NCBI RefSeq assembly: GCF_029239295.1
Contig: NZ_JAQZBC010000003.1
Span: 62,001 to 126,000, forward strand
Length of the DNA: 64,000 nt
Reading direction: 5' to 3'
Source: Sphingomonas sp.
Lineage (GTDB): Bacteria > Pseudomonadota > Alphaproteobacteria > Sphingomonadales > Sphingomonadaceae
A program made the translations under genes and the position numbers. How positions within the stretch are numbered: position 1 is the stretch's first letter; every line of letters begins with the position of its first letter. Below are positions 1 through 64,000 of this stretch, in pieces. Under the pieces are notes generated by a model, which did no database searches, was not told where the DNA came from, and saw only the letters and a list, made by a program, of their open reading frames with translations.

Positions 1-7
1 GCAGAAG

Positions 8-331
8 GTGGAAACAACGGTCGCTGTTCGTCTTGGTCGGGTGCTTCACTGGATCAGCGTCGGAATCGCTTCCACTGCCCTCGTCCTCGCAGTGGTGATC
101 TGGTTCGACCAGACCAGCCGGGTGCCGGTCGCAGAACGAGAGCACGCCGCATGGGAGGCTCGCCATCCGGTCGGTCCAGATGGCTACCGTACTGGTCGCG
201 ACACCTATGGGGCTGATCCGGAGCCCTACATTCCCACAGTCGACTACGGAACGGCAGCGGGGATAACGGTGTTCGCGGCGCTGTGTGCCCTGTTCGGACG
301 AGGGCTGCGATACATCATCGCTGGCGAATGA
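8..331 (+). CDS. Small hypothetical membrane protein
   Basis: 107-aa ORF with two hydrophobic segments (WISVGIASTALVLAVVIWF; AAGITVFAALCALFG). Confidence 0.6.
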   Translation: METTVAVRLGRVLHWISVGIASTALVLAVVIWFDQTSRVPVAEREHAAWEARHPVGPDGYRTGRDTYGADPEPYIPTVDYGTAAGITVFAALCALFGRGLRYIIAGE

Positions 332-1038
332 ATCAGATTCACCGTCGCAACGGCAACGAAGCCACCGTTGGCCCTGTCGGACATCCTCGTCGGATCAGAA
401 ATAATCCTCATCTCTAAAGGGGAAGGCTGGGTCGGTGCGCAGCATTGGAGAAGCCAGTTATCGCCTTCCTTGGAGACACAGGCCAGCGGGGTCTGCCGTC
501 AATTTCGAGGTACATTGACCGGAGGCATCGAAGGGCGAATTACTGCCCACTCTTGGACAGGGAAGCGGCCACGGTGACTCACTCCAGCTAAAAAAATTCG
601 AGGCGGTATGGCGTATGCTAACGCTGGCTCCCTACCCCCCGCCCGGGGGTTCGGCCAGAAACCGCCGGTCCGCTGTGGGGCGGATAAGGGAGGCCCCAAG
701 GGCTCAGACGTGCCTGCCTGATGCCCATTCCGCCACCTTGGTGGGAGTACGTTGCGGGAGTGGCGAGCTACAGCGCGAACGACTAGGGGATGGGACGGGC
801 GCGTCGCAGAGGGCAAGAGCACACCCGCATCAGGAGACCATCCTCGCTTGGATCGACAGGAACTGCTCCGCGACCGATCAGGCCGCGCGGTTGCTCCCGG
901 CGTTCAAGGCAACCTCGCATGTCCGGGGCGAACAGGGCGCGGCCATAGCACTCGTCTCTGTGCGTTGAGGGGGCGACCTTTGACCCTCTCGTGTCAGGCC
1001 GTGCTCGAAATCGTCCGGTTTCGAGCCCCCGGCCCAAG

Positions 1039-1106
1039 CTGTATCGGAAAGTAGCTTGACAGCAGTTCCGATCCACTTTCAATAACGAGCCTCGTTTTCG
1101 ATACAG
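1039..1106. promoter_or_regulatory. Candidate res-like site for the adjacent serine recombinase
   Basis: Nested inverted repeats: CTGTATCG(1039-1046)/CGATACAG(1099-1106); ATCGGAA(1043-1049)/TTCCGAT(1066-1072); AACGAG-C-CTCGTT(1084-1096), all just upstream of the ATG. Confidence 0.45.
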
Positions 1107-1113
1107 GGGACCT

Positions 1114-1692
1114 ATGGCTCGTACCTTCGCCTACCTTCGCGTCAGCACAGCCGACCAGACCACCGACAACCAGCGCCAGGAGATCGAAGCACTGGGCTTC
1201 GCCGTCGAGCCTCATCGCATCGTGGCCGAAACAGTATCGGGATCGGTCCCGGCGACGGAGCGGCGGGAGTTCTCCAAGCTACTGGACCGCCTGGAGCGCG
1301 ACGACGTCCTCATCGTCACCAAGTTGGATCGGCTCGGTCGCAATGCCATGGACGTCCGTGCGACGGTCGAGCGGCTCGCGAACGGCGGCGTTCATGTCCA
1401 TTGCCTGCAACTCGGCGGCACGGACCTAACCAGCGCAGCGGGCAAGATGATCATGGCAGTCATTTGTGCGATGGCAGAGTTCGAGCGCGACTTGCTCGTC
1501 GAGCGTACTCAGGCAGGCCTCGCTCGCGCGAAGACTGAGGGGAAGGTACTAGGGCGCCCGCAAGCGCTCACGAAGGAACAGCAGGACACCGTGAGGGCGC
1601 GGCGGGCGGCGGGCGCATCTCTCGGAGTTTTGGCGAAGGAATTCGGCGTGAGCCGGGCGGCAATTCAGCGGGTCGAGCAGCGCGCCTCCTAG
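1114..1692 (+). CDS. Serine recombinase (resolvase/invertase family, TnpR/Hin-like)
   Basis: YLRVSTADQTTDNQRQEI N-terminus, TKLDRLGRNAMD, MAEFERDLLVERTQAGLARAKTEGKVLGRP, C-terminal HTH. Confidence 0.95.
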   Translation: MARTFAYLRVSTADQTTDNQRQEIEALGFAVEPHRIVAETVSGSVPATERREFSKLLDRLERDDVLIVTKLDRLGRNAMDVRATVERLANGGVHVHCLQLGGTDLTSAAGKMIMAVICAMAEFERDLLVERTQAGLARAKTEGKVLGRPQALTKEQQDTVRARRAAGASLGVLAKEFGVSRAAIQRVEQRAS

Positions 1693-1748
1693 CGATCCAG
1701 CGCTCTGCCCTGCTTTTTTCCAAACAGCATTTTGGTTCAGGAGACGAC

Positions 1749-2456
1749 ATGAGTTCGAGGTTGTGGGGTCGGCGGGACCACGGGAAGCCAAATACTGACC
1801 TGGAGCGCGCGAAGCGGGCCGCTGATTGGAATACCCTGAGCGGGGCTTTCGCCGCAGGGATTCGTCAACTCGGGTACGAGCCCTGCCTCCCCGTTCTCCG
1901 CTTCGAGGTGAAAAGCCTGGAGCTGGCCGCGCGCACAAAAGAGCATGCTTGGTGGCCAGCGGATCGCGCCCAGCAGATCGAGCGCGAGCTGATGGAAGCT
2001 GACGAGGGGGGCGATGTGCGTGGGGTTCACCTTCATGGCGGGTTACCAAAGGGCAACGCCGCCCTGTCCACGGTGGCCCTTTTGGAGTGTGCGGCAGAGG
2101 GTGGCCCGGAAGCATCCATGGCCATGTTAGTGCGGGCGTTGGTGCATCTCCACGATGCGTGGGATCGGCCTTCTTGGGTGACGCGAGAAGTCGCGGAACG
2201 CGCCCCGGCTTGCATCGACAGCGTCCACCCGATCCTCGATGGCCTTCGCTGGCATCATGGGTGCAAGGACGTCCTCCCAATCTATGTCGTTAACGCCCCC
2301 ACGGCCGCGAGCCTTGAGGAACTCGGCAGTGTCCTTGCGCGAGATGCAGCCGAACTAATCGGAGGCTGGGTCCCCGTTTCCCTCTGTGCGCCTCGGCCGC
2401 ACCGGCATTGGGAAGCACGGCAGGCGCTCCGGCCCGGCCCGCAAAAGCGGAATTGA
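1749..2456 (+). CDS. Hypothetical protein of accessory region
   Basis: 235-aa ORF downstream of the recombinase; C-terminus runs into the left direct repeat. Confidence 0.6.
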   Translation: MSSRLWGRRDHGKPNTDLERAKRAADWNTLSGAFAAGIRQLGYEPCLPVLRFEVKSLELAARTKEHAWWPADRAQQIERELMEADEGGDVRGVHLHGGLPKGNAALSTVALLECAAEGGPEASMAMLVRALVHLHDAWDRPSWVTREVAERAPACIDSVHPILDGLRWHHGCKDVLPIYVVNAPTAASLEELGSVLARDAAELIGGWVPVSLCAPRPHRHWEARQALRPGPQKRN

Positions 2457-2590
2457 CACCGGCAAATCGCCAGCATTGTCGGGGTACCTGACGGGGTGCG
2501 CAGCCGGGTACTTGCGCTTCCGCACCTCCGGATAACTCTTTGTAACAACCAAGCTTTTCAGGACGCCGAGGCAGGTGGCGGAGATGCAGG
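2424..2590. repeat. Left copy of imperfect direct repeat containing a degenerate tRNA-Ser 3' end (att-like)
   Basis: Shares ctccggcccg.cccgcaaa, caaatcgccag.attgtcggggtac, gcgccgaggc.ggtggcggaga with 5073-5240. Confidence 0.8.
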
Positions 2591-2676
2591 GTATCTAACG
2601 GTCACAGGAAAGCTGGGGTTCTAGGGCGTGCGAAGAGCGCAGCCCTTGTTTCGACGCCTGACGCGACTTCGGATCT

Positions 2677-3273
2677 TTAATCGACTGGCGAGTACGGGCG
2701 CCAGACCTGAAGCTCATAGCGTCGGTCGAGGCCGAGAGCTTTTGAGTCAATGGATTGCACGACGACCTCGCCTTCCGGCCAGCCTTTTAGCTGGATGAAC
2801 GTAAAGCGGTCAGCGGTCGCAAACTCGCTCCACTCCCCAGCTAAGCTGGAGTGCACGGATACCTGAGGTGCGGGAACTACCTTCTCAAACTCGATGAACA
2901 CAAGGACGGCCTCATTCCGCATCGTGCCGCCGTTGTTCACATACCAAGCGTAATAGGCGACATTCTCTGAAGAGTCAGCGAGAGAGACAGACAGTTCACC
3001 GTCGGCGCCCTTGGAAAATGTGAGGTCTGCCCTCGAAGAAAGCGCAATCTTACCTCCTGCCTCGCGGAACTCTCTGCGACCTCTGAACCAAAACTCAGTC
3101 CATAACGCGAGCGTGGCCCCGCCTAAAGCAAAGAACGCGAAAGCTACTGCGTCGGACAAGCCAAGGTGGGAAATTACCCTCCATCCGGAAACAAGGAACT
3201 TGTCCCAACCCTTATCCGCTGCGAATTCTTCAATTGCCTTAGAAAATACAGCGAGAGCTACAAAACTCATCAC
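2677..3273 (-). CDS. Hypothetical membrane-anchored protein
   Basis: 198-aa ORF; N-terminal hydrophobic segments (AVAFAFFALGGATLALW), soluble C-terminal domain. Confidence 0.65.
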   Translation of the reverse strand: MMSFVALAVFSKAIEEFAADKGWDKFLVSGWRVISHLGLSDAVAFAFFALGGATLALWTEFWFRGRREFREAGGKIALSSRADLTFSKGADGELSVSLADSSENVAYYAWYVNNGGTMRNEAVLVFIEFEKVVPAPQVSVHSSLAGEWSEFATADRFTFIQLKGWPEGEVVVQSIDSKALGLDRRYELQVWRPYSPVD

Positions 3274-3358
3274 AGCGAAGGCACAACTGACTCCATAGCG
3301 AAGTGTGGCTTGCTTTCTGTTGCTAATGGGACGTCCCTTTAGATGCTGCCGTCTACGG

Positions 3359-3757
3359 TCAAGGATGAAGCCGCCCGCGAGCTTTTGCTTTCTGCGTCAG
3401 CCGCTTGGAAATCAACTTCCACTTCTTCTCTTCGTGGGGCGTGTAATCAGCCAGGGCGTGGGCTGGGTTCGCAAGCGCGTCCTCGGTGACTTGCAAGGGA
3501 TCGTCGCGGCACTCCACAACCTCCTCCCCGAACTCGCCAACGGTCACCCCATAAACCGCCCCCGAGAGATTGCCGGTTTTTGTGTAAAGAGCGTGGGAGG
3601 TTGCCGCATCAGTGAGCGAGGCTCGGTCAACTGACATCAACCCTGCGTCTTTTGGCTGGGGCTTGAAGCGGTCGCTAGCTGGCTCGCCATCGTAAATACA
3701 GTTCGGATGAATCTGCCTAAACAGCACTTCATCTGCGTTCGTGAGCGGCTCACCCAT
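3359..3757 (-). CDS. Uncharacterised small protein, second gene of a coupled module (IHPN..YDGEPASDRFKPQPKDAGLMSVDR motif)
   Basis: 132-aa ORF; start overlaps upstream stop by 8 bp (ATGGGTGA); resembles a family of small unknown proteins recalled with H-P-x(3)-DG...S..F.P...D.G.LSV. Confidence 0.7.
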   Translation of the reverse strand: MGEPLTNADEVLFRQIHPNCIYDGEPASDRFKPQPKDAGLMSVDRASLTDAATSHALYTKTGNLSGAVYGVTVGEFGEEVVECRDDPLQVTEDALANPAHALADYTPHEEKKWKLISKRLTQKAKARGRLHP

Positions 3758-4898
3758 TGGCGCTCATCCTGCTGTCGAAAGCAGACAAGAAAACATCATC
3801 CACAGAATTGAACTCTTCGGGCTCAAGCTCACCAGAGCCATTTATCTCAATGCCGTACATCTCCACGCCACCGACAGCATTTAATTCGACAGAATAGTCC
3901 CATCCGCCGTGTTCAAAATCGATTAGGATGCCGCCAGCCTCGGTAGGGAAGAGGCGGAATGCCGCACAATAGGACGTCCGCTTCGACAGGAACGACTCTG
4001 CCGCATTCAACGCGTCGTCGGTAATCTGGAGGCCCAAGCCATCGTGCCATCCCGCGTCCAGCGCTCGGATCTCATCGAGACGTTTGCGACACTTCGACAG
4101 TGCAACGCTCACTTCGCTATCGACAACGGCGATCTCGAATACATCCGCCACCCTGCGGAAATGGTCTTGACTATCGAGTTCGACTAATAGCTCAAATTGC
4201 ACGTCCTGTTCAAGACTACCGTCGAAATCCTCCCTGATTTGCAGGGGGTCGACCGGGATTACGATGTCTCCATGTTCAGTCGTTCGGACTGTAACCACAC
4301 CTTCATACCCACTTTTGATGTGGGTGCCGATTAACTCTCCGATGCCTTCAAAGCGCGTCTGATAGGTCTCGCGCGCGCCGGTTATCAGTTGCTTACGGCG
4401 GTACGCATCGAGCGAGACCACCTTGCCGCTCGCCCGATCAGGTATCTCAATTTTCTCATTGTCGCGGAGCCCGGCGCCAAAGCGATTAAGTGCGCGAACC
4501 TTCTCGGAGCTCAATGCGGAGACACGCCCGGACTGACCTTCAATCAAAGCAACCACGTCGCCGTACGCAGACTCAACAATCTCCTCGATCTCGTCAGCGA
4601 AGCCAGGGAGATTTACCTGCGCACTGTTTCGGTTCCACTCAAGCTTCGGGATCGCGCTACCGTTTTCAATGGTGATGAGATCGAAGGCGAGACTTTTGTC
4701 GAAGCCCTTCGGAACCCGAGCGCGGTCCGCATGGCGGCGACGCCACTCATCTTTTGCGTACGAAACGAGGAGATCACGGAAGGCTGGAAGATCAGACAGC
4801 ACCTCGACGGGCAGACGCGCGTTGCGAAAACGGCTTCCCTTGTAGTGAAGGCTGAAAATCGTCGGTTCGTCCGGCATTGGTTCCTCGGTGGGCGGCAT
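3750..4898 (-). CDS. Uncharacterised protein, first gene of a coupled module
   Basis: Long ORF (track extends to 4940 with a TTG start; ATG at 4898 preferred); C-terminal ALDAGWHDG.G...AFRLFPTEAGGILIDFEHGGWDYSVEL. Confidence 0.75.
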   Translation of the reverse strand: MPPTEEPMPDEPTIFSLHYKGSRFRNARLPVEVLSDLPAFRDLLVSYAKDEWRRRHADRARVPKGFDKSLAFDLITIENGSAIPKLEWNRNSAQVNLPGFADEIEEIVESAYGDVVALIEGQSGRVSALSSEKVRALNRFGAGLRDNEKIEIPDRASGKVVSLDAYRRKQLITGARETYQTRFEGIGELIGTHIKSGYEGVVTVRTTEHGDIVIPVDPLQIREDFDGSLEQDVQFELLVELDSQDHFRRVADVFEIAVVDSEVSVALSKCRKRLDEIRALDAGWHDGLGLQITDDALNAAESFLSKRTSYCAAFRLFPTEAGGILIDFEHGGWDYSVELNAVGGVEMYGIEINGSGELEPEEFNSVDDVFLSAFDSRMSANG

Positions 4899-5072
4899 GG
4901 AGTATCCCGCGCCGTCACCAACGCCAACTTTTTTCGACAATCAGTGCGGTATAGAGTCGGCGTGGCGATCCTAAGGCGGTCAGCGTCGTGACCGACTCCC
5001 GCCCCCAGGCTGGATACTCCGGGAAGATGCACAGCAGTTCCGGGGAGAAGTGCTGGCCGTCAATTCCGCTTG

Positions 5073-5240
5073 GCCGCTCCGGCCCGACCCGCAAAGCGAA
5101 ATTGATGCCGCCAAATCGCCAGTATTGTCGGGGTACGTGATTGGGGTACGCAGCGGGGTACACCGCTCCTCCGAACCTCGGGCTAACCCTATGGAAAAAC
5201 AATGTTTTTAAGGGCGCCGAGGCGGGTGGCGGAGACGGAG
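5073..5240. repeat. Right copy of direct repeat, overlapping the 3' end of tRNA-Ser
   Basis: Aligns with 2424-2590 by eye; contains three GGGGTAC motifs and the tRNA CCA/acceptor end. Confidence 0.8.
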
Positions 5241-5316
5241 GGATTCGAACCCTCGGTACGGTTTCCCGTACGACGCTTTAGCAAAGCGTTGGTTTCAGCC
5301 ACTCACCCACGTCTCC
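5227..5316 (-). tRNA. tRNA-Ser (GCT anticodon)
   Basis: Reverse complement GGAGACGTGGGTGAGTGGCTGAAACCAACGCTTTGCTAAAGCGT...GAGGGTTCGAATCCCTCCGTCTCCGCCA: acceptor stem, long variable arm, T-arm, encoded CCA. Confidence 0.95.
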
Positions 5317-5495
5317 GGGCCTGGCGGAACGGCGCCTATAGCGAGGTGCGGGAAGGCGATCAACAGGCTGCTGCGGGGAAATACTCGTTCGCCCTGCCTC
5401 ACCATCGAGTCGATCCGCCGCGCCATTCATTGCCGCGCAAGCCGACTATCCGTTATGGTACGGTGAAACCGGGCGTGCCCAGGGGGTAAGTGACA

Positions 5496-6311
5496 ATGCG
5501 CAAGTTCATGATCGCGATGGGACTGATCGCCACGATGGTGTCGGGCGTCGCGCCGGCGCAGGTCCGTACCATCGACCCGAACCAGCAGATCGACAGCGAC
5601 CTGGACGGACCGCGCGTGCCGCCGCCGCCGGCGCGCACGCCCGCCCCGGCGGACCGCGACCAAAGCTATCGCGAGCCGACCTATTCCGACCCCGCCCCGG
5701 CCGATCAGGACGCGCCGCCGCCGCTGGAGGCACCGCTCCCCGCGCCTGCACCGACGCCGACGCAGAGCCGTTCGGCGCCGCTGGTCGGAACCGTGGACCC
5801 GCAGGCGCAGGCGACCACCGATGCTGCCGCCACGTTCAAGCGCGACGATCTGATCGGCGCCGGCGAAGGCGTGTTCGGCAAGGGGGCGGAGGGCTTTGGC
5901 TCGCTGATCGAGAAGATCCTGGCCGAGCAGGGTGAGCCGAACGCCTATATCGCTGGGCGAGAGGCGGCAGGCGCGTTCGTCCTGGGGCTGCGCTATGGTT
6001 CGGGCATCATGACCCACAAGGTCGAGGGGCAGATGCCGGTGTATTGGACTGGCCCGTCGGTTGGCTTCGACGTGGGCGGTGACGCGAACAAGGTCTTCGT
6101 GCTGGTCTACAATTTGTACGACACTGCCGAACTGTATCGCCGCTTTCCGGCAGCAGAGGGCCGGCTGTACTTCGTCGGTGGCTTTGCCGCGACATATCTG
6201 CGGCGCGGCAACGTGGTGCTGATCCCGGTCCGGCTTGGCGTGGGATACCGTGCCGGCATCAACGTCGGCTATATGAAGTTCACTCAGAAATCGAACTGGT
6301 TGCCGTTCTGA
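5496..6311 (+). CDS. DUF1134 / EipA-family envelope protein
   Basis: Signal peptide, Pro-rich linker, then YVAGREAAGAFVLGLRYGSG-like domain with GPSVGFDVGGDANKVFVLVYNL. Confidence 0.88.
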   Translation: MRKFMIAMGLIATMVSGVAPAQVRTIDPNQQIDSDLDGPRVPPPPARTPAPADRDQSYREPTYSDPAPADQDAPPPLEAPLPAPAPTPTQSRSAPLVGTVDPQAQATTDAAATFKRDDLIGAGEGVFGKGAEGFGSLIEKILAEQGEPNAYIAGREAAGAFVLGLRYGSGIMTHKVEGQMPVYWTGPSVGFDVGGDANKVFVLVYNLYDTAELYRRFPAAEGRLYFVGGFAATYLRRGNVVLIPVRLGVGYRAGINVGYMKFTQKSNWLPF

Positions 6312-6460
6312 CGGCCTGAATATCGGCCCCACGCGGCGATAGCGGGGCGAAACGGAGCGTCTCCGTTCAGCAGCTTGGGCGTAGGTTGGCCCGCGCCCAT
6401 ATGATCCCGTGAAACGCCGGCCGCGCGCCCTGCGCGCCGATGCGATCGGGAACATAAGCG

Positions 6461-7477
6461 ATGAAGAAGATCGGATTTCTGTCGTTCGGCCATTGGTCGG
6501 CCACGCCGCATTCGGCGACCCGCTCCGCCAGCGACGTGCTGCTCCAGTCGATCGACCTGGCGGTGGCCGCCGAGGAGCTGGGCGCGGACGGCGCCTATTT
6601 TCGCGTGCATCATTTCGCGCAGCAGCTGGCGTCGCCCTTTCCGCTGCTGGCGGCGGTCGGCGCCCGGACCAAGCGGATCGAGATCGGTACTGGCGTGATC
6701 GACATGCGCTACGAGAATCCGTTCTACATGGCAGAGGATGCCGGTGCGGCGGACCTGATCAGCGGCGGGCGGCTGCAGCTGGGGATCAGCCGCGGATCGC
6801 CCGAGCAGGTGATCGAGGGGTGGCGTCATTTCGGTTATACGCCGGCACCGGGCGAGACCGACGCCGACATGGGCCGGCGCCATGGCGAGGTATTCCTGGA
6901 ACTGCTTAAGGGTCAGGGCTTTGCCAAGCCCAATCCGCGGCCGATGTTCCCCAACCCGCCTGGTCTGCTGCGGCTGGAGCCGTTTTCGGCCGGGCTGCGC
7001 GATCGTATCTGGTGGGGCTCAGGCGCCGATGCGACCGCTGTCTGGGCGGCGCAGAAGGGCATGAACCTGCAGAGCAGCACCCTGAAGGCGGACGAGAGCG
7101 GTGAGCCGTTCCACATCCAGCAGGCGAAGCAGATCCGCCTCTATCGCGAGGCATGGAAGGAGGCGGGCCATACCCGCGAGCCGCGCGTGTCGGTGTCGCG
7201 ATCGATCTTCGCGCTGGTGAACGATCAGGACCGGCAATATTTCGGCCGCGGCGATGATAGCGACCAGATCGGGGTCATCGACAATATGCGCGCGGTGTTC
7301 GGCCGATCATATGCCGCGGAGCCTGACCGGCTGATCGAACAGCTGCGGCAGGATGAAGCGATCGCCGAAGCCGACACGCTGTTGCTCACCGTGCCGAACC
7401 AGCTGGGCGTCGATTACAATGCGCATGTGCTGGAGAGCATCCTGACGCATGTTGCGCCGGCGCTGGGCTGGCGCTGA
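6461..7477 (+). CDS. LLM-class flavin-dependent oxidoreductase
   Basis: GADGAYFRVHHFAQQLASPFPLLAAVGARTKRIEIGTGVIDMRYENP. Confidence 0.9.
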   Translation: MKKIGFLSFGHWSATPHSATRSASDVLLQSIDLAVAAEELGADGAYFRVHHFAQQLASPFPLLAAVGARTKRIEIGTGVIDMRYENPFYMAEDAGAADLISGGRLQLGISRGSPEQVIEGWRHFGYTPAPGETDADMGRRHGEVFLELLKGQGFAKPNPRPMFPNPPGLLRLEPFSAGLRDRIWWGSGADATAVWAAQKGMNLQSSTLKADESGEPFHIQQAKQIRLYREAWKEAGHTREPRVSVSRSIFALVNDQDRQYFGRGDDSDQIGVIDNMRAVFGRSYAAEPDRLIEQLRQDEAIAEADTLLLTVPNQLGVDYNAHVLESILTHVAPALGWR

Positions 7478-7501
7478 CCCGATCGATCAGCGTCCTGTGA
7501 T

Positions 7502-7537
7502 GACCGTCACGTCCGCCAGTTGGCGGACGTGACGGTC
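7502..7537. terminator. Bidirectional terminator-like hairpin
   Basis: Perfect 16-bp stem GACCGTCACGTCCGCC-AGTT-GGCGGACGTGACGGTC between convergent genes. Confidence 0.75.
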
Positions 7538-7544
7538 CGGTTGC

Positions 7545-9254
7545 TCAGATCTCGACCTCGTCGAGCTTCGCCAGTTCACGATATTTGGCGCGCAGGCTGA
7601 CCTTGTCGATCTTCTCCGTGCCGAGGCGCGGGAGCGGATCGTCGGCCAGCCAGATGCGCTGCGGCACCTTGAAGGCCGCGATATGCTGCGCGAGGAACGC
7701 CCACAGATCCTCGACCGTCACCGCGCCGATCTTGCGCAGGTGGACGACCGCGCCGGGCACTTCGCCATACTTCTCATCAGGAAGCCCGAACACCGCCGCC
7801 TCGGCGACATCCGGATGCTGGTACAGCGCGTCCTCAACCTCCTGGCAGCTGATGTTCTCACCGCCGCGGATGATGATGTCCTTCTTGCGGTCGACGATGA
7901 AAAGATAACCATCCTCATCGAGGTAACCGATGTCGCCGGTGCGGAAATAACCGTCGGCGGTGAAGGCGGCAGCAGTCGCGTCGGGATTGCCCCAATATTC
8001 CTGGAAATTGGCGGCGGAGCGGATCGCCACTTCGCCGCGCTCGCCCTGCGGCACCGGCTTTCCGGCGTCGTCGAGGATCGCCAGATCGACCAGCGGCATC
8101 GACGGCCGACCAGCCGAGTTCGGCTTCGCGAGGTAATTGGCGCGCCAATTGCCGGTGCCGACGCCGTTCGTCTCGGTCAGGCCGTAACCGATGAGCGGCT
8201 TGCCCTCCATCTCCTGCTCGATCCGCTTCACATGCTCGACCGGGCGCGGCGCACCGCCGGCGGCGATGTCGGCGACGCTCGACAGATCATATTTGTGCCG
8301 GTTCGGGTGGTTGAGCATTTCGAAGCTCATCAGCGGCACGCCGACGAAATAGGTGATCTTTTCCTTTTCGATCAGGCGCATCGCCTCCTCGGCATCCCAC
8401 TTCGGCATCAGCACCAGCTTGCGACCGATGGCGAACGACTGGAGGAACACCGGCACTTCCGCGGTCACGTGGAACAGCGGCACGTTGAGCAGCGTCGAGG
8501 GCTGAAGATCGCTCGTTGCGGTCCCGTCCTGTGCGCTGATCGCCAGCATCATCAAGGCGGAGCCAAGATAGTTGAACACGCCCTGCGTTACCTGGCGATG
8601 AGTCGACAGCGCGCCCTTCGACTGGCCGGTCGAGCCCGAGGTGAAGAGGATGGTGGCGTGATCGTCCGGGCCGATGTCCGGCATCGTCGCGGTACCGGTG
8701 CCGCGGTCGAGGATCGGCGCCAGCGCAGCATCGATCGCCTGCAGATCATCGAATTCGACGACGGTGGCCGACAGATCCTTCAAGGCTGTCAGGCGACGGC
8801 AGCGCGGCGGATCGGCGAACACCAGCGTGCAGCCGACATCGTCGACACCGGCCTGCAATTCCTCCGCCTGCCACCAGCCGTTCAGCAGCGTGGCGACGCC
8901 GCCCGCCATCAGCACGCCCATGTAGATGATGATCCACGACGGGGAATTGCGCGCGGCGATCCCGATCCGGTCGCCCTTCTTCACGCCAAATCCGCTTACC
9001 AGCGCATCGGCCACCTTCTGCGCGCGGCCATACACGTCGGCATAGGTCAGGCGCTCATCACCTGCGATGAGGAATTCGGTGCCCTCATGCTGCTGCGCAT
9101 AATGAGCGAAATAGGCCGGCAGGGTCGGCGGCGCGCCAGCGATGATCGGCAGTGTCTGGCCGAAACGTTCGATCGAGCCGAGCGCAAGCGGACCGCCCTC
9201 TCCCGTCAACGCGGCCATCGTCGCGTCCATCTTGAGGTCCAGTTCGGTCTTCAT
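7545..9254 (-). CDS. AMP-dependent synthetase/acyl-CoA ligase
   Basis: [68 protein letters not shown]. Confidence 0.95.
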
Positions 9255-9298
9255 GCGTCTCTCCGCTTGGTCTTGGTCTTGCCCGCCCTTATGCAGAC

Positions 9299-10201
9299 GT
9301 GAAGCCAGAGGGAAAAGCCTTGATCCTGCCCATCTTTGCCGCCGCTGCGAGCCACATCCGGTTCGAAGACCTGGGTCTGCACCCGGATGTCTTCTCGATC
9401 GGCTTCTTCACGCTGCGCTGGTACAGCCTCGCCTATATCGCCGGCATCGTCATCGGCTGGTGGTACCTGCTCAAGCTGCTGGACCAGCCCGGCGCGCCGA
9501 TGGCACGCCGCCATGCCGACGATCTCGTCTTTTACGCGACGCTGGGCATCATCCTGGGCGGGCGGCTGGGCTATGTGCTGTTCTACGCCCCCGACATGCT
9601 GCTGCATCCGCTGCGGGTCCTGCGATTGTGGGACGGAGGGATGAGTTTCCATGGCGGGGTGATCGGCACCAGCGTTGCCATCATCCTGTTCGCGCGGCGC
9701 AACGGGCTGAACTGGCTGCGCATCCACGATTACGTCGCCTGCGTGGTGCCGTTCGGGCTGTTCTTCGGGCGGCTCGCCAATTTCGTGAACGGTGAATTGT
9801 GGGGCAAGCCGACCGACGTGCCGTGGGCGATCGTCTTCTCGCGCACCGTGCCTGCGGGCGTGCCCGAGCCGGCGCGCCACCCCAGTCAATTGTACGAGGC
9901 GGGGCTGGAGGGCGTCGCGCTGTTCGCGCTGCTCTCGTTCTTCTTCTGGCGGACCAACGCCCGCTACCAGCCGGGCAAGCTGACCGGGCTGTTCCTGCTG
10001 GGCTATGGCGTGGCCCGGTTCATCGTCGAATTCTTCCGCGAGCCCGATTCCCAGTTCGCGGGCACGTTCTTCGCCACCACGATCCACATGGGTCAGCTGC
10101 TGTGCCTGCCGATGATTGCGGGCGGACTTTACCTGATCGTGACGGCTCCCGGCCGGCGGCAGCGGGTGGAGCCGATCGCTGGCGGGACCAGCGTCGCCTG
10201 A
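9299..10201 (+). CDS. lgt: Prolipoprotein diacylglyceryl transferase
   Basis: [57 protein letters not shown]. Confidence 0.97.
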
Positions 10202-10220
10202 CCGCCGGCGCGTGACCGTG

Positions 10221-10251
10221 CTGCGCGCCCCACGCTGGTGCGGGCGCGCAG
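10221..10251. terminator. Terminator-like hairpin after lgt
   Basis: CTGCGCGCCC-N11-GGGCGCGCAG perfect 10-bp stem between convergent genes. Confidence 0.5.
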
Positions 10252-10317
10252 TACGAGGAGGAATGGCAGGCGACTGAAGCGGCGGCGCGGCGCTTGGCCG
10301 CCAACGCCGCGTAAGGG

Positions 10318-11613
10318 TCAGGCGGCGCTGACGAGCAACTTGTCGATGCGACGGCCGTCGAGGTCGACCACTTCGAAGCGCCAGCCCTGTTCGACGAAGC
10401 TTTCGCCCTCGATCGGCAGATGGCGGAAGATCGCCAGCGCGAGGCCTGCGGCGGTCGCATAGTCGCGATCCTCGGGCAGCTCGATCCCCAGCCGTTCGGC
10501 CAGCGTATCGGCCGAGGTGGTACCGGCCACCAGCAGCGAACCATCCTCGCGCTCGACGATGTTGGGCGCCTCGCCCGGCTCGGCATCGGACGCGAATTCG
10601 CCGGCGATCGCCGCCAGCAGATTGGCCGGCGTCACGATCCCTTCGAAATGGCCGTATTCGTCGTGGATCAGCGCCATCGGCACATCGGCGCGACGCAGCG
10701 CATCGAGCGCGTCCATCGCGTCGATCTGATCGACCACGAACGGCGCCTTGCGGACCAGCTTCTTCAGATCGAGCGAATCGCCCCGCGCCAGCGCCGCGGC
10801 GACGTCGCGTGCCTGAACCACACCAATCACCGCGTCGATCGAGCCGTCAGCCACCGGCAGGCGGCTGTGCGGCGTCGCCAGCAGCTTGGCGCGAATCGCT
10901 GCATCGTCGAGCCCCGAATCGAGCCAGTCGACCTCCGTGCGGGGGGTCATCACCTCGCGCACCGGGCGATCGGCGAGCCGGACGACGCCGGAAATGATCG
11001 ACCTTTCATGCTCCTCGATCACGCCAGACTTGCTCGCCTCCGCCACGATCAGGTGCAATTCCTCCGCCGTGACATGTTCTTCCGATTCGCGGTTGAGCCG
11101 CAACAGGCGGAAGATCAGGATGCTGGACGCGTCGAGCACCCAGACGATCGGTTTAGTCAGCACCGCCAGCCACGTCATCGGCAGCGCCAGCCAGCTGGCC
11201 ACCGGCTCCGGATTGCGCAGCGCGATCTGCTTGGGGACCAATTCGCCAATGATCAGCGAGGCATAGGTGGTAAGCCCGATGACCAGCGCGACCCCGACAT
11301 TGTTCGCCAATGCCGCCGGCATGCCCAATGCCTCCAGCCTTGCGGCCGTGGGGGTGCCGAGGCTTGCCCCCGAATAGGCACCGGTGCCGATACCGATCAG
11401 CGTGATCCCGATCTGCACCGTCGAGAGAAACTTTCCCGGGTCGGCAGCCAGCGCCATGGCCGCCCGCGCACCGGGCTTGCCGCTGCGCACCATTGCTTCG
11501 AGACGGGCCTTGCGGGACGATACGATCGCGAGTTCACTCATCGCGAAGACGCCGTTTAGGGCAACCAGCGCAAGGATGATGAAGACGTCGATCCAGGGGA
11601 ACGGCGGTAGCAT
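10318..11613 (-). CDS. Hemolysin family protein (CNNM + CBS + CorC/HlyC domains)
   Basis: MLPPFPWIDVFIILALVALNGVFAMSELAIVSSRKARLEAM; CBS pair; C-terminal CorC_HlyC. Confidence 0.95.
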   Translation of the reverse strand: MLPPFPWIDVFIILALVALNGVFAMSELAIVSSRKARLEAMVRSGKPGARAAMALAADPGKFLSTVQIGITLIGIGTGAYSGASLGTPTAARLEALGMPAALANNVGVALVIGLTTYASLIIGELVPKQIALRNPEPVASWLALPMTWLAVLTKPIVWVLDASSILIFRLLRLNRESEEHVTAEELHLIVAEASKSGVIEEHERSIISGVVRLADRPVREVMTPRTEVDWLDSGLDDAAIRAKLLATPHSRLPVADGSIDAVIGVVQARDVAAALARGDSLDLKKLVRKAPFVVDQIDAMDALDALRRADVPMALIHDEYGHFEGIVTPANLLAAIAGEFASDAEPGEAPNIVEREDGSLLVAGTTSADTLAERLGIELPEDRDYATAAGLALAIFRHLPIEGESFVEQGWRFEVVDLDGRRIDKLLVSAA

Positions 11614-11741
11614 GATGTGAAACTCTCTTGGCGGGATTCGCCGCACTCCACAACCATTCGCGTCATTTCCGGTTCAGCACGCATGCGGAACAACCCGTAG
11701 CGGCGCCGGGTTTGGGCCCGGACATGAAACAAAGGGGTAAT

Positions 11742-12431
11742 ATGATGCGAGTGAAGTCTGCGTTGATCGGGCTGGTCGTGAGTGGCGCACTGGTGACCAC
11801 GGCGGCCTGTACCACCGATCCGGAAACGGGCGAGCGGCGGATTTCCAAGGCGGCCATCGGGGGGATCGGCGGCGCGCTGGGCGGCTACCTGCTCGGCGAT
11901 CTGGTCGGCGGGCGGCGCGACCGGACCGAGAAGATCATCGGCGCCGGCATCGGCGGCATCGCGGGCGCCGGCATCGGTGCCTATATGGACAAGCAGGAGC
12001 GCGATCTGCGCGCCCGCACCGCCGGCACCGACGTGCAGGTGATCCGCCAGGGCGACGACCTGCTGCTCAACATCCCGAGCGGAATCAACTTCGCCTACAA
12101 CTCGGCCGCGGTGCAGCCGCAGTTCCAGCAGACGCTGGACCGGGTGGCGAGCGTGCTGGGCGAATATAACCGCACCTATATCGACGTGTACGGCCACACC
12201 GATTCGACCGGCAGCGACGCCTATAACCAGGGCCTGTCGGAGCGACGCGCCACCGCAGTGGCGGATTATCTGTCAACCCATGGCGTGCAGCGCGAGCGCA
12301 TCGGCACTCGCGGTTTCGGTGAAACGCAGCCGATCGCCACCAATGAGACCGAAGAAGGCCGGGCAGCGAATCGCCGTGTGGAAATCAAGATCGTGCCGAT
12401 TTCCGAGAATGAAGTGGGATATCGCCAGTAA
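11742..12431 (+). CDS. OmpA family lipoprotein with glycine-zipper region
   Basis: Lipobox-like TTAAC; GGIGGALGGYLLGDLVGG; OmpA motif YGHTDSTGSDAYNQGLSERRATAVADYL. Confidence 0.93.
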   Translation: MMRVKSALIGLVVSGALVTTAACTTDPETGERRISKAAIGGIGGALGGYLLGDLVGGRRDRTEKIIGAGIGGIAGAGIGAYMDKQERDLRARTAGTDVQVIRQGDDLLLNIPSGINFAYNSAAVQPQFQQTLDRVASVLGEYNRTYIDVYGHTDSTGSDAYNQGLSERRATAVADYLSTHGVQRERIGTRGFGETQPIATNETEEGRAANRRVEIKIVPISENEVGYRQ

Positions 12432-12477
12432 CCACGGCTCTCCTGACGCGGCGTTGCTGATCGTCGCGTAGATCGCA

Positions 12478-12503
12478 CTGCGGCAGCCCGGGGGTTGCCG
12501 CAG
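12478..12503. terminator. Terminator-like hairpin between convergent genes
   Basis: CTGCGGCA-N10-TGCCGCAG. Confidence 0.5.
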
Positions 12504-12518
12504 TAGCGCCCCGTCGGG

Positions 12519-12968
12519 TCAGCGACGGGCGGCGAAGAAGGAGCGTAACAGCGCCCCTGCCTCTCCCGCGCCGATCCCCCCGTACAGCTCTGGCCGATGA
12601 TGGCACGTCGGCTGCGAGAAGAAGCGCGGGCCGTGTTCCACCGCGCCGCCCTTCGGATCGGACGCGCCGTAATAGACGCGGCGGACCCGCGCATGGGCGA
12701 TGGCGCCTGCGCACATGGCGCAGGGCTCCAGCGTCACCCACAGGTCGCAATCCTCAAGGCGATCGCGCGCCAGTTCGCTGGCCGCCGCGCGAATCACGCG
12801 CATTTCGGCATGGGCGGTCGGGTCATGGAGGCGGCGCGGGGCGTTTGCCGCCGTTGCGATGATCTGCCCGTCGAGCGTGATCGCGGCACCGACCGGCACC
12901 TCTCCATCGAGCGCAGCCTGCTGAGCGGCCTCAAGCGCCGCGACCATGGGAAGTGGCAGGGGAAACAT
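12519..12968 (-). CDS. tadA: Nucleoside deaminase, tRNA adenosine(34) deaminase-like
   Basis: HAEM and PCAMCAGAIAHARVRRVYYGASDPKGGAVEHG zinc-deaminase motifs. Confidence 0.92.
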   Translation of the reverse strand: MFPLPLPMVAALEAAQQAALDGEVPVGAAITLDGQIIATAANAPRRLHDPTAHAEMRVIRAAASELARDRLEDCDLWVTLEPCAMCAGAIAHARVRRVYYGASDPKGGAVEHGPRFFSQPTCHHRPELYGGIGAGEAGALLRSFFAARR

Positions 12969-13089
12969 TGCGGTCGCCTATGCCCTGCGCGGCGCCATCA
13001 GGCCACAGCGACGCGCCGGTCCTTGCGGGCCGACGCGGTAGTTTGTGGGCAAGCCGACCGACGTGCCGACGGCGATCGTGAGTGCCCGC

Positions 13090-13329
13090 TTATTGGGCGG
13101 GGGTCGGCGAGGCGCCGGGACGCTGCACCTCGACCTTGGGCACCTCGATGACCTTCTGTTCGGTACCGACGTCGATCTTGCCGACATCAGCCTTGAACTC
13201 TGGCGCTTGGCCGCCCTCGATTCGCGGAAGTCGCGCGGTCTGCGTCTGATCGATATTGATGAAGCCAGTTGCCATCCCGGCGAGGACCACGAGTGCGACG
13301 ATGCCCAGAATAACGAGAATGGCGCGCAT
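13090..13329 (-). CDS. Small membrane protein, hypothetical
   Basis: MRAILVILGIVALVVLAGMATGFINIDQTQTARLP; single TM helix. Confidence 0.65.
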   Translation of the reverse strand: MRAILVILGIVALVVLAGMATGFINIDQTQTARLPRIEGGQAPEFKADVGKIDVGTEQKVIEVPKVEVQRPGASPTPAQ

Positions 13330-13470
13330 GATCCTGATCTCCAATCGTATCGGTGGTGCAACAACGACTGTGTGATCCACTAGGTTGCATGCCACGATGC
13401 TTGACGATTCGCCGGGGTGTCGTTAGTGGCGCCGACTTTCCGGGCTAACCCGAAACTCAGGATCTGAACC

Positions 13471-13773
13471 ATGTCGCGCATTTGCGAGCTGACCGGCAAG
13501 GGCCGGCAGGTGGGTAACAACGTTTCCCACGCCAACAACAAGACCAAGCGTACCTTTCTGCCGAACCTGCAGAACGTGACGCTGATCTCGGACACGCTCG
13601 AGAAGAGCGTGCGTCTGCGCGTCTCGACTCACGGTCTGCGCTCGGTGGAGCACAACGGCGGTCTCGACAATTGGCTGGTGAAGACCAGCGACGAGAAGCT
13701 GTCGCTTCGTGCACGTCGCCTGAAGCGCGACGTGAAGAAGAAGCGCGCTGCCACGGTTTCCACCGCCGCCTGA
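13471..13773 (+). CDS. rpmB: 50S ribosomal protein L28
   Basis: [36 protein letters not shown]. Confidence 0.98.
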
Positions 13774-13797
13774 TCCAGCGGGTAGGAACGCGACCAT

Positions 13798-13828
13798 GGC
13801 CTGCCATCCTTCGGGATGGCGGGCCTTT
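13798..13828 (+). terminator. Rho-independent terminator of rpmB
   Basis: GGCCTGCCATCC-TTCG-GGATGGCGGGCC followed by TTT. Confidence 0.8.
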
Positions 13829-13834
13829 GGCCGT

Positions 13835-14842
13835 TCAGGGTCGTGCGCGCAGCTTGTCCGCGTCCGGCCAGCGCAGTTTCAGCAGATAGGTCGGCCGCAG
13901 TGCCATTCCGTCGTTGTCGGTGACGATCCACACCGTCGTGACCCCGCGCTCCTGCGTGATTGCGAGCCCTTCGGCATTTTCCCCGAGCACTGGCGGCGCG
14001 AGGGTCGCGATCACCGTGCCGGAGACGGTGGCGTTGCGGCGTATGTCGGCGCGGCGGACCTGCACCAGCTTTGCCGTGAAGCGAAACGGATATTGGAAAC
14101 GGCGCGTCAGCACGACGATGTCGCCGTTCGGAAGCTCCGCGGCATCGCTGGGATCATAGCGGTCAGGAGGCTGGAACAGGAACCGAATCGAGTGCGTGCC
14201 CGGCACCGTCGGATCGCCCGTGAACAGGATTCCATGGCGCGTGCGCCGGTTCGGTTTTCGCTCGGCCAGCGTCAGGAACGTGCCGTCACGTAGCCGCACC
14301 AGCGATTCGGCGCCGAGATTGCGCACCCAGCCGCGCATCGCCGCCGGGGCGCTACGGCGCTCCGCTGACCCGTACCCGGGAGCGTAGCGCCAGATCTGGT
14401 TGTGCGTTTCATAGCCAACCCAGGTGCGCCCGGTAGCGGGATCGAGCGTCAGCGATTCCGAGTCGCGATCACGTCTGTCCCACCCAACGCCCGGCCCCTG
14501 GTGCAGCACATGGCCCCGCGGGTCGCTGACCCGGCCGCCGCGAATCGCCAGCGTGACAACATTGCCGCCATCGCTGAGGAGATGCGCGCGGCCATCACGC
14601 AGCGCCAGCGCGGAGAAGCCGCCGAACGCGGGATCGCTGCTCGACAAGGTCACCCCGCCGACGGGCGCCAACGCGCCGATGCGGGCCGGCCAGCCACCGG
14701 CCGGCACATAGGCGCTGGCGGTGACGTGCGGGCGATCACGGATCATCGGCAGCCGTTCCGGCCCATCGTAGCGCGGGACGACCAGCAGCACCGCAAGAAC
14801 GGAGAAAAGGAAGGACGAGGAGCGGCGCACGCCAGCGCCCAT
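13835..14842 (-). CDS. Esterase-like activity of phytase family protein
   Basis: FGGFSALALRDG, DSESLTLDPATGRTWVGYETHNQIWRY, ENAEGLAI.....TVWIVTDND. Confidence 0.85.
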   Translation of the reverse strand: MGAGVRRSSSFLFSVLAVLLVVPRYDGPERLPMIRDRPHVTASAYVPAGGWPARIGALAPVGGVTLSSSDPAFGGFSALALRDGRAHLLSDGGNVVTLAIRGGRVSDPRGHVLHQGPGVGWDRRDRDSESLTLDPATGRTWVGYETHNQIWRYAPGYGSAERRSAPAAMRGWVRNLGAESLVRLRDGTFLTLAERKPNRRTRHGILFTGDPTVPGTHSIRFLFQPPDRYDPSDAAELPNGDIVVLTRRFQYPFRFTAKLVQVRRADIRRNATVSGTVIATLAPPVLGENAEGLAITQERGVTTVWIVTDNDGMALRPTYLLKLRWPDADKLRARP

Positions 14843-14970
14843 AGGACCAACGTACCTGAACCGTCGATAACGAGCGCATTCAGGGACCGCTCAATGCGAC
14901 TCGGGCAGAAGCATGTTCAACGAGACGGTATCGGCCTTCTCGATCGGAATTTGAAACGGGAGTCGAACCC

Positions 14971-15333
14971 ATGTTTAAGAAGCTTTCGCTCGCTGGCGCC
15001 GCTCTCGCGATGAGCACGGTTGCCCTGATCCCCGCCGAGGCATCGGCCCAGCGCTGGGGTGGCGACCGCTATGAGCGCCAGTATCGCGGCTATGATAATT
15101 ACCGCGGTTACGACAACCGTCGCAACTATCGCGGGAATGACCGTCGCTATCGCAACCAGCGCTGCAACAACGGCACGACCGGCGCGATCGTCGGCGCGAT
15201 CGCCGGCGGCCTGCTCGGCCGCACGATCGACAGCCGCGGTGACCGCGCACTGGGCACCGTTCTCGGCGGCGTCGGCGGCGCAGTGGCCGGCAACGCGATC
15301 GAGAAGTCGAACAATCCGCGCTACTGCCGCTAA
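14971..15333 (+). CDS. Glycine-zipper 2TM domain protein
   Basis: Signal peptide; NNGTTGAIVGAIAGGLLGRTIDSRGDRALGTVLGGVGGAVAGNAIE. Confidence 0.88.
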   Translation: MFKKLSLAGAALAMSTVALIPAEASAQRWGGDRYERQYRGYDNYRGYDNRRNYRGNDRRYRNQRCNNGTTGAIVGAIAGGLLGRTIDSRGDRALGTVLGGVGGAVAGNAIEKSNNPRYCR

Positions 15334-15382
15334 CGAGATGGCCGCGTAGGCCTGCTTATCCCTCGCGTAGCGTATGAGGGCG

Positions 15383-15423
15383 CGGGCCCGCCTTCCCTTT
15401 CGGAGGCGGGCCCGTTGTTTTTG
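15383..15423 (+). terminator. Rho-independent terminator
   Basis: CGGGCCCGCCT-N10-AGGCGGGCCCG then TTGTTTTT. Confidence 0.85.
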
Positions 15424-15439
15424 CACGGGAGCCCGCGGC

Positions 15440-15468
15440 TTGTCCGCCGGCGCGCTCAACGCTATATT
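15440..15468 (+). promoter_or_regulatory. Predicted sigma70-type promoter for thrS leader
   Basis: TTGTCC-N17-TATATT; predicted start coincides with the leader ATG at 15475. Confidence 0.6.
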
Positions 15469-15474
15469 CCGGCC

Positions 15475-15543
15475 ATGCTGCACGATCGTGCCACGACCAC
15501 TACCACTACCCCGGGCATCCGGGGGCGGTCGGTCACGCGCTGA
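15475..15543 (+). CDS. Predicted Thr-rich leader peptide (MLHDRATTTTTTPGIRGRSVTR) upstream of thrS
   Basis: 22-codon ORF with six consecutive Thr codons, starting at the predicted TSS, followed by alternative hairpins. Confidence 0.65.
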   Translation: MLHDRATTTTTTPGIRGRSVTR

Positions 15544-15672
15544 TGCGCTGACGGCTTGCTCACCCGGAACGGGTGGGCCGGCGTCCTCCACTTCGTTCCT
15601 GCCATATCCCGGACGCTCTTTTCGTCGCGTTCGCGCTCGCCTAAGCGCATCGGCATTGCAGGAAAGCCACTC

Positions 15673-17688
15673 ATGACCATGCTCTCGATCACGCTTCCGG
15701 ACGGCTCGGTACGCGAGGTGCCGCCGGGATCGACGCCCGCGGACATTGCCGCCGCCATCGGCCCCGGCCTCGCCAAGGCGGCAATCGCCGCACGCGTCGA
15801 CGGTGAATTGCGCGACATCACCCGTCCGTTCGAACGCGACGCGAAGCTGGCACTGGTGACGAACCGCGACGAGGCGGACGCGCTGGAGCTTGCCCGGCAC
15901 GACTTCGCGCACATCCTGGCCGAGGCGGTGCAGGAGCTGTTTCCCGGCACGCAGATCACGTTCGGGCCGTCGACAGACGATGGCTTCTACTACGATTTCG
16001 CCGCGCCCGCGGATCGTGGGCCGTTCACGGAAGAGGACCTTCCGCTGATCGAGGAGCGGATGCGCAAGATCATCGCCGCCGACAAGCCGCTGCGCCGCGA
16101 GGTGTGGACGCGCGAGCAGCTGATCGAACGCTGGAAGCAGCAGGGCGAGACGTTCAAGGCCGAATGGGCCGCCGAGCTTCCCGATGACGAGGAGCTGACG
16201 GTCTATTGGTCGGGCGGCGACTGGCTGGACATGTGCCGCGGGCCGCACCTTGCCTCCACCGGCAAGCTGGATCCGCAGGCGTTCAAGCTGACGCGCGTGT
16301 CGGGCGCCTATTGGCGCGGCGACCAGAAGAACGCGATGCTGAGCCGCATCTACGGCACCGGCTGGCTGAACAAGAAGCAGCTCGATGCGCATCTCCACAT
16401 GCTGGAGGAAGCGGCGAAGCGCGATCATCGCAAGATCGGGCAGGAGATGGACCTGTTCCACCTCCAGTCCGAGGCGCATGGCAGCGTCTTCTGGCACCCC
16501 AAGGGCTATATGATCTGGCGGCAGCTGGAGGCGTATATGCGCCGCCGGCTGGACGCGGGCGGCTATGAGGAAGTGAAGACGCCGCAGGTGATGGACGCGC
16601 GCCAGTGGGAGCGCTCCGGCCACTGGGGCAAGTATCGCGAGAACATGTTCGTCATCCCCGACGAAGTGCCCAACATCGAGGATGAGGGCGCGCTCGTTTC
16701 GCCGGATGCCGACTGGATGGCGCTGAAGCCGATGAACTGCCCGGCGCACGTGCTGATCTTCCGCCAGGGGATCAAATCGTATCGCGACCTGCCGATCCGC
16801 ATGGCCGAGTTCGGCTGCTGCCACCGCAACGAGCCGCATGGCGCGCTGCACGGCATCATGCGCGTGCGCCAGTTCACGCAGGACGACGCGCATATCTTCG
16901 TGCGCGAGGACCAGCTGGTCGACGAGGTCGCGAAGTTCATCGACCTGCTCGACAGCGTGTACCACGATCTGGGCTTCACCGATTATGCGGTGAAGCTGGC
17001 GCTGCGCCCCGAGAAGCGCTTCGGCGAGGACGCGATGTGGGACAAGTCCGAGGACGAGCTGCGCCGCGCGGTGATGGCCTCGAACCTGCCGCAGAAGATC
17101 AAGGACGGGTTCGAGGAGCTGGAGGGCGAAGGCGCCTTCTATGCGCCGAAGCTGGAATTCCACCTGACCGACGCGATCGGGCGGACCTGGCAGGTCGGCA
17201 CGATCCAGTCGGACCGCGTGCTGCCCGAGCGGCTGGACGCGAGCTACATCGGCGAGGATGGCGAGCGCCATCGCCCGGTGATGCTGCACCGTGCGATCCT
17301 GGGGACGTTCGAGCGGTTCCTGGGCATCCTGATCGAACATCACGCGGGCCGCTTCCCGCTGTGGCTGTCACCGGTGCAGGCGGTCGTCGCGACGATCGTG
17401 TCCGAGGCTGACGACTATGCGCATGTGGTGCGTGATCGGCTGGCGGCGGCGGGGCTGCGCGTCGAGACGGATCTTCGCAACGAGAAGATCAACTACAAGG
17501 TGCGCGAGCACAGCCTGGCGAAGGTGCCGGCGCTGCTGGTGGTCGGCAAGCGCGAGGCGGAGGAAGGCACGGTCGCCGTTCGCCGGCTGGGCAGCCAGGG
17601 GCAGGAGATCGTCTCGCTGGACGACATCGTCGAACGGCTAGTCAAGGAAGCGACGCCACCCGATTTGGTGGGAACGCTCAAGTCCTGA
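15673..17688 (+). CDS. thrS: Threonyl-tRNA synthetase
   Basis: TGS domain [79 protein letters not shown]. Confidence 0.99.
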
Positions 17689-17697
17689 TGCTTCGAT

Positions 17698-17720
17698 GCC
17701 GCCGGTCATGCGCCGGCGGC
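17698..17720. terminator. Hairpin between convergent thrS and crtB
   Basis: GCCGCCGG-TCATGCG-CCGGCGGC; no T-tract. Confidence 0.4.
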
Positions 17721-17727
17721 AGAAGGA

Positions 17728-18708
17728 TCAACGGGGGCGGGTCCAGAGGATAGGATTGCGCGGCTGGTCAGCGACCGGCCGCCGGGCCGAAACGGCCGCC
17801 TTCGCGACCCAGGCGAGCTTGGCACTTTTCGACGTGGTGACGCGGTGATCCCATGCGTGGGCGCCGCGCTTCGCCACTTCACGCGCGATGTCGCCATAGA
17901 TGCCGGCAGCTGCCAGGACCGCCCAGCGCGCGCGTGGCGGCAGTTTGGCCGCGCCTACACGGGCGCTTGCCTCATGCAGCGCCGCGCGGTCTGCCAGTCG
18001 GCGCGCGAGAACCACCAGGCGATCGCGAAACGGCGGCTTCATGTGCTGACCGGGCGGGATGTCCATTTCCGACAGCCATTCGTCGGGCAGGTAGCAGCGC
18101 CCGATGCGGTCATCTTCCTCGATGTCGCGGGCGATATTGGCGAGCTGGAACGCCAGCCCCAGGTCGCAGGCACGGTCGAGCGTGTCGTCGTCCGCCGGAT
18201 CGACGCCCATGATCACTGCCATCATGCAGCCGACGGTGCCGGCGACATGGTAGCAATAGCGATACAGGTCGTCCTCGCTGCGCGGGCGCCAGTCCTCCGC
18301 ATCCAGCCGGAACCCAGTGACCAGATCGTGCGCGAACCGCGCCGGCAAGCCGGTTTCTGCCGCCACGACGCGTAGCGCATCGAACGGCATGTCCCCTACG
18401 GTGCGCCCGGCGAGAGCAGCGGTGGTCTTTTCGGCAATGAGGGCGACGCGCGCCTCGGCATCAACGACGGTCGTGGCGTTGTGGCCGTGATCCTGTCCGT
18501 CGACGATGTCGTCACAGGCGCGGCACCAGCCGTAGAGCAGCCATGCGCGTTCCCGCGTCACCGGATCGAAGAGGTTGCTGGCGAGCGCGAAGCTTTTCGA
18601 CCCGCGGGCGATCGACTCACGTGCTGCGGACACCAGGGTGGTGCGATCCGCGCCCGACTGCGGGTCGCGAGATAGTACGCGCGTCGTGGGCGAAACCGAT
18701 GACGCCAT
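17728..18708 (-). CDS. crtB: Phytoene synthase
   Basis: YGWCRACDDIVDGQ, NIARDIEEDDRIGRCYLPDEWL. Confidence 0.95.
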   Translation of the reverse strand: MASSVSPTTRVLSRDPQSGADRTTLVSAARESIARGSKSFALASNLFDPVTRERAWLLYGWCRACDDIVDGQDHGHNATTVVDAEARVALIAEKTTAALAGRTVGDMPFDALRVVAAETGLPARFAHDLVTGFRLDAEDWRPRSEDDLYRYCYHVAGTVGCMMAVIMGVDPADDDTLDRACDLGLAFQLANIARDIEEDDRIGRCYLPDEWLSEMDIPPGQHMKPPFRDRLVVLARRLADRAALHEASARVGAAKLPPRARWAVLAAAGIYGDIAREVAKRGAHAWDHRVTTSKSAKLAWVAKAAVSARRPVADQPRNPILWTRPR

Positions 18709-18742
18709 CGTCAGATCATCGCCTTCATGGGCATCGAACCGC

Positions 18743-19327
18743 TCAAAGATCGTCCGCGGTCATGCGAACGATCGGCTGGCTGGGCTGATGCGCCGCCATT
18801 CGATCGAGCAGCACGTCGAGCGTATCGGCGATGATCAGCAGGTTCTGATGCTGCGGGCGGAGGAAGCCCACCTCGCCCATCTTGTTCCAGAAGGCGATGA
18901 GATGATCGTAATAGCCGGCGCTGTTGAGCAGCCCGACCGGATCCTCATGATAGCCGATCTGCGCCCAGCTGAGCGCTTCCCACAACTCGTCCATCGTGCC
19001 GGTGCCGCCCGGGATCGTCACGAATCCGTCGGCGAGATCAGTGAACGCGCGCTTGCGATCGTGCATGCCTTCGACGACCTGGAGATCGGTCAGCCCGCGA
19101 TGCGCGACTTCGGCATTGACCAATGCTTCGGGGATGATGCCGATGACTTCGCCGCCGGCCGCTAGAGCGCCGTCAGCAACGGCGCCCATCAGACCAAGCC
19201 GTCCGCCACCATAGACAACGCCGATGCCGCGCTCTGCCAGCGAGCGGCCGACATCCCACGCCAGTTCCATATACTGCGGGTCACGCGGCGTTGCCGACCC
19301 ACAATAGACCGCCAGACGCTTCATCAC
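18743..19327 (-). CDS. LOG family protein (TIGR00730-type)
   Basis: VVYGGGRLGLMGAVADGAL, FVTIPGGTGTMDELWEALSWAQIG (PGGxGTxxE motif). Confidence 0.95.
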   Translation of the reverse strand: MMKRLAVYCGSATPRDPQYMELAWDVGRSLAERGIGVVYGGGRLGLMGAVADGALAAGGEVIGIIPEALVNAEVAHRGLTDLQVVEGMHDRKRAFTDLADGFVTIPGGTGTMDELWEALSWAQIGYHEDPVGLLNSAGYYDHLIAFWNKMGEVGFLRPQHQNLLIIADTLDVLLDRMAAHQPSQPIVRMTADDL

Positions 19328-19364
19328 TTCCCCTTCCCTACGCCGAAGGGGATCACACCGACCG

Positions 19365-20843
19365 TCACCTTCTCACTCCCTCAAGCATCAGCGCCGCCGT
19401 CGCTTTCGCGCTGCCAACGACGCCGGGGATACCAGCGCCCGGATGCGTACCGGCGCCCACAAAATACAAGTTCGAGATCTTATCGTCGCGATTGTGCACG
19501 CGGAAATACGCACTTTGCGTCAGCACCGGCTCAAGGCTGAACGCGCTGCCGAGATGCGCATTGAGATCACGTGAGAAATCGGCCGGCGTGTAGCTGAACT
19601 TGGTGACGATCCGATCGTGGATGTCAGGGATCAATCGGCGCCCGACCTCGTCCAGAATCCGCTTTTCAAGGATCGGCGCGACTCGGTCCCAATCCTCCGG
19701 GAACTTGCCCTGGTGAGGCACAGGCGCGAGCGCGTAAAAGGTCGAGCAGCCCTCTGGCGCCAGGCTCGGATCGGTCACCGTCGGATGGTGCAGGTAGAGC
19801 GAGAAATCCTCGCTCAGCACGCCATGATCGTAGATGTCGGCCAGCAGCCCCTTATAGCGCGGGCCGAACAGGATCATGTGGTGCGGGATACCCGGCCACG
19901 TTCCCTTGATCCCGAAATGGACGACGAACAGCGAGGGCGAATACTTCTTGCGCTCCAGCCGTGCGGCCGAACGCGCCGCAGAGCGCGAACTGCCCAGGAG
20001 ATCGCGATAGGTGTGGACGATGTCGCCGTTGGACGCGACCATTTCGGCTTCCTGCCGCCATCCGCTCTGCGTGCGAACGGCTGTGACCCGGTCGCCCAGC
20101 GTCTCGATCTCCGCGACCGGATCGTTCAACCGGATCGTGCCGCCCAACCGCTCGAACAGTGCGACCATACCCGCGACGAGACGATTGGTACCGCCCTGGG
20201 CGAACCAGACGCCGCCATCACGCTCCAGCTTGTGGATCAGCGCATAGATCGCGCTGGTCGTCATTGGATTGCCGCCGACGAGCAGCGTGTGGAAGGACAA
20301 GGCCTCACGCAGCTTCTCGCTCTTCACGAACGAGGAAACCATCGAATAGACCGAGCGCCACGCCTGGTATTTGGCCAGTGCAGGCGCCGCCTTGATCATC
20401 GAGGCAAAGTCGAGAAACGCGACATGGCCGAGCTTCTCATAGCCCTCGCGGTAGACGCCGGCGGAATATTCCAGAAAGCGCGCGTAGCCGGCGACATCAT
20501 CGGGATCGAGCTTGGCGATCTCGCCGCGCAGCACGGTGTCGTCGTTGGTGTAATCGAAGTTCGTGCCGTCGGGCCAGTTCAGCCGATAAAATGGCTTCAC
20601 CGGTTCTAGCGTGACGTCGCGCGCCATGTCCTGGCCGCTGAGCGCCCACAATTCGGCGAGACATGCCGGATCGGTGATGACGGTGGGGCCCGCATCAAAG
20701 GTGAAGCCATCACGCTGCCACACGTAAGCACGCCCGCCGGCCTTGTCGCGCGCCTCCACAACGGTGGTTTCGACGCCGGCCGACTGCAGGCGGATGGCAA
20801 GCGCAAGCCCGCCGAAGCCGGCGCCAATCACGATCGCGCGCAT
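19365..20843 (-). CDS. crtI: Phytoene desaturase
   Basis: VIGAGFGGLALAIRLQSAGVETTVVEARDKAGGRAYV; GAGTHPGAGIPGVVGSAKAT. Confidence 0.97.
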   Translation of the reverse strand: MRAIVIGAGFGGLALAIRLQSAGVETTVVEARDKAGGRAYVWQRDGFTFDAGPTVITDPACLAELWALSGQDMARDVTLEPVKPFYRLNWPDGTNFDYTNDDTVLRGEIAKLDPDDVAGYARFLEYSAGVYREGYEKLGHVAFLDFASMIKAAPALAKYQAWRSVYSMVSSFVKSEKLREALSFHTLLVGGNPMTTSAIYALIHKLERDGGVWFAQGGTNRLVAGMVALFERLGGTIRLNDPVAEIETLGDRVTAVRTQSGWRQEAEMVASNGDIVHTYRDLLGSSRSAARSAARLERKKYSPSLFVVHFGIKGTWPGIPHHMILFGPRYKGLLADIYDHGVLSEDFSLYLHHPTVTDPSLAPEGCSTFYALAPVPHQGKFPEDWDRVAPILEKRILDEVGRRLIPDIHDRIVTKFSYTPADFSRDLNAHLGSAFSLEPVLTQSAYFRVHNRDDKISNLYFVGAGTHPGAGIPGVVGSAKATAALMLEGVRR

Positions 20844-22009
20844 CAGTTCGCCTTTCGAATGACGCGCAGCGCGCGAAACAGCGGGACCGGGGGCTTTCCG
20901 GAAAGCACGCGCAGCTTGTCCTTGCGGGTCGAGCGCGCGGCATAGAAACGCGCGATCAGATTGGGGTGCAGGCGGTAAAAGCGTTCCAGCACCTTGTAGC
21001 GCCCGTCCGGCTCCGCCGCGCGGAACAGCATCGCATCGAGCATGCGGTAGAAGCGCCGCTCGTTCCAGCGCGCCTGGGCATAGTCATGGGTCAAGTCGTG
21101 CAGCCCTTCGCCACTTAGATCTGTCGCCTCTGCGATGCGGATGGCGAGCCGCACCGCATCTGGAAGGGAGTAACCCGTCGTGGGGTGAAAAAGTCCCGCC
21201 CGGGCACCGGCTTTGGCGACTTTCGCGCCGCCCCACCGCCAATAACCCTCGAAATCGCCGCCGATCACCACCGGAAGCGCACCCTTTTCCTCGCGCCCGG
21301 CGGGGGTCGCCGCCCATCCCTTCGCCTCTGCATAGACATCGATGCGGCGATTGAGCGCGCCGACGTTCAGCGTGGCGCTATCGCTGTAATAGGTGTCCTC
21401 GACGAATAATTGGGTCGGCGAAAAGGGCAGAAGATAGATGAAGCGGTAGCCATCGTGCTGAGTCACCGTGGCGTCCATCACCATCGGACGGGTGACGCCG
21501 TGCCCGGCGGGAATCTCCAGCAATCGCCCGACGAATTTCTGCCACCCCACCTCGAGCATCGACAGGTCGCCCGCGCCGCGCGCGTCGATCACGCCCTTCG
21601 CTTCGATCCGTTCGCCGTCGGCGAGGACGACGGCAGTCGGGCTGCAGGCAAGCACCTTGCGCCCGGTCATGATCGATTCGGGGGAAAGCGCCTTTCGCAC
21701 CACCTCATCAAGCCGTTCGGACTCGATCGAATAATAAGGCTGGTTGATCGTGCGTCCGTGCGCCGGGAAGGTCACGTCGTAACCGGGCCACGCGTGGCAG
21801 ACGAGCGGCGTCAGCAGCCAACGGTCTTCCCGCGACACATCGGTATCAAAAAACGACCAGAGGTGATTGCCGCCCAGCACGTCACCGCCCTCGACGATGC
21901 GCACCGAGATGTCGGGTCGACGCGCGGCGAGCGCCAGCGCAATGAGCCCGCCCGCCAGCCCGCCGCCGACAATGGCGAGATCGCATTCATGGGTAACCGG
22001 CATGATCAT
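20843..22009 (-). CDS. crtY: Lycopene beta-cyclase
   Basis: CDLAIVGGGLAGGLIALALAARRPDISVRIVEGGDVLGGNHLWSFF; ATGA overlap with crtI. Confidence 0.96.
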   Translation of the reverse strand: MIMPVTHECDLAIVGGGLAGGLIALALAARRPDISVRIVEGGDVLGGNHLWSFFDTDVSREDRWLLTPLVCHAWPGYDVTFPAHGRTINQPYYSIESERLDEVVRKALSPESIMTGRKVLACSPTAVVLADGERIEAKGVIDARGAGDLSMLEVGWQKFVGRLLEIPAGHGVTRPMVMDATVTQHDGYRFIYLLPFSPTQLFVEDTYYSDSATLNVGALNRRIDVYAEAKGWAATPAGREEKGALPVVIGGDFEGYWRWGGAKVAKAGARAGLFHPTTGYSLPDAVRLAIRIAEATDLSGEGLHDLTHDYAQARWNERRFYRMLDAMLFRAAEPDGRYKVLERFYRLHPNLIARFYAARSTRKDKLRVLSGKPPVPLFRALRVIRKAN

Positions 22010-22143
22010 CGCGTAGCGGATCACCAAGGAAACCGGAAGCGTGGATCGCGGCAACGGGCGGGTGATCGCGCCGTACCTCGCCCGCCTCGGGAGCCGGGGA
22101 TGATCGCTTCCCCCCACTGCCCCGAAGCCGTACAAGACGAGCC

Positions 22144-22950
22144 ATGTCGATCGTGCTGGCCATTATCCTTTCCGCCCTGGCGATGACGTTGATCGTCGGG
22201 GTGCGGTACCTGATCACCAGCGGCGCGTTCGCCATGGCGACGCGGGCCAAGCACCCCAACCTGTACGCCGGCCTCGATCCGCAAATCCGCCGCGAGATAT
22301 GGTGGAGCCTGGCGTCAGCCGCGATCTACGGCGTCCCCGCGGGGATCGTCGCCTGGGGATGGCAGAACCGCGGCTGGACGCAGATCTACGACACCCTCCA
22401 CGCCTATCCGCTGTGGTATTTGCCGGTGTCGGTGCTGCTGTACCTCTTTGCCCATGACACCTGGTTCTATTGGACCCATCGCTGGATGCACCAGCCGCGT
22501 GCCTTTCGCATCGCGCATGCGGTCCATCACGCCAGCCGGCCACCGACCGCGTGGGCGGCAATGGCATTTCACCCGATCGAGGCGCTGACCGGGGCTGTGG
22601 TAATTCCGCTACTCGTGTTCCTCATTCCGATCCACGTTGGTGCACTTGGACTGGTTCTGACGATCATGACAGTTATGGGTGTGACCAATCACATGGGCTG
22701 GGAGATTTTCCCCCGGTTCATGTGGCGCGGCCCAGTGGGTGCATGGCTGATCACGGCGAGCCATCATCAGCGGCATCATGAGCGTTACGGGTGTAATTAT
22801 GGTTTGTATTTCCGCTTCTGGGATCGCGTTTGCGGGACCGACGAGGGCCTCGGCGATTTCGCGCGCAGCCATGAGCGGAGCCGGACGCGCGCTGCTGCTG
22901 GCGTTGGGAGCGGGAACGCTGATCGGAGCGGCGCCAATCGCCCGACTTGA
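22144..22950 (+). CDS. Sterol desaturase / fatty acid hydroxylase superfamily protein
   Basis: HDTWFYWTHRWMH, AHAVHHAS, SHHQRHHERYGCNYGLYFRFWDRVCGT histidine clusters. Confidence 0.93.
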   Translation: MSIVLAIILSALAMTLIVGVRYLITSGAFAMATRAKHPNLYAGLDPQIRREIWWSLASAAIYGVPAGIVAWGWQNRGWTQIYDTLHAYPLWYLPVSVLLYLFAHDTWFYWTHRWMHQPRAFRIAHAVHHASRPPTAWAAMAFHPIEALTGAVVIPLLVFLIPIHVGALGLVLTIMTVMGVTNHMGWEIFPRFMWRGPVGAWLITASHHQRHHERYGCNYGLYFRFWDRVCGTDEGLGDFARSHERSRTRAAAGVGSGNADRSGANRPT

Positions 22951-23305
22951 TGTCGGGTTCGATTCCGTGCGCTCTACCAAGGGCACGCTGCGCATCTGCG
23001 TGACCGGCGACCCGGCCAACTTCCCCGATTGCGTCGACGACACCAATGCCATGACCCGTTCCGTTCCGGCCGAGATCAGGAAGGTGCGGTTCGAGGGGGT
23101 GCCCTATGGCGACTATGCCGTGGCGGTGATCCACGACGAGAACAACAATGCCAAGCTGGACACCTTTGCCGGTATCCCGCGCGAGGGTTTTGGCTTCTCG
23201 CGCAATCCGCCGATCCGCTTCGGCCCGCCCAAGTTCGACGCGGCACGTTTCAGCATCAAGGATGATGCGGAAAAGCAACAGGTGAAGATGCGTTACATTC
23301 TGTAA
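22871..23305 (+). CDS. DUF2141 domain protein
   Basis: FEGVPYGDYAVAVIHDENNNAKLDTFAGIPREGFGFSRNP. Confidence 0.9.
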   Translation: MSGAGRALLLALGAGTLIGAAPIARLDVGFDSVRSTKGTLRICVTGDPANFPDCVDDTNAMTRSVPAEIRKVRFEGVPYGDYAVAVIHDENNNAKLDTFAGIPREGFGFSRNPPIRFGPPKFDAARFSIKDDAEKQQVKMRYIL

Positions 23306-23368
23306 ACGTCGTGGCGGAGCCAAATTGCTACGCGAGTGTTTCGAAGCCGACCATCAGGGGACGCATTC

Positions 23369-24241
23369 GTGACCGCCAAATACCTCTTCAGCCTTGCCGC
23401 CGCCGTTTCCATGCTCCCCACCCTCGCCGCGGCACAGGATAGCGCGCCGGCGCAGGACCCTGCCGCAGCGCTGGCCGATCAGGCCGGTGGCGATTCGATC
23501 ACCGTCGGGCTGGGCGCCGGCTACATGCCGGATTACGAAGGCTCGAATGATTATCAGTTCACGCCCGTCCCGGGTTTAATCGGATCGGTCAGCGGGATCA
23601 ACTTCCAGGTGGTCGGCAACCGCGCCAACGCGGACCTGATCCCCAGCCAGCCAGGGCCGAGCTGGGATTTCCAAGCCGGTCCGATCGGCGTGCTGAACTT
23701 CATGCGCACCAAGCGGTCGAGCATTGATGATCCGCGGGTGCGCGCGCTGGGCAACCGGGCGACGGCGCTGGAACTCGGCGGCTTTGTCGGCGTCGGTAAA
23801 ACGGGCGTTATCACGAGCCCGTATGACAAGATCTCCCTGTCGGTCAGCTATCGCCATGACGTCACCGGCGTTCACAAGAGCGGCATCTGGCAGCCGACGA
23901 TCAACTATTTCACCCCCTTGTCGACCAAGGCGGCGGTAGCGCTGTTCGGTTCGGCCGAGCGTGTCGAAACCGGCTATCTGCGCACCTATTTTGATGTTGC
24001 GCCGAGCCAGGTGGCGGCGAGCGGCCTGCCCGCGTTTCGTGGGCGCGGCGGCTGGAAGAGCTGGACGGTCGGTGCCGTCGGCACGCATTCGCTGACCGGT
24101 GACCTGCTGAGCGGCTTCAAGGTTGTCGGCGGTGTCACGTATCGCAAGCTGATCAATGACGTGGGTGACAGCCCGATCGTCAGCATTGCCGGTTCGCGCA
24201 ACCAGTGGCTGGGCGTGCTGGGGCTGGCCTACACGTTCTAA
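23369..24241 (+). CDS. MipA/OmpV family outer-membrane protein
   Basis: GLGAGYMPDYEGSNDYQFTPVPGLIG; terminal aromatic ...LGLAYTF. Confidence 0.9.
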   Translation: MTAKYLFSLAAAVSMLPTLAAAQDSAPAQDPAAALADQAGGDSITVGLGAGYMPDYEGSNDYQFTPVPGLIGSVSGINFQVVGNRANADLIPSQPGPSWDFQAGPIGVLNFMRTKRSSIDDPRVRALGNRATALELGGFVGVGKTGVITSPYDKISLSVSYRHDVTGVHKSGIWQPTINYFTPLSTKAAVALFGSAERVETGYLRTYFDVAPSQVAASGLPAFRGRGGWKSWTVGAVGTHSLTGDLLSGFKVVGGVTYRKLINDVGDSPIVSIAGSRNQWLGVLGLAYTF

Positions 24242-24303
24242 AAATCGCGCCGGACGATCCGCCGCCCGTTGATCCGCCGTGCTTGGTGGGGCAAAGGACG
24301 GGG

Positions 24304-24966
24304 ATGGTTCACCTTTCGTTCGGCGGGCACGATTTGATGCCCCTGCACCAGGGTGCGCTGTTCTGGCCGGCGCGGCGCGCCTTGCTGGTGGCTGACCTGC
24401 ACCTCGAAAAGGCGAGCTGGTTCGCTCGATCGGGGCAGATGCTGCCGCCTTATGACAGCTTCGCCACGCTGGCCGACCTGATCGCGCTGATCGACGATAC
24501 CGGCGCGCAGGAGGTCTGGTGCCTCGGCGACAGCTTCCATGACCCAGAGGGCTGCGCCCGGCTGCCGGAGCGCGCGCAGAATATGTTGCGCTCGCTGACC
24601 GCCACGACGCGCTGGACGTGGATTACCGGCAACCACGATCCGCACGGTGTTGATCGTTGCGGTGGCGGGGTAGTCGACGAGGCCGTGGTCGACGGCCTGG
24701 TGCTGCGGCACGAGGCGACAGCGAGCGAGACGCGGCCGGAAGTGTCGGGCCATTATCATCCGAAGTTGCGGATCCGGGTTCGCGGCAAGCTGGTGTCCCG
24801 TCGCTGCTTCGTCGCGGCGAGCCACAAGCTGATCCTGCCCGCTTTTGGCGCGCTGACCGGGGGATTGGACGTCGACCATCCGGAGATCGTCCGGGCGGTC
24901 GGGCGACCGGCACAGGCGCTCATTCCGATCGAGGATCGCCTGCTTCGTTTCCCACTGGCGGCGTAG
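24304..24966 (+). CDS. pdeM: Ligase-associated DNA damage response endonuclease PdeM
   Basis: ALLVADLHLEKASWFARSGQMLPPYDS, CLGDSFHD, WITGNHDPH metallophosphoesterase motifs. Confidence 0.92.
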   Translation: MVHLSFGGHDLMPLHQGALFWPARRALLVADLHLEKASWFARSGQMLPPYDSFATLADLIALIDDTGAQEVWCLGDSFHDPEGCARLPERAQNMLRSLTATTRWTWITGNHDPHGVDRCGGGVVDEAVVDGLVLRHEATASETRPEVSGHYHPKLRIRVRGKLVSRRCFVAASHKLILPAFGALTGGLDVDHPEIVRAVGRPAQALIPIEDRLLRFPLAA

Positions 24967-25927
24967 GCACGCCGGTCGCGAAACGCGCGACGCTGGCACT
25001 GATCAGGCGAACCAGGTCCACCTGCCCGCCTGTACGGGTCTTCGCGAACAGGCGCTTGGAATAATTGCGCGCTGTCTCGATCGTCAGACCCAATCGCGTC
25101 GCGGACTCGGACAAGCTGGCTCCCCCTGCGATAGCCGCAGCCAAGCGTGCCTCGCTGCCGGTGAGGCCAAACAAGGCGGCAAGCAGCCCAGGTTGCGGGC
25201 CATCGACCCTGGGACGTCCGAGCGCGATCAGACCTATCGCCGCGGGTGCCGGAGCCAACCCGGCGTGTACGGGGAGCACAGGCACCAGCAGCATTGCCTG
25301 GCCCGGTTCCGGCCCCAAATGGACGATCCGCGGTGCTTGATCGGCCATGCACGCGATGGCGTCGGCCGCAAACTGCCTCGCTGTGGCCCGGCGGCTCTCC
25401 AACAGCGGCTCGGCGCTGGACGACGCCGCAAGAATGCGTCCATCAGCGGCAAAGGCCATCCAGCCGGTGCGACTGGCACCCAGCGCCTGTTCGGCGATCG
25501 CCGCGCGGCTTGCCGCATCGTCGAGCGTCGCGCGGGTGCGCAGCGCGATGGCGAGATGCGGTGCGAGACGCGCGAGCAAGGCGCCGTCGGCGGCGGTGAA
25601 ATCGGCGTGGTCACGGCGGATGACCAGCACCGCAGCCGCCCCGCCGGGTTCGTCGACCCGGATGAGGCGCGAATTGCCCTCCCCCTCGTCGGTATAGACG
25701 CGGTGCGGACGCAGCGTGATAAGGCGATCCTGATCCAACGCCGGATGCGGGCCCAGGTGGTTAAGCCAGTGCCACGGCGCGGTGCCACTCCTAACCACCA
25801 ATCCGACCGCATCAGCTCTCACCCGGCGCCGCAAGCGCTGGAGGAAAAGCGTGAAGGGCGCGGCTTCGTGCGCGCCGTCGTGCAGCGGGAGCAGAAGATC
25901 AGTTTCGTCAGGCCGCGTCATTGCCAT
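24920..25927 (-). CDS. LuxR-type HTH transcriptional regulator
   Basis: C-terminal [55 protein letters not shown]. Confidence 0.9.
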
Positions 25928-25935
25928 CGCGACAC

Positions 25936-25951
25936 CCTCCCATATGGGAGG
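25936..25951. promoter_or_regulatory. 16-bp palindrome in divergent LuxR/cysD promoter
   Basis: CCTCCCATATGGGAGG, perfect dyad 8 nt upstream of the regulator start codon. Confidence 0.5.
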
Positions 25952-26019
25952 TGCCGTGTCACCCGAGCATTGCCATGTTCCAGATCAGCCATCGAGAAAT
26001 GGCGGCGGGGAAGGCATTC

Positions 26020-26925
26020 ATGGCGCGAACACTGACTCACCTCGAGCGGCTTGAGGCTGAATCGATCCATATCATGCGCGAGGTCGTAGCCGAGAGCGAG
26101 CGGCCGGTGATGCTTTACTCCGTCGGCAAGGATTCAGCGGTGATGCTGCATCTGGCGCGCAAGGCCTTCTACCCTGCGCCGCCTCCCTTTCCGCTGCTGC
26201 ACGTCGATACCACGTGGAAGTTCAAAGCGATGTACGATCTGCGCGATCGCATGGCGCGGGAAAGCGGGATGCAGTTGCTGGTGCATCGTAATCCGGAGGC
26301 GCAAGCGCGTGGGATCAACCCGTTCGATCACGGCCCGCGGCACACCGACATGTGGAAGACCGAGGGGCTGAAGCAGGCGCTGGACCAATACGGCTTTGAT
26401 GTCGCGTTCGGCGGCGCCCGCCGCGACGAGGAGAAGAGCCGTGCCAAGGAGCGGGTATTTTCCTTCCGCTCGGCCAATCATCGGTGGGATCCGAAGAACC
26501 AGCGGCCCGAACTCTGGAACCTCTACAACGCCCGTAAGTCGCGCGGTGAGTCGATCCGCGTATTTCCGATCTCCAATTGGACCGAGCTGGATATCTGGCA
26601 ATATATCCAGCTGAACGACATCCCCATCGTCCCGCTGTATTTCGCCGACCGGCGCCCCACCGTTGAGCGCGACGGGCTGCTGCTGATGGTCGACGATGAT
26701 CGCTTTCCACTGCGTGACGGCGAAGTGCCGGTTGAGCGATCGATCCGGTTCCGCACTTTGGGTTGCTACCCCCTGACTGGCGCAATCGAGAGCGAGGCCG
26801 CGACGCTGGCCGAAGTGATCCAGGAAATGCTGCTCACCACCACCAGCGAGCGTCAGGGTCGTGCGATCGACCGAGACGGCGGCGCTGCCAGCATGGAGAA
26901 GAAGAAGCAGGAGGGGTATTTCTGA
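26020..26925 (+). CDS. cysD: Sulfate adenylyltransferase subunit 2
   Basis: [46 protein letters not shown]. Confidence 0.98.
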
Positions 26926-28847
26926 TGGCGTCGAACAGCATCACGCCACCAGAGTCATCCTATCAGGCCGATCGCCTGATCGCGGAGGATATCGACGCCT
27001 ATCTGACGCAGCATCAGCACAAGTCACTGCTGCGCTTCATCACCTGCGGTTCGGTGGATGACGGCAAGTCGACGCTGATCGGACGACTGCTGTACGATTC
27101 GAAGATGATCTTCGAGGATCAGCTGGCGGCGCTGGAAAAGGACTCGCGCACTGCCGGCACCCAGGGCCAAGCGATCGATTTCGCGCTGCTGGTCGACGGG
27201 CTGGCCGCTGAGCGCGAACAGGGCATCACTATCGACGTCGCCTATCGCTTCTTCGCCACCGAGAAACGCAAGTTCATCGTCGCCGACACGCCGGGGCACG
27301 AACAATATACTCGCAACATGGTGACCGGCGCGTCGACCGCCGACCTGGCGGTGATCCTGGTGGATGCGCGAAAGGGTGTGCTGACCCAGACCAAGCGCCA
27401 CTCCTATCTCGCTCATTTGATTGGCATCCGCCATCTGGTGCTTGCGGTGAACAAGATGGATCTGGTGGGTTATGATCAATCGGTATTCGATGCGATCGTC
27501 GCTGATTACGCGGCCTTCGCCGCCACGATCGGGCTGCCGGAAGTCACTGCCATTCCGATCTCCGGTTTCCGCGGCGACAATATCACCGGCCCCTCGCCCG
27601 AGACGCCGTGGTATGACGGGCCTTCGCTAATCGCGCATCTGGAAGCAGTGCCGATTGATGCCGATGCCGATCAGGCGCGTCCCTTCCGCCTGCCCGTGCA
27701 ATGGGTGAACCGACCCAACCTCGACTTCCGCGGCTTTGCCGGACAGGTAGCGGCGGGCATGATCCGGCCGGGTGATCCGGTGCGACTACTTCCTTCGGGC
27801 AAGACGTCGACTGTTGCCCGCATCGTCGCACTGGAAGGCGATCTCGATCAGGCGGTGGCGGGACAATCGGTGACGGTAACCCTGGCGGATGAGGTGGATT
27901 GTTCACGCGGCGACGTAATCGCTGCCGCCGGCGATCCGCCGCAGGTCGCCGACCAGTTCGAGGCGACGATCGTCTGGATGGCCGAGGAGGATATGCTGCC
28001 CGGACGTGCCTATTGGCTGAAGCTGGGCACGCAGATGGTGAGTGCGACTGTCCAGGCGCCCAAATATCAGGTCAACGTCAACACGCTGGAGCAGCTGGCC
28101 GCCAAGACGCTGGATCTGAATGCGATCGGTGTCGCCAACCTGTCTACCGACAAGCCGCTGGTGTTCGAACCATATGCCGACAGCCGGACGCTGGGTGGGT
28201 TCATCCTGATCGACAAGCTGAGCAATGCGACCGTCGCGGCGGGGATGCTGCATTTCAGCCTGCGGCGATCGCAGAACATCCACTGGCAGCCGACCGACAT
28301 CGGTCGGGAGACGCTGGCGGCGCTGAAGAACCAGAAGCCGGTGGTGCTTTGGTTCACGGGCCTTTCCGGTGCAGGCAAATCGACCATCGCCAACATGGTC
28401 GAAAAGAAACTGGTGCGGATGAACCGCCACACCTTCCTGCTGGACGGCGACAATGTGCGTCACGGGTTGAACAAGGACCTGGGGTTCACCGATGCCGATC
28501 GGGTGGAGAACATTCGGCGCGTAGGCGAAGTGGCACGGCTGATGACCGACGCCGGGCTGATCGTCGTCACCGCCTTCATCTCCCCCTTCCGGGCGGAGCG
28601 CGAAATGGTTCGCCAGATGATGCAGCCAGGCGAGTTCATCGAGGTGCACATCGATACACCGCTCGCTGAGGCGGAGCGTCGCGACGTGAAGGGCCTGTAT
28701 GCCAAGGCGCGGGCCGGGCAGCTCGCGAACTTCACCGGCATCGACAGCCCCTATGAACCGCCGGAGGATCCCGAGATCCGCATCGACACCACGGCCATGA
28801 CACCCGAAGAAGCGGCTGACCTCATCATCGCCAGGATCATCCCGTGA
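26925..28847 (+). CDS. cysN: Bifunctional sulfate adenylyltransferase subunit 1 / adenylylsulfate kinase
   Basis: EF-Tu-like GTPase ([32 protein letters not shown]) fused to APS kinase ([18 protein letters not shown]). Confidence 0.98.
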
Positions 28848-29626
28848 CCGATACTGCCGTGAACACCGCCGCCCGGCCGAACACCGCGATGTCTGATGCG
28901 GCGCTGGCCGCTCACCTGGCCGAGACCGCGGGGCAGATCCTTCTGGCCGTGCGGAGCGCCACGGTGTTCAGCCCCCAGGCGCTGGGCAAGGCCGGGGATC
29001 AGACGGCAAACCAGTTCCTGGTACAGGCGATCCGCCACGCGCGCCCAGACGACGGCCTGCTGTCTGAAGAGATGAGCTGCGATGGCGAGCGGCTGGCCAA
29101 GCGGCGCACCTGGATTGTCGATCCGGTCGACGGCACGCGCGAATATGGCGAGGCGCGGCACGATTGGGCGGTACATGTCGCGTTGGCGATCGACGGTGTG
29201 GCGGCGATCGGCGCCGTGGCGCTGCCGGACGCGGGGCTGGTGCTGCGGTCCGACGAGCCCTGCCCTGTACCGCCCCCGGCCTCCCCTTTGCGGATGCTGG
29301 TCAGCCGGACACGCCCCGCACCAGAAGCAGTGGCAGTGGCAGAGCGGCTAGGCGCGACGCTGGTGCCGATGGGGTCAGCCGGCGCCAAGGCGATGGCCGT
29401 GGTGCGCGGCGAAGCGGATATCTACCTGCATTCCGGCGGGCAATATGAGTGGGATTCGGCCGCACCCGTGGCGGTTGCGGGTGCTTTCGGCCTCCATTGT
29501 TCGCGCATCGACGGCAGCCCGCTGCGCTACAATCAGGAAGACGTTTATCTGCCCGACTTGCTGATCTGCCCGAAAGAGCTGGCCGATCAGGTCTTGGCGC
29601 TCGTCCGCGAGATGAAGGCCAGCTGA
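28844..29626 (+). CDS. cysQ: 3'(2'),5'-bisphosphate nucleotidase
   Basis: Inositol-phosphatase fold: [36 protein letters not shown]. Confidence 0.92.
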
Positions 29627-29669
29627 GCCGCCCCCCGCTTCCGAGTGAAGCGGAGGAGCGGCTGGCCAA

Positions 29670-30371
29670 TTACTTCAAATGCTCGGCAAAGAAATCGGCG
29701 GTGCGCTGGTCAGCCAGGTCGGCCGCTGCTGGCGAGCGGCGATCGCCCATCTCGGTTGCGAAGCCGTGATCCTCCCCGGGATAATCATACAGCGTGACCT
29801 TCGGATGATCGTCCAGCCCCTCGTGCATCTTCTGCTGAGTGGCCTTGTCGACGAAGCCATCCTCGCCCGCGATGTGAAGGAGCACCGGGTTCGCGATGGC
29901 ATGCTTCTCACCCAGCAGGCCATCGATACCGACGCCATAATAACCGACACTGGCGTCGATATCGGTGCGGCAAGCGGTCATGAACGCGAGGCGGCCGCCA
30001 AGGCAGTAGCCCACGGCTCCGATTTTACCCGACCCGCCGAGCAATGCGCGCGTCGCGTGGATGGTCGCCTCGATATCGCGGATACCGGCGTCCTGATCGA
30101 ACTTGCCGAACAGGTCGAGGCCGCGCTGCAGCTCCTCGGGCACGTCGGGATTCAGCTCGACGCCGGGGGCGATCCGCCAGAACAGATCGGGCGCTATGGC
30201 CAGATAACCCTGCTCAGCCAGGCGATCGCACTTCTGCCGAATGCCCGGATTCACCCCGAACACTTCCTGAATGACGATGATGGCAGCCGTCGGCGCACCG
30301 GCAGGATCGGCGCGATACGCCTTGAAGCTGCCTTCGCCGTTCAGCGCGGCGATATCGATCATCTGACCCAT
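29670..30371 (-). CDS. Dienelactone hydrolase family protein
   Basis: IVIQEVFGVNPGIRQKCDRLAEQGYLAIAPDLFWR, GAVGYCLGGRLAF, YPGEDHGF. Confidence 0.95.
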   Translation of the reverse strand: MGQMIDIAALNGEGSFKAYRADPAGAPTAAIIVIQEVFGVNPGIRQKCDRLAEQGYLAIAPDLFWRIAPGVELNPDVPEELQRGLDLFGKFDQDAGIRDIEATIHATRALLGGSGKIGAVGYCLGGRLAFMTACRTDIDASVGYYGVGIDGLLGEKHAIANPVLLHIAGEDGFVDKATQQKMHEGLDDHPKVTLYDYPGEDHGFATEMGDRRSPAAADLADQRTADFFAEHLK

Positions 30372-30492
30372 GGAAATCCTTCTCCTTATGATGTTGCCCG
30401 CTGCGCGGTTGCGACGGCAGCGGCATAGCGGGCATAGATGGATGCGCGGTGACGCTATCGCTCCCCGCAGCACGGCTCAAGGGAAGGTGGCC

Positions 30493-30729
30493 ATGAAGAT
30501 CAGCATAGAAGTGGATTGCACGCCCGAAGAAGCGCGGCGGGCAATGGGTTTACCCGATCTGTCACCGCTGCATGATCGCTATGTCGCGATGCTGCAGCAC
30601 ACGCTGGAGCAGAAAGCGGTGGGCCCGGAGATGCTGGAGACCCTGATGCGGAGTTGGGCACCAATGAGTGACACCGGCGCGAATTTCTGGCGCGGCCTGT
30701 TCGAGGCAGGCGGTAAGCCGGGCGGTTGA
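30493..30729 (+). CDS. Small conserved protein (DUF6489-like)
   Basis: MKISIEVDCTPEEARRAMGLPDLSPLHDRYVAMLQ... Confidence 0.75.
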   Translation: MKISIEVDCTPEEARRAMGLPDLSPLHDRYVAMLQHTLEQKAVGPEMLETLMRSWAPMSDTGANFWRGLFEAGGKPGG

Positions 30730-31994
30730 TGAGCACCATCTTTGCCGTTTCGAGCGGCCGTCCGCCTGCCGCGATAGCGGTTCTGCGGATCAGCGGGCCA
30801 GCAGCTTTCGTAGCTGGAACCGCACTAGCTGGCACCCTCCCCCCGCCCCGGACCGCGGCGCTCCGCACCCTGCGTCATGATGGCGTTACGCTCGACCAGG
30901 CGCTTGTGCTCTCCTTTCCGGGTCCGAACACTGCGACTGGCGAGGATCTCGTCGAACTTCACCTGCATGGTGGGCGCGCCGTCGTCGCAGCGGTCGAAGC
31001 GGCCCTGGCGGTTCAGCCTGATCTTCGCGCCGCCGAAGCGGGCGAGTTCACCCGCCGGGCGTTAGCCAATGGCCGCATCGACCTGATCCAAGCACAGGGG
31101 ATCGCTGACCTGCTCGAAGCAGAGACCGAGCAGCAGCGGCGGATGGCGATGGACAGCACCGACGGGGTCGTCAGCCGCTCAGTAGCTGAGTGGATGGCTG
31201 AACTATCGCGTATCGGTGCGCTGATCGAAGCGACGATCGATTTCGATGACGAGGATGACGTGGAGGCGGTGGATATCCGCCGTATTGACGAGGACAGCGC
31301 AACGCTGGCCTCACGGTTAGATGCTGTCCTTACGCGCCCGCCGGTTGAGCGTTACCGCGACGGAATTCGCGTCGTGCTCGTCGGGCCACCGAACGCCGGC
31401 AAGTCGTCACTGTTGAACGCGCTAATCGGTCGTGAGGCGGCGATCGTGTCGCCGATCGCCGGGACCACCCGCGACCGAGTGGAAGCGCAGGTCGTGCGGC
31501 GAGGCCGGGTGTACACGCTGATCGACACAGCTGGTCTCCGTGAAGAGACAGATGATCCTATTGAGCGTATCGGCATCCAGCGCGCGCGGACGGCACTTGC
31601 CACGGCGGATATTGTGCTGGATCTGACCGGCAGCGAGGTGAGCGAGCGGGCAATCCGCATTCATGCGCAAGCGGATCGACGTGGCGCCGCGCCGCACGAT
31701 GCGATCGCCACTTCGGTAAAGGACGACCGATCGATCGAGCAGCTTTGGCGGGAGATCGAGACCCGCGGTGATGGGATTCTTGGCGGTGGCGAAGGCCCCG
31801 TGTTCCACGTGGAACAGCGTCGGGCGATTGCCGCGGCTCGCGACGCGATCGCCGCATCGATAGCTTACGACGACTTGCTGTTACGTGCAGAAGAGGTACG
31901 GACAGCTTCGCGCGCGCTAGCCGGCTTGCTCGGCGTAGATGCAACCGAGGCCATGCTCGATGCCCTGTTTGCGCGCTTCTGTGTTGGGAAGTGA
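30729..31994 (+). CDS. mnmE: tRNA uridine-5-carboxymethylaminomethyl(34) synthesis GTPase MnmE
   Basis: [56 protein letters not shown]-terminal FCVGK. Confidence 0.98.
31801..31816. promoter_or_regulatory. parS site
   Basis: TGTTCCACGTGGAACA perfect 16-bp palindrome inside mnmE. Confidence 0.9.
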
Positions 31995-32009
31995 TGTTCA
32001 CGTGGAACA
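31995..32009. promoter_or_regulatory. parS-like degenerate site
   Basis: TGTT-CACGTGGAACA, one base short of the parS palindrome, overlapping the mnmG GTG start. Confidence 0.55.
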
Positions 32010-33732
32010 ATCCATCGATGTTATCGTGATCGGCGGCGGTCATGCCGGTAGCGAGGCCGCAGCAGCCGCAGCACGCCGAGGCGCGCGAGTCGGGCTGATC
32101 AGCCACGACCCAAGCCGAATCGGTGCCATGTCGTGCAATCCGTCCATCGGCGGATTGGGTAAGGGCCACCTTGTTCGCGAAGTTGATGCCTTCGACGGGT
32201 TGATGGCCCGAGCGGCGGACAGGGCTGCGATCCATCATCGGATGCTCAACCGCAGCAAAGGGCTCGCTGTGCAGGGTCCGCGCATTCAGGCGGACCGTCG
32301 GCTTTATACCGCCGCCATTCAGGCGATGCTCGCTGGCCAACCCACGATCAGCGTGATCGCCGGGGAGGCGGTCGCGCTTCGTCTGGAAAACGACCGCGTT
32401 ACCGGCGTCGTTCTCGCCAATGGTACTCAGTTGGCCGCGCGCGCGGTAGTGCTGGCCACCGGCACGTTCCTCGGCGGTCGAATATTCCGTGGCGAAGAGC
32501 AACAAGCCGGCGGACGGGTCGGCGAAGCGGCTGCGCTTCCGCTTGCGACGCAGCTTCGTGAACTTCAGCTACCAATGGGACGACTCAAGACCGGGACCCC
32601 GCCCCGCCTCGACGGGCGATCGATAAATTGGGCACGGCTGGATCCGCAGCCGTCTGACTCCGACCCATGGACGATGTCCCCGATGTCGCGCGGTCGGTGC
32701 CTCCCTCAACTCGCTTGCGCGATCACGCGAACGACGCAGCAAGCGCACGCGATCATTGCTGAGAACCTTCATCGCTCGCCGCTTCAGACCGGAGCGATCG
32801 AGGGGCAAGGGCCGAGATATTGCCCTTCGATCGAAGACAAGATCCGACGCTTCGGGGATCGGGACGGGCATCAGATCTTCCTCGAGCCCGAGGGGCTGGA
32901 CGACGCAACGGTCTACCCCAACGGAATTTCCACCTCACTCCCCGTGGATGTGCAAGACGCCTTTATTCGCAGCATCCCCGGGCTGGAGCAGGTGCGGATC
33001 ACCATGCACGGTTATGCCGTGGAGTATGATCATATTGATCCGCGCGCGCTGGATGCCACCTTGGCACTGCCGCAACTCACCGGCCTGTTCCTGGCGGGAC
33101 AGATCAACGGCACAACCGGCTATGAAGAAGCAGCGGCGCAGGGACTGGTTGCTGGCGCCAACGCCGCGGCCGCGGCGCTGGACCTCGCTCCGTTCCAACC
33201 TGATCGTACCGCGAGCTACATTGGCGTGATGATCGACGATCTGGTCCTCCAAGGGATCAGCGAACCCTATCGGATGCTGACGGCCCGTGCGGAGTATCGC
33301 CTCGCTCTACGCGCGGACAATGCCGAGGCTCGTTTGTCGGGCGAGGCGGCGCGGTTGCGGCTGCTCTCCGAAGAACGACAACGACATGTCGCCGGGCGGA
33401 TGAAACAACGGGAGCTGCTTCGGAACGGCGCAATCGGGGCGGATGGGACTGGTACAATCGACGCGGATCTGATCCGTGAGCATGAGGAAGATGTGCGCTA
33501 TGCCCCCTATTTGGAGCGACAAGCCGCCGAAATCGCGCGGATGAAAAAGGACGATAAAATCGTGATTGCGAGCGATGTTTCGCTCGATCGGATTGCCGGC
33601 CTTTCGAACGAGATGCGTGAAAGGCTCCGCGCCGCTCGGCCGCGTACGCTGGGTGAGGCTTCGCGTGTTCGCGGCGTCACGCCCGCCGCACTGACCGCCT
33701 TGTGGCTCGATGCGAAGGCGGCCCAGCGATGA
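32002..33732 (+). CDS. mnmG: tRNA uridine-5-carboxymethylaminomethyl(34) synthesis enzyme MnmG
   Basis: [59 protein letters not shown]. Confidence 0.98.
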
Positions 33733-34349
33733 CCGAAGCGGAAGCACGTGACGCGGTACGCGCCATGGTTGGTGAGGAGGCGATGCCACGGCTGGACCGG
33801 TTTGCGGCGAAGGTAAGGGAGGAAAGCGAGCGGCAGAATCTTGTCGCCAAACCGACATTGGACACTTTGTGGAGCCGGCATTTCCTCGACTCCGCGCAGC
33901 TGATGCCGTTGGCGGCACAGCACGAGGGGTTGTGGATCGATGTTGGTACAGGGGCGGGCTTTCCCGGTCTGGTGATCGCCCTCGCCTCGCCGCGGCCAAC
34001 GATCATGATTGAACCACGCCGCAGGCGGGCTGATTTTCTGCGCGCGGTGATCGATGCTGAGGGTCTGGCCGACCGAGTGGAGATCCGCCAGGCAAAGGTC
34101 GAGCGCGTCGAAGCACCCAAGGCAGCCGTCATTTCTGCGCGTGCCGTCGCGTCGTTATCAGAATTGTTGCAATCGACGGCGCATTTGGCGGCAATGGACA
34201 CGCTTTACTTGCTACCCAAGGGACAATCGGCCACCACAGAGGTCAGCGAAGCGCAGCGACGTTTTGCAGGATTGTTCCACGTGGAACAGAGCATCACCGA
34301 CCCTGCCTCCGGCATCGTCGTCGTGAAAAACGTGAAGGGACGGCGATGA
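33729..34349 (+). CDS. rsmG: 16S rRNA (guanine(527)-N(7))-methyltransferase
   Basis: [32 protein letters not shown]. Confidence 0.97.
34273..34288. promoter_or_regulatory. parS site
   Basis: TGTTCCACGTGGAACA perfect palindrome inside rsmG, just upstream of parA. Confidence 0.9.
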
Positions 34350-35128
34350 TCCGCATCGCAGTGGCCAATCAAAAAGGCGGGGTTGGCAAGACGACGTCGG
34401 CGATCAACCTGAGCACCGCGCTTGCGGCGACGGGCAAGCGTGTGCTGCTGATCGACCTTGATCCGCAGGGCAATGCATCGACGGGCTTGGGGATAACGCA
34501 GGCGCAACGCGCCGCTTCCAGCTATCATGTACTGGTGGACCAGGCACCGGTGGAATCAGCGGTAGTTGCGACCGGTATTCCACGGCTTGATGTCTTGCCG
34601 GCCACCGTTGATCTGTCGGGCGCTGAGATCGAGCTGGTCGAGCTGGAGAACCGCACCCATCGCCTGCATCGCGCGCTGGATGCCGCGCCACCGCGGTGGG
34701 ACATCGCGCTGATCGACTGTCCGCCCTCGCTTGGACTGCTGACGATCAACGCGATGGTTGCGGCCGATTGCTTGCTTGTGCCGTTGCAGTGCGAGTTCTT
34801 CGCCCTCGAAGGGCTCAGCCAGTTGCTCACCACCGTTGAGCGAATTCGCGCCCGCTTTAATCCAGCACTGTCGATCATTGGCGTGGCGCTGACGATGTAC
34901 GATCGGCGCAACCGGTTGACCGAGCAGGTGTCCGCGGACGTTCGCGCGGTGCTGGGCAAGGTCGTGTTCGAGACTGTGATCCCGCGCAATGTGCGCCTTT
35001 CGGAAGCGCCCAGCCATGGCCTGCCGGCGCTGATCTACGATCACCGATGCAGTGGCTCGCAGGCGTATATCGCGCTGGCGCGGGAGTTGATTGCGCGCCT
35101 GCCGCATGCCAGCGAGGTGGCCGCATGA
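34346..35128 (+). CDS. parA: Chromosome partitioning ATPase
   Basis: [27 protein letters not shown]. Confidence 0.98.
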   Translation: MIRIAVANQKGGVGKTTSAINLSTALAATGKRVLLIDLDPQGNASTGLGITQAQRAASSYHVLVDQAPVESAVVATGIPRLDVLPATVDLSGAEIELVELENRTHRLHRALDAAPPRWDIALIDCPPSLGLLTINAMVAADCLLVPLQCEFFALEGLSQLLTTVERIRARFNPALSIIGVALTMYDRRNRLTEQVSADVRAVLGKVVFETVIPRNVRLSEAPSHGLPALIYDHRCSGSQAYIALARELIARLPHASEVAA

Positions 35129-36030
35129 CCGATACAAAGCGCGCGCGTGGTGGGCTGGGGCGAGGATTGGGCGCCCTGCTCGGCGATATTGCCCGGGACG
35201 ACTCCCCCACTGCGGTCGTTGGCGGGACACCCGCTGGTGTCCGCATGATTCCGGTCAGCGCGATTGCTCCCCACCCGGAGCAGCCGCGCCGCCACTTCGA
35301 CGAGGATGCGCTGAACGAACTCGCCGCGTCGATTGCGGAACGTGGCATCATCCAGCCGATCGTGGTTCGGCCGCATGGTCACACCTACCAGATTGTTGCC
35401 GGTGAACGGAGGTGGCGCGCGGCGCAGCGTGCGCAGTTGCACGAAGTTCCGGTCGTCGTCCGCGACTATACCGACAGCGAGACGCTGCAGATCGCGCTGG
35501 TGGAGAACATCCAGCGACAGAACCTGAATGCGATCGAAGAGGCGGAGGCGTATAGCCGGCTGGTCGATGAGTTCGGCCACACGCAGGAAGTACTCGCCCA
35601 GACGGTGCACAAGTCGCGCAGCCATGTCGCGAACCTTCTGCGCCTGCTCGATCTGCCTAAGAGCGTTCAGGCGAAGGTGGTCGACCGGACGCTGAGCATG
35701 GGCCACGCCCGCGCGATCATCGGCGCCCCCGATCCCGAGGCTCTGGCCGACCAGGTGGTGACCAAGGGGCTTTCAGTTCGCCAGACGGAGAAGCTGGCGC
35801 AATCTGCCAAGCCGGCATCGACGCGCAAGGCTGCATCGCGTCCGCCGCAGCAGGGATCAGGCAGCGGCGGCGATGCTGACGCAGCGGCGTTGGAGCGTCA
35901 GTTGGGCGACCTGCTCGGCGTACGCGTGCGGATTACCTACAGCTCGAATGGTGGATCGCTGACGATCGATTATTCCACGCTCGATCAACTCGACATGATC
36001 TGCCAGCGGCTGAGTGGTGAGCCAATCTAA
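35125..36030 (+). CDS. parB: Chromosome partitioning protein ParB
   Basis: RGGLGRGLGALLGD; YQIVAGERRWRAAQRA; NIQRQNLNAIEEAEAY. Confidence 0.98.
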   Translation: MTDTKRARGGLGRGLGALLGDIARDDSPTAVVGGTPAGVRMIPVSAIAPHPEQPRRHFDEDALNELAASIAERGIIQPIVVRPHGHTYQIVAGERRWRAAQRAQLHEVPVVVRDYTDSETLQIALVENIQRQNLNAIEEAEAYSRLVDEFGHTQEVLAQTVHKSRSHVANLLRLLDLPKSVQAKVVDRTLSMGHARAIIGAPDPEALADQVVTKGLSVRQTEKLAQSAKPASTRKAASRPPQQGSGSGGDADAAALERQLGDLLGVRVRITYSSNGGSLTIDYSTLDQLDMICQRLSGEPI

Positions 36031-36073
36031 TGATGTGAGCGGCGCCGGCGATTGGCCGGTGCTGCTCCGCTGA

Positions 36074-37090
36074 TTAGCGGCGCAGACGCTGCGCCAGCGA
36101 CAGCATGGCCTGGCTCGCGAGGACATCGCCGGCACTGCCGCCGCCGGCCATCACGGCCCGCTCAGCCTCTCGAACGAGCACCATGGCCCGGGCGAGCGCT
36201 GCGGGTGACCACTGACGCAAGGCGGCGCTGGTCGCGGCCTCTTCCTTGAAGAACACACGATGCCGCTTCATCACGCTGCCGACATCGTCGCCAGCGGCCA
36301 CCTCCGCCTTCATTTCAGCGAGAGCGGCCAGTCGACGTGCCAAGGCACGCAGCCACGGGATCGACGATACACCGGCTTCGTCAAGCTGACGCAGCGCCTC
36401 CCCGAGCTCGGCTGGGCGACCGGCAACCAACGCGGCGACCACGTCGCCCATGTCAGCTTCGCCCAGGTCCGCGCCGATCGCGTCCAGAGCGTCTTGTTCA
36501 CAGGCGGCCGGCCGGTCAGGTGCGGCGTCGAGATAAAGCGCCAGCTTCTCGATCTCGCGCGCCATCACGGCGCGATCGCCTCCGCCCGCAGATGCCAAGC
36601 GGCGCGCCACTCCAGGGCCAAGGCGCAGACCCGCCTCCCGCGCCAGATCGCCCGCAATGGACTCCATCTGGTCAGCGCCGGGAACGTAGCAGGCGAGCGC
36701 CAACGCGGCGGGTGAGTCTAGTGCCAGCTTGCTGAGCTTTGAGGTGGCCTTGAGTGATGGCGCGATCATCACCACCGGATTGGCGACGCGATCAGCCTCC
36801 AACAGCGCGGTAGCCGCGGCAAGGCTCTCCTCCCCCACCCCCGTCACGCGGACATGACGGGCGGTTCCGAACAGCGAGAGCGAGGCCGCTTCGTCGAGCA
36901 GGCGGGCGGGATCGCTCCGCAGCGTCGCACCATCGAGATCGATACGCTCCGCGTCAGCGCCGAGCGCACGCGGCAAACGGTCGGCCAGCGCAGTCGCGCC
37001 GGCCTCGTCAGGCCCGAACAGCAGATACAGCCGAATGTCGGCAGGCGGGCGATCGAGTGCCGCCTTCAGGCGGGCTTCGGTCGCCTTCAT
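36074..37090 (-). CDS. holA: DNA polymerase III subunit delta
   Basis: YLLFGPDEAGATALADRL; gene order with lptE-leuS. Confidence 0.93.
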   Translation of the reverse strand: MKATEARLKAALDRPPADIRLYLLFGPDEAGATALADRLPRALGADAERIDLDGATLRSDPARLLDEAASLSLFGTARHVRVTGVGEESLAAATALLEADRVANPVVMIAPSLKATSKLSKLALDSPAALALACYVPGADQMESIAGDLAREAGLRLGPGVARRLASAGGGDRAVMAREIEKLALYLDAAPDRPAACEQDALDAIGADLGEADMGDVVAALVAGRPAELGEALRQLDEAGVSSIPWLRALARRLAALAEMKAEVAAGDDVGSVMKRHRVFFKEEAATSAALRQWSPAALARAMVLVREAERAVMAGGGSAGDVLASQAMLSLAQRLRR

Positions 37091-37590
37091 TGCTTTGCGG
37101 CGTTCTGCCCCACGGACACGGAAATTCGCGTCACGATCTGGTCCGCAACCACGTCCGCCAGACGTTCGAGCGCCGTCGCCTCGGCAGCGATGGTGGCATA
37201 ATCAGATCCGACCACGTCGATGCCTGCGTCCGACCCGGCAGTCGCATCGAGCACCACGCCGTCGTCGCCGATCTCAACCAGCTGGTAACGCGCGCGCAGC
37301 GTCCGGCGTTCGCGCGCCACCGAATCATCGCGCCGGATGGCGAGGCCGGTGATCTGGTCGTCCAGCTTGATCTGCAAGCGATAGCGCGGGCTTGCCGAGG
37401 CGGGGACGACGCTCATGCGGTCGCGCAAAGCATTGGCTAGCAGCCAGCCGGCGCGCCCCTCCATCGGCATCACCTCGATCTCACCGAGCACCTTTGCGGC
37501 GGGGCTGGCGCTGCCGCCGGAATAGAGCGGCTTGAGGCCGCAACCACCCAGCAGCATCAGCGCCGCGGCGAGGGGCAGGAGCCGCTTCAT
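37087..37590 (-). CDS. lptE: LPS assembly lipoprotein LptE
   Basis: Lipobox [14 protein letters not shown]; overlaps holA and leuS by 4 bp. Confidence 0.9.
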
Positions 37591-40109
37591 GCGACGATGT
37601 TCACCAGGCGATCGGGGACCACGATCACCTTGCGTGGCGGCTTGCCCTCCAGCACGCGGGCGACCTTTTCGGAGGCCAGTGCGCGTGCTTCGGCTTCCTC
37701 GCGAGCCATGCCTTTGGGCAGCAGGATCGTGTCCCGCAGCTTCCCGTTTACCTGAACCGCGACGGTTACTTCGTCATCGACCAGCAGCGCCGGATCGACC
37801 ACAGGCCATGCCACGTCCGCGATCAGCCCCTCGCCGCCCTGTGCCGCCCACGCCTCTTCAGCCAGGTGCGGGACCATCGGCGAGACGATCCGCAGCAGCG
37901 TTCCGAGCGCGACGGTACGATCCTGTGAGGGAGCCGCCTTCTCGATCGCATTGGCGAGCGTGTAGATGAGCGCCACCGCCTTGTTGAACTGCAGCCCTTC
38001 GATCGCGTCCGCCACGCCCTTCACGGTGCGATGCGCGGTCTTGCGCAGGCTAATGTCCTCTCCACCGTCAGCGGTACTCCCAGCACCTTCTGAAGCCACC
38101 AGACGCCACAGCCGCTGGATGAAGCGCCAAGCGCCCTCGATGCCGTTCTCGCTCCACTCCAGATCGCGCTCAGGCGGGGAGTCGGACAGCATGAACCAGC
38201 GTACGGCGTCCGCGCCATATTGGTCGACAATCGGCTCGGGATCGACGGTGTTCTTCTTCGACTTGGACATCTTTTCGACGCGGCCGACCGTGACCGGCTG
38301 CCCCGTCGATTGTTCGATGCCGTCCTCGATGTCTGCCGGCGACAGCCAGCGCCCGTCAGAGGATTTGTAGGTCTCGTGCGTGACCATGCCCTGCGTGAAC
38401 AGGCCGGCGAACGGCTCCGCGAGGTCGATCATCCCGACGTGTTGTAGGGCACGCGTCCAGAAGCGCGCGTAGAGCAGGTGAAGGATCGCATGTTCCACGC
38501 CGCCGATATATTGCCCCACCGGCAGCCACTGTTCGGCCACTGTCTTGTCGAACGGCTTGTCGTCCGGCTGGCTGGCGAAGCGAATGAAATACCAGGAGGA
38601 ATCGGCAAAGGTATCGAGCGTGTCGGTTTCGCGGACAGCATCCTTGCCGCACGACGGACAGGCCACATGCTTCCACGTGGGATGGCGATCGAGCGGATTG
38701 CCCGGCACTGCGAAGCTGACATCCTCCGGCAGCTTTACCGGCAGCTGATCGAGCGGCACCGGTACCGCACCGCAATCGGCACAGTGGATGATCGGGATCG
38801 GCGTACCCCAATAGCGTTGGCGGCTGATGCCCCAGTCGCGCAGGCGGTACACCGTGGTCCCCTCACCCCAGCCACCAGCCTCGGCGCGCAGGATTACCTC
38901 GCGCTTCGCATCCTCGATGTCCATGCCGTCAAGGAAGTGCGAATTCACCAGCGTACCGGGGCCGGTATACGCCTCTGCCTCGTAGAATTCGGGTGAGTCC
39001 TTCGTCCCTTCGGAGACGACGCGGCGGATCGGCAGCTTGTACTTGGTGGCGAATTCGAAATCGCGCTGGTCGTGTGCGGGCACACCGAACACCGCGCCGA
39101 CGCCGTAATCCATCAGCACGAAGTTCGCGATATACACCGGCAGCTGGATCGTCGGATCGAAGGGATGCGCGGCCTTGTAGCCGGTGTCGAAGCCCTTCTT
39201 CTCCTGCGTCTCAAGCTCGGCCGCCGTCGTTCCGCCACGGCGACATTCCTCGATGAACGCCTGCGCCGCCGGATCGCCCGCAGCCACGGATTGCGCGAGC
39301 GGGTGATCCGCCGCGACCGCGACGAAGCTGGCACCAAAGATCGTGTCGGGGCGTGTGGTATATACCTCGACCACACCCTCGCCCGTGCCGGCTGCATCGG
39401 TCAGCGCGAAGCGGAAGGTGAGCCCCTGGCTCTTGCCGATCCAGTTTTCCTGCATCAGCCGGACCTTCTCCGGCCAATCCTTCAGATCGGCGAGGCCCGA
39501 CAGCAGATCCTCGGCAAAGGCCGTGATCTTCAGGAACCACTGGTTCAGCTTGCGCTTCTCGACCAGCGCGCCCGAGCGCCAGCCGCGCCCGTCGATCACC
39601 TGTTCATTGGCGAGCACGGTCATGTCGACCGGATCCCAGTTCACGGCACTTTCGCGACGATAGACCAGCCCTGCCTCAAGGAAGCGCAGGAAGATCGCCT
39701 GCTCGTGGCCATAATATTCGGGATCGCAGGTCGCGAATTCGCGCGTCCAATCGAGCGCGAAGCCGAGCCGCTTCAACTGCGCCTTCATCGTGGCGATATT
39801 GTCACGGGTCCAACCGCCCGGATGCACGCCCTTTTCCATCGCGGCGTTTTCAGCCGGCATGCCAAAAGCGTCCCAGCCCATCGGATGGAGCACTTCCATG
39901 CCATTCATCCGGCGGAACCGCGCCAGCACATCGCCCATCGTGTAGTTGCGCACATGGCCCATGTGGATGCGCCCCGACGGATAGGGGAACATTTCAAGAA
40001 CATAGCTCTTGGGCTTGGGCGAATGATCGTCGGCGGCAAAGGTGCGGCGCTCATCCCACACCCGCTGCCAGCGGGCGTCGGCGGAGAGCGCGTTAAAACG
40101 CTGGCTCAT
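37587..40109 (-). CDS. leuS: Leucyl-tRNA synthetase
   Basis: [42 protein letters not shown]. Confidence 0.99.
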
Positions 40110-40119
40110 CGTGACGGGA

Positions 40120-40560
40120 TCAGTTGATGGAGGAGGCACGCCGCAGATCGCGGGCACGAGTCAGGATGATGTCCTCCAGCTTCTGCGTGGTGGCCGCGGT
40201 GACAGGAGCTGCCACCCATTGACCGCCCTGGTTGACCTCCTTCAGCGCAGCGACGCGCACGGCGTCGGCACGCAGATCCTGATCGAGGATCGTGACGGTG
40301 ACCTTCATCCGCTCATTGGGGGTCTGCGGGTTCACATACCAATCGGTGACGATGACGCCGCCGTTGGAATCGGTCTGCAGCAGGGGCATGAAGCTGAGCG
40401 TGTCGAGCGAGGCGCGCCACAGATAGCTGTTCACGCCAATCGTGGTGACACGGCTGGCAGCTAGATCGGTAGTGGCCTTCTGCCGCCCGCCACCGCAACC
40501 CACGACGGCAAGGGCAGCGCAAACGACCAGCGCGGAACGCAACGGGCGGAACATGGGCAT
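40120..40560 (-). CDS. DUF3576 family lipoprotein
   Basis: [48 protein letters not shown]. Confidence 0.9.
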
Positions 40561-40758
40561 CGTCCTGATGGAAAACTGGTGATATCGACCTCTACAGAGG
40601 CGACCCATTGCCCGCAAGTTCGCGCGGGCGGCCTGTCGGATGACCTGTTCGTCCTGCAAACTGTGGAAAGCGTGCAACACTCGGCCCAAAAGCAACACGC
40701 GAGCATGGCAACGTGCGAACGAATCGTGTTAGCTGCGTTCCAAGGGTCGGAGGGATTC

Positions 40759-41469
40759 GTGATCGCTGTTCGTGCGCTTATTGGTGGGTCTGTCGTGGCG
40801 ATTGCCGCGTCGGCACTCGTCGTGGCGCCGGCACTTGGCGCATCCGAGCTCGATCGCACCACGGCGAAGCGGCCTTCCGCAGCGCGTTCGGTGGGGGGCT
40901 TCACGCCTGCCGCAGCCGATCCGCGGCTTGCCGCCGCCTTTGCCCGCAGCGGGTTGGCAGATGGTCAGTTCCGCTTCACCCCATCAGAGAATCGTCAGGG
41001 TAACCGTCCGGTGACCGTGGCCGTTCGCGCACGCTCGACGCAGGTTGCCGATGCCAGGCGGACTACCACCGCCGCTGCGCCGACCGTTGGGCTGGTGCCT
41101 GTCGCCTACAACCTGGGCGTATCGGTGGGCTGGAAACGGTTTGCCGTATCGGGTGACGTGGCGAAGATCGATCTGGCGGGCCAGCCCGGCAGCCGCGAGG
41201 CCGCCGATGTGTCAGTCAGCTATTCGATGCCGCGCTTCACGGGCCGCGTGAAGGCGGCTGCCGATCGTCCGCTGCCGGGCGCTGCCCCGCAGATGGTCGA
41301 GGAAGCGCCGAGCTACTCGCTGGACGTGGGTGGCTCTTACTCGCTGACACGCAACATCGATCTGACCGCCGGTCTCCGGTACAAGTCGGAGCGTGAGCGG
41401 CTGGCGCGGTTCAACGACGATCGTCGTGACAGTCAGGCAGTCTACCTAGGCACCGCCTTCCGCTTCTGA
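40759..41469 (+). CDS. Hypothetical outer-membrane beta-barrel-like protein
   Basis: Signal peptide; alternating C-terminal strands ending YLGTAFRF. Confidence 0.7.
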   Translation: MIAVRALIGGSVVAIAASALVVAPALGASELDRTTAKRPSAARSVGGFTPAAADPRLAAAFARSGLADGQFRFTPSENRQGNRPVTVAVRARSTQVADARRTTTAAAPTVGLVPVAYNLGVSVGWKRFAVSGDVAKIDLAGQPGSREAADVSVSYSMPRFTGRVKAAADRPLPGAAPQMVEEAPSYSLDVGGSYSLTRNIDLTAGLRYKSERERLARFNDDRRDSQAVYLGTAFRF

Positions 41470-41526
41470 GCTGTCGTCGGGTTACTGGGCGGCACCATCA
41501 ATACACTTGATTAACGGGCCGGCGCG

Positions 41527-42057
41527 TCAGGTCAGCCAGGCGTCTATTGCCGCCCAGCCATTGAACCCGGCGATCTGGCGAAAGCGTCGCTCGTTCATCC
41601 CGCCCAATGCGATTCTGGTCATTGGCAGCATTCGCGCCAGCGCGGTCGCACGTGCAGCGCCGAGTGATCGGGCACCCGGATGCGAGCGCGTGGCAAACAC
41701 CGGTGAGACAAAGGCGACCGCGGCCCCCGCTGCGCGTGCCGAGCGTGCTTCGCTGCGATCATGAACGGGCCAGGTGACGAGGGCGCGCGATAGTCCGCGA
41801 TGCACGCCCATCTCGCCCCGTAGCGACACGTCGCCTGCCCGCACCAGCACCAGCCCGCGCGATCTGGCGAGCCGCAGCAGGCGCGCGAACAGCCGGCGTC
41901 GCTCGGTGAGCGGAGTCGAATGATGGCGAAAGACGATACCGGCCCCGCGTGGCAAGCGTCGCACCGCCATCCACAGCCTGTCGCCCATCCGCTCGTCGGT
42001 CATCAGCCAGACCGTGGGCACCGGCCGTGGGATCGGGACAGGGTGGCGGCATGGCAT
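41527..42057 (-). CDS. Thiamine phosphate synthase-like protein (ThiE/TenI fold)
   Basis: VWLMTDERMGDRLWMAVRRLPRGAGIVFRHHS; VAFVSPVFATRSHPGARSLG; IALGGMN. Confidence 0.85.
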   Translation of the reverse strand: MPCRHPVPIPRPVPTVWLMTDERMGDRLWMAVRRLPRGAGIVFRHHSTPLTERRRLFARLLRLARSRGLVLVRAGDVSLRGEMGVHRGLSRALVTWPVHDRSEARSARAAGAAVAFVSPVFATRSHPGARSLGAARATALARMLPMTRIALGGMNERRFRQIAGFNGWAAIDAWLT

Positions 42058-42079
42058 CAGCCCGCCTATAGCGCGGGCG

Positions 42080-42754
42080 ATGCACGCCGACGACCGTCTC
42101 GCCGCGATCAATGACCGCATCGCGCACGCCGCCAAGCTCGCTCGCCGCAAGGCTAGTGAGGTAACGCTGATAGCCGTTTCCAAGACCCATGGCGCCGATG
42201 CGATCGAGCAGCTGCTCCGCGCCGGGCAGCGCCATTTCGGCGAAAATCGGGTGCAAGAAGCCGCCGCCAAATGGCCCGCGCTGCGCGAGCAATTTCCCGA
42301 CGTGACACTTCACCTGATCGGGCAGCTGCAATCGAACAAGGCTGCCGAAGCCGTTGCACTCGCGGACGTGATCCATGCCGTCGATCGTTCGTCGCTGGTG
42401 ACGGCACTCGCGCGCGCGATGGATGGCCAGGACCGCCGCCTGCCCTGTTTCGTTCAGGTCAATATCGGCGAGGAGCCGCAGAAGGGCGGATGCGCCATTG
42501 CCGACCTGCCGGCGCTGCTTGCCGAGGCGCGGGGTGCGGACCTGCCGGTGACGGGGCTGATGTGCATTCCCCCCGCGAGCGTCGATGCTGCTCCCTATTT
42601 CGCGCTGCTGGCGAAGATGGCGCGGGAGGAAGGACTGCCCGGGCTCAGCATGGGCATGTCCGACGATTTCGAAACGGCGGCGATGATCGGCTCGACCCAT
42701 GTACGTGTTGGCTCCGCCTTGTTCGGAGCACGCGCACAGCCGGAGGTGCAGTGA
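42080..42754 (+). CDS. YggS family pyridoxal phosphate homeostasis protein
   Basis: VTLIAVSKTHGADAIEQLLRAGQRHFGENRVQEAAAKW; HLIGQLQSNKAAEAV; GLSMGMSDDFETAAMIGSTHVRVG. Confidence 0.96.
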   Translation: MHADDRLAAINDRIAHAAKLARRKASEVTLIAVSKTHGADAIEQLLRAGQRHFGENRVQEAAAKWPALREQFPDVTLHLIGQLQSNKAAEAVALADVIHAVDRSSLVTALARAMDGQDRRLPCFVQVNIGEEPQKGGCAIADLPALLAEARGADLPVTGLMCIPPASVDAAPYFALLAKMAREEGLPGLSMGMSDDFETAAMIGSTHVRVGSALFGARAQPEVQ

Positions 42755-43431
42755 TGAAGTTTGATGCCCTGCTGTTCGATTTCGACGGCGTGCTGATCGA
42801 GAGCGAGTATCTCGGCAACAAGCATATCGCTGACTTCCTGACCAAGCACGGCCATCCGATCACGCCGGAGGAATCGATGACTCGGTTCATGGGCCTGGCT
42901 GGTCGGGACTTCCTGAACCGCGTCGAAGAGTTCGTCGGGGGTCCCCTGCCCGACACATGGGACGAGGCGCGGATGGCCGAGAATGAACGCGTCCTGCTGG
43001 AAGGTGTTCAGGAAGTGACGGGGGCGATCGCCTTCGTCCGTTCGCTGCCGGTCGACCTGCCGAAGGCAGTGGTATCGTCGAGCTCTACGCGCTGGATCAG
43101 CACACACCTGCGCCACCTGGGACTGGAGGATGCGTTCGGCGATCATCTGTATTCCGGCAGCGAACATGTCGCGCGCGGTAAGCCGGCGCCGGACCTGTAC
43201 CTTTATGGCGCGGCACAACTGGTCGTGCCGATCGAGCGCTGTGCAATCCTGGAGGATTCCCCGGTGGGAGCGACCGGCGCCGTGGCAAGCGGCGCGCATG
43301 TCATCGGGCTGTGCGCCGGAAGCCATTGTGCGCTCGGCCACGACGAACGACTGCGCAAGATCGGCGTTGATGCGATCGCGCACGACTTTGACGAGGTGCG
43401 ACGCATATTGGGGCTGTCCCCCGCCGAGTAA
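42754..43431 (+). CDS. HAD family phosphatase
   Basis: DALLFDFDGVLIESE; AILEDSPVGATGAVASGAHVIGL. Confidence 0.95.
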   Translation: MKFDALLFDFDGVLIESEYLGNKHIADFLTKHGHPITPEESMTRFMGLAGRDFLNRVEEFVGGPLPDTWDEARMAENERVLLEGVQEVTGAIAFVRSLPVDLPKAVVSSSSTRWISTHLRHLGLEDAFGDHLYSGSEHVARGKPAPDLYLYGAAQLVVPIERCAILEDSPVGATGAVASGAHVIGLCAGSHCALGHDERLRKIGVDAIAHDFDEVRRILGLSPAE

Positions 43432-43470
43432 CGGGGTGATGCGGCACCACCCGGGAGCAGCAAAACCGGA

Positions 43471-44520
43471 TTAGAGTTGGTGGCCCGTGCGGTCGCGCTT
43501 GGTGGCGAGATACTGCTCGTTATGCGGGTTGGTCGGCAGGAAATGCGGCACCCGCTCGGCCACGGTGATACCGTGCGCTTCCAGCCCCTGGACCTTGCCC
43601 GGATTGTTGGTGAGCAAGCGGATCTCGCGCTGTCCAAGCAGGTGAAGCATCCGCGCCGCAACGCCGAAATCACGCGCATCGATCGCAAAACCGAGCCGGG
43701 TATTGGCATCCACGGTGTCGAACCCCTGATCCTGCAGCGCATAGGCGCGCAGCTTGTTGACCAGGCCGATTCCCCGCCCCTCCTGCCGCAGGTAAAGGAG
43801 AATGCCCCAGCCAGCCGCCGCAATCGCCTTCAGCGCGGCATCCAGCTGCGGACCGCAATCACACTTCAGACTGCCCAGCGCATCGCCGGTCAGGCATTCG
43901 CTGTGCAGCCGCACCAAAGGCGGTTCGCCATTGGGAGAACCGATCAGCAGCGCGACATGCTCGCCCGGCCCCTCCGGCGTGCGGAAGGCGACAATCTCCG
44001 CATCCTCCGCATGGGCGACCGGCAGGCGCGCCCGGGCGGCGATGCTGAGGCGGATGGCGTCCTCATGCGCATCGATGTCAGCGGCCGTCAGCACGACCTC
44101 TGCGGGGCCGTCAGGACGCACGAAAAAGGCCGGGAGCATCCCGGCCACCCTCGCCAGCCGGAGCGCCGCGCGCGCGTCCTCCGGGGCGATTACCTCGATC
44201 GCGCGGAACGGTCCTTTGAGCGGCGTCGCGAGATCAAGCTGCGGGTCAGCGAGCGCGGTTCCGCCGGCGAAGTCGATCCACGGTGCGCGATCGACCAGCA
44301 CGGGAGCGTCCGGAACCGCAGCCTCCAGCTGATTGGCGAGCTTCAACGTCTCCGCCCGCCCGGCCGACAGCAGCACCGGTGCCTCGCTGGCGGGATCGAA
44401 CACCTCCAGCCGCAGCGGATCCGCGGTTTCGATCGGCAGGAGCGTCAGCGCACCGATGCGGATCGGCCATCCGCGCCGAAGGGCATCGATCGCCCGCGCC
44501 GCCTGACGTGCGTCGGTCAA
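43471..44520 (-). CDS. ribA: GTP cyclohydrolase II
   Basis: RLHSECLTGDALGSLKCDCGPQLDAALKAI; YLRQEGRGIGLVNKLRAYALQDQGFDTVDAN. Confidence 0.97.
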   Translation of the reverse strand: MTDARQAARAIDALRRGWPIRIGALTLLPIETADPLRLEVFDPASEAPVLLSAGRAETLKLANQLEAAVPDAPVLVDRAPWIDFAGGTALADPQLDLATPLKGPFRAIEVIAPEDARAALRLARVAGMLPAFFVRPDGPAEVVLTAADIDAHEDAIRLSIAARARLPVAHAEDAEIVAFRTPEGPGEHVALLIGSPNGEPPLVRLHSECLTGDALGSLKCDCGPQLDAALKAIAAAGWGILLYLRQEGRGIGLVNKLRAYALQDQGFDTVDANTRLGFAIDARDFGVAARMLHLLGQREIRLLTNNPGKVQGLEAHGITVAERVPHFLPTNPHNEQYLATKRDRTGHQL

Positions 44521-45299
44521 AAGTCGAACTCCGTCATGATCGGGACGTGATCGGACGGTTTGAGCCAGCTGCGGCAGGCCTCAAACACCTGATGCGACCG
44601 CGCAGCCTGCGCCACATCGCTGGTTGCCCACATATGATCGAGCCGGCGACCACGATCATTCTTCGTCCAATCCGCCGAACGATAGCTCCACCAGGTGTGC
44701 AGGCGCGCTGGCGCGGGGTGGAAATGGCGGCCGAGATCGACCCAGCTATTGGACTGGCGTAGCCGATCGAGCGCCTCGACCTCGACCGGCGTGTGGCTGA
44801 CGACCTTCAGCAGCGCCTTGTGGTTCCAGACGTCGGAGGGCAGCGGTGCGATGTTGAAATCGCCGGTCAGGATCGTCGGGCAATCGAGCGACGCAGACCA
44901 TTCGGTCATCCGCTGCACGAAATCGAGCTTCTGCCCGAACTTCGGGTTCACCTCACGATCGGGGACGTCACCGCCCGCCGGAACATAGACATTCTCCAGC
45001 CGGACGCCGTTGGGCAGCCGGACGCCGATATGGCGTGCTTCGCGATTGGCCTGCCAGTCGAAGCGATCATCCTCGCTGAGCGGCACCCGGCTGATGATCG
45101 CGACGCCATGATGCATGCGCTGGCCGTGGATCAGGACGTGATCATAGCCGAGCGAACGGAAACCGGCGGCGGGGAAATCCGCGTCGATGACCTTGGTTTC
45201 CTGCAGACACAGGATGTCCGGCGACGCCTCCCGAAGGAACTGCTCGACGATGTCGAGGCGAAAGCGAACCGAATTGATGTTCCAGCTGACGATCTTCAC
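44517..45299 (-). CDS. xth: Exodeoxyribonuclease III
   Basis: MKIVSWNINSVRFRLDIVEQFLREASPDILCLQETKV; RLDHMWATSD; SDHVPIM. Confidence 0.96.
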   Translation of the reverse strand: MKIVSWNINSVRFRLDIVEQFLREASPDILCLQETKVIDADFPAAGFRSLGYDHVLIHGQRMHHGVAIISRVPLSEDDRFDWQANREARHIGVRLPNGVRLENVYVPAGGDVPDREVNPKFGQKLDFVQRMTEWSASLDCPTILTGDFNIAPLPSDVWNHKALLKVVSHTPVEVEALDRLRQSNSWVDLGRHFHPAPARLHTWWSYRSADWTKNDRGRRLDHMWATSDVAQAARSHQVFEACRSWLKPSDHVPIMTEFDF

Positions 45300-45392
45300 G
45301 TCAGCGGCTGTAGCGGGAGGCCGCGCGGCTCACAACCGACCGGCGGAACAGCGCGACGCGTCTTTCCCCCCGACCACGTCAGCAAAAGGAAA

Positions 45393-45433
45393 GGCCCTCG
45401 CTCCGGGGGCATGGAGCGAGGGCCGACCTGGCG
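45393..45433 (-). terminator. Terminator-like hairpin downstream of lolA
   Basis: GGCCCTCGCTCC-N8-GGAGCGAGGGCC perfect 12-bp stem; pyrimidine-rich TTTCCTTTT follows on the minus strand (left of the stem). Confidence 0.7.
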
Positions 45434-45563
45434 TTCGTCACGCAGGGGGAAGTGGAGCATTGTCCGGGCAACAGGGGGAAAATCCCGGATCGCCCCACAT
45501 CCGCATTACAGGTTCTAGGATCAGGTACCTGTCGCCTGGATGAACGAATTCGACGAAATTCAT

Positions 45564-46172
45564 TCAGTTTCGCGTGCTGCTTCTCCGTGGATCGTTCCAG
45601 CGGAACGTTCCGTCGCTGACGGGCACGTTGAAGCGCTGATTGGCCAGGCGGATCGTCGTGCGATTGCCCTGACTGTCGAGCGTGACCCAGCCCTGCAGCA
45701 TCAGCCCGCCCGGCGCCGATGTATCGCGAGCGAACACCATGTTGATGCGGCCATATTCGGGATGTTTGGGATCATAGCCCTCGACCGACAGCACGCGCGG
45801 ATCGGCACCGGGAATCACCTTCGCAAAGCGGCTGATGTCGCGATCCGGGTTGATCAGCACACCCAGCGGCGAGTTGGTGATCGGCCAGCGCTGCACCTGT
45901 CGCACCGAATAGTCGATGAAGGTCAGCGCCTTGCCATCGCCGACCACCAGGATCGGGACGCTCTTCTCATATTGAAAGCGGATCTTGCCCGGCTTCTTGA
46001 GCGACAGCGTGCCAGTCACCGTCTTACCCGCCCGGTCAGTCTGCGTGAAATCCGCGGTCATCGTGTTGACCGCGCGCAGATGGTTCTGGACGAGCGCCAA
46101 GTCGCCCGATTGTGCCGCGGCGGGGGCAGCGATGATCACCGCAGCAGCAAGGGGCAGTGTAAATTTCACCAT
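45564..46172 (-). CDS. lolA: Outer-membrane lipoprotein carrier protein LolA family
   Basis: HLRAVNTMTADFTQTDRAGKTVTGTLSLKKPGKIRFQYE. Confidence 0.93.
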   Translation of the reverse strand: MVKFTLPLAAAVIIAAPAAAQSGDLALVQNHLRAVNTMTADFTQTDRAGKTVTGTLSLKKPGKIRFQYEKSVPILVVGDGKALTFIDYSVRQVQRWPITNSPLGVLINPDRDISRFAKVIPGADPRVLSVEGYDPKHPEYGRINMVFARDTSAPGGLMLQGWVTLDSQGNRTTIRLANQRFNVPVSDGTFRWNDPRRSSTRN

Positions 46173-46291
46173 GACTCTCCCGTTGGTCACTGCCCGGCAT
46201 ATCGGACGGAGGGGTTGAACGCGTGGTGAACCCCCTCCGGTTCCCGCCTGGCGACACCCCGTGACAGGGAGCGCCCAAGCGTTCCGCCACG

Positions 46292-47023
46292 TCAGAACAG
46301 CGTAATGATGCCGACCGTCTCGCCGGTACCTACCCAGCCCTCGTAGATCATCTTGAACGCGACGAAGACGATCACTGCGAGGCCGATATAGGCGATCCAG
46401 CTGTAGCGGCCGATGATCCGCGCGATGAAGTTCGCCGCCAAGCCCATCAGCGCGACGGACAGGATCAGGCCGACGACGAGAATGCCAGGATGCTCGCGCG
46501 CGGCGCCAGCGACGGCGAGCACGTTGTCGAGGCTCATCGACACGTCGGCGATGGCGACGGCCCAGGCGGCCGATGCGAACGAGCGGGCGGGGGTGAGACC
46601 CGAACGCTCGTCACCCTCGATCTCCTCCGACCCGGTATTGCTGTGCGTATCGGCACGCAATTCGCGCCAGAACTTCCAACTGACCCACAGCAGCAGCAGG
46701 CCACCGGCAAAAATCAGCCCCACGACTCCCATCAGCCAGGTCACCACCAGCGCGAAGGCGATGCGCAGCACCAGCGCGGCGATGATGCCGATCAGGATCA
46801 CCTTCTTGCGCTGCTCGGCCGGCAGGCCGGCCGCGAGCGCGCCCACGACAACCGCATTGTCGCCGGCGAGCACCAGGTCGATCATCAGCACCTGGCCGAA
46901 GGCGGCCAGCGCCGCGGGCTCGGTGATGTTCGAGAAATCGGCGAGGATGTGCTGCCAGATGTCACCCAGCGAGCCAGGGCCCTGGATAGCAGCGGCAGCT
47001 TGAGCAAGGAGGGTGAGGATCAA
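46292..47023 (-). CDS. TerC family membrane protein
   Basis: LMIDLVLAGDNAVVVGALAAGLP; AIADVSMSLDNVLAVAGAA. Confidence 0.94.
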   Translation of the reverse strand: MILTLLAQAAAAIQGPGSLGDIWQHILADFSNITEPAALAAFGQVLMIDLVLAGDNAVVVGALAAGLPAEQRKKVILIGIIAALVLRIAFALVVTWLMGVVGLIFAGGLLLLWVSWKFWRELRADTHSNTGSEEIEGDERSGLTPARSFASAAWAVAIADVSMSLDNVLAVAGAAREHPGILVVGLILSVALMGLAANFIARIIGRYSWIAYIGLAVIVFVAFKMIYEGWVGTGETVGIITLF

Positions 47024-47333
47024 CGCTTGGGCTCCGGCATGGCTGGGGTGGAACGGTTTCGGGCGGTCCCGGTTTCCCCGCCGTTATCGCAGAGCAGGGG
47101 CGACCGCCAGCGTTCGCCGATTATCGGTCCGCCTTGGGATGCGCTGGCAGGGCCGCGTGGGGGCTCCCTCCGCCGGCGGAAGCGGCGTTGGGTGGGTCTA
47201 CGGGTAGCAGACCGGATACGGCTGTGGCCGAACGCGCTGGTCTACTCGCCTTGGAGCGCCGGGCCACAACTAGGGCGCGCGATGACGCCCTTCTCTGGGT
47301 GGCACGGCGCGCCTGCGACCTTGCAACGATGCG

Positions 47334-47355
47334 CCGGGGGGACGGCACCCCCCGG
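47334..47355 (-). terminator. Hairpin just downstream of rho
   Basis: CCGGGGGG-N6-CCCCCCGG; no clear T-tract. Confidence 0.4.
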
Positions 47356-47362
47356 CAGCGAG

Positions 47363-48619
<1,257 letters not shown>

Positions 48620-48858
48620 GTTTGAGTCCGATGTGAATCGGTTGGGGAGAAAGCCCGGTCGGCGGAAAAGACGTTCGCGCGGCAACGAGACTGCAAGGAG
48701 GCAGCGGGCCGAGAGGCCACACCGTATGCCGCGACGTAGGAGCGCCTCAGGCCTTAGTCAAGCACGTCCTGCGGCCTGAATTGCACGGGCGCCAGCCTGG
48801 AGGCGGCCTGTTTCCGGAGAAGTTCGGCCGCATCTGGAAGCGGTACGGCCAGCAGCGC

Positions 48859-49317
48859 CTAGAACGGCTTCACCACCGCCAGAATCACGATGATGATGAC
48901 CGCGAGCGCCGGGACTTCGTTCATCATCCGCAGGCGCCGGCCGGTCCATGGCGCCTTTCCGACAGCCAGCTTTTTCGAATAGCCGACCATCCAGGCCTGA
49001 TAGCCGGTCAGCAGGTAGACGACGAACAGCTTGGCATGGAGCCAGGCGAGCCCCTGGATCGTCACCAGGAGCCCGATGTTGATGGCGAGTGCGAAACCGA
49101 TGACCCAGACGGCGATCATCGCAGGGGTCAGGATGATGCGGCGCAGGCGGCGTTCGCGAAGCGCCCAGCGGCCCTCCTCCACCGGATCGCCCAGCCCGTC
49201 CTGGTGATGGACCAGATAGCGCGGGAAGATGAACAACCCCGCCATCCAGAAGATGACGAAGATGACATGGGCCGCCTTCACCCAAAGGTAGTAGGCGCCC
49301 AGAAATCCTGCACCCAT
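48859..49317 (-). CDS. hemJ: Protoporphyrinogen IX oxidase HemJ / CopD family
   Basis: YYLWVKAAHVIFVIFWMAGLFIFPRYLVHH; RRLRMMNEVPALAVIIIVILAVVKPF. Confidence 0.93.
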   Translation of the reverse strand: MGAGFLGAYYLWVKAAHVIFVIFWMAGLFIFPRYLVHHQDGLGDPVEEGRWALRERRLRRIILTPAMIAVWVIGFALAINIGLLVTIQGLAWLHAKLFVVYLLTGYQAWMVGYSKKLAVGKAPWTGRRLRMMNEVPALAVIIIVILAVVKPF

Positions 49318-50363
49318 CAGCCGTGTGCTCCCGACCCACGTACCCTGGCAATCACCTGCTCGACGTGCGCGATCGGCGTGTGCTGATCGATGCCGTGGCC
49401 GAGATTGAAGATATGCGGTCGCTGCGGGAAGGCCGCAAGGATGCGATCAACCGCCTCGTCGAGCATCGTGCCGCCGGCGATGAGCGCGAGCGGATCGAGA
49501 TTGCCCTGGACGGGCAGCGATTCCGGGAGGTTGGCGTCGGCCCAGAGCGGATCGACGGTTTCGTCGAGCCCGAGCGCGTCGACCCCGGTTTCGCGGGCAT
49601 AGGCCGGCAATTTGCCCCCTGCCCCCTTCGGAAAGCCGATGATCGGTGTGTCTGGGTGGCGTGCCTTCAGCGCGGACACGATCGCGGCGTTGGGCGCGAT
49701 GACCCAGCGTTCGAACTGCATTGGCGAGAGCGTTCCCGACCAGCTGTCGAACAGCTGCACCGCCTCCACCCCGGCGTCGATCTGCGCCGACAGATAATTG
49801 ACCGTGCTGGCGACGATCGCATCGATGATCGCGCCGAATGCGACAGGATCGCGATACGCCATGCCGCGCGTTTCGGCCTGATCACGACTGCCCTGCCCGG
49901 CGACCATGTAGGTGGCGACGGTCCAGGGCGAACCGGCAAATCCGAGGAAGGTCGTTTCGGCCGGAAGCGCAGCGGCGACGCGGCGCACGGTGGCGTACAC
50001 CGGATCGAGCCGCTCAGGCACCGGCCGAAGCGAAGCGAGCGCGTGATCGACCAGCCGCGGGGTGAGGCGAGGTCCCTCGCCCGGTCCGAAGGTCAGATCC
50101 TGGCCCAGCGCCCAGGGCACCATGAGGATGTCGGAGAACAGGATCGCGCCATCGAAGCCGAAGCGGCGGATCGGTTGCAGCGTGACCTCTGCTGCGGATT
50201 CCGGATCGGTGGCGAGCGCGAGGAATCCGCCCTTCTCGGCCCGGATCGCGCGATATTCGGGCAAATAGCGGCCCGCCTGGCGCATGAGCCACATCGGTGG
50301 CCGCGTGCGGCGCTGCCCTTTCAGGACACCCAACAGCGGTTTGGAATCGGTTTGGGCGTCCAT
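49317..50363 (-). CDS. hemE: Uroporphyrinogen decarboxylase
   Basis: RTRPPMWLMRQAGRYLPEYRAIRA; FGFDGAILFSDILMVPWALG. Confidence 0.98.
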   Translation of the reverse strand: MDAQTDSKPLLGVLKGQRRTRPPMWLMRQAGRYLPEYRAIRAEKGGFLALATDPESAAEVTLQPIRRFGFDGAILFSDILMVPWALGQDLTFGPGEGPRLTPRLVDHALASLRPVPERLDPVYATVRRVAAALPAETTFLGFAGSPWTVATYMVAGQGSRDQAETRGMAYRDPVAFGAIIDAIVASTVNYLSAQIDAGVEAVQLFDSWSGTLSPMQFERWVIAPNAAIVSALKARHPDTPIIGFPKGAGGKLPAYARETGVDALGLDETVDPLWADANLPESLPVQGNLDPLALIAGGTMLDEAVDRILAAFPQRPHIFNLGHGIDQHTPIAHVEQVIARVRGSGAHG

Positions 50364-50375
50364 GCTTCTACTCAA

Positions 50376-50644
50376 AAGTAAGATTCACAGGGTTGTGAGA
50401 TGATGTTGGCGCGTTGGTGCCGGGGCTTATGCGTTCGTCCCCCGATTGCCAACAGGTTGACCCAGGAAGAGTCGCGGACTCCCGGGGATTCGATTCATCT
50501 GTCCCCGTTATCCACAGCCTGTGGGTGAAACCATCCGGCGTGGACGGGATTGTGGATAGATGATCGGTTTTCCACGATCCGTCCGCCCGCTTGGCCGAGG
50601 GCTACGGTTACGCTACCACTTACCCACATGTTATCCACAGATTC
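50376..50644. other. oriC: Predicted chromosomal replication origin (oriC)
   Basis: hemE/ppsR intergenic (hemE-linked origin as in Caulobacter); DnaA boxes TTATCCACA at 50508-50516 and 50631-50639, near-boxes at 50551-50559 (minus), 50620-50628 and 50568-50576. Confidence 0.88.
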
Positions 50645-51484
50645 ATGCCGATGACGGTTAAGCTGCATCTGCACCTGCTGTCGGATTCCACCGGCGAGAC
50701 GCTGGAGAACATCGCAAAGGCTGCGTTGTCGCAATATGACGACGTCGAAACGGTGCGCCATTTCTGGCCGATGGTCCGCACCGAGGCGCATCTCGACCGC
50801 ATCCTGCAGGAAATCGCGCAAAATCCCGGGCTGGTGATCTACACGCTGGTTAATCCGGCGACGCGGCGCGCGCTGGAACAGCGCTGCCAGTCGCTTGGCC
50901 TGCCGATGGTTGCGCCGCTCGATCCCGTCAACGATGCCCTGTCGGCGTTGCTGGGGCAGCAGGCCAAGAACAAGCCGGGGCGCCAGCACGTGCTGGACGC
51001 GGCCTATTTCGCGCGGGTCGACGCGATCCAGTTCACCATCGCGCACGACGATGGCGTGTTGTGGGAGGAATGGGAGGACGCCGAGATCCTGCTGGCGGGC
51101 GTCTCGCGATCATCCAAGACGCCGACGTCGATCTACCTCGCCAATCGCGGGTTCAAGGTCGCCAACATCCCGATCGTGGTGGAAAGCCCGCCGCCCGCCA
51201 CACTGTTCACGCTGAAGAAGCCGCTGATCGTCGGGCTGACCACCAGCCCCGACCGGCTGATCCAGGTGCGGCGCAATCGATTGCTGTCACTGAACCAGGC
51301 GCCCGAGACGCCCTATGTCGATCAGGAAGCGGTGATCCGCGAGCTGAGCTACGCCCGGCGCATGTTTTCCGACCATGGCTGGCCAGTGATCGACGTGACC
51401 CGGCGGTCGATCGAGGAAACCGCGGCCGCGATCATCGCCTTGTTCAACGAGCGCGAAGGCGGCATCGGCAGGATCGAACGCTGA
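50645..51484 (+). CDS. ppsR: Pyruvate, water dikinase regulatory protein (DUF299)
   Basis: LHLHLLSDSTGETLENIAKAALSQY; GVSRSSKTPTSIYLANRGFKVANIPIV. Confidence 0.95.
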   Translation: MPMTVKLHLHLLSDSTGETLENIAKAALSQYDDVETVRHFWPMVRTEAHLDRILQEIAQNPGLVIYTLVNPATRRALEQRCQSLGLPMVAPLDPVNDALSALLGQQAKNKPGRQHVLDAAYFARVDAIQFTIAHDDGVLWEEWEDAEILLAGVSRSSKTPTSIYLANRGFKVANIPIVVESPPPATLFTLKKPLIVGLTTSPDRLIQVRRNRLLSLNQAPETPYVDQEAVIRELSYARRMFSDHGWPVIDVTRRSIEETAAAIIALFNEREGGIGRIER

Positions 51485-51499
51485 AGGAAGACAACCGAC

Positions 51500-52120
51500 G
51501 TGACGCCTGCTGCCCCCGGTTCGAGCACGCTGACGCTTGTGCTTGCCTCGCAATCCGCCTCGCGCATGGCGATGCTGACCGCCGCTGGCGTGCCCTTTCA
51601 GGCGCAGCCGGCGATGGTGGATGAGGATGCGGCCAAGGCGGCGCTGGGCGATATCGCGCCGCGCGACCTCGCCGATGCGTTGGCCGAGATGAAGGCGCTG
51701 AAGGTATCGCAGCGTAACCCGCAGGCGCTGGTGCTGGGGTCCGACAGTCTGGCGGTGCTGGAGGACGGCACGATCCTGTCCAAGCCCGAAAGCCGCGAGG
51801 ATGCGGCGCGCCATCTGGCGATGATGTCGGGCAAGCGCCACGATCTGGTCAGCGCGGCGGTGATCGCCGAAGGTGGCCGGCCGGTGTGGCGGCATGTCGA
51901 TCGCGCGCGGATGATGGTACGTCCATTGTCCGACGCATTCATCGACACGTATCTCGACGCCGAATGGCCGGCGATTGCGGGGTGCGTCGGCTGCTATCGG
52001 ATCGAGGGGCCAGGCGCCCAATTGTTCAGCCGGATCGAGGGGAGCCAGTTCACCGTGCTTGGCATGCCCCTATTACCGGTGCTGTCCTATTTGCGCGAAC
52101 GGAGTGTGTTGCCGGCATGA
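51500..52120 (+). CDS. maf: Maf family nucleoside triphosphate pyrophosphatase
   Basis: LVLASQSASRMAMLTAAGVPF; LVLGSDSLAVLEDG. Confidence 0.95.
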   Translation: MTPAAPGSSTLTLVLASQSASRMAMLTAAGVPFQAQPAMVDEDAAKAALGDIAPRDLADALAEMKALKVSQRNPQALVLGSDSLAVLEDGTILSKPESREDAARHLAMMSGKRHDLVSAAVIAEGGRPVWRHVDRARMMVRPLSDAFIDTYLDAEWPAIAGCVGCYRIEGPGAQLFSRIEGSQFTVLGMPLLPVLSYLRERSVLPA

Positions 52121-52938
52121 CGAGGCCCTATGCCGAGGTGATCGGCGATCCGATCGCGCATTCGAAATCGCCGATCATCCATGGATTCTGGCTGGAGAAG
52201 CTGGGCATCGACGCGGATTATCGTGCGACGCGCGTCGCCAGCGAGGATCTGCCGCGCTTCATCGATGAGCGGCGCAGCGATCCGGCATGGCGCGGCTGCA
52301 ACGTCACCATCCCGCACAAGGTGGCGATGCTCGACCTAGTCGATGATCCGGGCGGGGTGCGCGACAGCATCGGCGCGATGAACACGGTGGTGCGGCAAGG
52401 GCCGGACGCGCTGTTCGGGACCAACACCGATGCGGCGGGATTCTATGCGCCGATCGCCGACGTCGACCTGACCGGCGCGCCCGTCGCGATCGTCGGTGCC
52501 GGCGGCGCGGCGCGTGCGGTGCTGTTTGCGCTGGCGCGGATGAACGTCGGGCCGGTGACCATCCTGAACCGATCACCGTTGAAGGCTGCGGCGCTGCTCA
52601 GCCGCTTCGGGCTGAAGGGCGATGTGCTGCCGCTGACCGGGCGGCTGCCGGCGGCCAAGCTGCTGGTCAATACCAGCGCGCTGGGCATGGAGGGACAGCC
52701 GCCGCTCGACCTCGATCTGCTGCCGTTGCCGGCCGACGCGCTGGTCTATGACATTGTCTATGCGCCGCTGCACACGCCGTTGCTCGACGCGGCCGAGGCG
52801 CGCGGGCTGGAGACGATCGACGGGCTGGAGATGCTGGTCGGGCAGGCGGCGGCGGCGTTCGAGCTGTTTTTTGGCCAGCCCGCGCCGCGCGAGCATGACG
52901 CGGAATTGCGCGAGCGGCTGATCGGTGCGGACGCCTAG
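52117..52938 (+). CDS. aroE: Shikimate dehydrogenase
   Basis: YAEVIGDPIAHSKSPIIHGFWLEKLG; GCNVTIPHKVAML; IVGAGGAARAVLFAL. Confidence 0.98.
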   Translation: MTRPYAEVIGDPIAHSKSPIIHGFWLEKLGIDADYRATRVASEDLPRFIDERRSDPAWRGCNVTIPHKVAMLDLVDDPGGVRDSIGAMNTVVRQGPDALFGTNTDAAGFYAPIADVDLTGAPVAIVGAGGAARAVLFALARMNVGPVTILNRSPLKAAALLSRFGLKGDVLPLTGRLPAAKLLVNTSALGMEGQPPLDLDLLPLPADALVYDIVYAPLHTPLLDAAEARGLETIDGLEMLVGQAAAAFELFFGQPAPREHDAELRERLIGADA

Positions 52939-52988
52939 CCAATCAATGAAGCGCCGCCGAGCGAGCGGCCGGGGACAGGAGACCAGCA

Positions 52989-53582
52989 ATGCTGAAAGTG
53001 GGGCTCACCGGATCGATCGGCATGGGCAAGTCCACCGTCGCCGCGATGTTTGCCGAGGAGGGCATTCCGGTGTTCGACGCCGATGCCGAGGTGCACAAGC
53101 TGCAGGGACCGGCGGGGCGGGTGGTCGCCGCGATCGAGGCGCGCTTTCCGGGCACCACCGGAGAGCAGGGGGTCAACCGCACCGCCCTGGCCGAGGCGGT
53201 GCTGGGCGACGATGCCGCGATGAAGGCGCTGGAGGCAATCGTCCACCCTGCGGTGGGTGAGGAGCGGGCAACGTTCCTGGCGGCGAATGCCGATGCGCCG
53301 GTCGTCATTTTCGACGTGCCGCTGTTGTTCGAGACCGGCGGTCAGCGCGCGATGGACAAGGTGGTGGTGGTATCCGCCGCCCCGGGGGTGCAGCGCGCCC
53401 GCACGTTGCAACGCCCCGGCATGTCGGAGGGGAAACTGGATGCGATCCTGGCGCGCCAGGTGCCCGATGCCGACAAGCGCGCGCAGGCTGATTTCGTCAT
53501 CCCGACCGACGTGCCCCTCGAGGAAACACGTAGCCATGTTCGCCGGGTGATCGCTTGCCTGACGGGGGTGGAAGGCCGATAA
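52989..53582 (+). CDS. coaE: Dephospho-CoA kinase
   Basis: KVGLTGSIGMGKSTVAAMFAEEGIPVFDADAEVHKL. Confidence 0.98.
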   Translation: MLKVGLTGSIGMGKSTVAAMFAEEGIPVFDADAEVHKLQGPAGRVVAAIEARFPGTTGEQGVNRTALAEAVLGDDAAMKALEAIVHPAVGEERATFLAANADAPVVIFDVPLLFETGGQRAMDKVVVVSAAPGVQRARTLQRPGMSEGKLDAILARQVPDADKRAQADFVIPTDVPLEETRSHVRRVIACLTGVEGR

Positions 53583-53589
53583 ACGCATC

Positions 53590-54279
53590 ATGCGCGAAAT
53601 CGTCTTCGATACCGAAACCACCGGCTTCACCTTTGGCGAGGACCGGATGGTGGAGATCGGGTGCGTCGAGCTGGTCAATCGCTGCGAGACGGGGCGCACC
53701 TTTCACGCCTACTTCCATCCCGAGCGGACCATGCCGCCCGGCGCCCTTGCGGTTCATGGACTGTCGGACGCCTTTCTGGCGGACAAGCCGCTGTTCCCCG
53801 CGGTGGCGGAGGAACTGATCGCCTTCATCGGCGATGCGCCGCTGATCGCGCACAACGCCTCGTTCGATTTCGGCTTCCTCAACGGCGAGCTGGGCCGCTG
53901 CGGGCGCGAGCTGATCTGCACCAGCCGGATGGTCGACACGCTGGCGATCGCCAAGCAGCGGCATCCGGGCGCCAAGCTGACGCTCGATGCGCTTTGCTCG
54001 CGCTATGGCATCGATCGGTCGCATCGCGTGCTGCACGGCGCGCTGCTCGACGCGCAGCTGCTGGCGCAGGTCTATGTCGAGCTGAGCGGCGGGCGGCAGA
54101 TCGGCCTGACGCTGGTCAGCGAAATGGTGGTGGAGGAGACGATTGTCGCCAGCGCATCGTCGCGTCCGATGCGCGCTCCGCGGCATTTCGCGCCCAGCGA
54201 TGAGGAACTAAGCGCGCATGCAGCGTTCATGACAAAGATCAAGAATCCGATCTGGGGAGGGGCCGTGGCGTCCGGTTGA
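53590..54279 (+). CDS. dnaQ: DNA polymerase III subunit epsilon
   Basis: MREIVFDTETTGFTFGEDRMVEIGCVELVNRCETGRTFHAYFHPER; HNASFDFGFLNGEL. Confidence 0.97.
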   Translation: MREIVFDTETTGFTFGEDRMVEIGCVELVNRCETGRTFHAYFHPERTMPPGALAVHGLSDAFLADKPLFPAVAEELIAFIGDAPLIAHNASFDFGFLNGELGRCGRELICTSRMVDTLAIAKQRHPGAKLTLDALCSRYGIDRSHRVLHGALLDAQLLAQVYVELSGGRQIGLTLVSEMVVEETIVASASSRPMRAPRHFAPSDEELSAHAAFMTKIKNPIWGGAVASG

Positions 54280-54315
54280 CGCCCAACGCACCGGCGCAAG
54301 CACGCCGGGCCAGCA

Positions 54316-54921
54316 ATGGAGAATGAGTCGATGGAAATCCGGGTATCTGGTCACCAGGTCGAAACAGGTGACGCGCTGAAGGATCATGTCGACACCCGGC
54401 TACAGGGCATGGCCGAGAAGTATTTCAGTCGCGCGATTTCCGCGCAGGTTACGTTCGGCACCGGGCCCAATTCGGGGTTCAGTTGCGACATCGTGGCGCA
54501 TGTGATGCAGGGGCTGGTCCTGAAAGGCCGGCATGACGCGCAGGACGCGCACCTGGCATTCGACGGCGCGGCGGAAAAGATCGAAAAGCAGCTGCGCCGC
54601 TACATGCGACGCCTGAAGGACCGCAACGCCGGGCAGGTGCAGGCGCTGGCGGAGAACGGTGCCTATGACAATCTGGACAACGCCGGATACACGCTGTTCG
54701 CCGAACGGATCGGCGAGGAAGAGGAAGCCGATGCGCCGCTGATCGTCGCCGAAACGCGCGTCGACGTGCCCGATGCCTCGGTATCCGATGCGGTGATGAT
54801 GCTCGATCTGCGCAACACCACCGCGCTTTTGTTCAAGAACAGCGGGACGGGCGCCTACAACATGGTCTATCGGCGCGGCGACGGCACGATCGGCTGGGTC
54901 GAGCCGCAACGAGCGGGGTAA
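54316..54921 (+). CDS. hpf: Ribosome hibernation-promoting factor, long form
   Basis: MEIRVSGHQVETGDALKDHVDTRLQGMAEKYF; C-terminal TALLFKNSGTGAYNMVYRRGDGTIGWVEP. Confidence 0.95.
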   Translation: MENESMEIRVSGHQVETGDALKDHVDTRLQGMAEKYFSRAISAQVTFGTGPNSGFSCDIVAHVMQGLVLKGRHDAQDAHLAFDGAAEKIEKQLRRYMRRLKDRNAGQVQALAENGAYDNLDNAGYTLFAERIGEEEEADAPLIVAETRVDVPDASVSDAVMMLDLRNTTALLFKNSGTGAYNMVYRRGDGTIGWVEPQRAG

Positions 54922-54933
54922 CGCCGAACCACG

Positions 54934-55413
54934 ATGGCGAGTGATTTAAGTGACCTCCTCCACCCCGACCTGGTCGTGGTCGGGGTGATGGCGAACAACA
55001 AGAAGATCCTGTTCCAGCAGCTGGGCGCGCTCGCGGGCCCGGCGCTGGGGCTTGATGCGTCTTTGGTGACCAATGCGCTCGCCGATCGTGAGAAGCTGGG
55101 ATCGACCGGCTTCGGCGGCGGGGTGGCGATCCCACATGCGCGCCTGCCGGGCCTGTCGCGCATCGTGCTGATCGTCGCCCGGCTGGCGCAGCCGATCGAG
55201 TTCAATGCGATCGACGACATGCCGGTCGACCTGGCGGTCGCAATGCTGTCTCCCGCCACGGCGGGAGCGGAGCATCTGAAGGCATTGGCGCGCGTGTCGG
55301 GGCGGTTTCGCGACCATGGTTTCGTTGCGAAGCTGCGCGGCGCCGGATCGCGCGATGCGATCTATGCGCTGCTGACGGCGGACGAGCCGGGGAGCGGGCG
55401 GAATGCAGCCTGA
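54934..55413 (+). CDS. ptsN: PTS IIA-like nitrogen regulatory protein
   Basis: NALADREKLGSTGFGGGVAIPHARLPGL. Confidence 0.95.
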   Translation: MASDLSDLLHPDLVVVGVMANNKKILFQQLGALAGPALGLDASLVTNALADREKLGSTGFGGGVAIPHARLPGLSRIVLIVARLAQPIEFNAIDDMPVDLAVAMLSPATAGAEHLKALARVSGRFRDHGFVAKLRGAGSRDAIYALLTADEPGSGRNAA

Positions 55414-55855
55414 AGGCGCCGAGGCGCATCACCGCGCGCTGGAATCGCTGTACGCCGCCGCACCGATCAACCGCCTGTTCGCCTCCACCCTGTCGATTCC
55501 CGAGCCCGGCGTGGCGCGGATCAGTTTCGAGGTGACCCGGGATCATTACCACGCCGCCGGCGCGGCGCATGGCACGACCTATTTCAAGATGCTGGACGAC
55601 GCGGCCTTTTACGCGTGCAACAGCCTGATCACCGATCGCTTCCTGCTGACGACTCAGTTCAATCTGCTGCTGACGCGCCCGCTGTCGGCGGGGCCGGTGG
55701 TGGCCGAGGGGCGCTGGGTGAACGGCCAGCGCCGCGTGTTCCTGGGCGATGCGCGGCTGATCACCGCCGATGGCGAGGAAGTGGCGCGCGGCACCGGCAC
55801 GTTCATGCGCAGCCGGATCTCGCTGGCGAGCCTGCCGGGTTACCGCAGCGCGTGA
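55403..55855 (+). CDS. PaaI family thioesterase
   Basis: HYHAAGAAHGTTYFKMLDDAAFYACNSL hotdog-fold pattern. Confidence 0.88.
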   Translation: MQPEGAEAHHRALESLYAAAPINRLFASTLSIPEPGVARISFEVTRDHYHAAGAAHGTTYFKMLDDAAFYACNSLITDRFLLTTQFNLLLTRPLSAGPVVAEGRWVNGQRRVFLGDARLITADGEEVARGTGTFMRSRISLASLPGYRSA

Positions 55856-55882
55856 CGACGCCGCAGCCATGACCGGGCGCCC

Positions 55883-56209
55883 GTGAGCCGCCGGCTGCCC
55901 ACCCATCTGCTGGTCGGCGCGTTGATCCGCCGGGTCAACGATGCCGGCGGAATCGCGGTCGTCCGTGCGCGCGGCGATGCTGATTCAGGCGCGATCCTGC
56001 TCATCCTGGAGCGCGAAAATGCGGTTGTGGAGCGCGCGATCGGGCCTGATGGCGGCGATATCCTGATCACCAGCGGACCCGCCGCGACGAGCGACGAGTC
56101 GATCGAGGATTATTGGAAACGGCGGCGTCAGCGCGATCCCGATCTATGGGTAGTGGCTCTGGACGTCGCGGACTCACAACGGTTCGCCGCTGAAACGATC
56201 CTGGGTTGA
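55883..56209 (+). CDS. DUF1491 family protein
   Basis: LVGALIRRVNDAGGIAVVRARGDADSGAILLIL; IEDYWKRRRQRDPDLWVVALD. Confidence 0.88.
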   Translation: MSRRLPTHLLVGALIRRVNDAGGIAVVRARGDADSGAILLILERENAVVERAIGPDGGDILITSGPAATSDESIEDYWKRRRQRDPDLWVVALDVADSQRFAAETILG

Positions 56210-56375
56210 TTGACTCCCCGCGCCGCTGCGGCAAATCCCGCAAGCATAGTTTGAAAGCGTTGTGCCGCGGTGGGTGCGATCCACATCGGTGACGCAGTCG
56301 GGGGGGTCCCGGGCGATCGCTGTTCCTGAGGGAACCCGATCGCGTCCGCGTAACCACCGCACTTGAATGTAGAAG

Positions 56376-57008
56376 ATGTCGTTTCTTTCGCGGGCCGCGC
56401 TTGCCGCAGCCATGACGATCACGTTTTTCGGCCTGACTGCCCAGAGCACGGCCGGACTGGCTGCCGAGGTTGAGCATCTGCTCCCCCAGCCGACCGCTAC
56501 GGCGGCGACCCCGACGGTTTTCACACCGACGCCGGTCAAGCTTTCAGATCCTACCGATCTTGCCACTGATGAACTCGCGAGCGACGAAACGGTTGCATAT
56601 CCGTCGCTTGCCGCCGCAGTTGCCGCCCAGTCGACGCATGATGGCGACGACGAAGCGCTGCAGTGCCTGGCAGGCGCGATCTACTTCGAAACCCGCGGTG
56701 AACCGCTGTCGGGCCAGCTGGCGGTGGCCGAGGTCATCCTGAACCGCGCCAAGTCGGGGCGTTTCCCGTCGGACGTGTGCGAAGTGATCACCCAGCGCGG
56801 CCAGTTCGGCTTCGTGCGTGGTGGTCGCATCCCGAACATCAACGAGGACAGCAAGTCCTATCGTACTGCCGTCGCGGTGGCCAAGGTGGCGCTGAACGAC
56901 GCATGGGACGATCAGGCCGGTCCGGCGCTGTATTTCAACCGCGGCCGTGCGCCTGCGTCGGGCCTGAAGAAGGTCGCGTCGATCGGCAACCATATCTTCT
57001 GGCGCTAA
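56376..57008 (+). CDS. Cell wall hydrolase (SleB-like)
   Basis: CLAGAIYFETRGEPLSGQLAVAEVILNRAKSGRFPSDVCEVITQRGQFGFV. Confidence 0.93.
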   Translation: MSFLSRAALAAAMTITFFGLTAQSTAGLAAEVEHLLPQPTATAATPTVFTPTPVKLSDPTDLATDELASDETVAYPSLAAAVAAQSTHDGDDEALQCLAGAIYFETRGEPLSGQLAVAEVILNRAKSGRFPSDVCEVITQRGQFGFVRGGRIPNINEDSKSYRTAVAVAKVALNDAWDDQAGPALYFNRGRAPASGLKKVASIGNHIFWR

Positions 57009-57058
57009 GCCGCTTTTTGATGCCGATTACGGGCTGAGCCCTTCTCATTGTTCCTGCA

Positions 57059-57568
57059 ATGTTCTATGAAGCGGGCGTGCTGACCACGCCCGCTTCTTGC
57101 GTTGACGATCCCGATTCGCCGCTGTGCGCCGCCGACGTGGCGCGCGGAGTGACGCGATTGCTGTTGCGCCACGAACTGGTCGCGATGCCCGAGGTGCCGC
57201 TGGACGGCGGCCGGCGGGTCGACCTGATGGCGCTCGACGTGCGCGGGCAGATCACGATCATCGAGATCAAGGTGTCGCGCGCCGACCTGCTGGGCGACAA
57301 CAAGTGGCAGGATTACCTGCCGCATTGCGACCGCTTCTTCTGGGCGGTGCCGGCGGGGTTTGATCATGGACCGATCGCCGGGCCCGCCTTCCTGCCCGAG
57401 CGGACCGGGCTGATCGTCGCCGATCGCTATGACGCCGCCGTGGTGCGCGAAGCGAAGACCGAGGCGATGAACACCCATAGTCGCAAGAAATGCACGTTGG
57501 CCTTTGCCCGGCGTGCCGCCCGGCGCCTGATCGCTCAGGTTGATCCGGACGCGATCCAGGGCTGGTAG
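57059..57568 (+). CDS. MmcB family DNA repair protein
   Basis: RRVDLMALDVRGQITIIEIKVSRADLLGDNKWQDYLPHCDRFFWAVP. Confidence 0.9.
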   Translation: MFYEAGVLTTPASCVDDPDSPLCAADVARGVTRLLLRHELVAMPEVPLDGGRRVDLMALDVRGQITIIEIKVSRADLLGDNKWQDYLPHCDRFFWAVPAGFDHGPIAGPAFLPERTGLIVADRYDAAVVREAKTEAMNTHSRKKCTLAFARRAARRLIAQVDPDAIQGW

Positions 57569-57658
57569 CCGCGCGCTGACGGCCATTGCGCCCAGCCGCG
57601 GTGCCCCCTGTCCGATTCGTCATTTGCCTCCTTCGCTGCGACGGCGCAGGACGAACCC

Positions 57659-59149
57659 ATGAGCGAGGGGGCGGACGATCAGCGCGCCGGCGATGCACGG
57701 CACGGAGGGCTTTCGCCCGACGCGCTGCGTGATCGTTTCGCCGTTGCCGCGTGCCAGCATGACAAGGGGCGGCTTGCTGCCTGCGAGCGGCTCGACATCC
57801 TGTTCGACGAAGGAACGCTGACCGCGCTAACGACCGGCGACGGGCTGATCACGGCATGGGGCCAGATCGGTGGCCGCGCGATATTCGCCTTCGCGCAGGA
57901 TGTGACCGACGGGCAGGGGATCGTCACCGCGCAGCATGGCGCGCGTATCGTTGAGCTGCTGGAACGGGCGGCCGCCGCGCAAACACCGGCGGTGGGCCTG
58001 TATGATTCGGCGGGGCTCGCGGTTGAACAGGGATTGGCGGCGCTGGCGGGGCAGGGGGCGGTGCTCCGCGCGCTGGCCGCCCGCAGCGGCGCCGCGCCGC
58101 ATATCGCACTGGTATTCGGGGACGCGATCGGCCCGGCCGCCTTCGCGCCCGCCATGGCGGATGTCACCTTCATGCTGGCGCGCGCCGCGAAGGTCTGTGT
58201 CGCCGGGCCGGCGGTGCTTCGCGCGGCGACCGGGGAACTGGCGACGGCCGAGGCACTGGGCGGGGCATCGCTTCATGCCACCACCACCGGGCTGGTCGAC
58301 CGTGTCTTTGCCGATGAGATCGAGATGGTGTTCGCCGCGCGCAGCGTGGTGGGATGGCTGGCGGCGGAGCGGTCGGCAGCCGATGGCGAGCCGCCACTGG
58401 CGTTGCACCTCGACACGCTGGTGCCGACCGACGCCGCTGAACCCTATGACATGCGCGAACTGGTGCTGGCGATCGCCGATCGGGGTGACTGGTTCGAGCT
58501 TCAGCCCGATCATGCCGGTGCGATGCTGTGCGGGCTGGCGCGGATCGATGGCCGCAGCGTCGGTATCGTCGCGAACCAGCCACTGGTCGCCGGCGGGGTG
58601 ATCGACCGCCTGGGGATCGCCAAGGCCAATCACCTGGTGACGCTGTGCGCCGCGCAGGGCCTGCCCATCGTCACGCTGGTGGATTCGCCCGGGTTGATGC
58701 CCGGCGTCAACGAGGAGGCGGGCGGGATTGTGGCGGCGGCGGCGGGCTTGATCGCGGCTTATGCGCGCGCCGACGTGCCGGTGATCAGCGTGGCGACGCG
58801 GCGCGCGATCGGCCCGGCCTGGCTGCTGATGGCGCCGCGGGCAGGGGAAGGCTCGGTGGCGCGTGGTGCCTGCTTCGCCTGGCCGAGCGCGGAGATCGGC
58901 GCGATCGGCGCTGCGGCTGGCGCACGCCTCCTGTTCGGGGGAGGCGAGGACGCGGGGACGCGCGAGAAAGTGCGTGACTATGCCGCGCGCATCGCTGATC
59001 CGGAGCATGCCGTAGCGGCAGGCGTCATCGACGCGGTGATCCGGCCCGCCGCAACGCGGGCGACAATCGCGCTGGCGCTCGGCCGAATTGATGCGCAAGG
59101 TTCCGGCAGATCACTGCCACACCCAGCTCCACAGGGAGCGGGACAATGA
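57659..59149 (+). CDS. Acyl-CoA carboxyltransferase subunit-like protein
   Basis: KGRLAACERLDILFDEGT; LPIVTLVDSPGLMPGVNEEAGGIVAAAAGLIAAYARADVPVISVATRRAIGPAWLLM. Confidence 0.88.
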   Translation: MSEGADDQRAGDARHGGLSPDALRDRFAVAACQHDKGRLAACERLDILFDEGTLTALTTGDGLITAWGQIGGRAIFAFAQDVTDGQGIVTAQHGARIVELLERAAAAQTPAVGLYDSAGLAVEQGLAALAGQGAVLRALAARSGAAPHIALVFGDAIGPAAFAPAMADVTFMLARAAKVCVAGPAVLRAATGELATAEALGGASLHATTTGLVDRVFADEIEMVFAARSVVGWLAAERSAADGEPPLALHLDTLVPTDAAEPYDMRELVLAIADRGDWFELQPDHAGAMLCGLARIDGRSVGIVANQPLVAGGVIDRLGIAKANHLVTLCAAQGLPIVTLVDSPGLMPGVNEEAGGIVAAAAGLIAAYARADVPVISVATRRAIGPAWLLMAPRAGEGSVARGACFAWPSAEIGAIGAAAGARLLFGGGEDAGTREKVRDYAARIADPEHAVAAGVIDAVIRPAATRATIALALGRIDAQGSGRSLPHPAPQGAGQ

Positions 59150-59164
59150 AGGAGAGAGACCGAA

Positions 59165-59956
59165 ATGGCTGATTACGAAACGATCCTGACCGAGAAGAAG
59201 GGCGATGTCCTGGTCATCACGCTCAACCGTCCCGAGCGTCTGAATGCGGCGTCGATCCAGCTGGCGGAGGATCTGACGGTCGCGCTGTACGATCTTCAGG
59301 GCGCGCGCGCCGTGCTGCTGACCGGCGGGGGCCGGGCGTTCTGTTCGGGCGCGGACCTGCAGGCACGCGGTGGCGGCGAGACCCGCATCAAGGGCGGCGA
59401 CACCAGCCACCGGGCGCTGATGAACTTCTACAACCCGCTGATGAGCCAGATCCTGAACCTGTCGGTGCCGGTCGTCACCGCGGTGAACGGCCCGGCGGCG
59501 GGCGTCGGCTGCTCCATGGGCTTGGCGGGCGATTTCGTGTTCGCCGGCAAGAGCGCCTATTTCCTCCAGGCGTTCGTCAACATCGGGCTGGTGCCCGACG
59601 GCGGATCGACCTGGCTGCTGGCCAAGACGATCGGCAAGGCGCGCGCGACGCAGATGATGATGCTGGGCGAGCGGATCAGCGCCGAGCAGGCCGAGCAATG
59701 GGGCCTGATCTACAAGGCGGTCGACGATGCCGTGCTGATGGACGAGGCGCTGGCGCTGGCGACGCGCCTGGCCGCCGGCCCGACGGTCGCGCTGTCGGCG
59801 ATGCGCCGCAACATCATGACCGCGCTGGACGGCACGTTCGACCAGGTGCTGCGCGCCGAGGCCGAGGGCCAGCGGCTGGCGGGCGGATCGGAAGATTCGC
59901 GCGAGGGCGGCATGAGCTTCCTCGAAAAGCGCAAGCCCGTGTTCAAGGGGCGGTGA
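59165..59956 (+). CDS. Enoyl-CoA hydratase/isomerase
   Basis: VITLNRPERLNAAS; GGGRAFCSGADLQARG; VNGPAAGVGCSMGLAGDFVFAGKSAYF. Confidence 0.95.
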   Translation: MADYETILTEKKGDVLVITLNRPERLNAASIQLAEDLTVALYDLQGARAVLLTGGGRAFCSGADLQARGGGETRIKGGDTSHRALMNFYNPLMSQILNLSVPVVTAVNGPAAGVGCSMGLAGDFVFAGKSAYFLQAFVNIGLVPDGGSTWLLAKTIGKARATQMMMLGERISAEQAEQWGLIYKAVDDAVLMDEALALATRLAAGPTVALSAMRRNIMTALDGTFDQVLRAEAEGQRLAGGSEDSREGGMSFLEKRKPVFKGR

Positions 59957-60025
59957 ACCGTTGGCGGCCATCGTGCCGCCAGTGAACATCCATGGCGTTC
60001 CGGTGCGTTGAGCATCGGAACCGCT

Positions 60026-60415
60026 ATGGAGACGATGATGATCAGGATGCTCACCCTTGCGACCGCGGCAACGCTGTCGATGGCGGCGCCGGCCGGCGCG
60101 CAGACCCAGGCGAGCATGAATGCGCAGGCCGGGCAGGATCTGCGCCGCGCCGATGCGGCGCTCAACGCGCAATGGAAGCGCACCTATGCCCAGATGAAGC
60201 AGCGTGACGCGCGCGACCGCTCCGGCGGTTTCAACTATGCGGCCGCGACGCTTGCCAGCCAGCGCGCGTGGCTGCAATTCCGCGACAAGCAATGCGTGAT
60301 CGAAGGCGCCGAGTTCGCGGGCGGATCGCTGCAGGCGATGACGCGTGCGCAATGCCTGACCCGGCTCACCCAAGAGCGGACGGCGCAATTGAGGAAGATG
60401 ATGTGGACACGTTGA
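60026..60415 (+). CDS. Lysozyme inhibitor LprI-like (DUF1311) protein
   Basis: Signal peptide; [20 protein letters not shown]...[46 protein letters not shown]. Confidence 0.88.
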
Positions 60416-60429
60416 ACCGGACGCACGCG

Positions 60430-61437
60430 ATGCCCAACGACGGGACCCGCAACGACTGGATCCGCGAGGAAATCGCCGCGCTGTTCGACCTGCCGTTCGA
60501 TGACCTGATGTGGCAGGCGCAGGGGGTGCACCGCGCGCACCACGCCGCCGGGCAGGTGCAATTGTGCACGCTGTTGTCGATCAAGACCGGCGGCTGCCCG
60601 GAGGATTGCGGCTATTGCTCGCAATCGGTGCATGCCGACAGCGGGGTGAAGGCGACCAAGCTGATGGACGTGCGCGCGGTGCTGCAGCGCGCGGCCGAGG
60701 CGCGTGACGCGGGCAGCCAGCGGTTCTGCATGGGTGCGGCGTGGCGCAATCCGAAGGACCGCGACATGGACGCGATCATCGCGATGATCGAGGGCGTGCG
60801 CGCGATGGGGATGGAAACGTGCATGACGTTGGGCATGCTGACCCCGGCGCAGGCGCAGCGGCTGAGCCAGGCCGGGCTCGACTATTACAACCACAATATC
60901 GACACCGCGCCCGAACGCTATGGCGAGGTGATCACCACGCGCAGCTTCGACGAGCGGCTCGACACGCTGGAGCATGTTCGCAACGCCGGGATCAACGTGT
61001 GCTGCGGCGGGATCGTCGGCATGGGCGAGACGCGCGCCGATCGCGTCGGCTTCGTCCATGCGCTCGCGACGCTGCCGCGCCATCCGGAAAGCGTGCCGGT
61101 CAACGCGCTGGTGCCGGTAAAGGGTACCGTGCTGGGCGACATGCTGGCCGATACGCCGCTGGCGAAGATCGACGACATTGAGTTCGTCCGCACGGTGGCG
61201 GTGGCGCGCATCACCATGCCGCGCTCCATGGTGCGCCTGTCCGCCGGGCGCGAATCGATGAGCGAGGCGACCCAGGCCTTGTGCTTCATGGCGGGCGCCA
61301 ATTCGATCTTCACCGGCGACAAGCTGCTGACGGCGGGCAACCGCGGCGACAGCGCGGACGCGTCGCTGTTCGCCAAGCTGGGGTTGCAGCCGATGGTGGC
61401 GGAAGAGCCGATGCGGGTGTGCGAAGCGGCCGCCTGA
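60430..61437 (+). CDS. bioB: Biotin synthase
   Basis: [32 protein letters not shown] (radical SAM CxxxCxxC); [19 protein letters not shown]. Confidence 0.98.
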
Positions 61438-61456
61438 TCGGGCGGGGGCGGCGCGA

Positions 61457-63418
61457 GTGTTCGGGAAGATCCTGATCGCCAACCGGGGCGAGATCGCGTG
61501 CCGCGTGATCCGCACCGCGCGGCGGATGAACATCGCCACGGTGGCGGTCTATTCTGACGCGGACGCGCGTGCGCCGCATGTCACGATGGCCGATGAGGCG
61601 ATCAGGATCGGCCCCGCGCCGGCCAGCGACAGCTATTTGCGCGGTGACCTGATCCTGGAGGCGGCAAAGCGGACCGGGACGGAGGCGATTCACCCGGGCT
61701 ACGGCTTTCTTTCCGAACGCGCCGATTTCGCCGAGGCCTGCGCCGCCGCCGGAATCGCCTTCATCGGCCCACCCGCGGCGGCGATCGCGGCGATGGGCGA
61801 CAAGATCCAATCGAAGAAGATCGCAGAAGCCGCCGGGGTGAATGTGGTCCCCGGCCATCCGGGCCCGGTCTCCGACACGGCCGAGGCGCTGCGGGTGGCG
61901 GCGGCGATAGGCTACCCGGTGATGATCAAGGCGTCGGCCGGCGGCGGGGGCAAGGGGATGCGGCTGGCGCATGACGAGGCGGGCGTGCGCGACGGCTTCG
62001 ACGCGACCCGGCGCGAGGCGGCGGCCGCCTTTGGCGACGACCGAGTACTGATCGAGAAATTCATCGAGCGGCCCCGCCATATCGAGATCCAGCTGCTCGG
62101 CGATCAGCATGGCAATCTGGTGTATCTGGGGGAGCGTGAATGTTCGATCCAGCGCCGCCACCAGAAAGTGGTGGAGGAGGCGCCATCCCCCTTCGTCACG
62201 CCAGCGATGCGCCGTGCGATGGGGGAGCAGGCGATCGCGCTGGCGCGGGCCGTTGGCTATCATAGTGCCGGCACCGTTGAGCTGATCGTATCGGGCGGCG
62301 ATCCGAGCGGCGCCGGTTTCTACTTCCTGGAAATGAACACGCGGCTTCAGGTCGAGCATCCGGTGACCGAGGCGATCACCGGCGTCGACCTGGTCGAGCA
62401 GATGATCCGCGTCGCGGCCGGCGAGCGGCTGGCGCTGACGCAGGATCAGGTGGCGCTGAACGGCTGGGCGATCGAGACGCGCATCTATGCCGAGGATCCG
62501 TATCGCGGTTTCCTGCCCAGCACCGGGCGGCTGATCCGCTACGCGCCGCCAGCGGCCGGCGCCGATCCACACGGCGCCCGTATCCGCATCGACGATGGCG
62601 TGGCCGAGGGAAGCGCGATCACGCGATTCTATGATCCGATGATCGCCAAGCTGATCAGCTGGGCACCGGACCGGGCGGGCGCGATCGATGCGCAGGCGCG
62701 GGCACTGGAGCAGTTCGAGATCGAAGGGCCGGCGACCAACATCGATCTCGCCGCCGCGCTGATGCGTCATCCACGCTTTCGTGCGGGAGATCTGGAAACC
62801 GGCTTCATCGCGCAGGAATATCCCGGCGGGTTCGACGGTGCGCCGATCGATCCGGTGCGGCGGCGCGCGCTGATCGCGCTGGCGGTGCGGCTCGCCGCCG
62901 CGGATCTAAACGGTGCCGGCGTGCGCGATTGGTCGGTACGGATCGGGAGCGAGGATGTGGCCGCTGCGATCACCGGCAACGCCGTGACGGTCGAGGGGGG
63001 GACGCTGTCGATCGATCCTGTCGCGGTGCCCGGCTCCGCGATCGTGCGGGCCATGGTCAATGGCGATCCGCTGACCGCGCATGTCACGCGGACGCCATTG
63101 GGCATGGTGTTGCGCAGCGGCGGCGCGCGGCTGGACCTGCGCGTGCTGCCGGCGCGCATCGCGACCTATGCCGATCATCTCACGAACGGTGACAAGGACG
63201 CAGGCCCACCGGGCATCGTGGCGCCGATGGCGGGGGTGGTGGCGCAGGTCATGGTGCGTCGCGGACAGCACGTACAGGCAGGCGAGCCGATTGCTGTTAT
63301 CGAAGCCATGAAGATGGAGAATGTCGTGCGCGCGGATCGCGCCGGCATCGTGGCGACAGTGATGGTGACGACAGGCCAGAACATCTCGGCCGATCAGGTG
63401 ATGATCGATTTCGCCTGA
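61457..63418 (+). CDS. Biotin carboxylase / biotin carboxyl carrier fusion (acyl-CoA carboxylase alpha subunit)
   Basis: FGKILIANRGEIACRVIRTARRMNIATVAVYSDAD; EMNTRLQVEHPVTE; C-terminal VIEAMKMENVV biotinylation motif. Confidence 0.97.
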   Translation: MFGKILIANRGEIACRVIRTARRMNIATVAVYSDADARAPHVTMADEAIRIGPAPASDSYLRGDLILEAAKRTGTEAIHPGYGFLSERADFAEACAAAGIAFIGPPAAAIAAMGDKIQSKKIAEAAGVNVVPGHPGPVSDTAEALRVAAAIGYPVMIKASAGGGGKGMRLAHDEAGVRDGFDATRREAAAAFGDDRVLIEKFIERPRHIEIQLLGDQHGNLVYLGERECSIQRRHQKVVEEAPSPFVTPAMRRAMGEQAIALARAVGYHSAGTVELIVSGGDPSGAGFYFLEMNTRLQVEHPVTEAITGVDLVEQMIRVAAGERLALTQDQVALNGWAIETRIYAEDPYRGFLPSTGRLIRYAPPAAGADPHGARIRIDDGVAEGSAITRFYDPMIAKLISWAPDRAGAIDAQARALEQFEIEGPATNIDLAAALMRHPRFRAGDLETGFIAQEYPGGFDGAPIDPVRRRALIALAVRLAAADLNGAGVRDWSVRIGSEDVAAAITGNAVTVEGGTLSIDPVAVPGSAIVRAMVNGDPLTAHVTRTPLGMVLRSGGARLDLRVLPARIATYADHLTNGDKDAGPPGIVAPMAGVVAQVMVRRGQHVQAGEPIAVIEAMKMENVVRADRAGIVATVMVTTGQNISADQVMIDFA

Positions 63419-63516
63419 TCTGCGTTGTGGAGCGTTCCGGGGCGTGGGATTTCAACCGTGCGACAATTCGCGACACTAAAGTGCTGGACCGTTTTCGCGG
63501 GCACGGTCATGCCGTG

Positions 63517-64000
63517 ATGATGATGCGATATGGGTCATCGTTCCTGCTGGCCGCGATCACGCTGGGCGGCTGCACTGTCGGGCCGGATTATCGCCCGCGC
63601 GCCGCCGCTGAATTGGGCGTGCCGGATGCCTATTCGGTCACCGCGCCGCCGACGCGACAGGATCTGACGCGCTGGTGGCGCAGCTTCGACGATCCGGTGC
63701 TGGGCGATCTGGTGGAGCAGGCGGCGGACGCCAATCTGGACATCGTCCAGGCGACCGCGCGGCTGCGCCAGGCACGGGAGGCGCTGGTGCAAAGCCGTGC
63801 CAGCCTGCTGCCGTCGATCAACGGATCGGGCGGCTATAGCCGGTCGGAGACGCTGCGCGGTGGCCAGACGCTGATCACCCTTCCTGACGGCACGACGCAG
63901 AGCATCGGCGGTGGCGGCGGTTCCAACTTCTCGCTGGGGCTGGATGCGCAATATCAGCTGGGCCTATTCGGCGAGATCCGCCGCACGGTGGAGGCGAGCC
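63517..64000 (+). CDS. RND efflux outer-membrane factor (OprM/NodT family), truncated by window end
   Basis: LGGCTVGPDYRPRAA; WWRSFDDPVLGDLVEQAADANLDIVQATARLRQAREALVQSRASLLPSINGSGGYS; open at 64000. Confidence 0.9.
   Translation, partial: MMMRYGSSFLLAAITLGGCTVGPDYRPRAAAELGVPDAYSVTAPPTRQDLTRWWRSFDDPVLGDLVEQAADANLDIVQATARLRQAREALVQSRASLLPSINGSGGYSRSETLRGGQTLITLPDGTTQSIGGGGGSNFSLGLDAQYQLGLFGEIRRTVEAS

Follow-up and report, generated by a model that had tools for sequence, protein, structure and literature searches.

Among the candidate defence systems listed in PADLOC-DB 2.0.0, the closest to the locus described here is PDC-M32, a two-gene module reported in Sinorhizobium meliloti prophages (PMC12429752). 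PDC candidates originate from guilt-by-embedding (Payne et al., preprint 10.1101/2024.01.29.577857, as cited in PMC12255303) and mostly lack validation (PMC12988326); two other PADLOC candidates showed no activity when assayed in the native host (PMC12409345). In the literature searched, one paper, the prophage report, names PDC-M32, and no published anti-phage activity of the module was found, in agreement with the initial annotation of our locus, which had called the pair uncharacterised. Also relevant for comparison are DarTG2, a toxin-antitoxin (TA) system embedded in a type I restriction-modification (R-M) operon (PMC12255303), and the cis-mobilisable elements known as CIMEs, whose accretion has been described (PMC5704250).

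The window, i.e. the whole stretch of 64,000 nucleotides of Sphingomonas sp. DNA that was analysed, carries a copy of PDC-M32 in which both proteins are full length and the gene order is identical to that of the catalogued module. The features of the locus are as follows.

2425..2599, no strand: internal diverged att-like copy, the left boundary of the cassette (direct repeats)
2677..3273, minus strand: third cassette gene, orphan cargo, 198 aa, with two hydrophobic stretches (ORF)
3359..3757, minus strand: gene B, ATG start, 132 aa (PADLOC PDLC04579, AF2, residue conservation)
3750..3757, minus strand: overlap of the A stop and the B start, ATGGGTGA, 8 nt (read from sequence)
3750..4877, minus strand: gene A, 375 aa from the likely start ATG 4877 (PADLOC PDLC04577, AF2)
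5075..5250, no strand: right att-like region, comprising the tRNA-Ser 3' end and three arm-type GGGTAC repeats (direct repeats)
5227..5316, minus strand: tRNA-Ser(GCT), intact integration target (ARAGORN)

Protein A was matched by the PDC-M32A model PDLC04577 with E 3.1e-147 (residues 25-394 of the 396-aa reading against positions 4-379 of the 384-position profile), and protein B, overlapping A by 8 nt, by the PDC-M32B model PDLC04579 with E 4.7e-31; by this wide margin the pair is a PDC-M32 module. It shows no difference in kind from the catalogued system, and what sets the window copy apart is its setting, an integrase-less cassette at tRNA-Ser with an extra orphan gene encoding two hydrophobic stretches. 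In PHROGs the families of A and B are phrog_30544 and phrog_31579, both listed as unknown. Sequence searches of Pfam, NCBIfam and PDB gave no significant match for either protein, and neither matched a housekeeping family; a clear match of that kind had been named beforehand as speaking against a defence reading. The initial annotation had further proposed the pair as a candidate for a new defence, conflict or stress system, with no motif assignable to a known defence family. Neither the novelty nor the lack of a known family is supported, because PADLOC already lists both proteins as PDC-M32A and PDC-M32B and the module figures in the prophage report (PMC12429752); the same matches lend support to its hunch that the pair is a reasonable defence candidate.

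Both open reading frames were located on the minus strand where they had been placed initially, together with their 8-bp overlap ATGGGTGA, from which we infer translational coupling; the length of 132 aa for B (3359-3757) was confirmed and the motifs quoted for both proteins were found in their sequences. The length of ~380 aa given for A needs revision. Three in-frame starts are available, TTG 4940 (396 aa, the longest), ATG 4898 (the start behind that length) and ATG 4877. The last is the likely one, since it is preceded by GAGGAA and yields 375 aa, and the Erythrobacter orthologue is equally long. Comparison with the Aquibium orthologue gave dN 0.10 and dS 1.1 (dN/dS ~0.09) for A and dN 0.12 and dS 2.0 (dN/dS ~0.06) for B, so that both genes are under purifying selection. 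No sigma-70-like promoter was recognised in the cassette, a result of little weight in bacteria of this group.

B homologues were collected with a B-profile scan of one genome collection (22 loci) and from three viral contigs (L016-L018), making 25 in total with some near-duplicates. The 22 loci belong to proteobacteria, Acidobacteriota-type MAGs, myxobacteria, actinobacteria, Riflebacteria, Planctomycetes and Bacteroidetes. The proposal of a recurring coupled pair was borne out, as an ORF with the GW domain (the C-terminal domain of A) stands directly upstream of B in all 25 homologues fetched and overlaps it by 1-26 nt in 22 of them, a count in which small overlaps are favoured by our picking the B start codons nearest to the end of A. 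Among 399 unselected genomes of the phylum, nine B-profile matches and ten strong GW-profile places were found; B lay beside a GW match in nine of nine cases, and one strong GW gene (L048) stood without B. Gene A was also detected on five plasmid records (Rhizobium, Limnohabitans, two of Rhodococcus, and Sinomonas); a B-aligned gene overlaps or abuts it on all four plasmids examined, and searches with A and with B independently matched the same plasmids. The neighbourhood of A and B is near-obligate, with homologues nearly always, and not rarely, adjacent; given the low dN/dS values and the recurrence of the same neighbours in many phyla, the pairing is not due to chance. Its occurrence is sporadic rather than that of a non-mobile gene pair: the PADLOC PDC-M32 model was found in one of 385 genomes of the class and matches came from two of 151 relatives, one of these being a weak match (E 1e-5). 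No close relative of A was present among INPHARED phage records, nor did one turn up when IMG/VR was first scanned with A.

The mobile cassette at a tRNA, postulated earlier, was confirmed by tRNA-Ser(GCT) at 5227-5316 and by two long direct repeats, 2425-2599 and 5075-5250, which agree at 80% over 177 aligned columns (77% and 85% in the ungapped segments). The 2.65-kb segment between the repeats has three recognised genes, no integrase or transfer genes, and a GC content of 54-59% against 62-68% around it. In relatives, tRNA-Ser lies beside a DUF1134-type gene (5490-6311, on the 5' side of the tRNA) in 28 of 29 loci, and the arm region was seen only in this genome among the relatives compared. 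The match of the flanking gene and of the tRNA points to Sphingomonas as the probable host. At C31:58497-58515 the 3' end of tRNA-Ser is repeated, matching at 19/19 positions; just inside this copy lie GGGTAC repeats and a gene for a 455-aa DUF6538 and tyrosine integrase protein (L006:6635-8002; C31:58636-60003). An integrase island of ~6 kb and the cassette thus stand in tandem at tRNA-Ser, spanning 8.7 kb in all. This integrase possibly acts on both att-like regions. The island also carries a serine resolvase/invertase gene (window 1114-1692, plus strand) and, after the integrase, a large ORF (L006:7957-9441; C31:59957-61441) with no match in Pfam or PDB, in which LDYKAFQPR and IHDSF are reminiscent of family-A polymerase motifs. 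Like a CIME, the cassette has no integrase, is bordered on both sides by att-like repeats and has an integrase-bearing element beside it at one tRNA; on the other hand, the core of its internal att-like copy is diverged. The cassette resembles a CIME accreted with the integrase island, and the carrying element is small and probably decayed. The third gene (2677-3273) had no match in Pfam, PADLOC, PHROGs, NCBIfam or plasmids; no relatives of it were found and it is absent from the homologous loci, so the idea that it belongs to the conserved module was rejected.

Inspection of genome context, recommended by the initial annotation, found homologues inside hsd operons and beside type III, type IIG, BrxL and type I genes. 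In four genomes the pair is situated inside a type I restriction operon in the order hsdM-A-B-(x)-hsdS, several of the joints being 4-nt overlaps; HsdM and HsdR of one genome were confirmed against solved structures and its HsdS by Pfam, for the other three genomes the assignment came from close sequence similarity, and at L121, where the contig ends within A, only the order A, B, hsdS was seen and hsdM was not. At L120 B and hsdS are separated by a RhuM-type gene (7919-8437, plus strand), and in the hsd operon of L118 hsdS and hsdR have one more gene between them (3466-4485, minus strand). Elsewhere the pair adjoins type III R-M (L020), type IIG (L024) and BrxL (L028) genes, has type I R-M within 8 kb (L036, L038), and is found near type I R-M on the Sinomonas plasmid. 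At L056 a nucleotidyltransferase and HepT-like pair (2174-3056, plus strand) directly follows A and B. The defence context is strong, though it is not a measured enrichment, because the scan was directed at large neighbour genes and included no matched null.

An R-M accessory, where A and B would regulate the neighbouring enzyme or work together with it (reading DNA ends or modifications, for instance), would also account for the four genomes in which 4-nt overlaps tie the pair in between hsdM and hsdS, and for the adjacency to type III and IIG R-M. We regard this as improbable: the window cassette and several plasmids carry the pair without an R-M partner, and the R-M types nearby vary (I, IIG, III, BREX). 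With neither a constant partner nor a constant type, the pair fits better as cargo than as a dedicated R-M subunit. DarTG2 likewise resides inside hsd operons, although, compared by operon position, it is placed between hsdS and hsdR and the PDC-M32 homologues between hsdM and hsdS; because this TA system is embedded too (PMC12255303), hsd embedding does not separate defence from a TA function. Equally doubtful is a non-defence role as a metabolic or stress pair, linked to islands only through mobility. Several loci (L023, L026, L029) had no recognised defence gene among the neighbours scanned, but R-M operon embedding, phage and prophage carriage, sporadic distribution and the AbiLi-like ATPase partner of a related module (see below) all weigh against such a role.

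Foldseek analysis of both predicted structures, also recommended initially, returned suggestive matches for A and no PDB fold match for B. The AF2 model of A (mean pLDDT 89.2) comprises an N-terminal alpha/beta domain, an OB-fold-like middle domain (~168-251) and the C-terminal GW domain (~254-373), in which Pro and Gly are invariant and Trp near-invariant. The model gave repeated OB-containing matches (Stn1, RPA32, aaRS, RNase R), and residues 168-223 weakly matched an IF-1 profile (E 0.79). The assignment of the middle domain as OB-like is suggestive, since the best Foldseek E value was 5.5e-3 with low TM, the latter because only one domain aligns.

Protein B was modelled from 24 sequences with a mean pLDDT of 95.4 as a confident single-domain alpha/beta fold, whose best match among viral models was an unnamed 149-aa protein (E 0.012). 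Its conserved residues are R14 and H100, present in 23 of 23 B and B-like proteins, and S42 and F31 (22 of 23 each), with such agreement favoured by the picking of B-like members by position and eye. In the model, R14 is on strand 1 (E11-16), S42 on strand 2 (E40-45) and H100 on the last strand (E100-104). Proteins of the ADP-ribosyltransferase-like group (RES, Tpt1, ART) have an Arg on strand 1 and a Ser on strand 2, while strand 5 carries a Glu or some other residue. The placement of R14 and S42 recalls these folds, whereas B has H100 where Glu is expected; a viral Tpt1-type model was matched very weakly (TM 0.40, E 1.7, prob 0.23) and no such fold was among the PDB top 50 for B, so the predicted likeness is to be taken as a lead only.

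The C-terminal part of A and the protein B recur with other partners. The upstream protein consists of hardly more than the GW domain at L023, L026/L027, L029, L031, L033 and L040, and on the viral contigs L017/L018 it combines GW with zinc-ribbon-like CxxC pairs, read by eye and with weak support in Pfam. Three-gene modules headed by TIGR04255 proteins, with a B-like gene last, were found at weak GW matches (L050, L051, L054); at L055 GW-like and B-like genes stand behind a first protein not assigned to a family, and at L053 behind an AbiLi-like ATPase (869-3294, minus strand). Profile-profile comparison of the two module sets, based on small and diverse profiles, gave E 6.5e-14 for GW and 1.5e-7 for B, which supports common descent of each across modules. 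Starting from TIGR04255, a GW-like gene was found downstream in ~6 of 21 loci, in most of them with a B-like gene; the TIGR04255 subset heading such modules includes L050, L051, L054, L097, L106, L107, L113, L114 and L116. The downstream genes of these modules of the TIGR04255 sporadic family are homologous to the GW domain of A and to B by profile comparison, whereas the first protein is separate, 250-280 aa long, and without detectable relation to the N-terminal half of A when the two were compared. Similarly, no TIGR04255 character was detectable in the upstream partners at L055 and L031, and Pfam gave no support for a suspected AF2212-like antitoxin at the N-terminus of L040. The likeness to AbiL comes from the one locus, L053, in which the AbiLi-like ATPase heads a GW and B-like pair; the window module has no ATPase. 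On these comparisons the GW+B core is modular and its predicted partners are exchangeable. TIGR04255 was not mentioned in the literature searched.

The short-A loci (L023, L026, L029, L031, L033, L040), each with two small overlapping or abutting genes, bring to mind a TA-like stabilisation module, where the GW domain of A would neutralise a toxin B until element loss or infection frees it, the role being maybe element maintenance. Variable N-terminal domains joined to a constant, partner-binding C-terminus are an antitoxin-like layout, the pair is carried on plasmids and islands, and TA loci occur nearby. Nevertheless, we consider such a module unlikely, as no toxin family or fold was found for B in Pfam, NCBIfam or PDB and A is in most loci much larger than usual antitoxins.

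The evidence on balance leans towards A and B being a PDC-M32 module that serves as an accessory immunity unit of two genes and travels as cargo on an integrase-less CIME-like element; for its mechanism we propose A as sensor and scaffold and B as effector. A defence role of the pair is in itself likely, and its anti-phage function is what we infer from the context above; the division of labour, in which A senses and holds and B acts, is put forward tentatively. In this scheme A would control B: the N-terminal half and the OB-like domain of A would recognise either a nucleic acid of phage origin or a state damaged by infection, while its GW domain would hold B. Activated or released by A, B might then act on or bind a nucleotide-like ligand through a putative R14/S42/H100 pocket. 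In other modules a zinc ribbon, a TIGR04255 protein or an AbiLi-like ATPase would replace the sensor half, and GW+B would stay.

PDC-M32, apparently catalogued only and never studied, hereby gains a testable anatomy, in which the GW+B core stays constant, the front ends are exchanged and three residues offer themselves for mutation, and the natural minimal versions (GW of ~100 aa and B of ~130 aa), such as the Roseateles-type pair, are suited to structure work. It is possible, if still speculative, that GW+B represents a general immune adaptor-effector core, in which B, having no solved relative, would carry an R-S-H active or ligand site, and which would be combined with sensors of at least four kinds, namely an N-OB fusion, a zinc-ribbon fusion, a TIGR04255 protein and an AbiLi-like ATPase; PDC-M32, some TIGR04255 and some AbiL-type loci would then form one modular defence superfamily. 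Should the core be immune, the TIGR04255 family would gain a hypothesis for its function.

Follow-up and report, generated by a model that had tools for sequence, protein, structure and literature searches.

A threonine-rich leader ORF precedes thrS

Why does a short ORF with six consecutive threonine codons lie ahead of the threonyl-tRNA synthetase gene in Sphingomonas? The window analyzed here is a stretch of 64,000 nucleotides from Sphingomonas sp. In this window thrS is on the + strand at 15673..17688; the translation of the ORF starting at 15673 reads as a full threonyl-tRNA synthetase, and full-length homologues were found in 185 of the 190 genomes of the class. The leader ORF (15475..15543, + strand) has 22 codons and a TGA, MLHDRATTTTTTPGIRGRSVTR, with its stop codon at 15541-15543. 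Six Thr codons in a row, ACG ACC ACT ACC ACT ACC, can be read from the sequence at 15493..15510 (+). Upstream is a sigma-70-like promoter, TTGTCC-N17-TATATT (15440..15468, +), with the -35 at 15440-15445 and the -10 at 15463-15468. It was the one promoter-like match in 15340-15700 (0.1 expected), and 6 nt separate its TATATT from the ATG at 15475. An earlier note on this DNA had described this six-Thr ORF and promoter upstream of thrS, and both are present where it placed them. The 129 nt between the end of the leader ORF and the thrS start are hairpin-forming. An ordinary strong intrinsic terminator with a 14-bp stem, TGTTTTTG, was also seen at 15382-15415, after the preceding ORF (14971-15333) and immediately ahead of the thrS promoter.

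We collected thrS upstream regions from genomes of the same genus, from 80 named sphingomonad genomes and from covariance-model matches in the order. Across Sphingomonadaceae the leader ORF has 116 distinct counterparts before thrS, one per genome, in the same setting of promoter and hairpins. Loss of the Thr run among relatives had been named in the earlier note as grounds for giving up its proposal; a run of 4-9 Thr codons is kept in nearly all of the 116 leaders. Most of the peptides are 22-24 aa long, and the run is followed by a PxxRGR-like stretch, which is encoded by strand 2 of the helices described below. The Thr codons in the leaders are ACC (434), ACT (170), ACG (156), and ACA (34). 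Since all four are used, what is conserved is the amino acid rather than a particular DNA repeat. Named carriers include Sphingomonas adhaesiva (leader peptide MTHTPLTTTTTPARPGAGARVTA), S. asaccharolytica, Novosphingobium pokkalii, Croceicoccus estronivorus, Erythrobacter ramosus, E. sanguineus, and Blastomonas natatoria. The 22-codon ORF has the look of a genuine small coding sequence under conservation, and annotation easily overlooks ORFs of this type. In a Sphingomonas subclade (L009, L014, L020, and L103) the leader appears to be decaying: the -10, the start codon and hairpin 1:2 are kept, the Thr run is reduced to RTST, and the distal helices are gone. In L106 the leader ORF is present and begins 122 nt before thrS, and strands 3-7 have apparently been deleted.

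The leader is probably translated without a ribosome binding site

Among the 116 sequences, the trinucleotide TAT is concentrated between -14 and -10 relative to the leader start, and elsewhere in -60 to -1 it never reaches four occurrences at any position. In 109 of 118 cases the -10 ends 6-8 nt ahead of the start codon, but these start codons were picked partly by that spacing; the TAT profile and the agreement with the -35 consensus test the point more fairly. At least four of six matches to TTGACA occur in the -35 area of 96 of the 116 sequences, while about 35 were expected from shuffles. Just five of the 116 have an SD-like motif ahead of the leader start. Because of the -10 spacing, the -35 match and the scarcity of SD-like motifs, we infer that transcription starts on or adjoining the leader start codon and that ribosomes load in a leaderless manner. 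The transcription start on ATG 15475 that had been suggested from the window is in line with this promoter spacing, from which the 5' end is predicted.

Five covarying helices with predicted mutual exclusion

Seven strands account for the pairing downstream of the promoter: strand 1 (15509-15514), strand 2 (15519-15528), strand 3 (15558-15567), strand 4 (15566-15578), strand 5 (15580-15586), strand 6 (15594-15599), and strand 7 (15611-15617). The helices were evaluated with a register-free swap test, which compares the duplex energy of a sequence's own two strands with that of strands exchanged between species. The sample was 75 sequences less than 80% identical (a first version used 29 sequences). 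Twelve control pairings stayed near zero, with z between -2.2 and +2.4.

All of the helices are on the + strand. Helix 1:2, CCCCGG-GCAT-CCGGGG (15509..15524), overlaps the last Thr codon and had a swap z of -4.9 and an MFE of -13.1 alone. Helix 2:3 (15519..15567), the antiterminator side, joins CCGGG at 15519-15523 with CCCGG at 15563-15567 (swap z -7.0). Its tip, GTCA(c)GCGC-TGAT-GCGCTGAC at 15532-15552, spans the stop codon (swap z -5.7). Helix 3:4, GCTCACCCG-GAA-CGGGTGGGC (15558..15578), had a swap z of -8.1 and an MFE of -14.9 alone. The strongest signal came from helix 4:6 (15566..15599; swap z -11.9), in which GGAACG at 15566-15571 pairs with CGTTCC at 15594-15599. Helix 5:7 (15580..15623 with the following CTTTTC) joins GGCGTCC at 15580-15586 with GGACGCT at 15611-15617 (swap z -5.9), and strand 6 sits in its loop.

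Pair counts, which also back helices 1:2 and 3:4, pointed the same way, none of 500 shuffles scoring as high. For helix 2:3, 88.3% of cells were paired and again 0 of 500 shuffles were as high; the model alignment was fitted only to 1:2, 3:4, and 5:7, so 2:3 lies outside the model. In 7 of 7 pairs of helix 5:7 both partners have changed, in an alignment that was fitted to this helix. Because 4:6 takes two registers in the model alignment, its pair counts there are not decisive, and this helix was judged by the swap test. Together these comparisons support five helices, 1:2, 2:3, 3:4, 4:6, and 5:7, that are predicted to be mutually exclusive through overlap. The three hairpins previously proposed from the window all exist, as 1:2, the tip of 2:3, and 3:4, but the one over the stop codon is only the tip of a longer helix, and the distal helices 4:6 and 5:7 had been missed.

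Closer to thrS is hairpin 8:9, GCGCT/AGCGC (15633..15648, +), ahead of the thrS ribosome site, with a swap z of -5.1. It belongs to another conserved element, located about 25-60 nt ahead of thrS (15617-15650 in the window), which in the window and its relatives consists of CTTTTC/CTTCCGG, 15-17 nt, and then CATARG/CCTAAG/CCATGG within the covarying 8:9. This second distal element is retained in L040, which is without the leader; an internal promoter and a 5' UTR hairpin are candidates for what it is. We also considered an EcfG-type promoter, GGAAC-N-CGTT at 15566-15597, and rejected it, the spacer being 23 nt.

How the leader might control thrS

By strand overlap there are two compatible sets of helices, 1:2 + 3:4 + 5:7 or 2:3 + 4:6. 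The Thr codons (15493-15510) overlap strand 1 (15509-15514), and the stop codon (15541-15543) is in the loop of 2:3. In the mechanism that we propose, RNA polymerase would begin transcription at the ATG of the Thr leader, and a ribosome would load straight onto the 5' end so formed. When threonyl-tRNA is short, the ribosome would stall on the Thr codons and cover strand 1; strands 2 and 3 could then pair, strand 4 would be freed for strand 6, 5:7 would be blocked, and transcription would read through into thrS. When threonyl-tRNA is plentiful, the ribosome would reach the stop codon in the 2:3 loop and disrupt 2:3. Helix 3:4 would then pair, strand 6 would be free, 5:7 would form, and transcription would end at the CTTTTC tract. 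We thus consider it probable that this region is a ribosome-mediated transcription attenuator that adjusts thrS expression to the supply of threonyl-tRNA. Sequence comparison gives the ORF with its conserved Thr run, the spacing between promoter and ATG, and the five helices together with the overlaps that make them mutually exclusive; the transcription start, the stalling and the termination at 5:7 are what these features would imply. Ribosome-mediated attenuation of thrS by charged tRNA-Thr, as the earlier note had it, is the best-supported mechanism, its termination step being the conjectural part.

Partition-function folding was carried out with a ribosome placed either on the Thr codons (stall) or on the stop codon. 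From stop to stall, the expected pairs of 4:6 rose from 1.5 to 2.95 (Wilcoxon p=5e-4) and those of 5:7 fell from 4.4 to 3.1 (Wilcoxon p=0.003), effects that are averages: 5:7 shifts in the wrong direction in 28 of 115 sequences, and for the sequence of the window itself 3:4 prevails whichever site the ribosome occupies, with no clear switch. Complementing strand 2 abolishes the gain in 4:6 (p=4e-8). Strand 6 is inside the 5:7 loop and strand 4 outside, a geometry in which 4:6 and 5:7 might also form together as a pseudoknot.

The argument is least secure at the terminator. Helix 5:7 is followed by CTTTTC in the window and by CTCTTCC or CCCTTCC in many relatives, with a mean of 2.8 U in 9 nt (1.5 expected). 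The 5:7 fold of the window has an MFE of -10.7 and a shuffle z of only -1.0, and a few Sphingomonas sequences (L004, L007, and L010) have the CTTTTC ahead of the 3' arm of 5:7. In Sphingomonadaceae, 5:7 and its tract are therefore a candidate for a weak intrinsic terminator at best. A poor U-tract after the last hairpin had already been pointed out as a weakness of the attenuation model, and the tract after the newly found 5:7 is weak as well.

Thr leaders outside Sphingomonadaceae

Among the class genomes read outside the family, 4 of 67 have a short ORF rich in Thr codons between a promoter-like sequence and thrS. The alphaproteobacterial genus g144 has a leaderless Thr attenuator before thrS in 7 of 7 sampled genomes (L280-L286 and L289-L292). 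Its promoter is TTGACA, a spacer of 17 or 18 nt, and GATATT, with the start codon 6-7 nt downstream. The leader ORF is Thr-rich (e.g., MTARTTTTATTTRTSCGGP), and the predicted terminator before thrS, CCCTCCCGG...CCGGAGGG (or CTCGGAGGG), includes GGAGGG, is followed by TTTTTT, and folds with -17 to -20 kcal/mol. No sequence similarity was seen between the g144 leader and the sphingomonad leader. By its sequence the g144 thrS leader is a textbook attenuator and an independent case, and thus it supports the idea that thrS can be controlled by attenuation. Outside the family, three single genomes (L264, L238, and L217) have a short, Thr-rich ORF ahead of thrS that follows promoter-like sequence. 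The ORF L264, which belongs to genome G382, is absent from other sampled members of its genus and is not claimed as a leader.

Other explanations

The leader might sense threonyl-tRNA and yet act on thrS through Rho, RNA polymerase pausing, mRNA decay or thrS translation, not through termination at 5:7. The U-tract past 5:7, which is weak and in some species misplaced, speaks for such an output, and so does the extra covarying hairpin 8:9 immediately ahead of the thrS ribosome site. However, 5:7 covaries strongly (in all of the pairs counted) and is followed by a pyrimidine CTT in most sequences; it lies about 55 nt ahead of the thrS start and so leaves the ribosome site unmasked, and in g144, where the leader is arranged alike, the intrinsic terminator is clear. 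We regard a different output as unlikely, though it deserves to be taken seriously. Hairpin 8:9 also bears on the idea of an operator of the E. coli type, in which ThrRS would autoregulate thrS by binding a hairpin that resembles tRNA: 8:9 is conserved near the ribosome site and its loop contains TTGTG in many Erythrobacter-type sequences. In the window, however, this loop is CGCCTA, without a Thr anticodon, and an operator would leave the Thr codons, the leaderless ORF and the relay of strands 1-7 unexplained, so this form of control seems very improbable.

It seems similarly far-fetched that the leader mainly yields a trans-acting peptide or small RNA, of the peTrpL/rnTrpL type of Sinorhizobium meliloti, with control in cis being secondary. 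There is a precedent for a trans-acting leaderless leader peptide (PMC7298713), and the near-constant peptide length and the recurrent RGR motif would fit it. But RGR is encoded by strand 2, whose pairing accounts for its conservation, the downstream helices keep a switch in cis, and the leader remains beside thrS. As for a chance ORF next to unrelated hairpins, ACN runs do occur elsewhere in the genome (13 overlapping pattern matches in four places), but the comparison of 116 distinct conserved leaders, all before thrS and with covarying helices, refutes it, and we give it practically no weight. Attenuation by transcription termination remains the reading that we prefer.

Comparison with known regulatory systems

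An Rfam search of the region gave nothing beyond a chance mir-598 score, and the Thr_leader model was unmatched; nor did the region match the T-box model at E up to 1. In the literature searched, in which few subscription papers were covered, no account of a leader peptide at thrS was found. The his operon attenuator of E. coli and Salmonella has a codon run in its leader peptide and sets pairings A:B, C:D, and E:F against B:C and D:E. The sphingomonad leader resembles it as a relay, with 1:2, 3:4, and 5:7 against 2:3 and 4:6. It differs in its Thr codons, synthetase gene, leaderless start and weak U-tract, and in strand 6, the partner of strand 4, which is in the terminator loop and not in the terminator 5' arm. 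The E. coli thr operon leader thrL (Thr_leader in Rfam) shares the Thr-codon run, but it controls biosynthesis and not thrS. In E. coli, thrS itself is controlled by an operator at which ThrRS acts on its own mRNA, a protein-binding translational control via tRNA mimicry. This is control of the same gene in the 5' UTR, without a Thr codon run.

Leader peptides at synthetase genes have precedents. The pheST operon of E. coli has the pheM leader-peptide attenuator at an aminoacyl-tRNA synthetase gene. A small CDS lies upstream of trpS in Caulobacter crescentus (PMC4117421). Both are synthetase genes with a leader peptide, as here, for different amino acids. The parallel with rhizobial trpL that had been drawn from the window holds for the start of the RNA: in the alphaproteobacterial trpE(G) attenuator of S. 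meliloti, the RNA begins at the ATG of the trpL leader ORF, as mapped by experiment (PMC7298713), and the same start is predicted here. Unlike the thrS leader, S. meliloti trpL encodes a 14-aa peptide, has Trp codons and precedes a biosynthetic gene (PMC7298713).

The probable sphingomonad thrS attenuator thus falls within the known leader-peptide attenuators, with an unusual distal topology. More broadly, we lean, with some reserve, towards the view that Alphaproteobacteria have repeatedly built leaderless thrS attenuators, of which the Sphingomonadaceae form would be an undescribed family-wide five-helix relay whose second antiterminator pairs with the terminator loop (a possible pseudoknot) and which would replace ThrRS autoregulation. 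Attenuation would give thrS a translation-coupled sensor of tRNA charging, whereas the textbook cases are ThrRS autoregulation in E. coli and T-boxes in Firmicutes. The 116 natural sequences are also a resource on how a leaderless leader ORF is coupled to an RNA switch.

Distribution in sphingomonads

The model R1 had one strong match per genome in 53 of 151 genomes of the family, from 34 of 96 genera. The strong matches that were fetched lie directly before thrS, except for two short loci in which thrS was unreadable. Among the 190 class genomes, no strong R1 match was found outside Sphingomonadaceae. Scattered weak matches outside the family (E 1e-3 and above) were taken as chance, and one of them, in G382, is on another contig than its thrS and is not claimed. 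Within the family, Sphingobium, Sphingorhabdus and one Sphingomonas clade lack the leader, which counts against the proposed mechanism. Both deep clades of the ThrS tree contain it, and about 15 state changes are needed on that tree, an over-estimate since at least three rows scored as lacking it (L081, L082, and L087) were later positive with the model. An old origin followed by repeated loss is the simplest reading, the ThrS tree itself being unable to separate gain from loss. The absence from Sphingobium and others, together with the unrelated g144 version, provides material on how attenuators are lost and re-invented. Two loci have unusual spacing: in L087 a long near-perfect palindrome (1330-1494) is inserted between the attenuator and thrS, and in L081, from a Citromicrobium MAG (770-1494), the leader is separated from thrS by about 590 nt, which include other coding-looking sequence.
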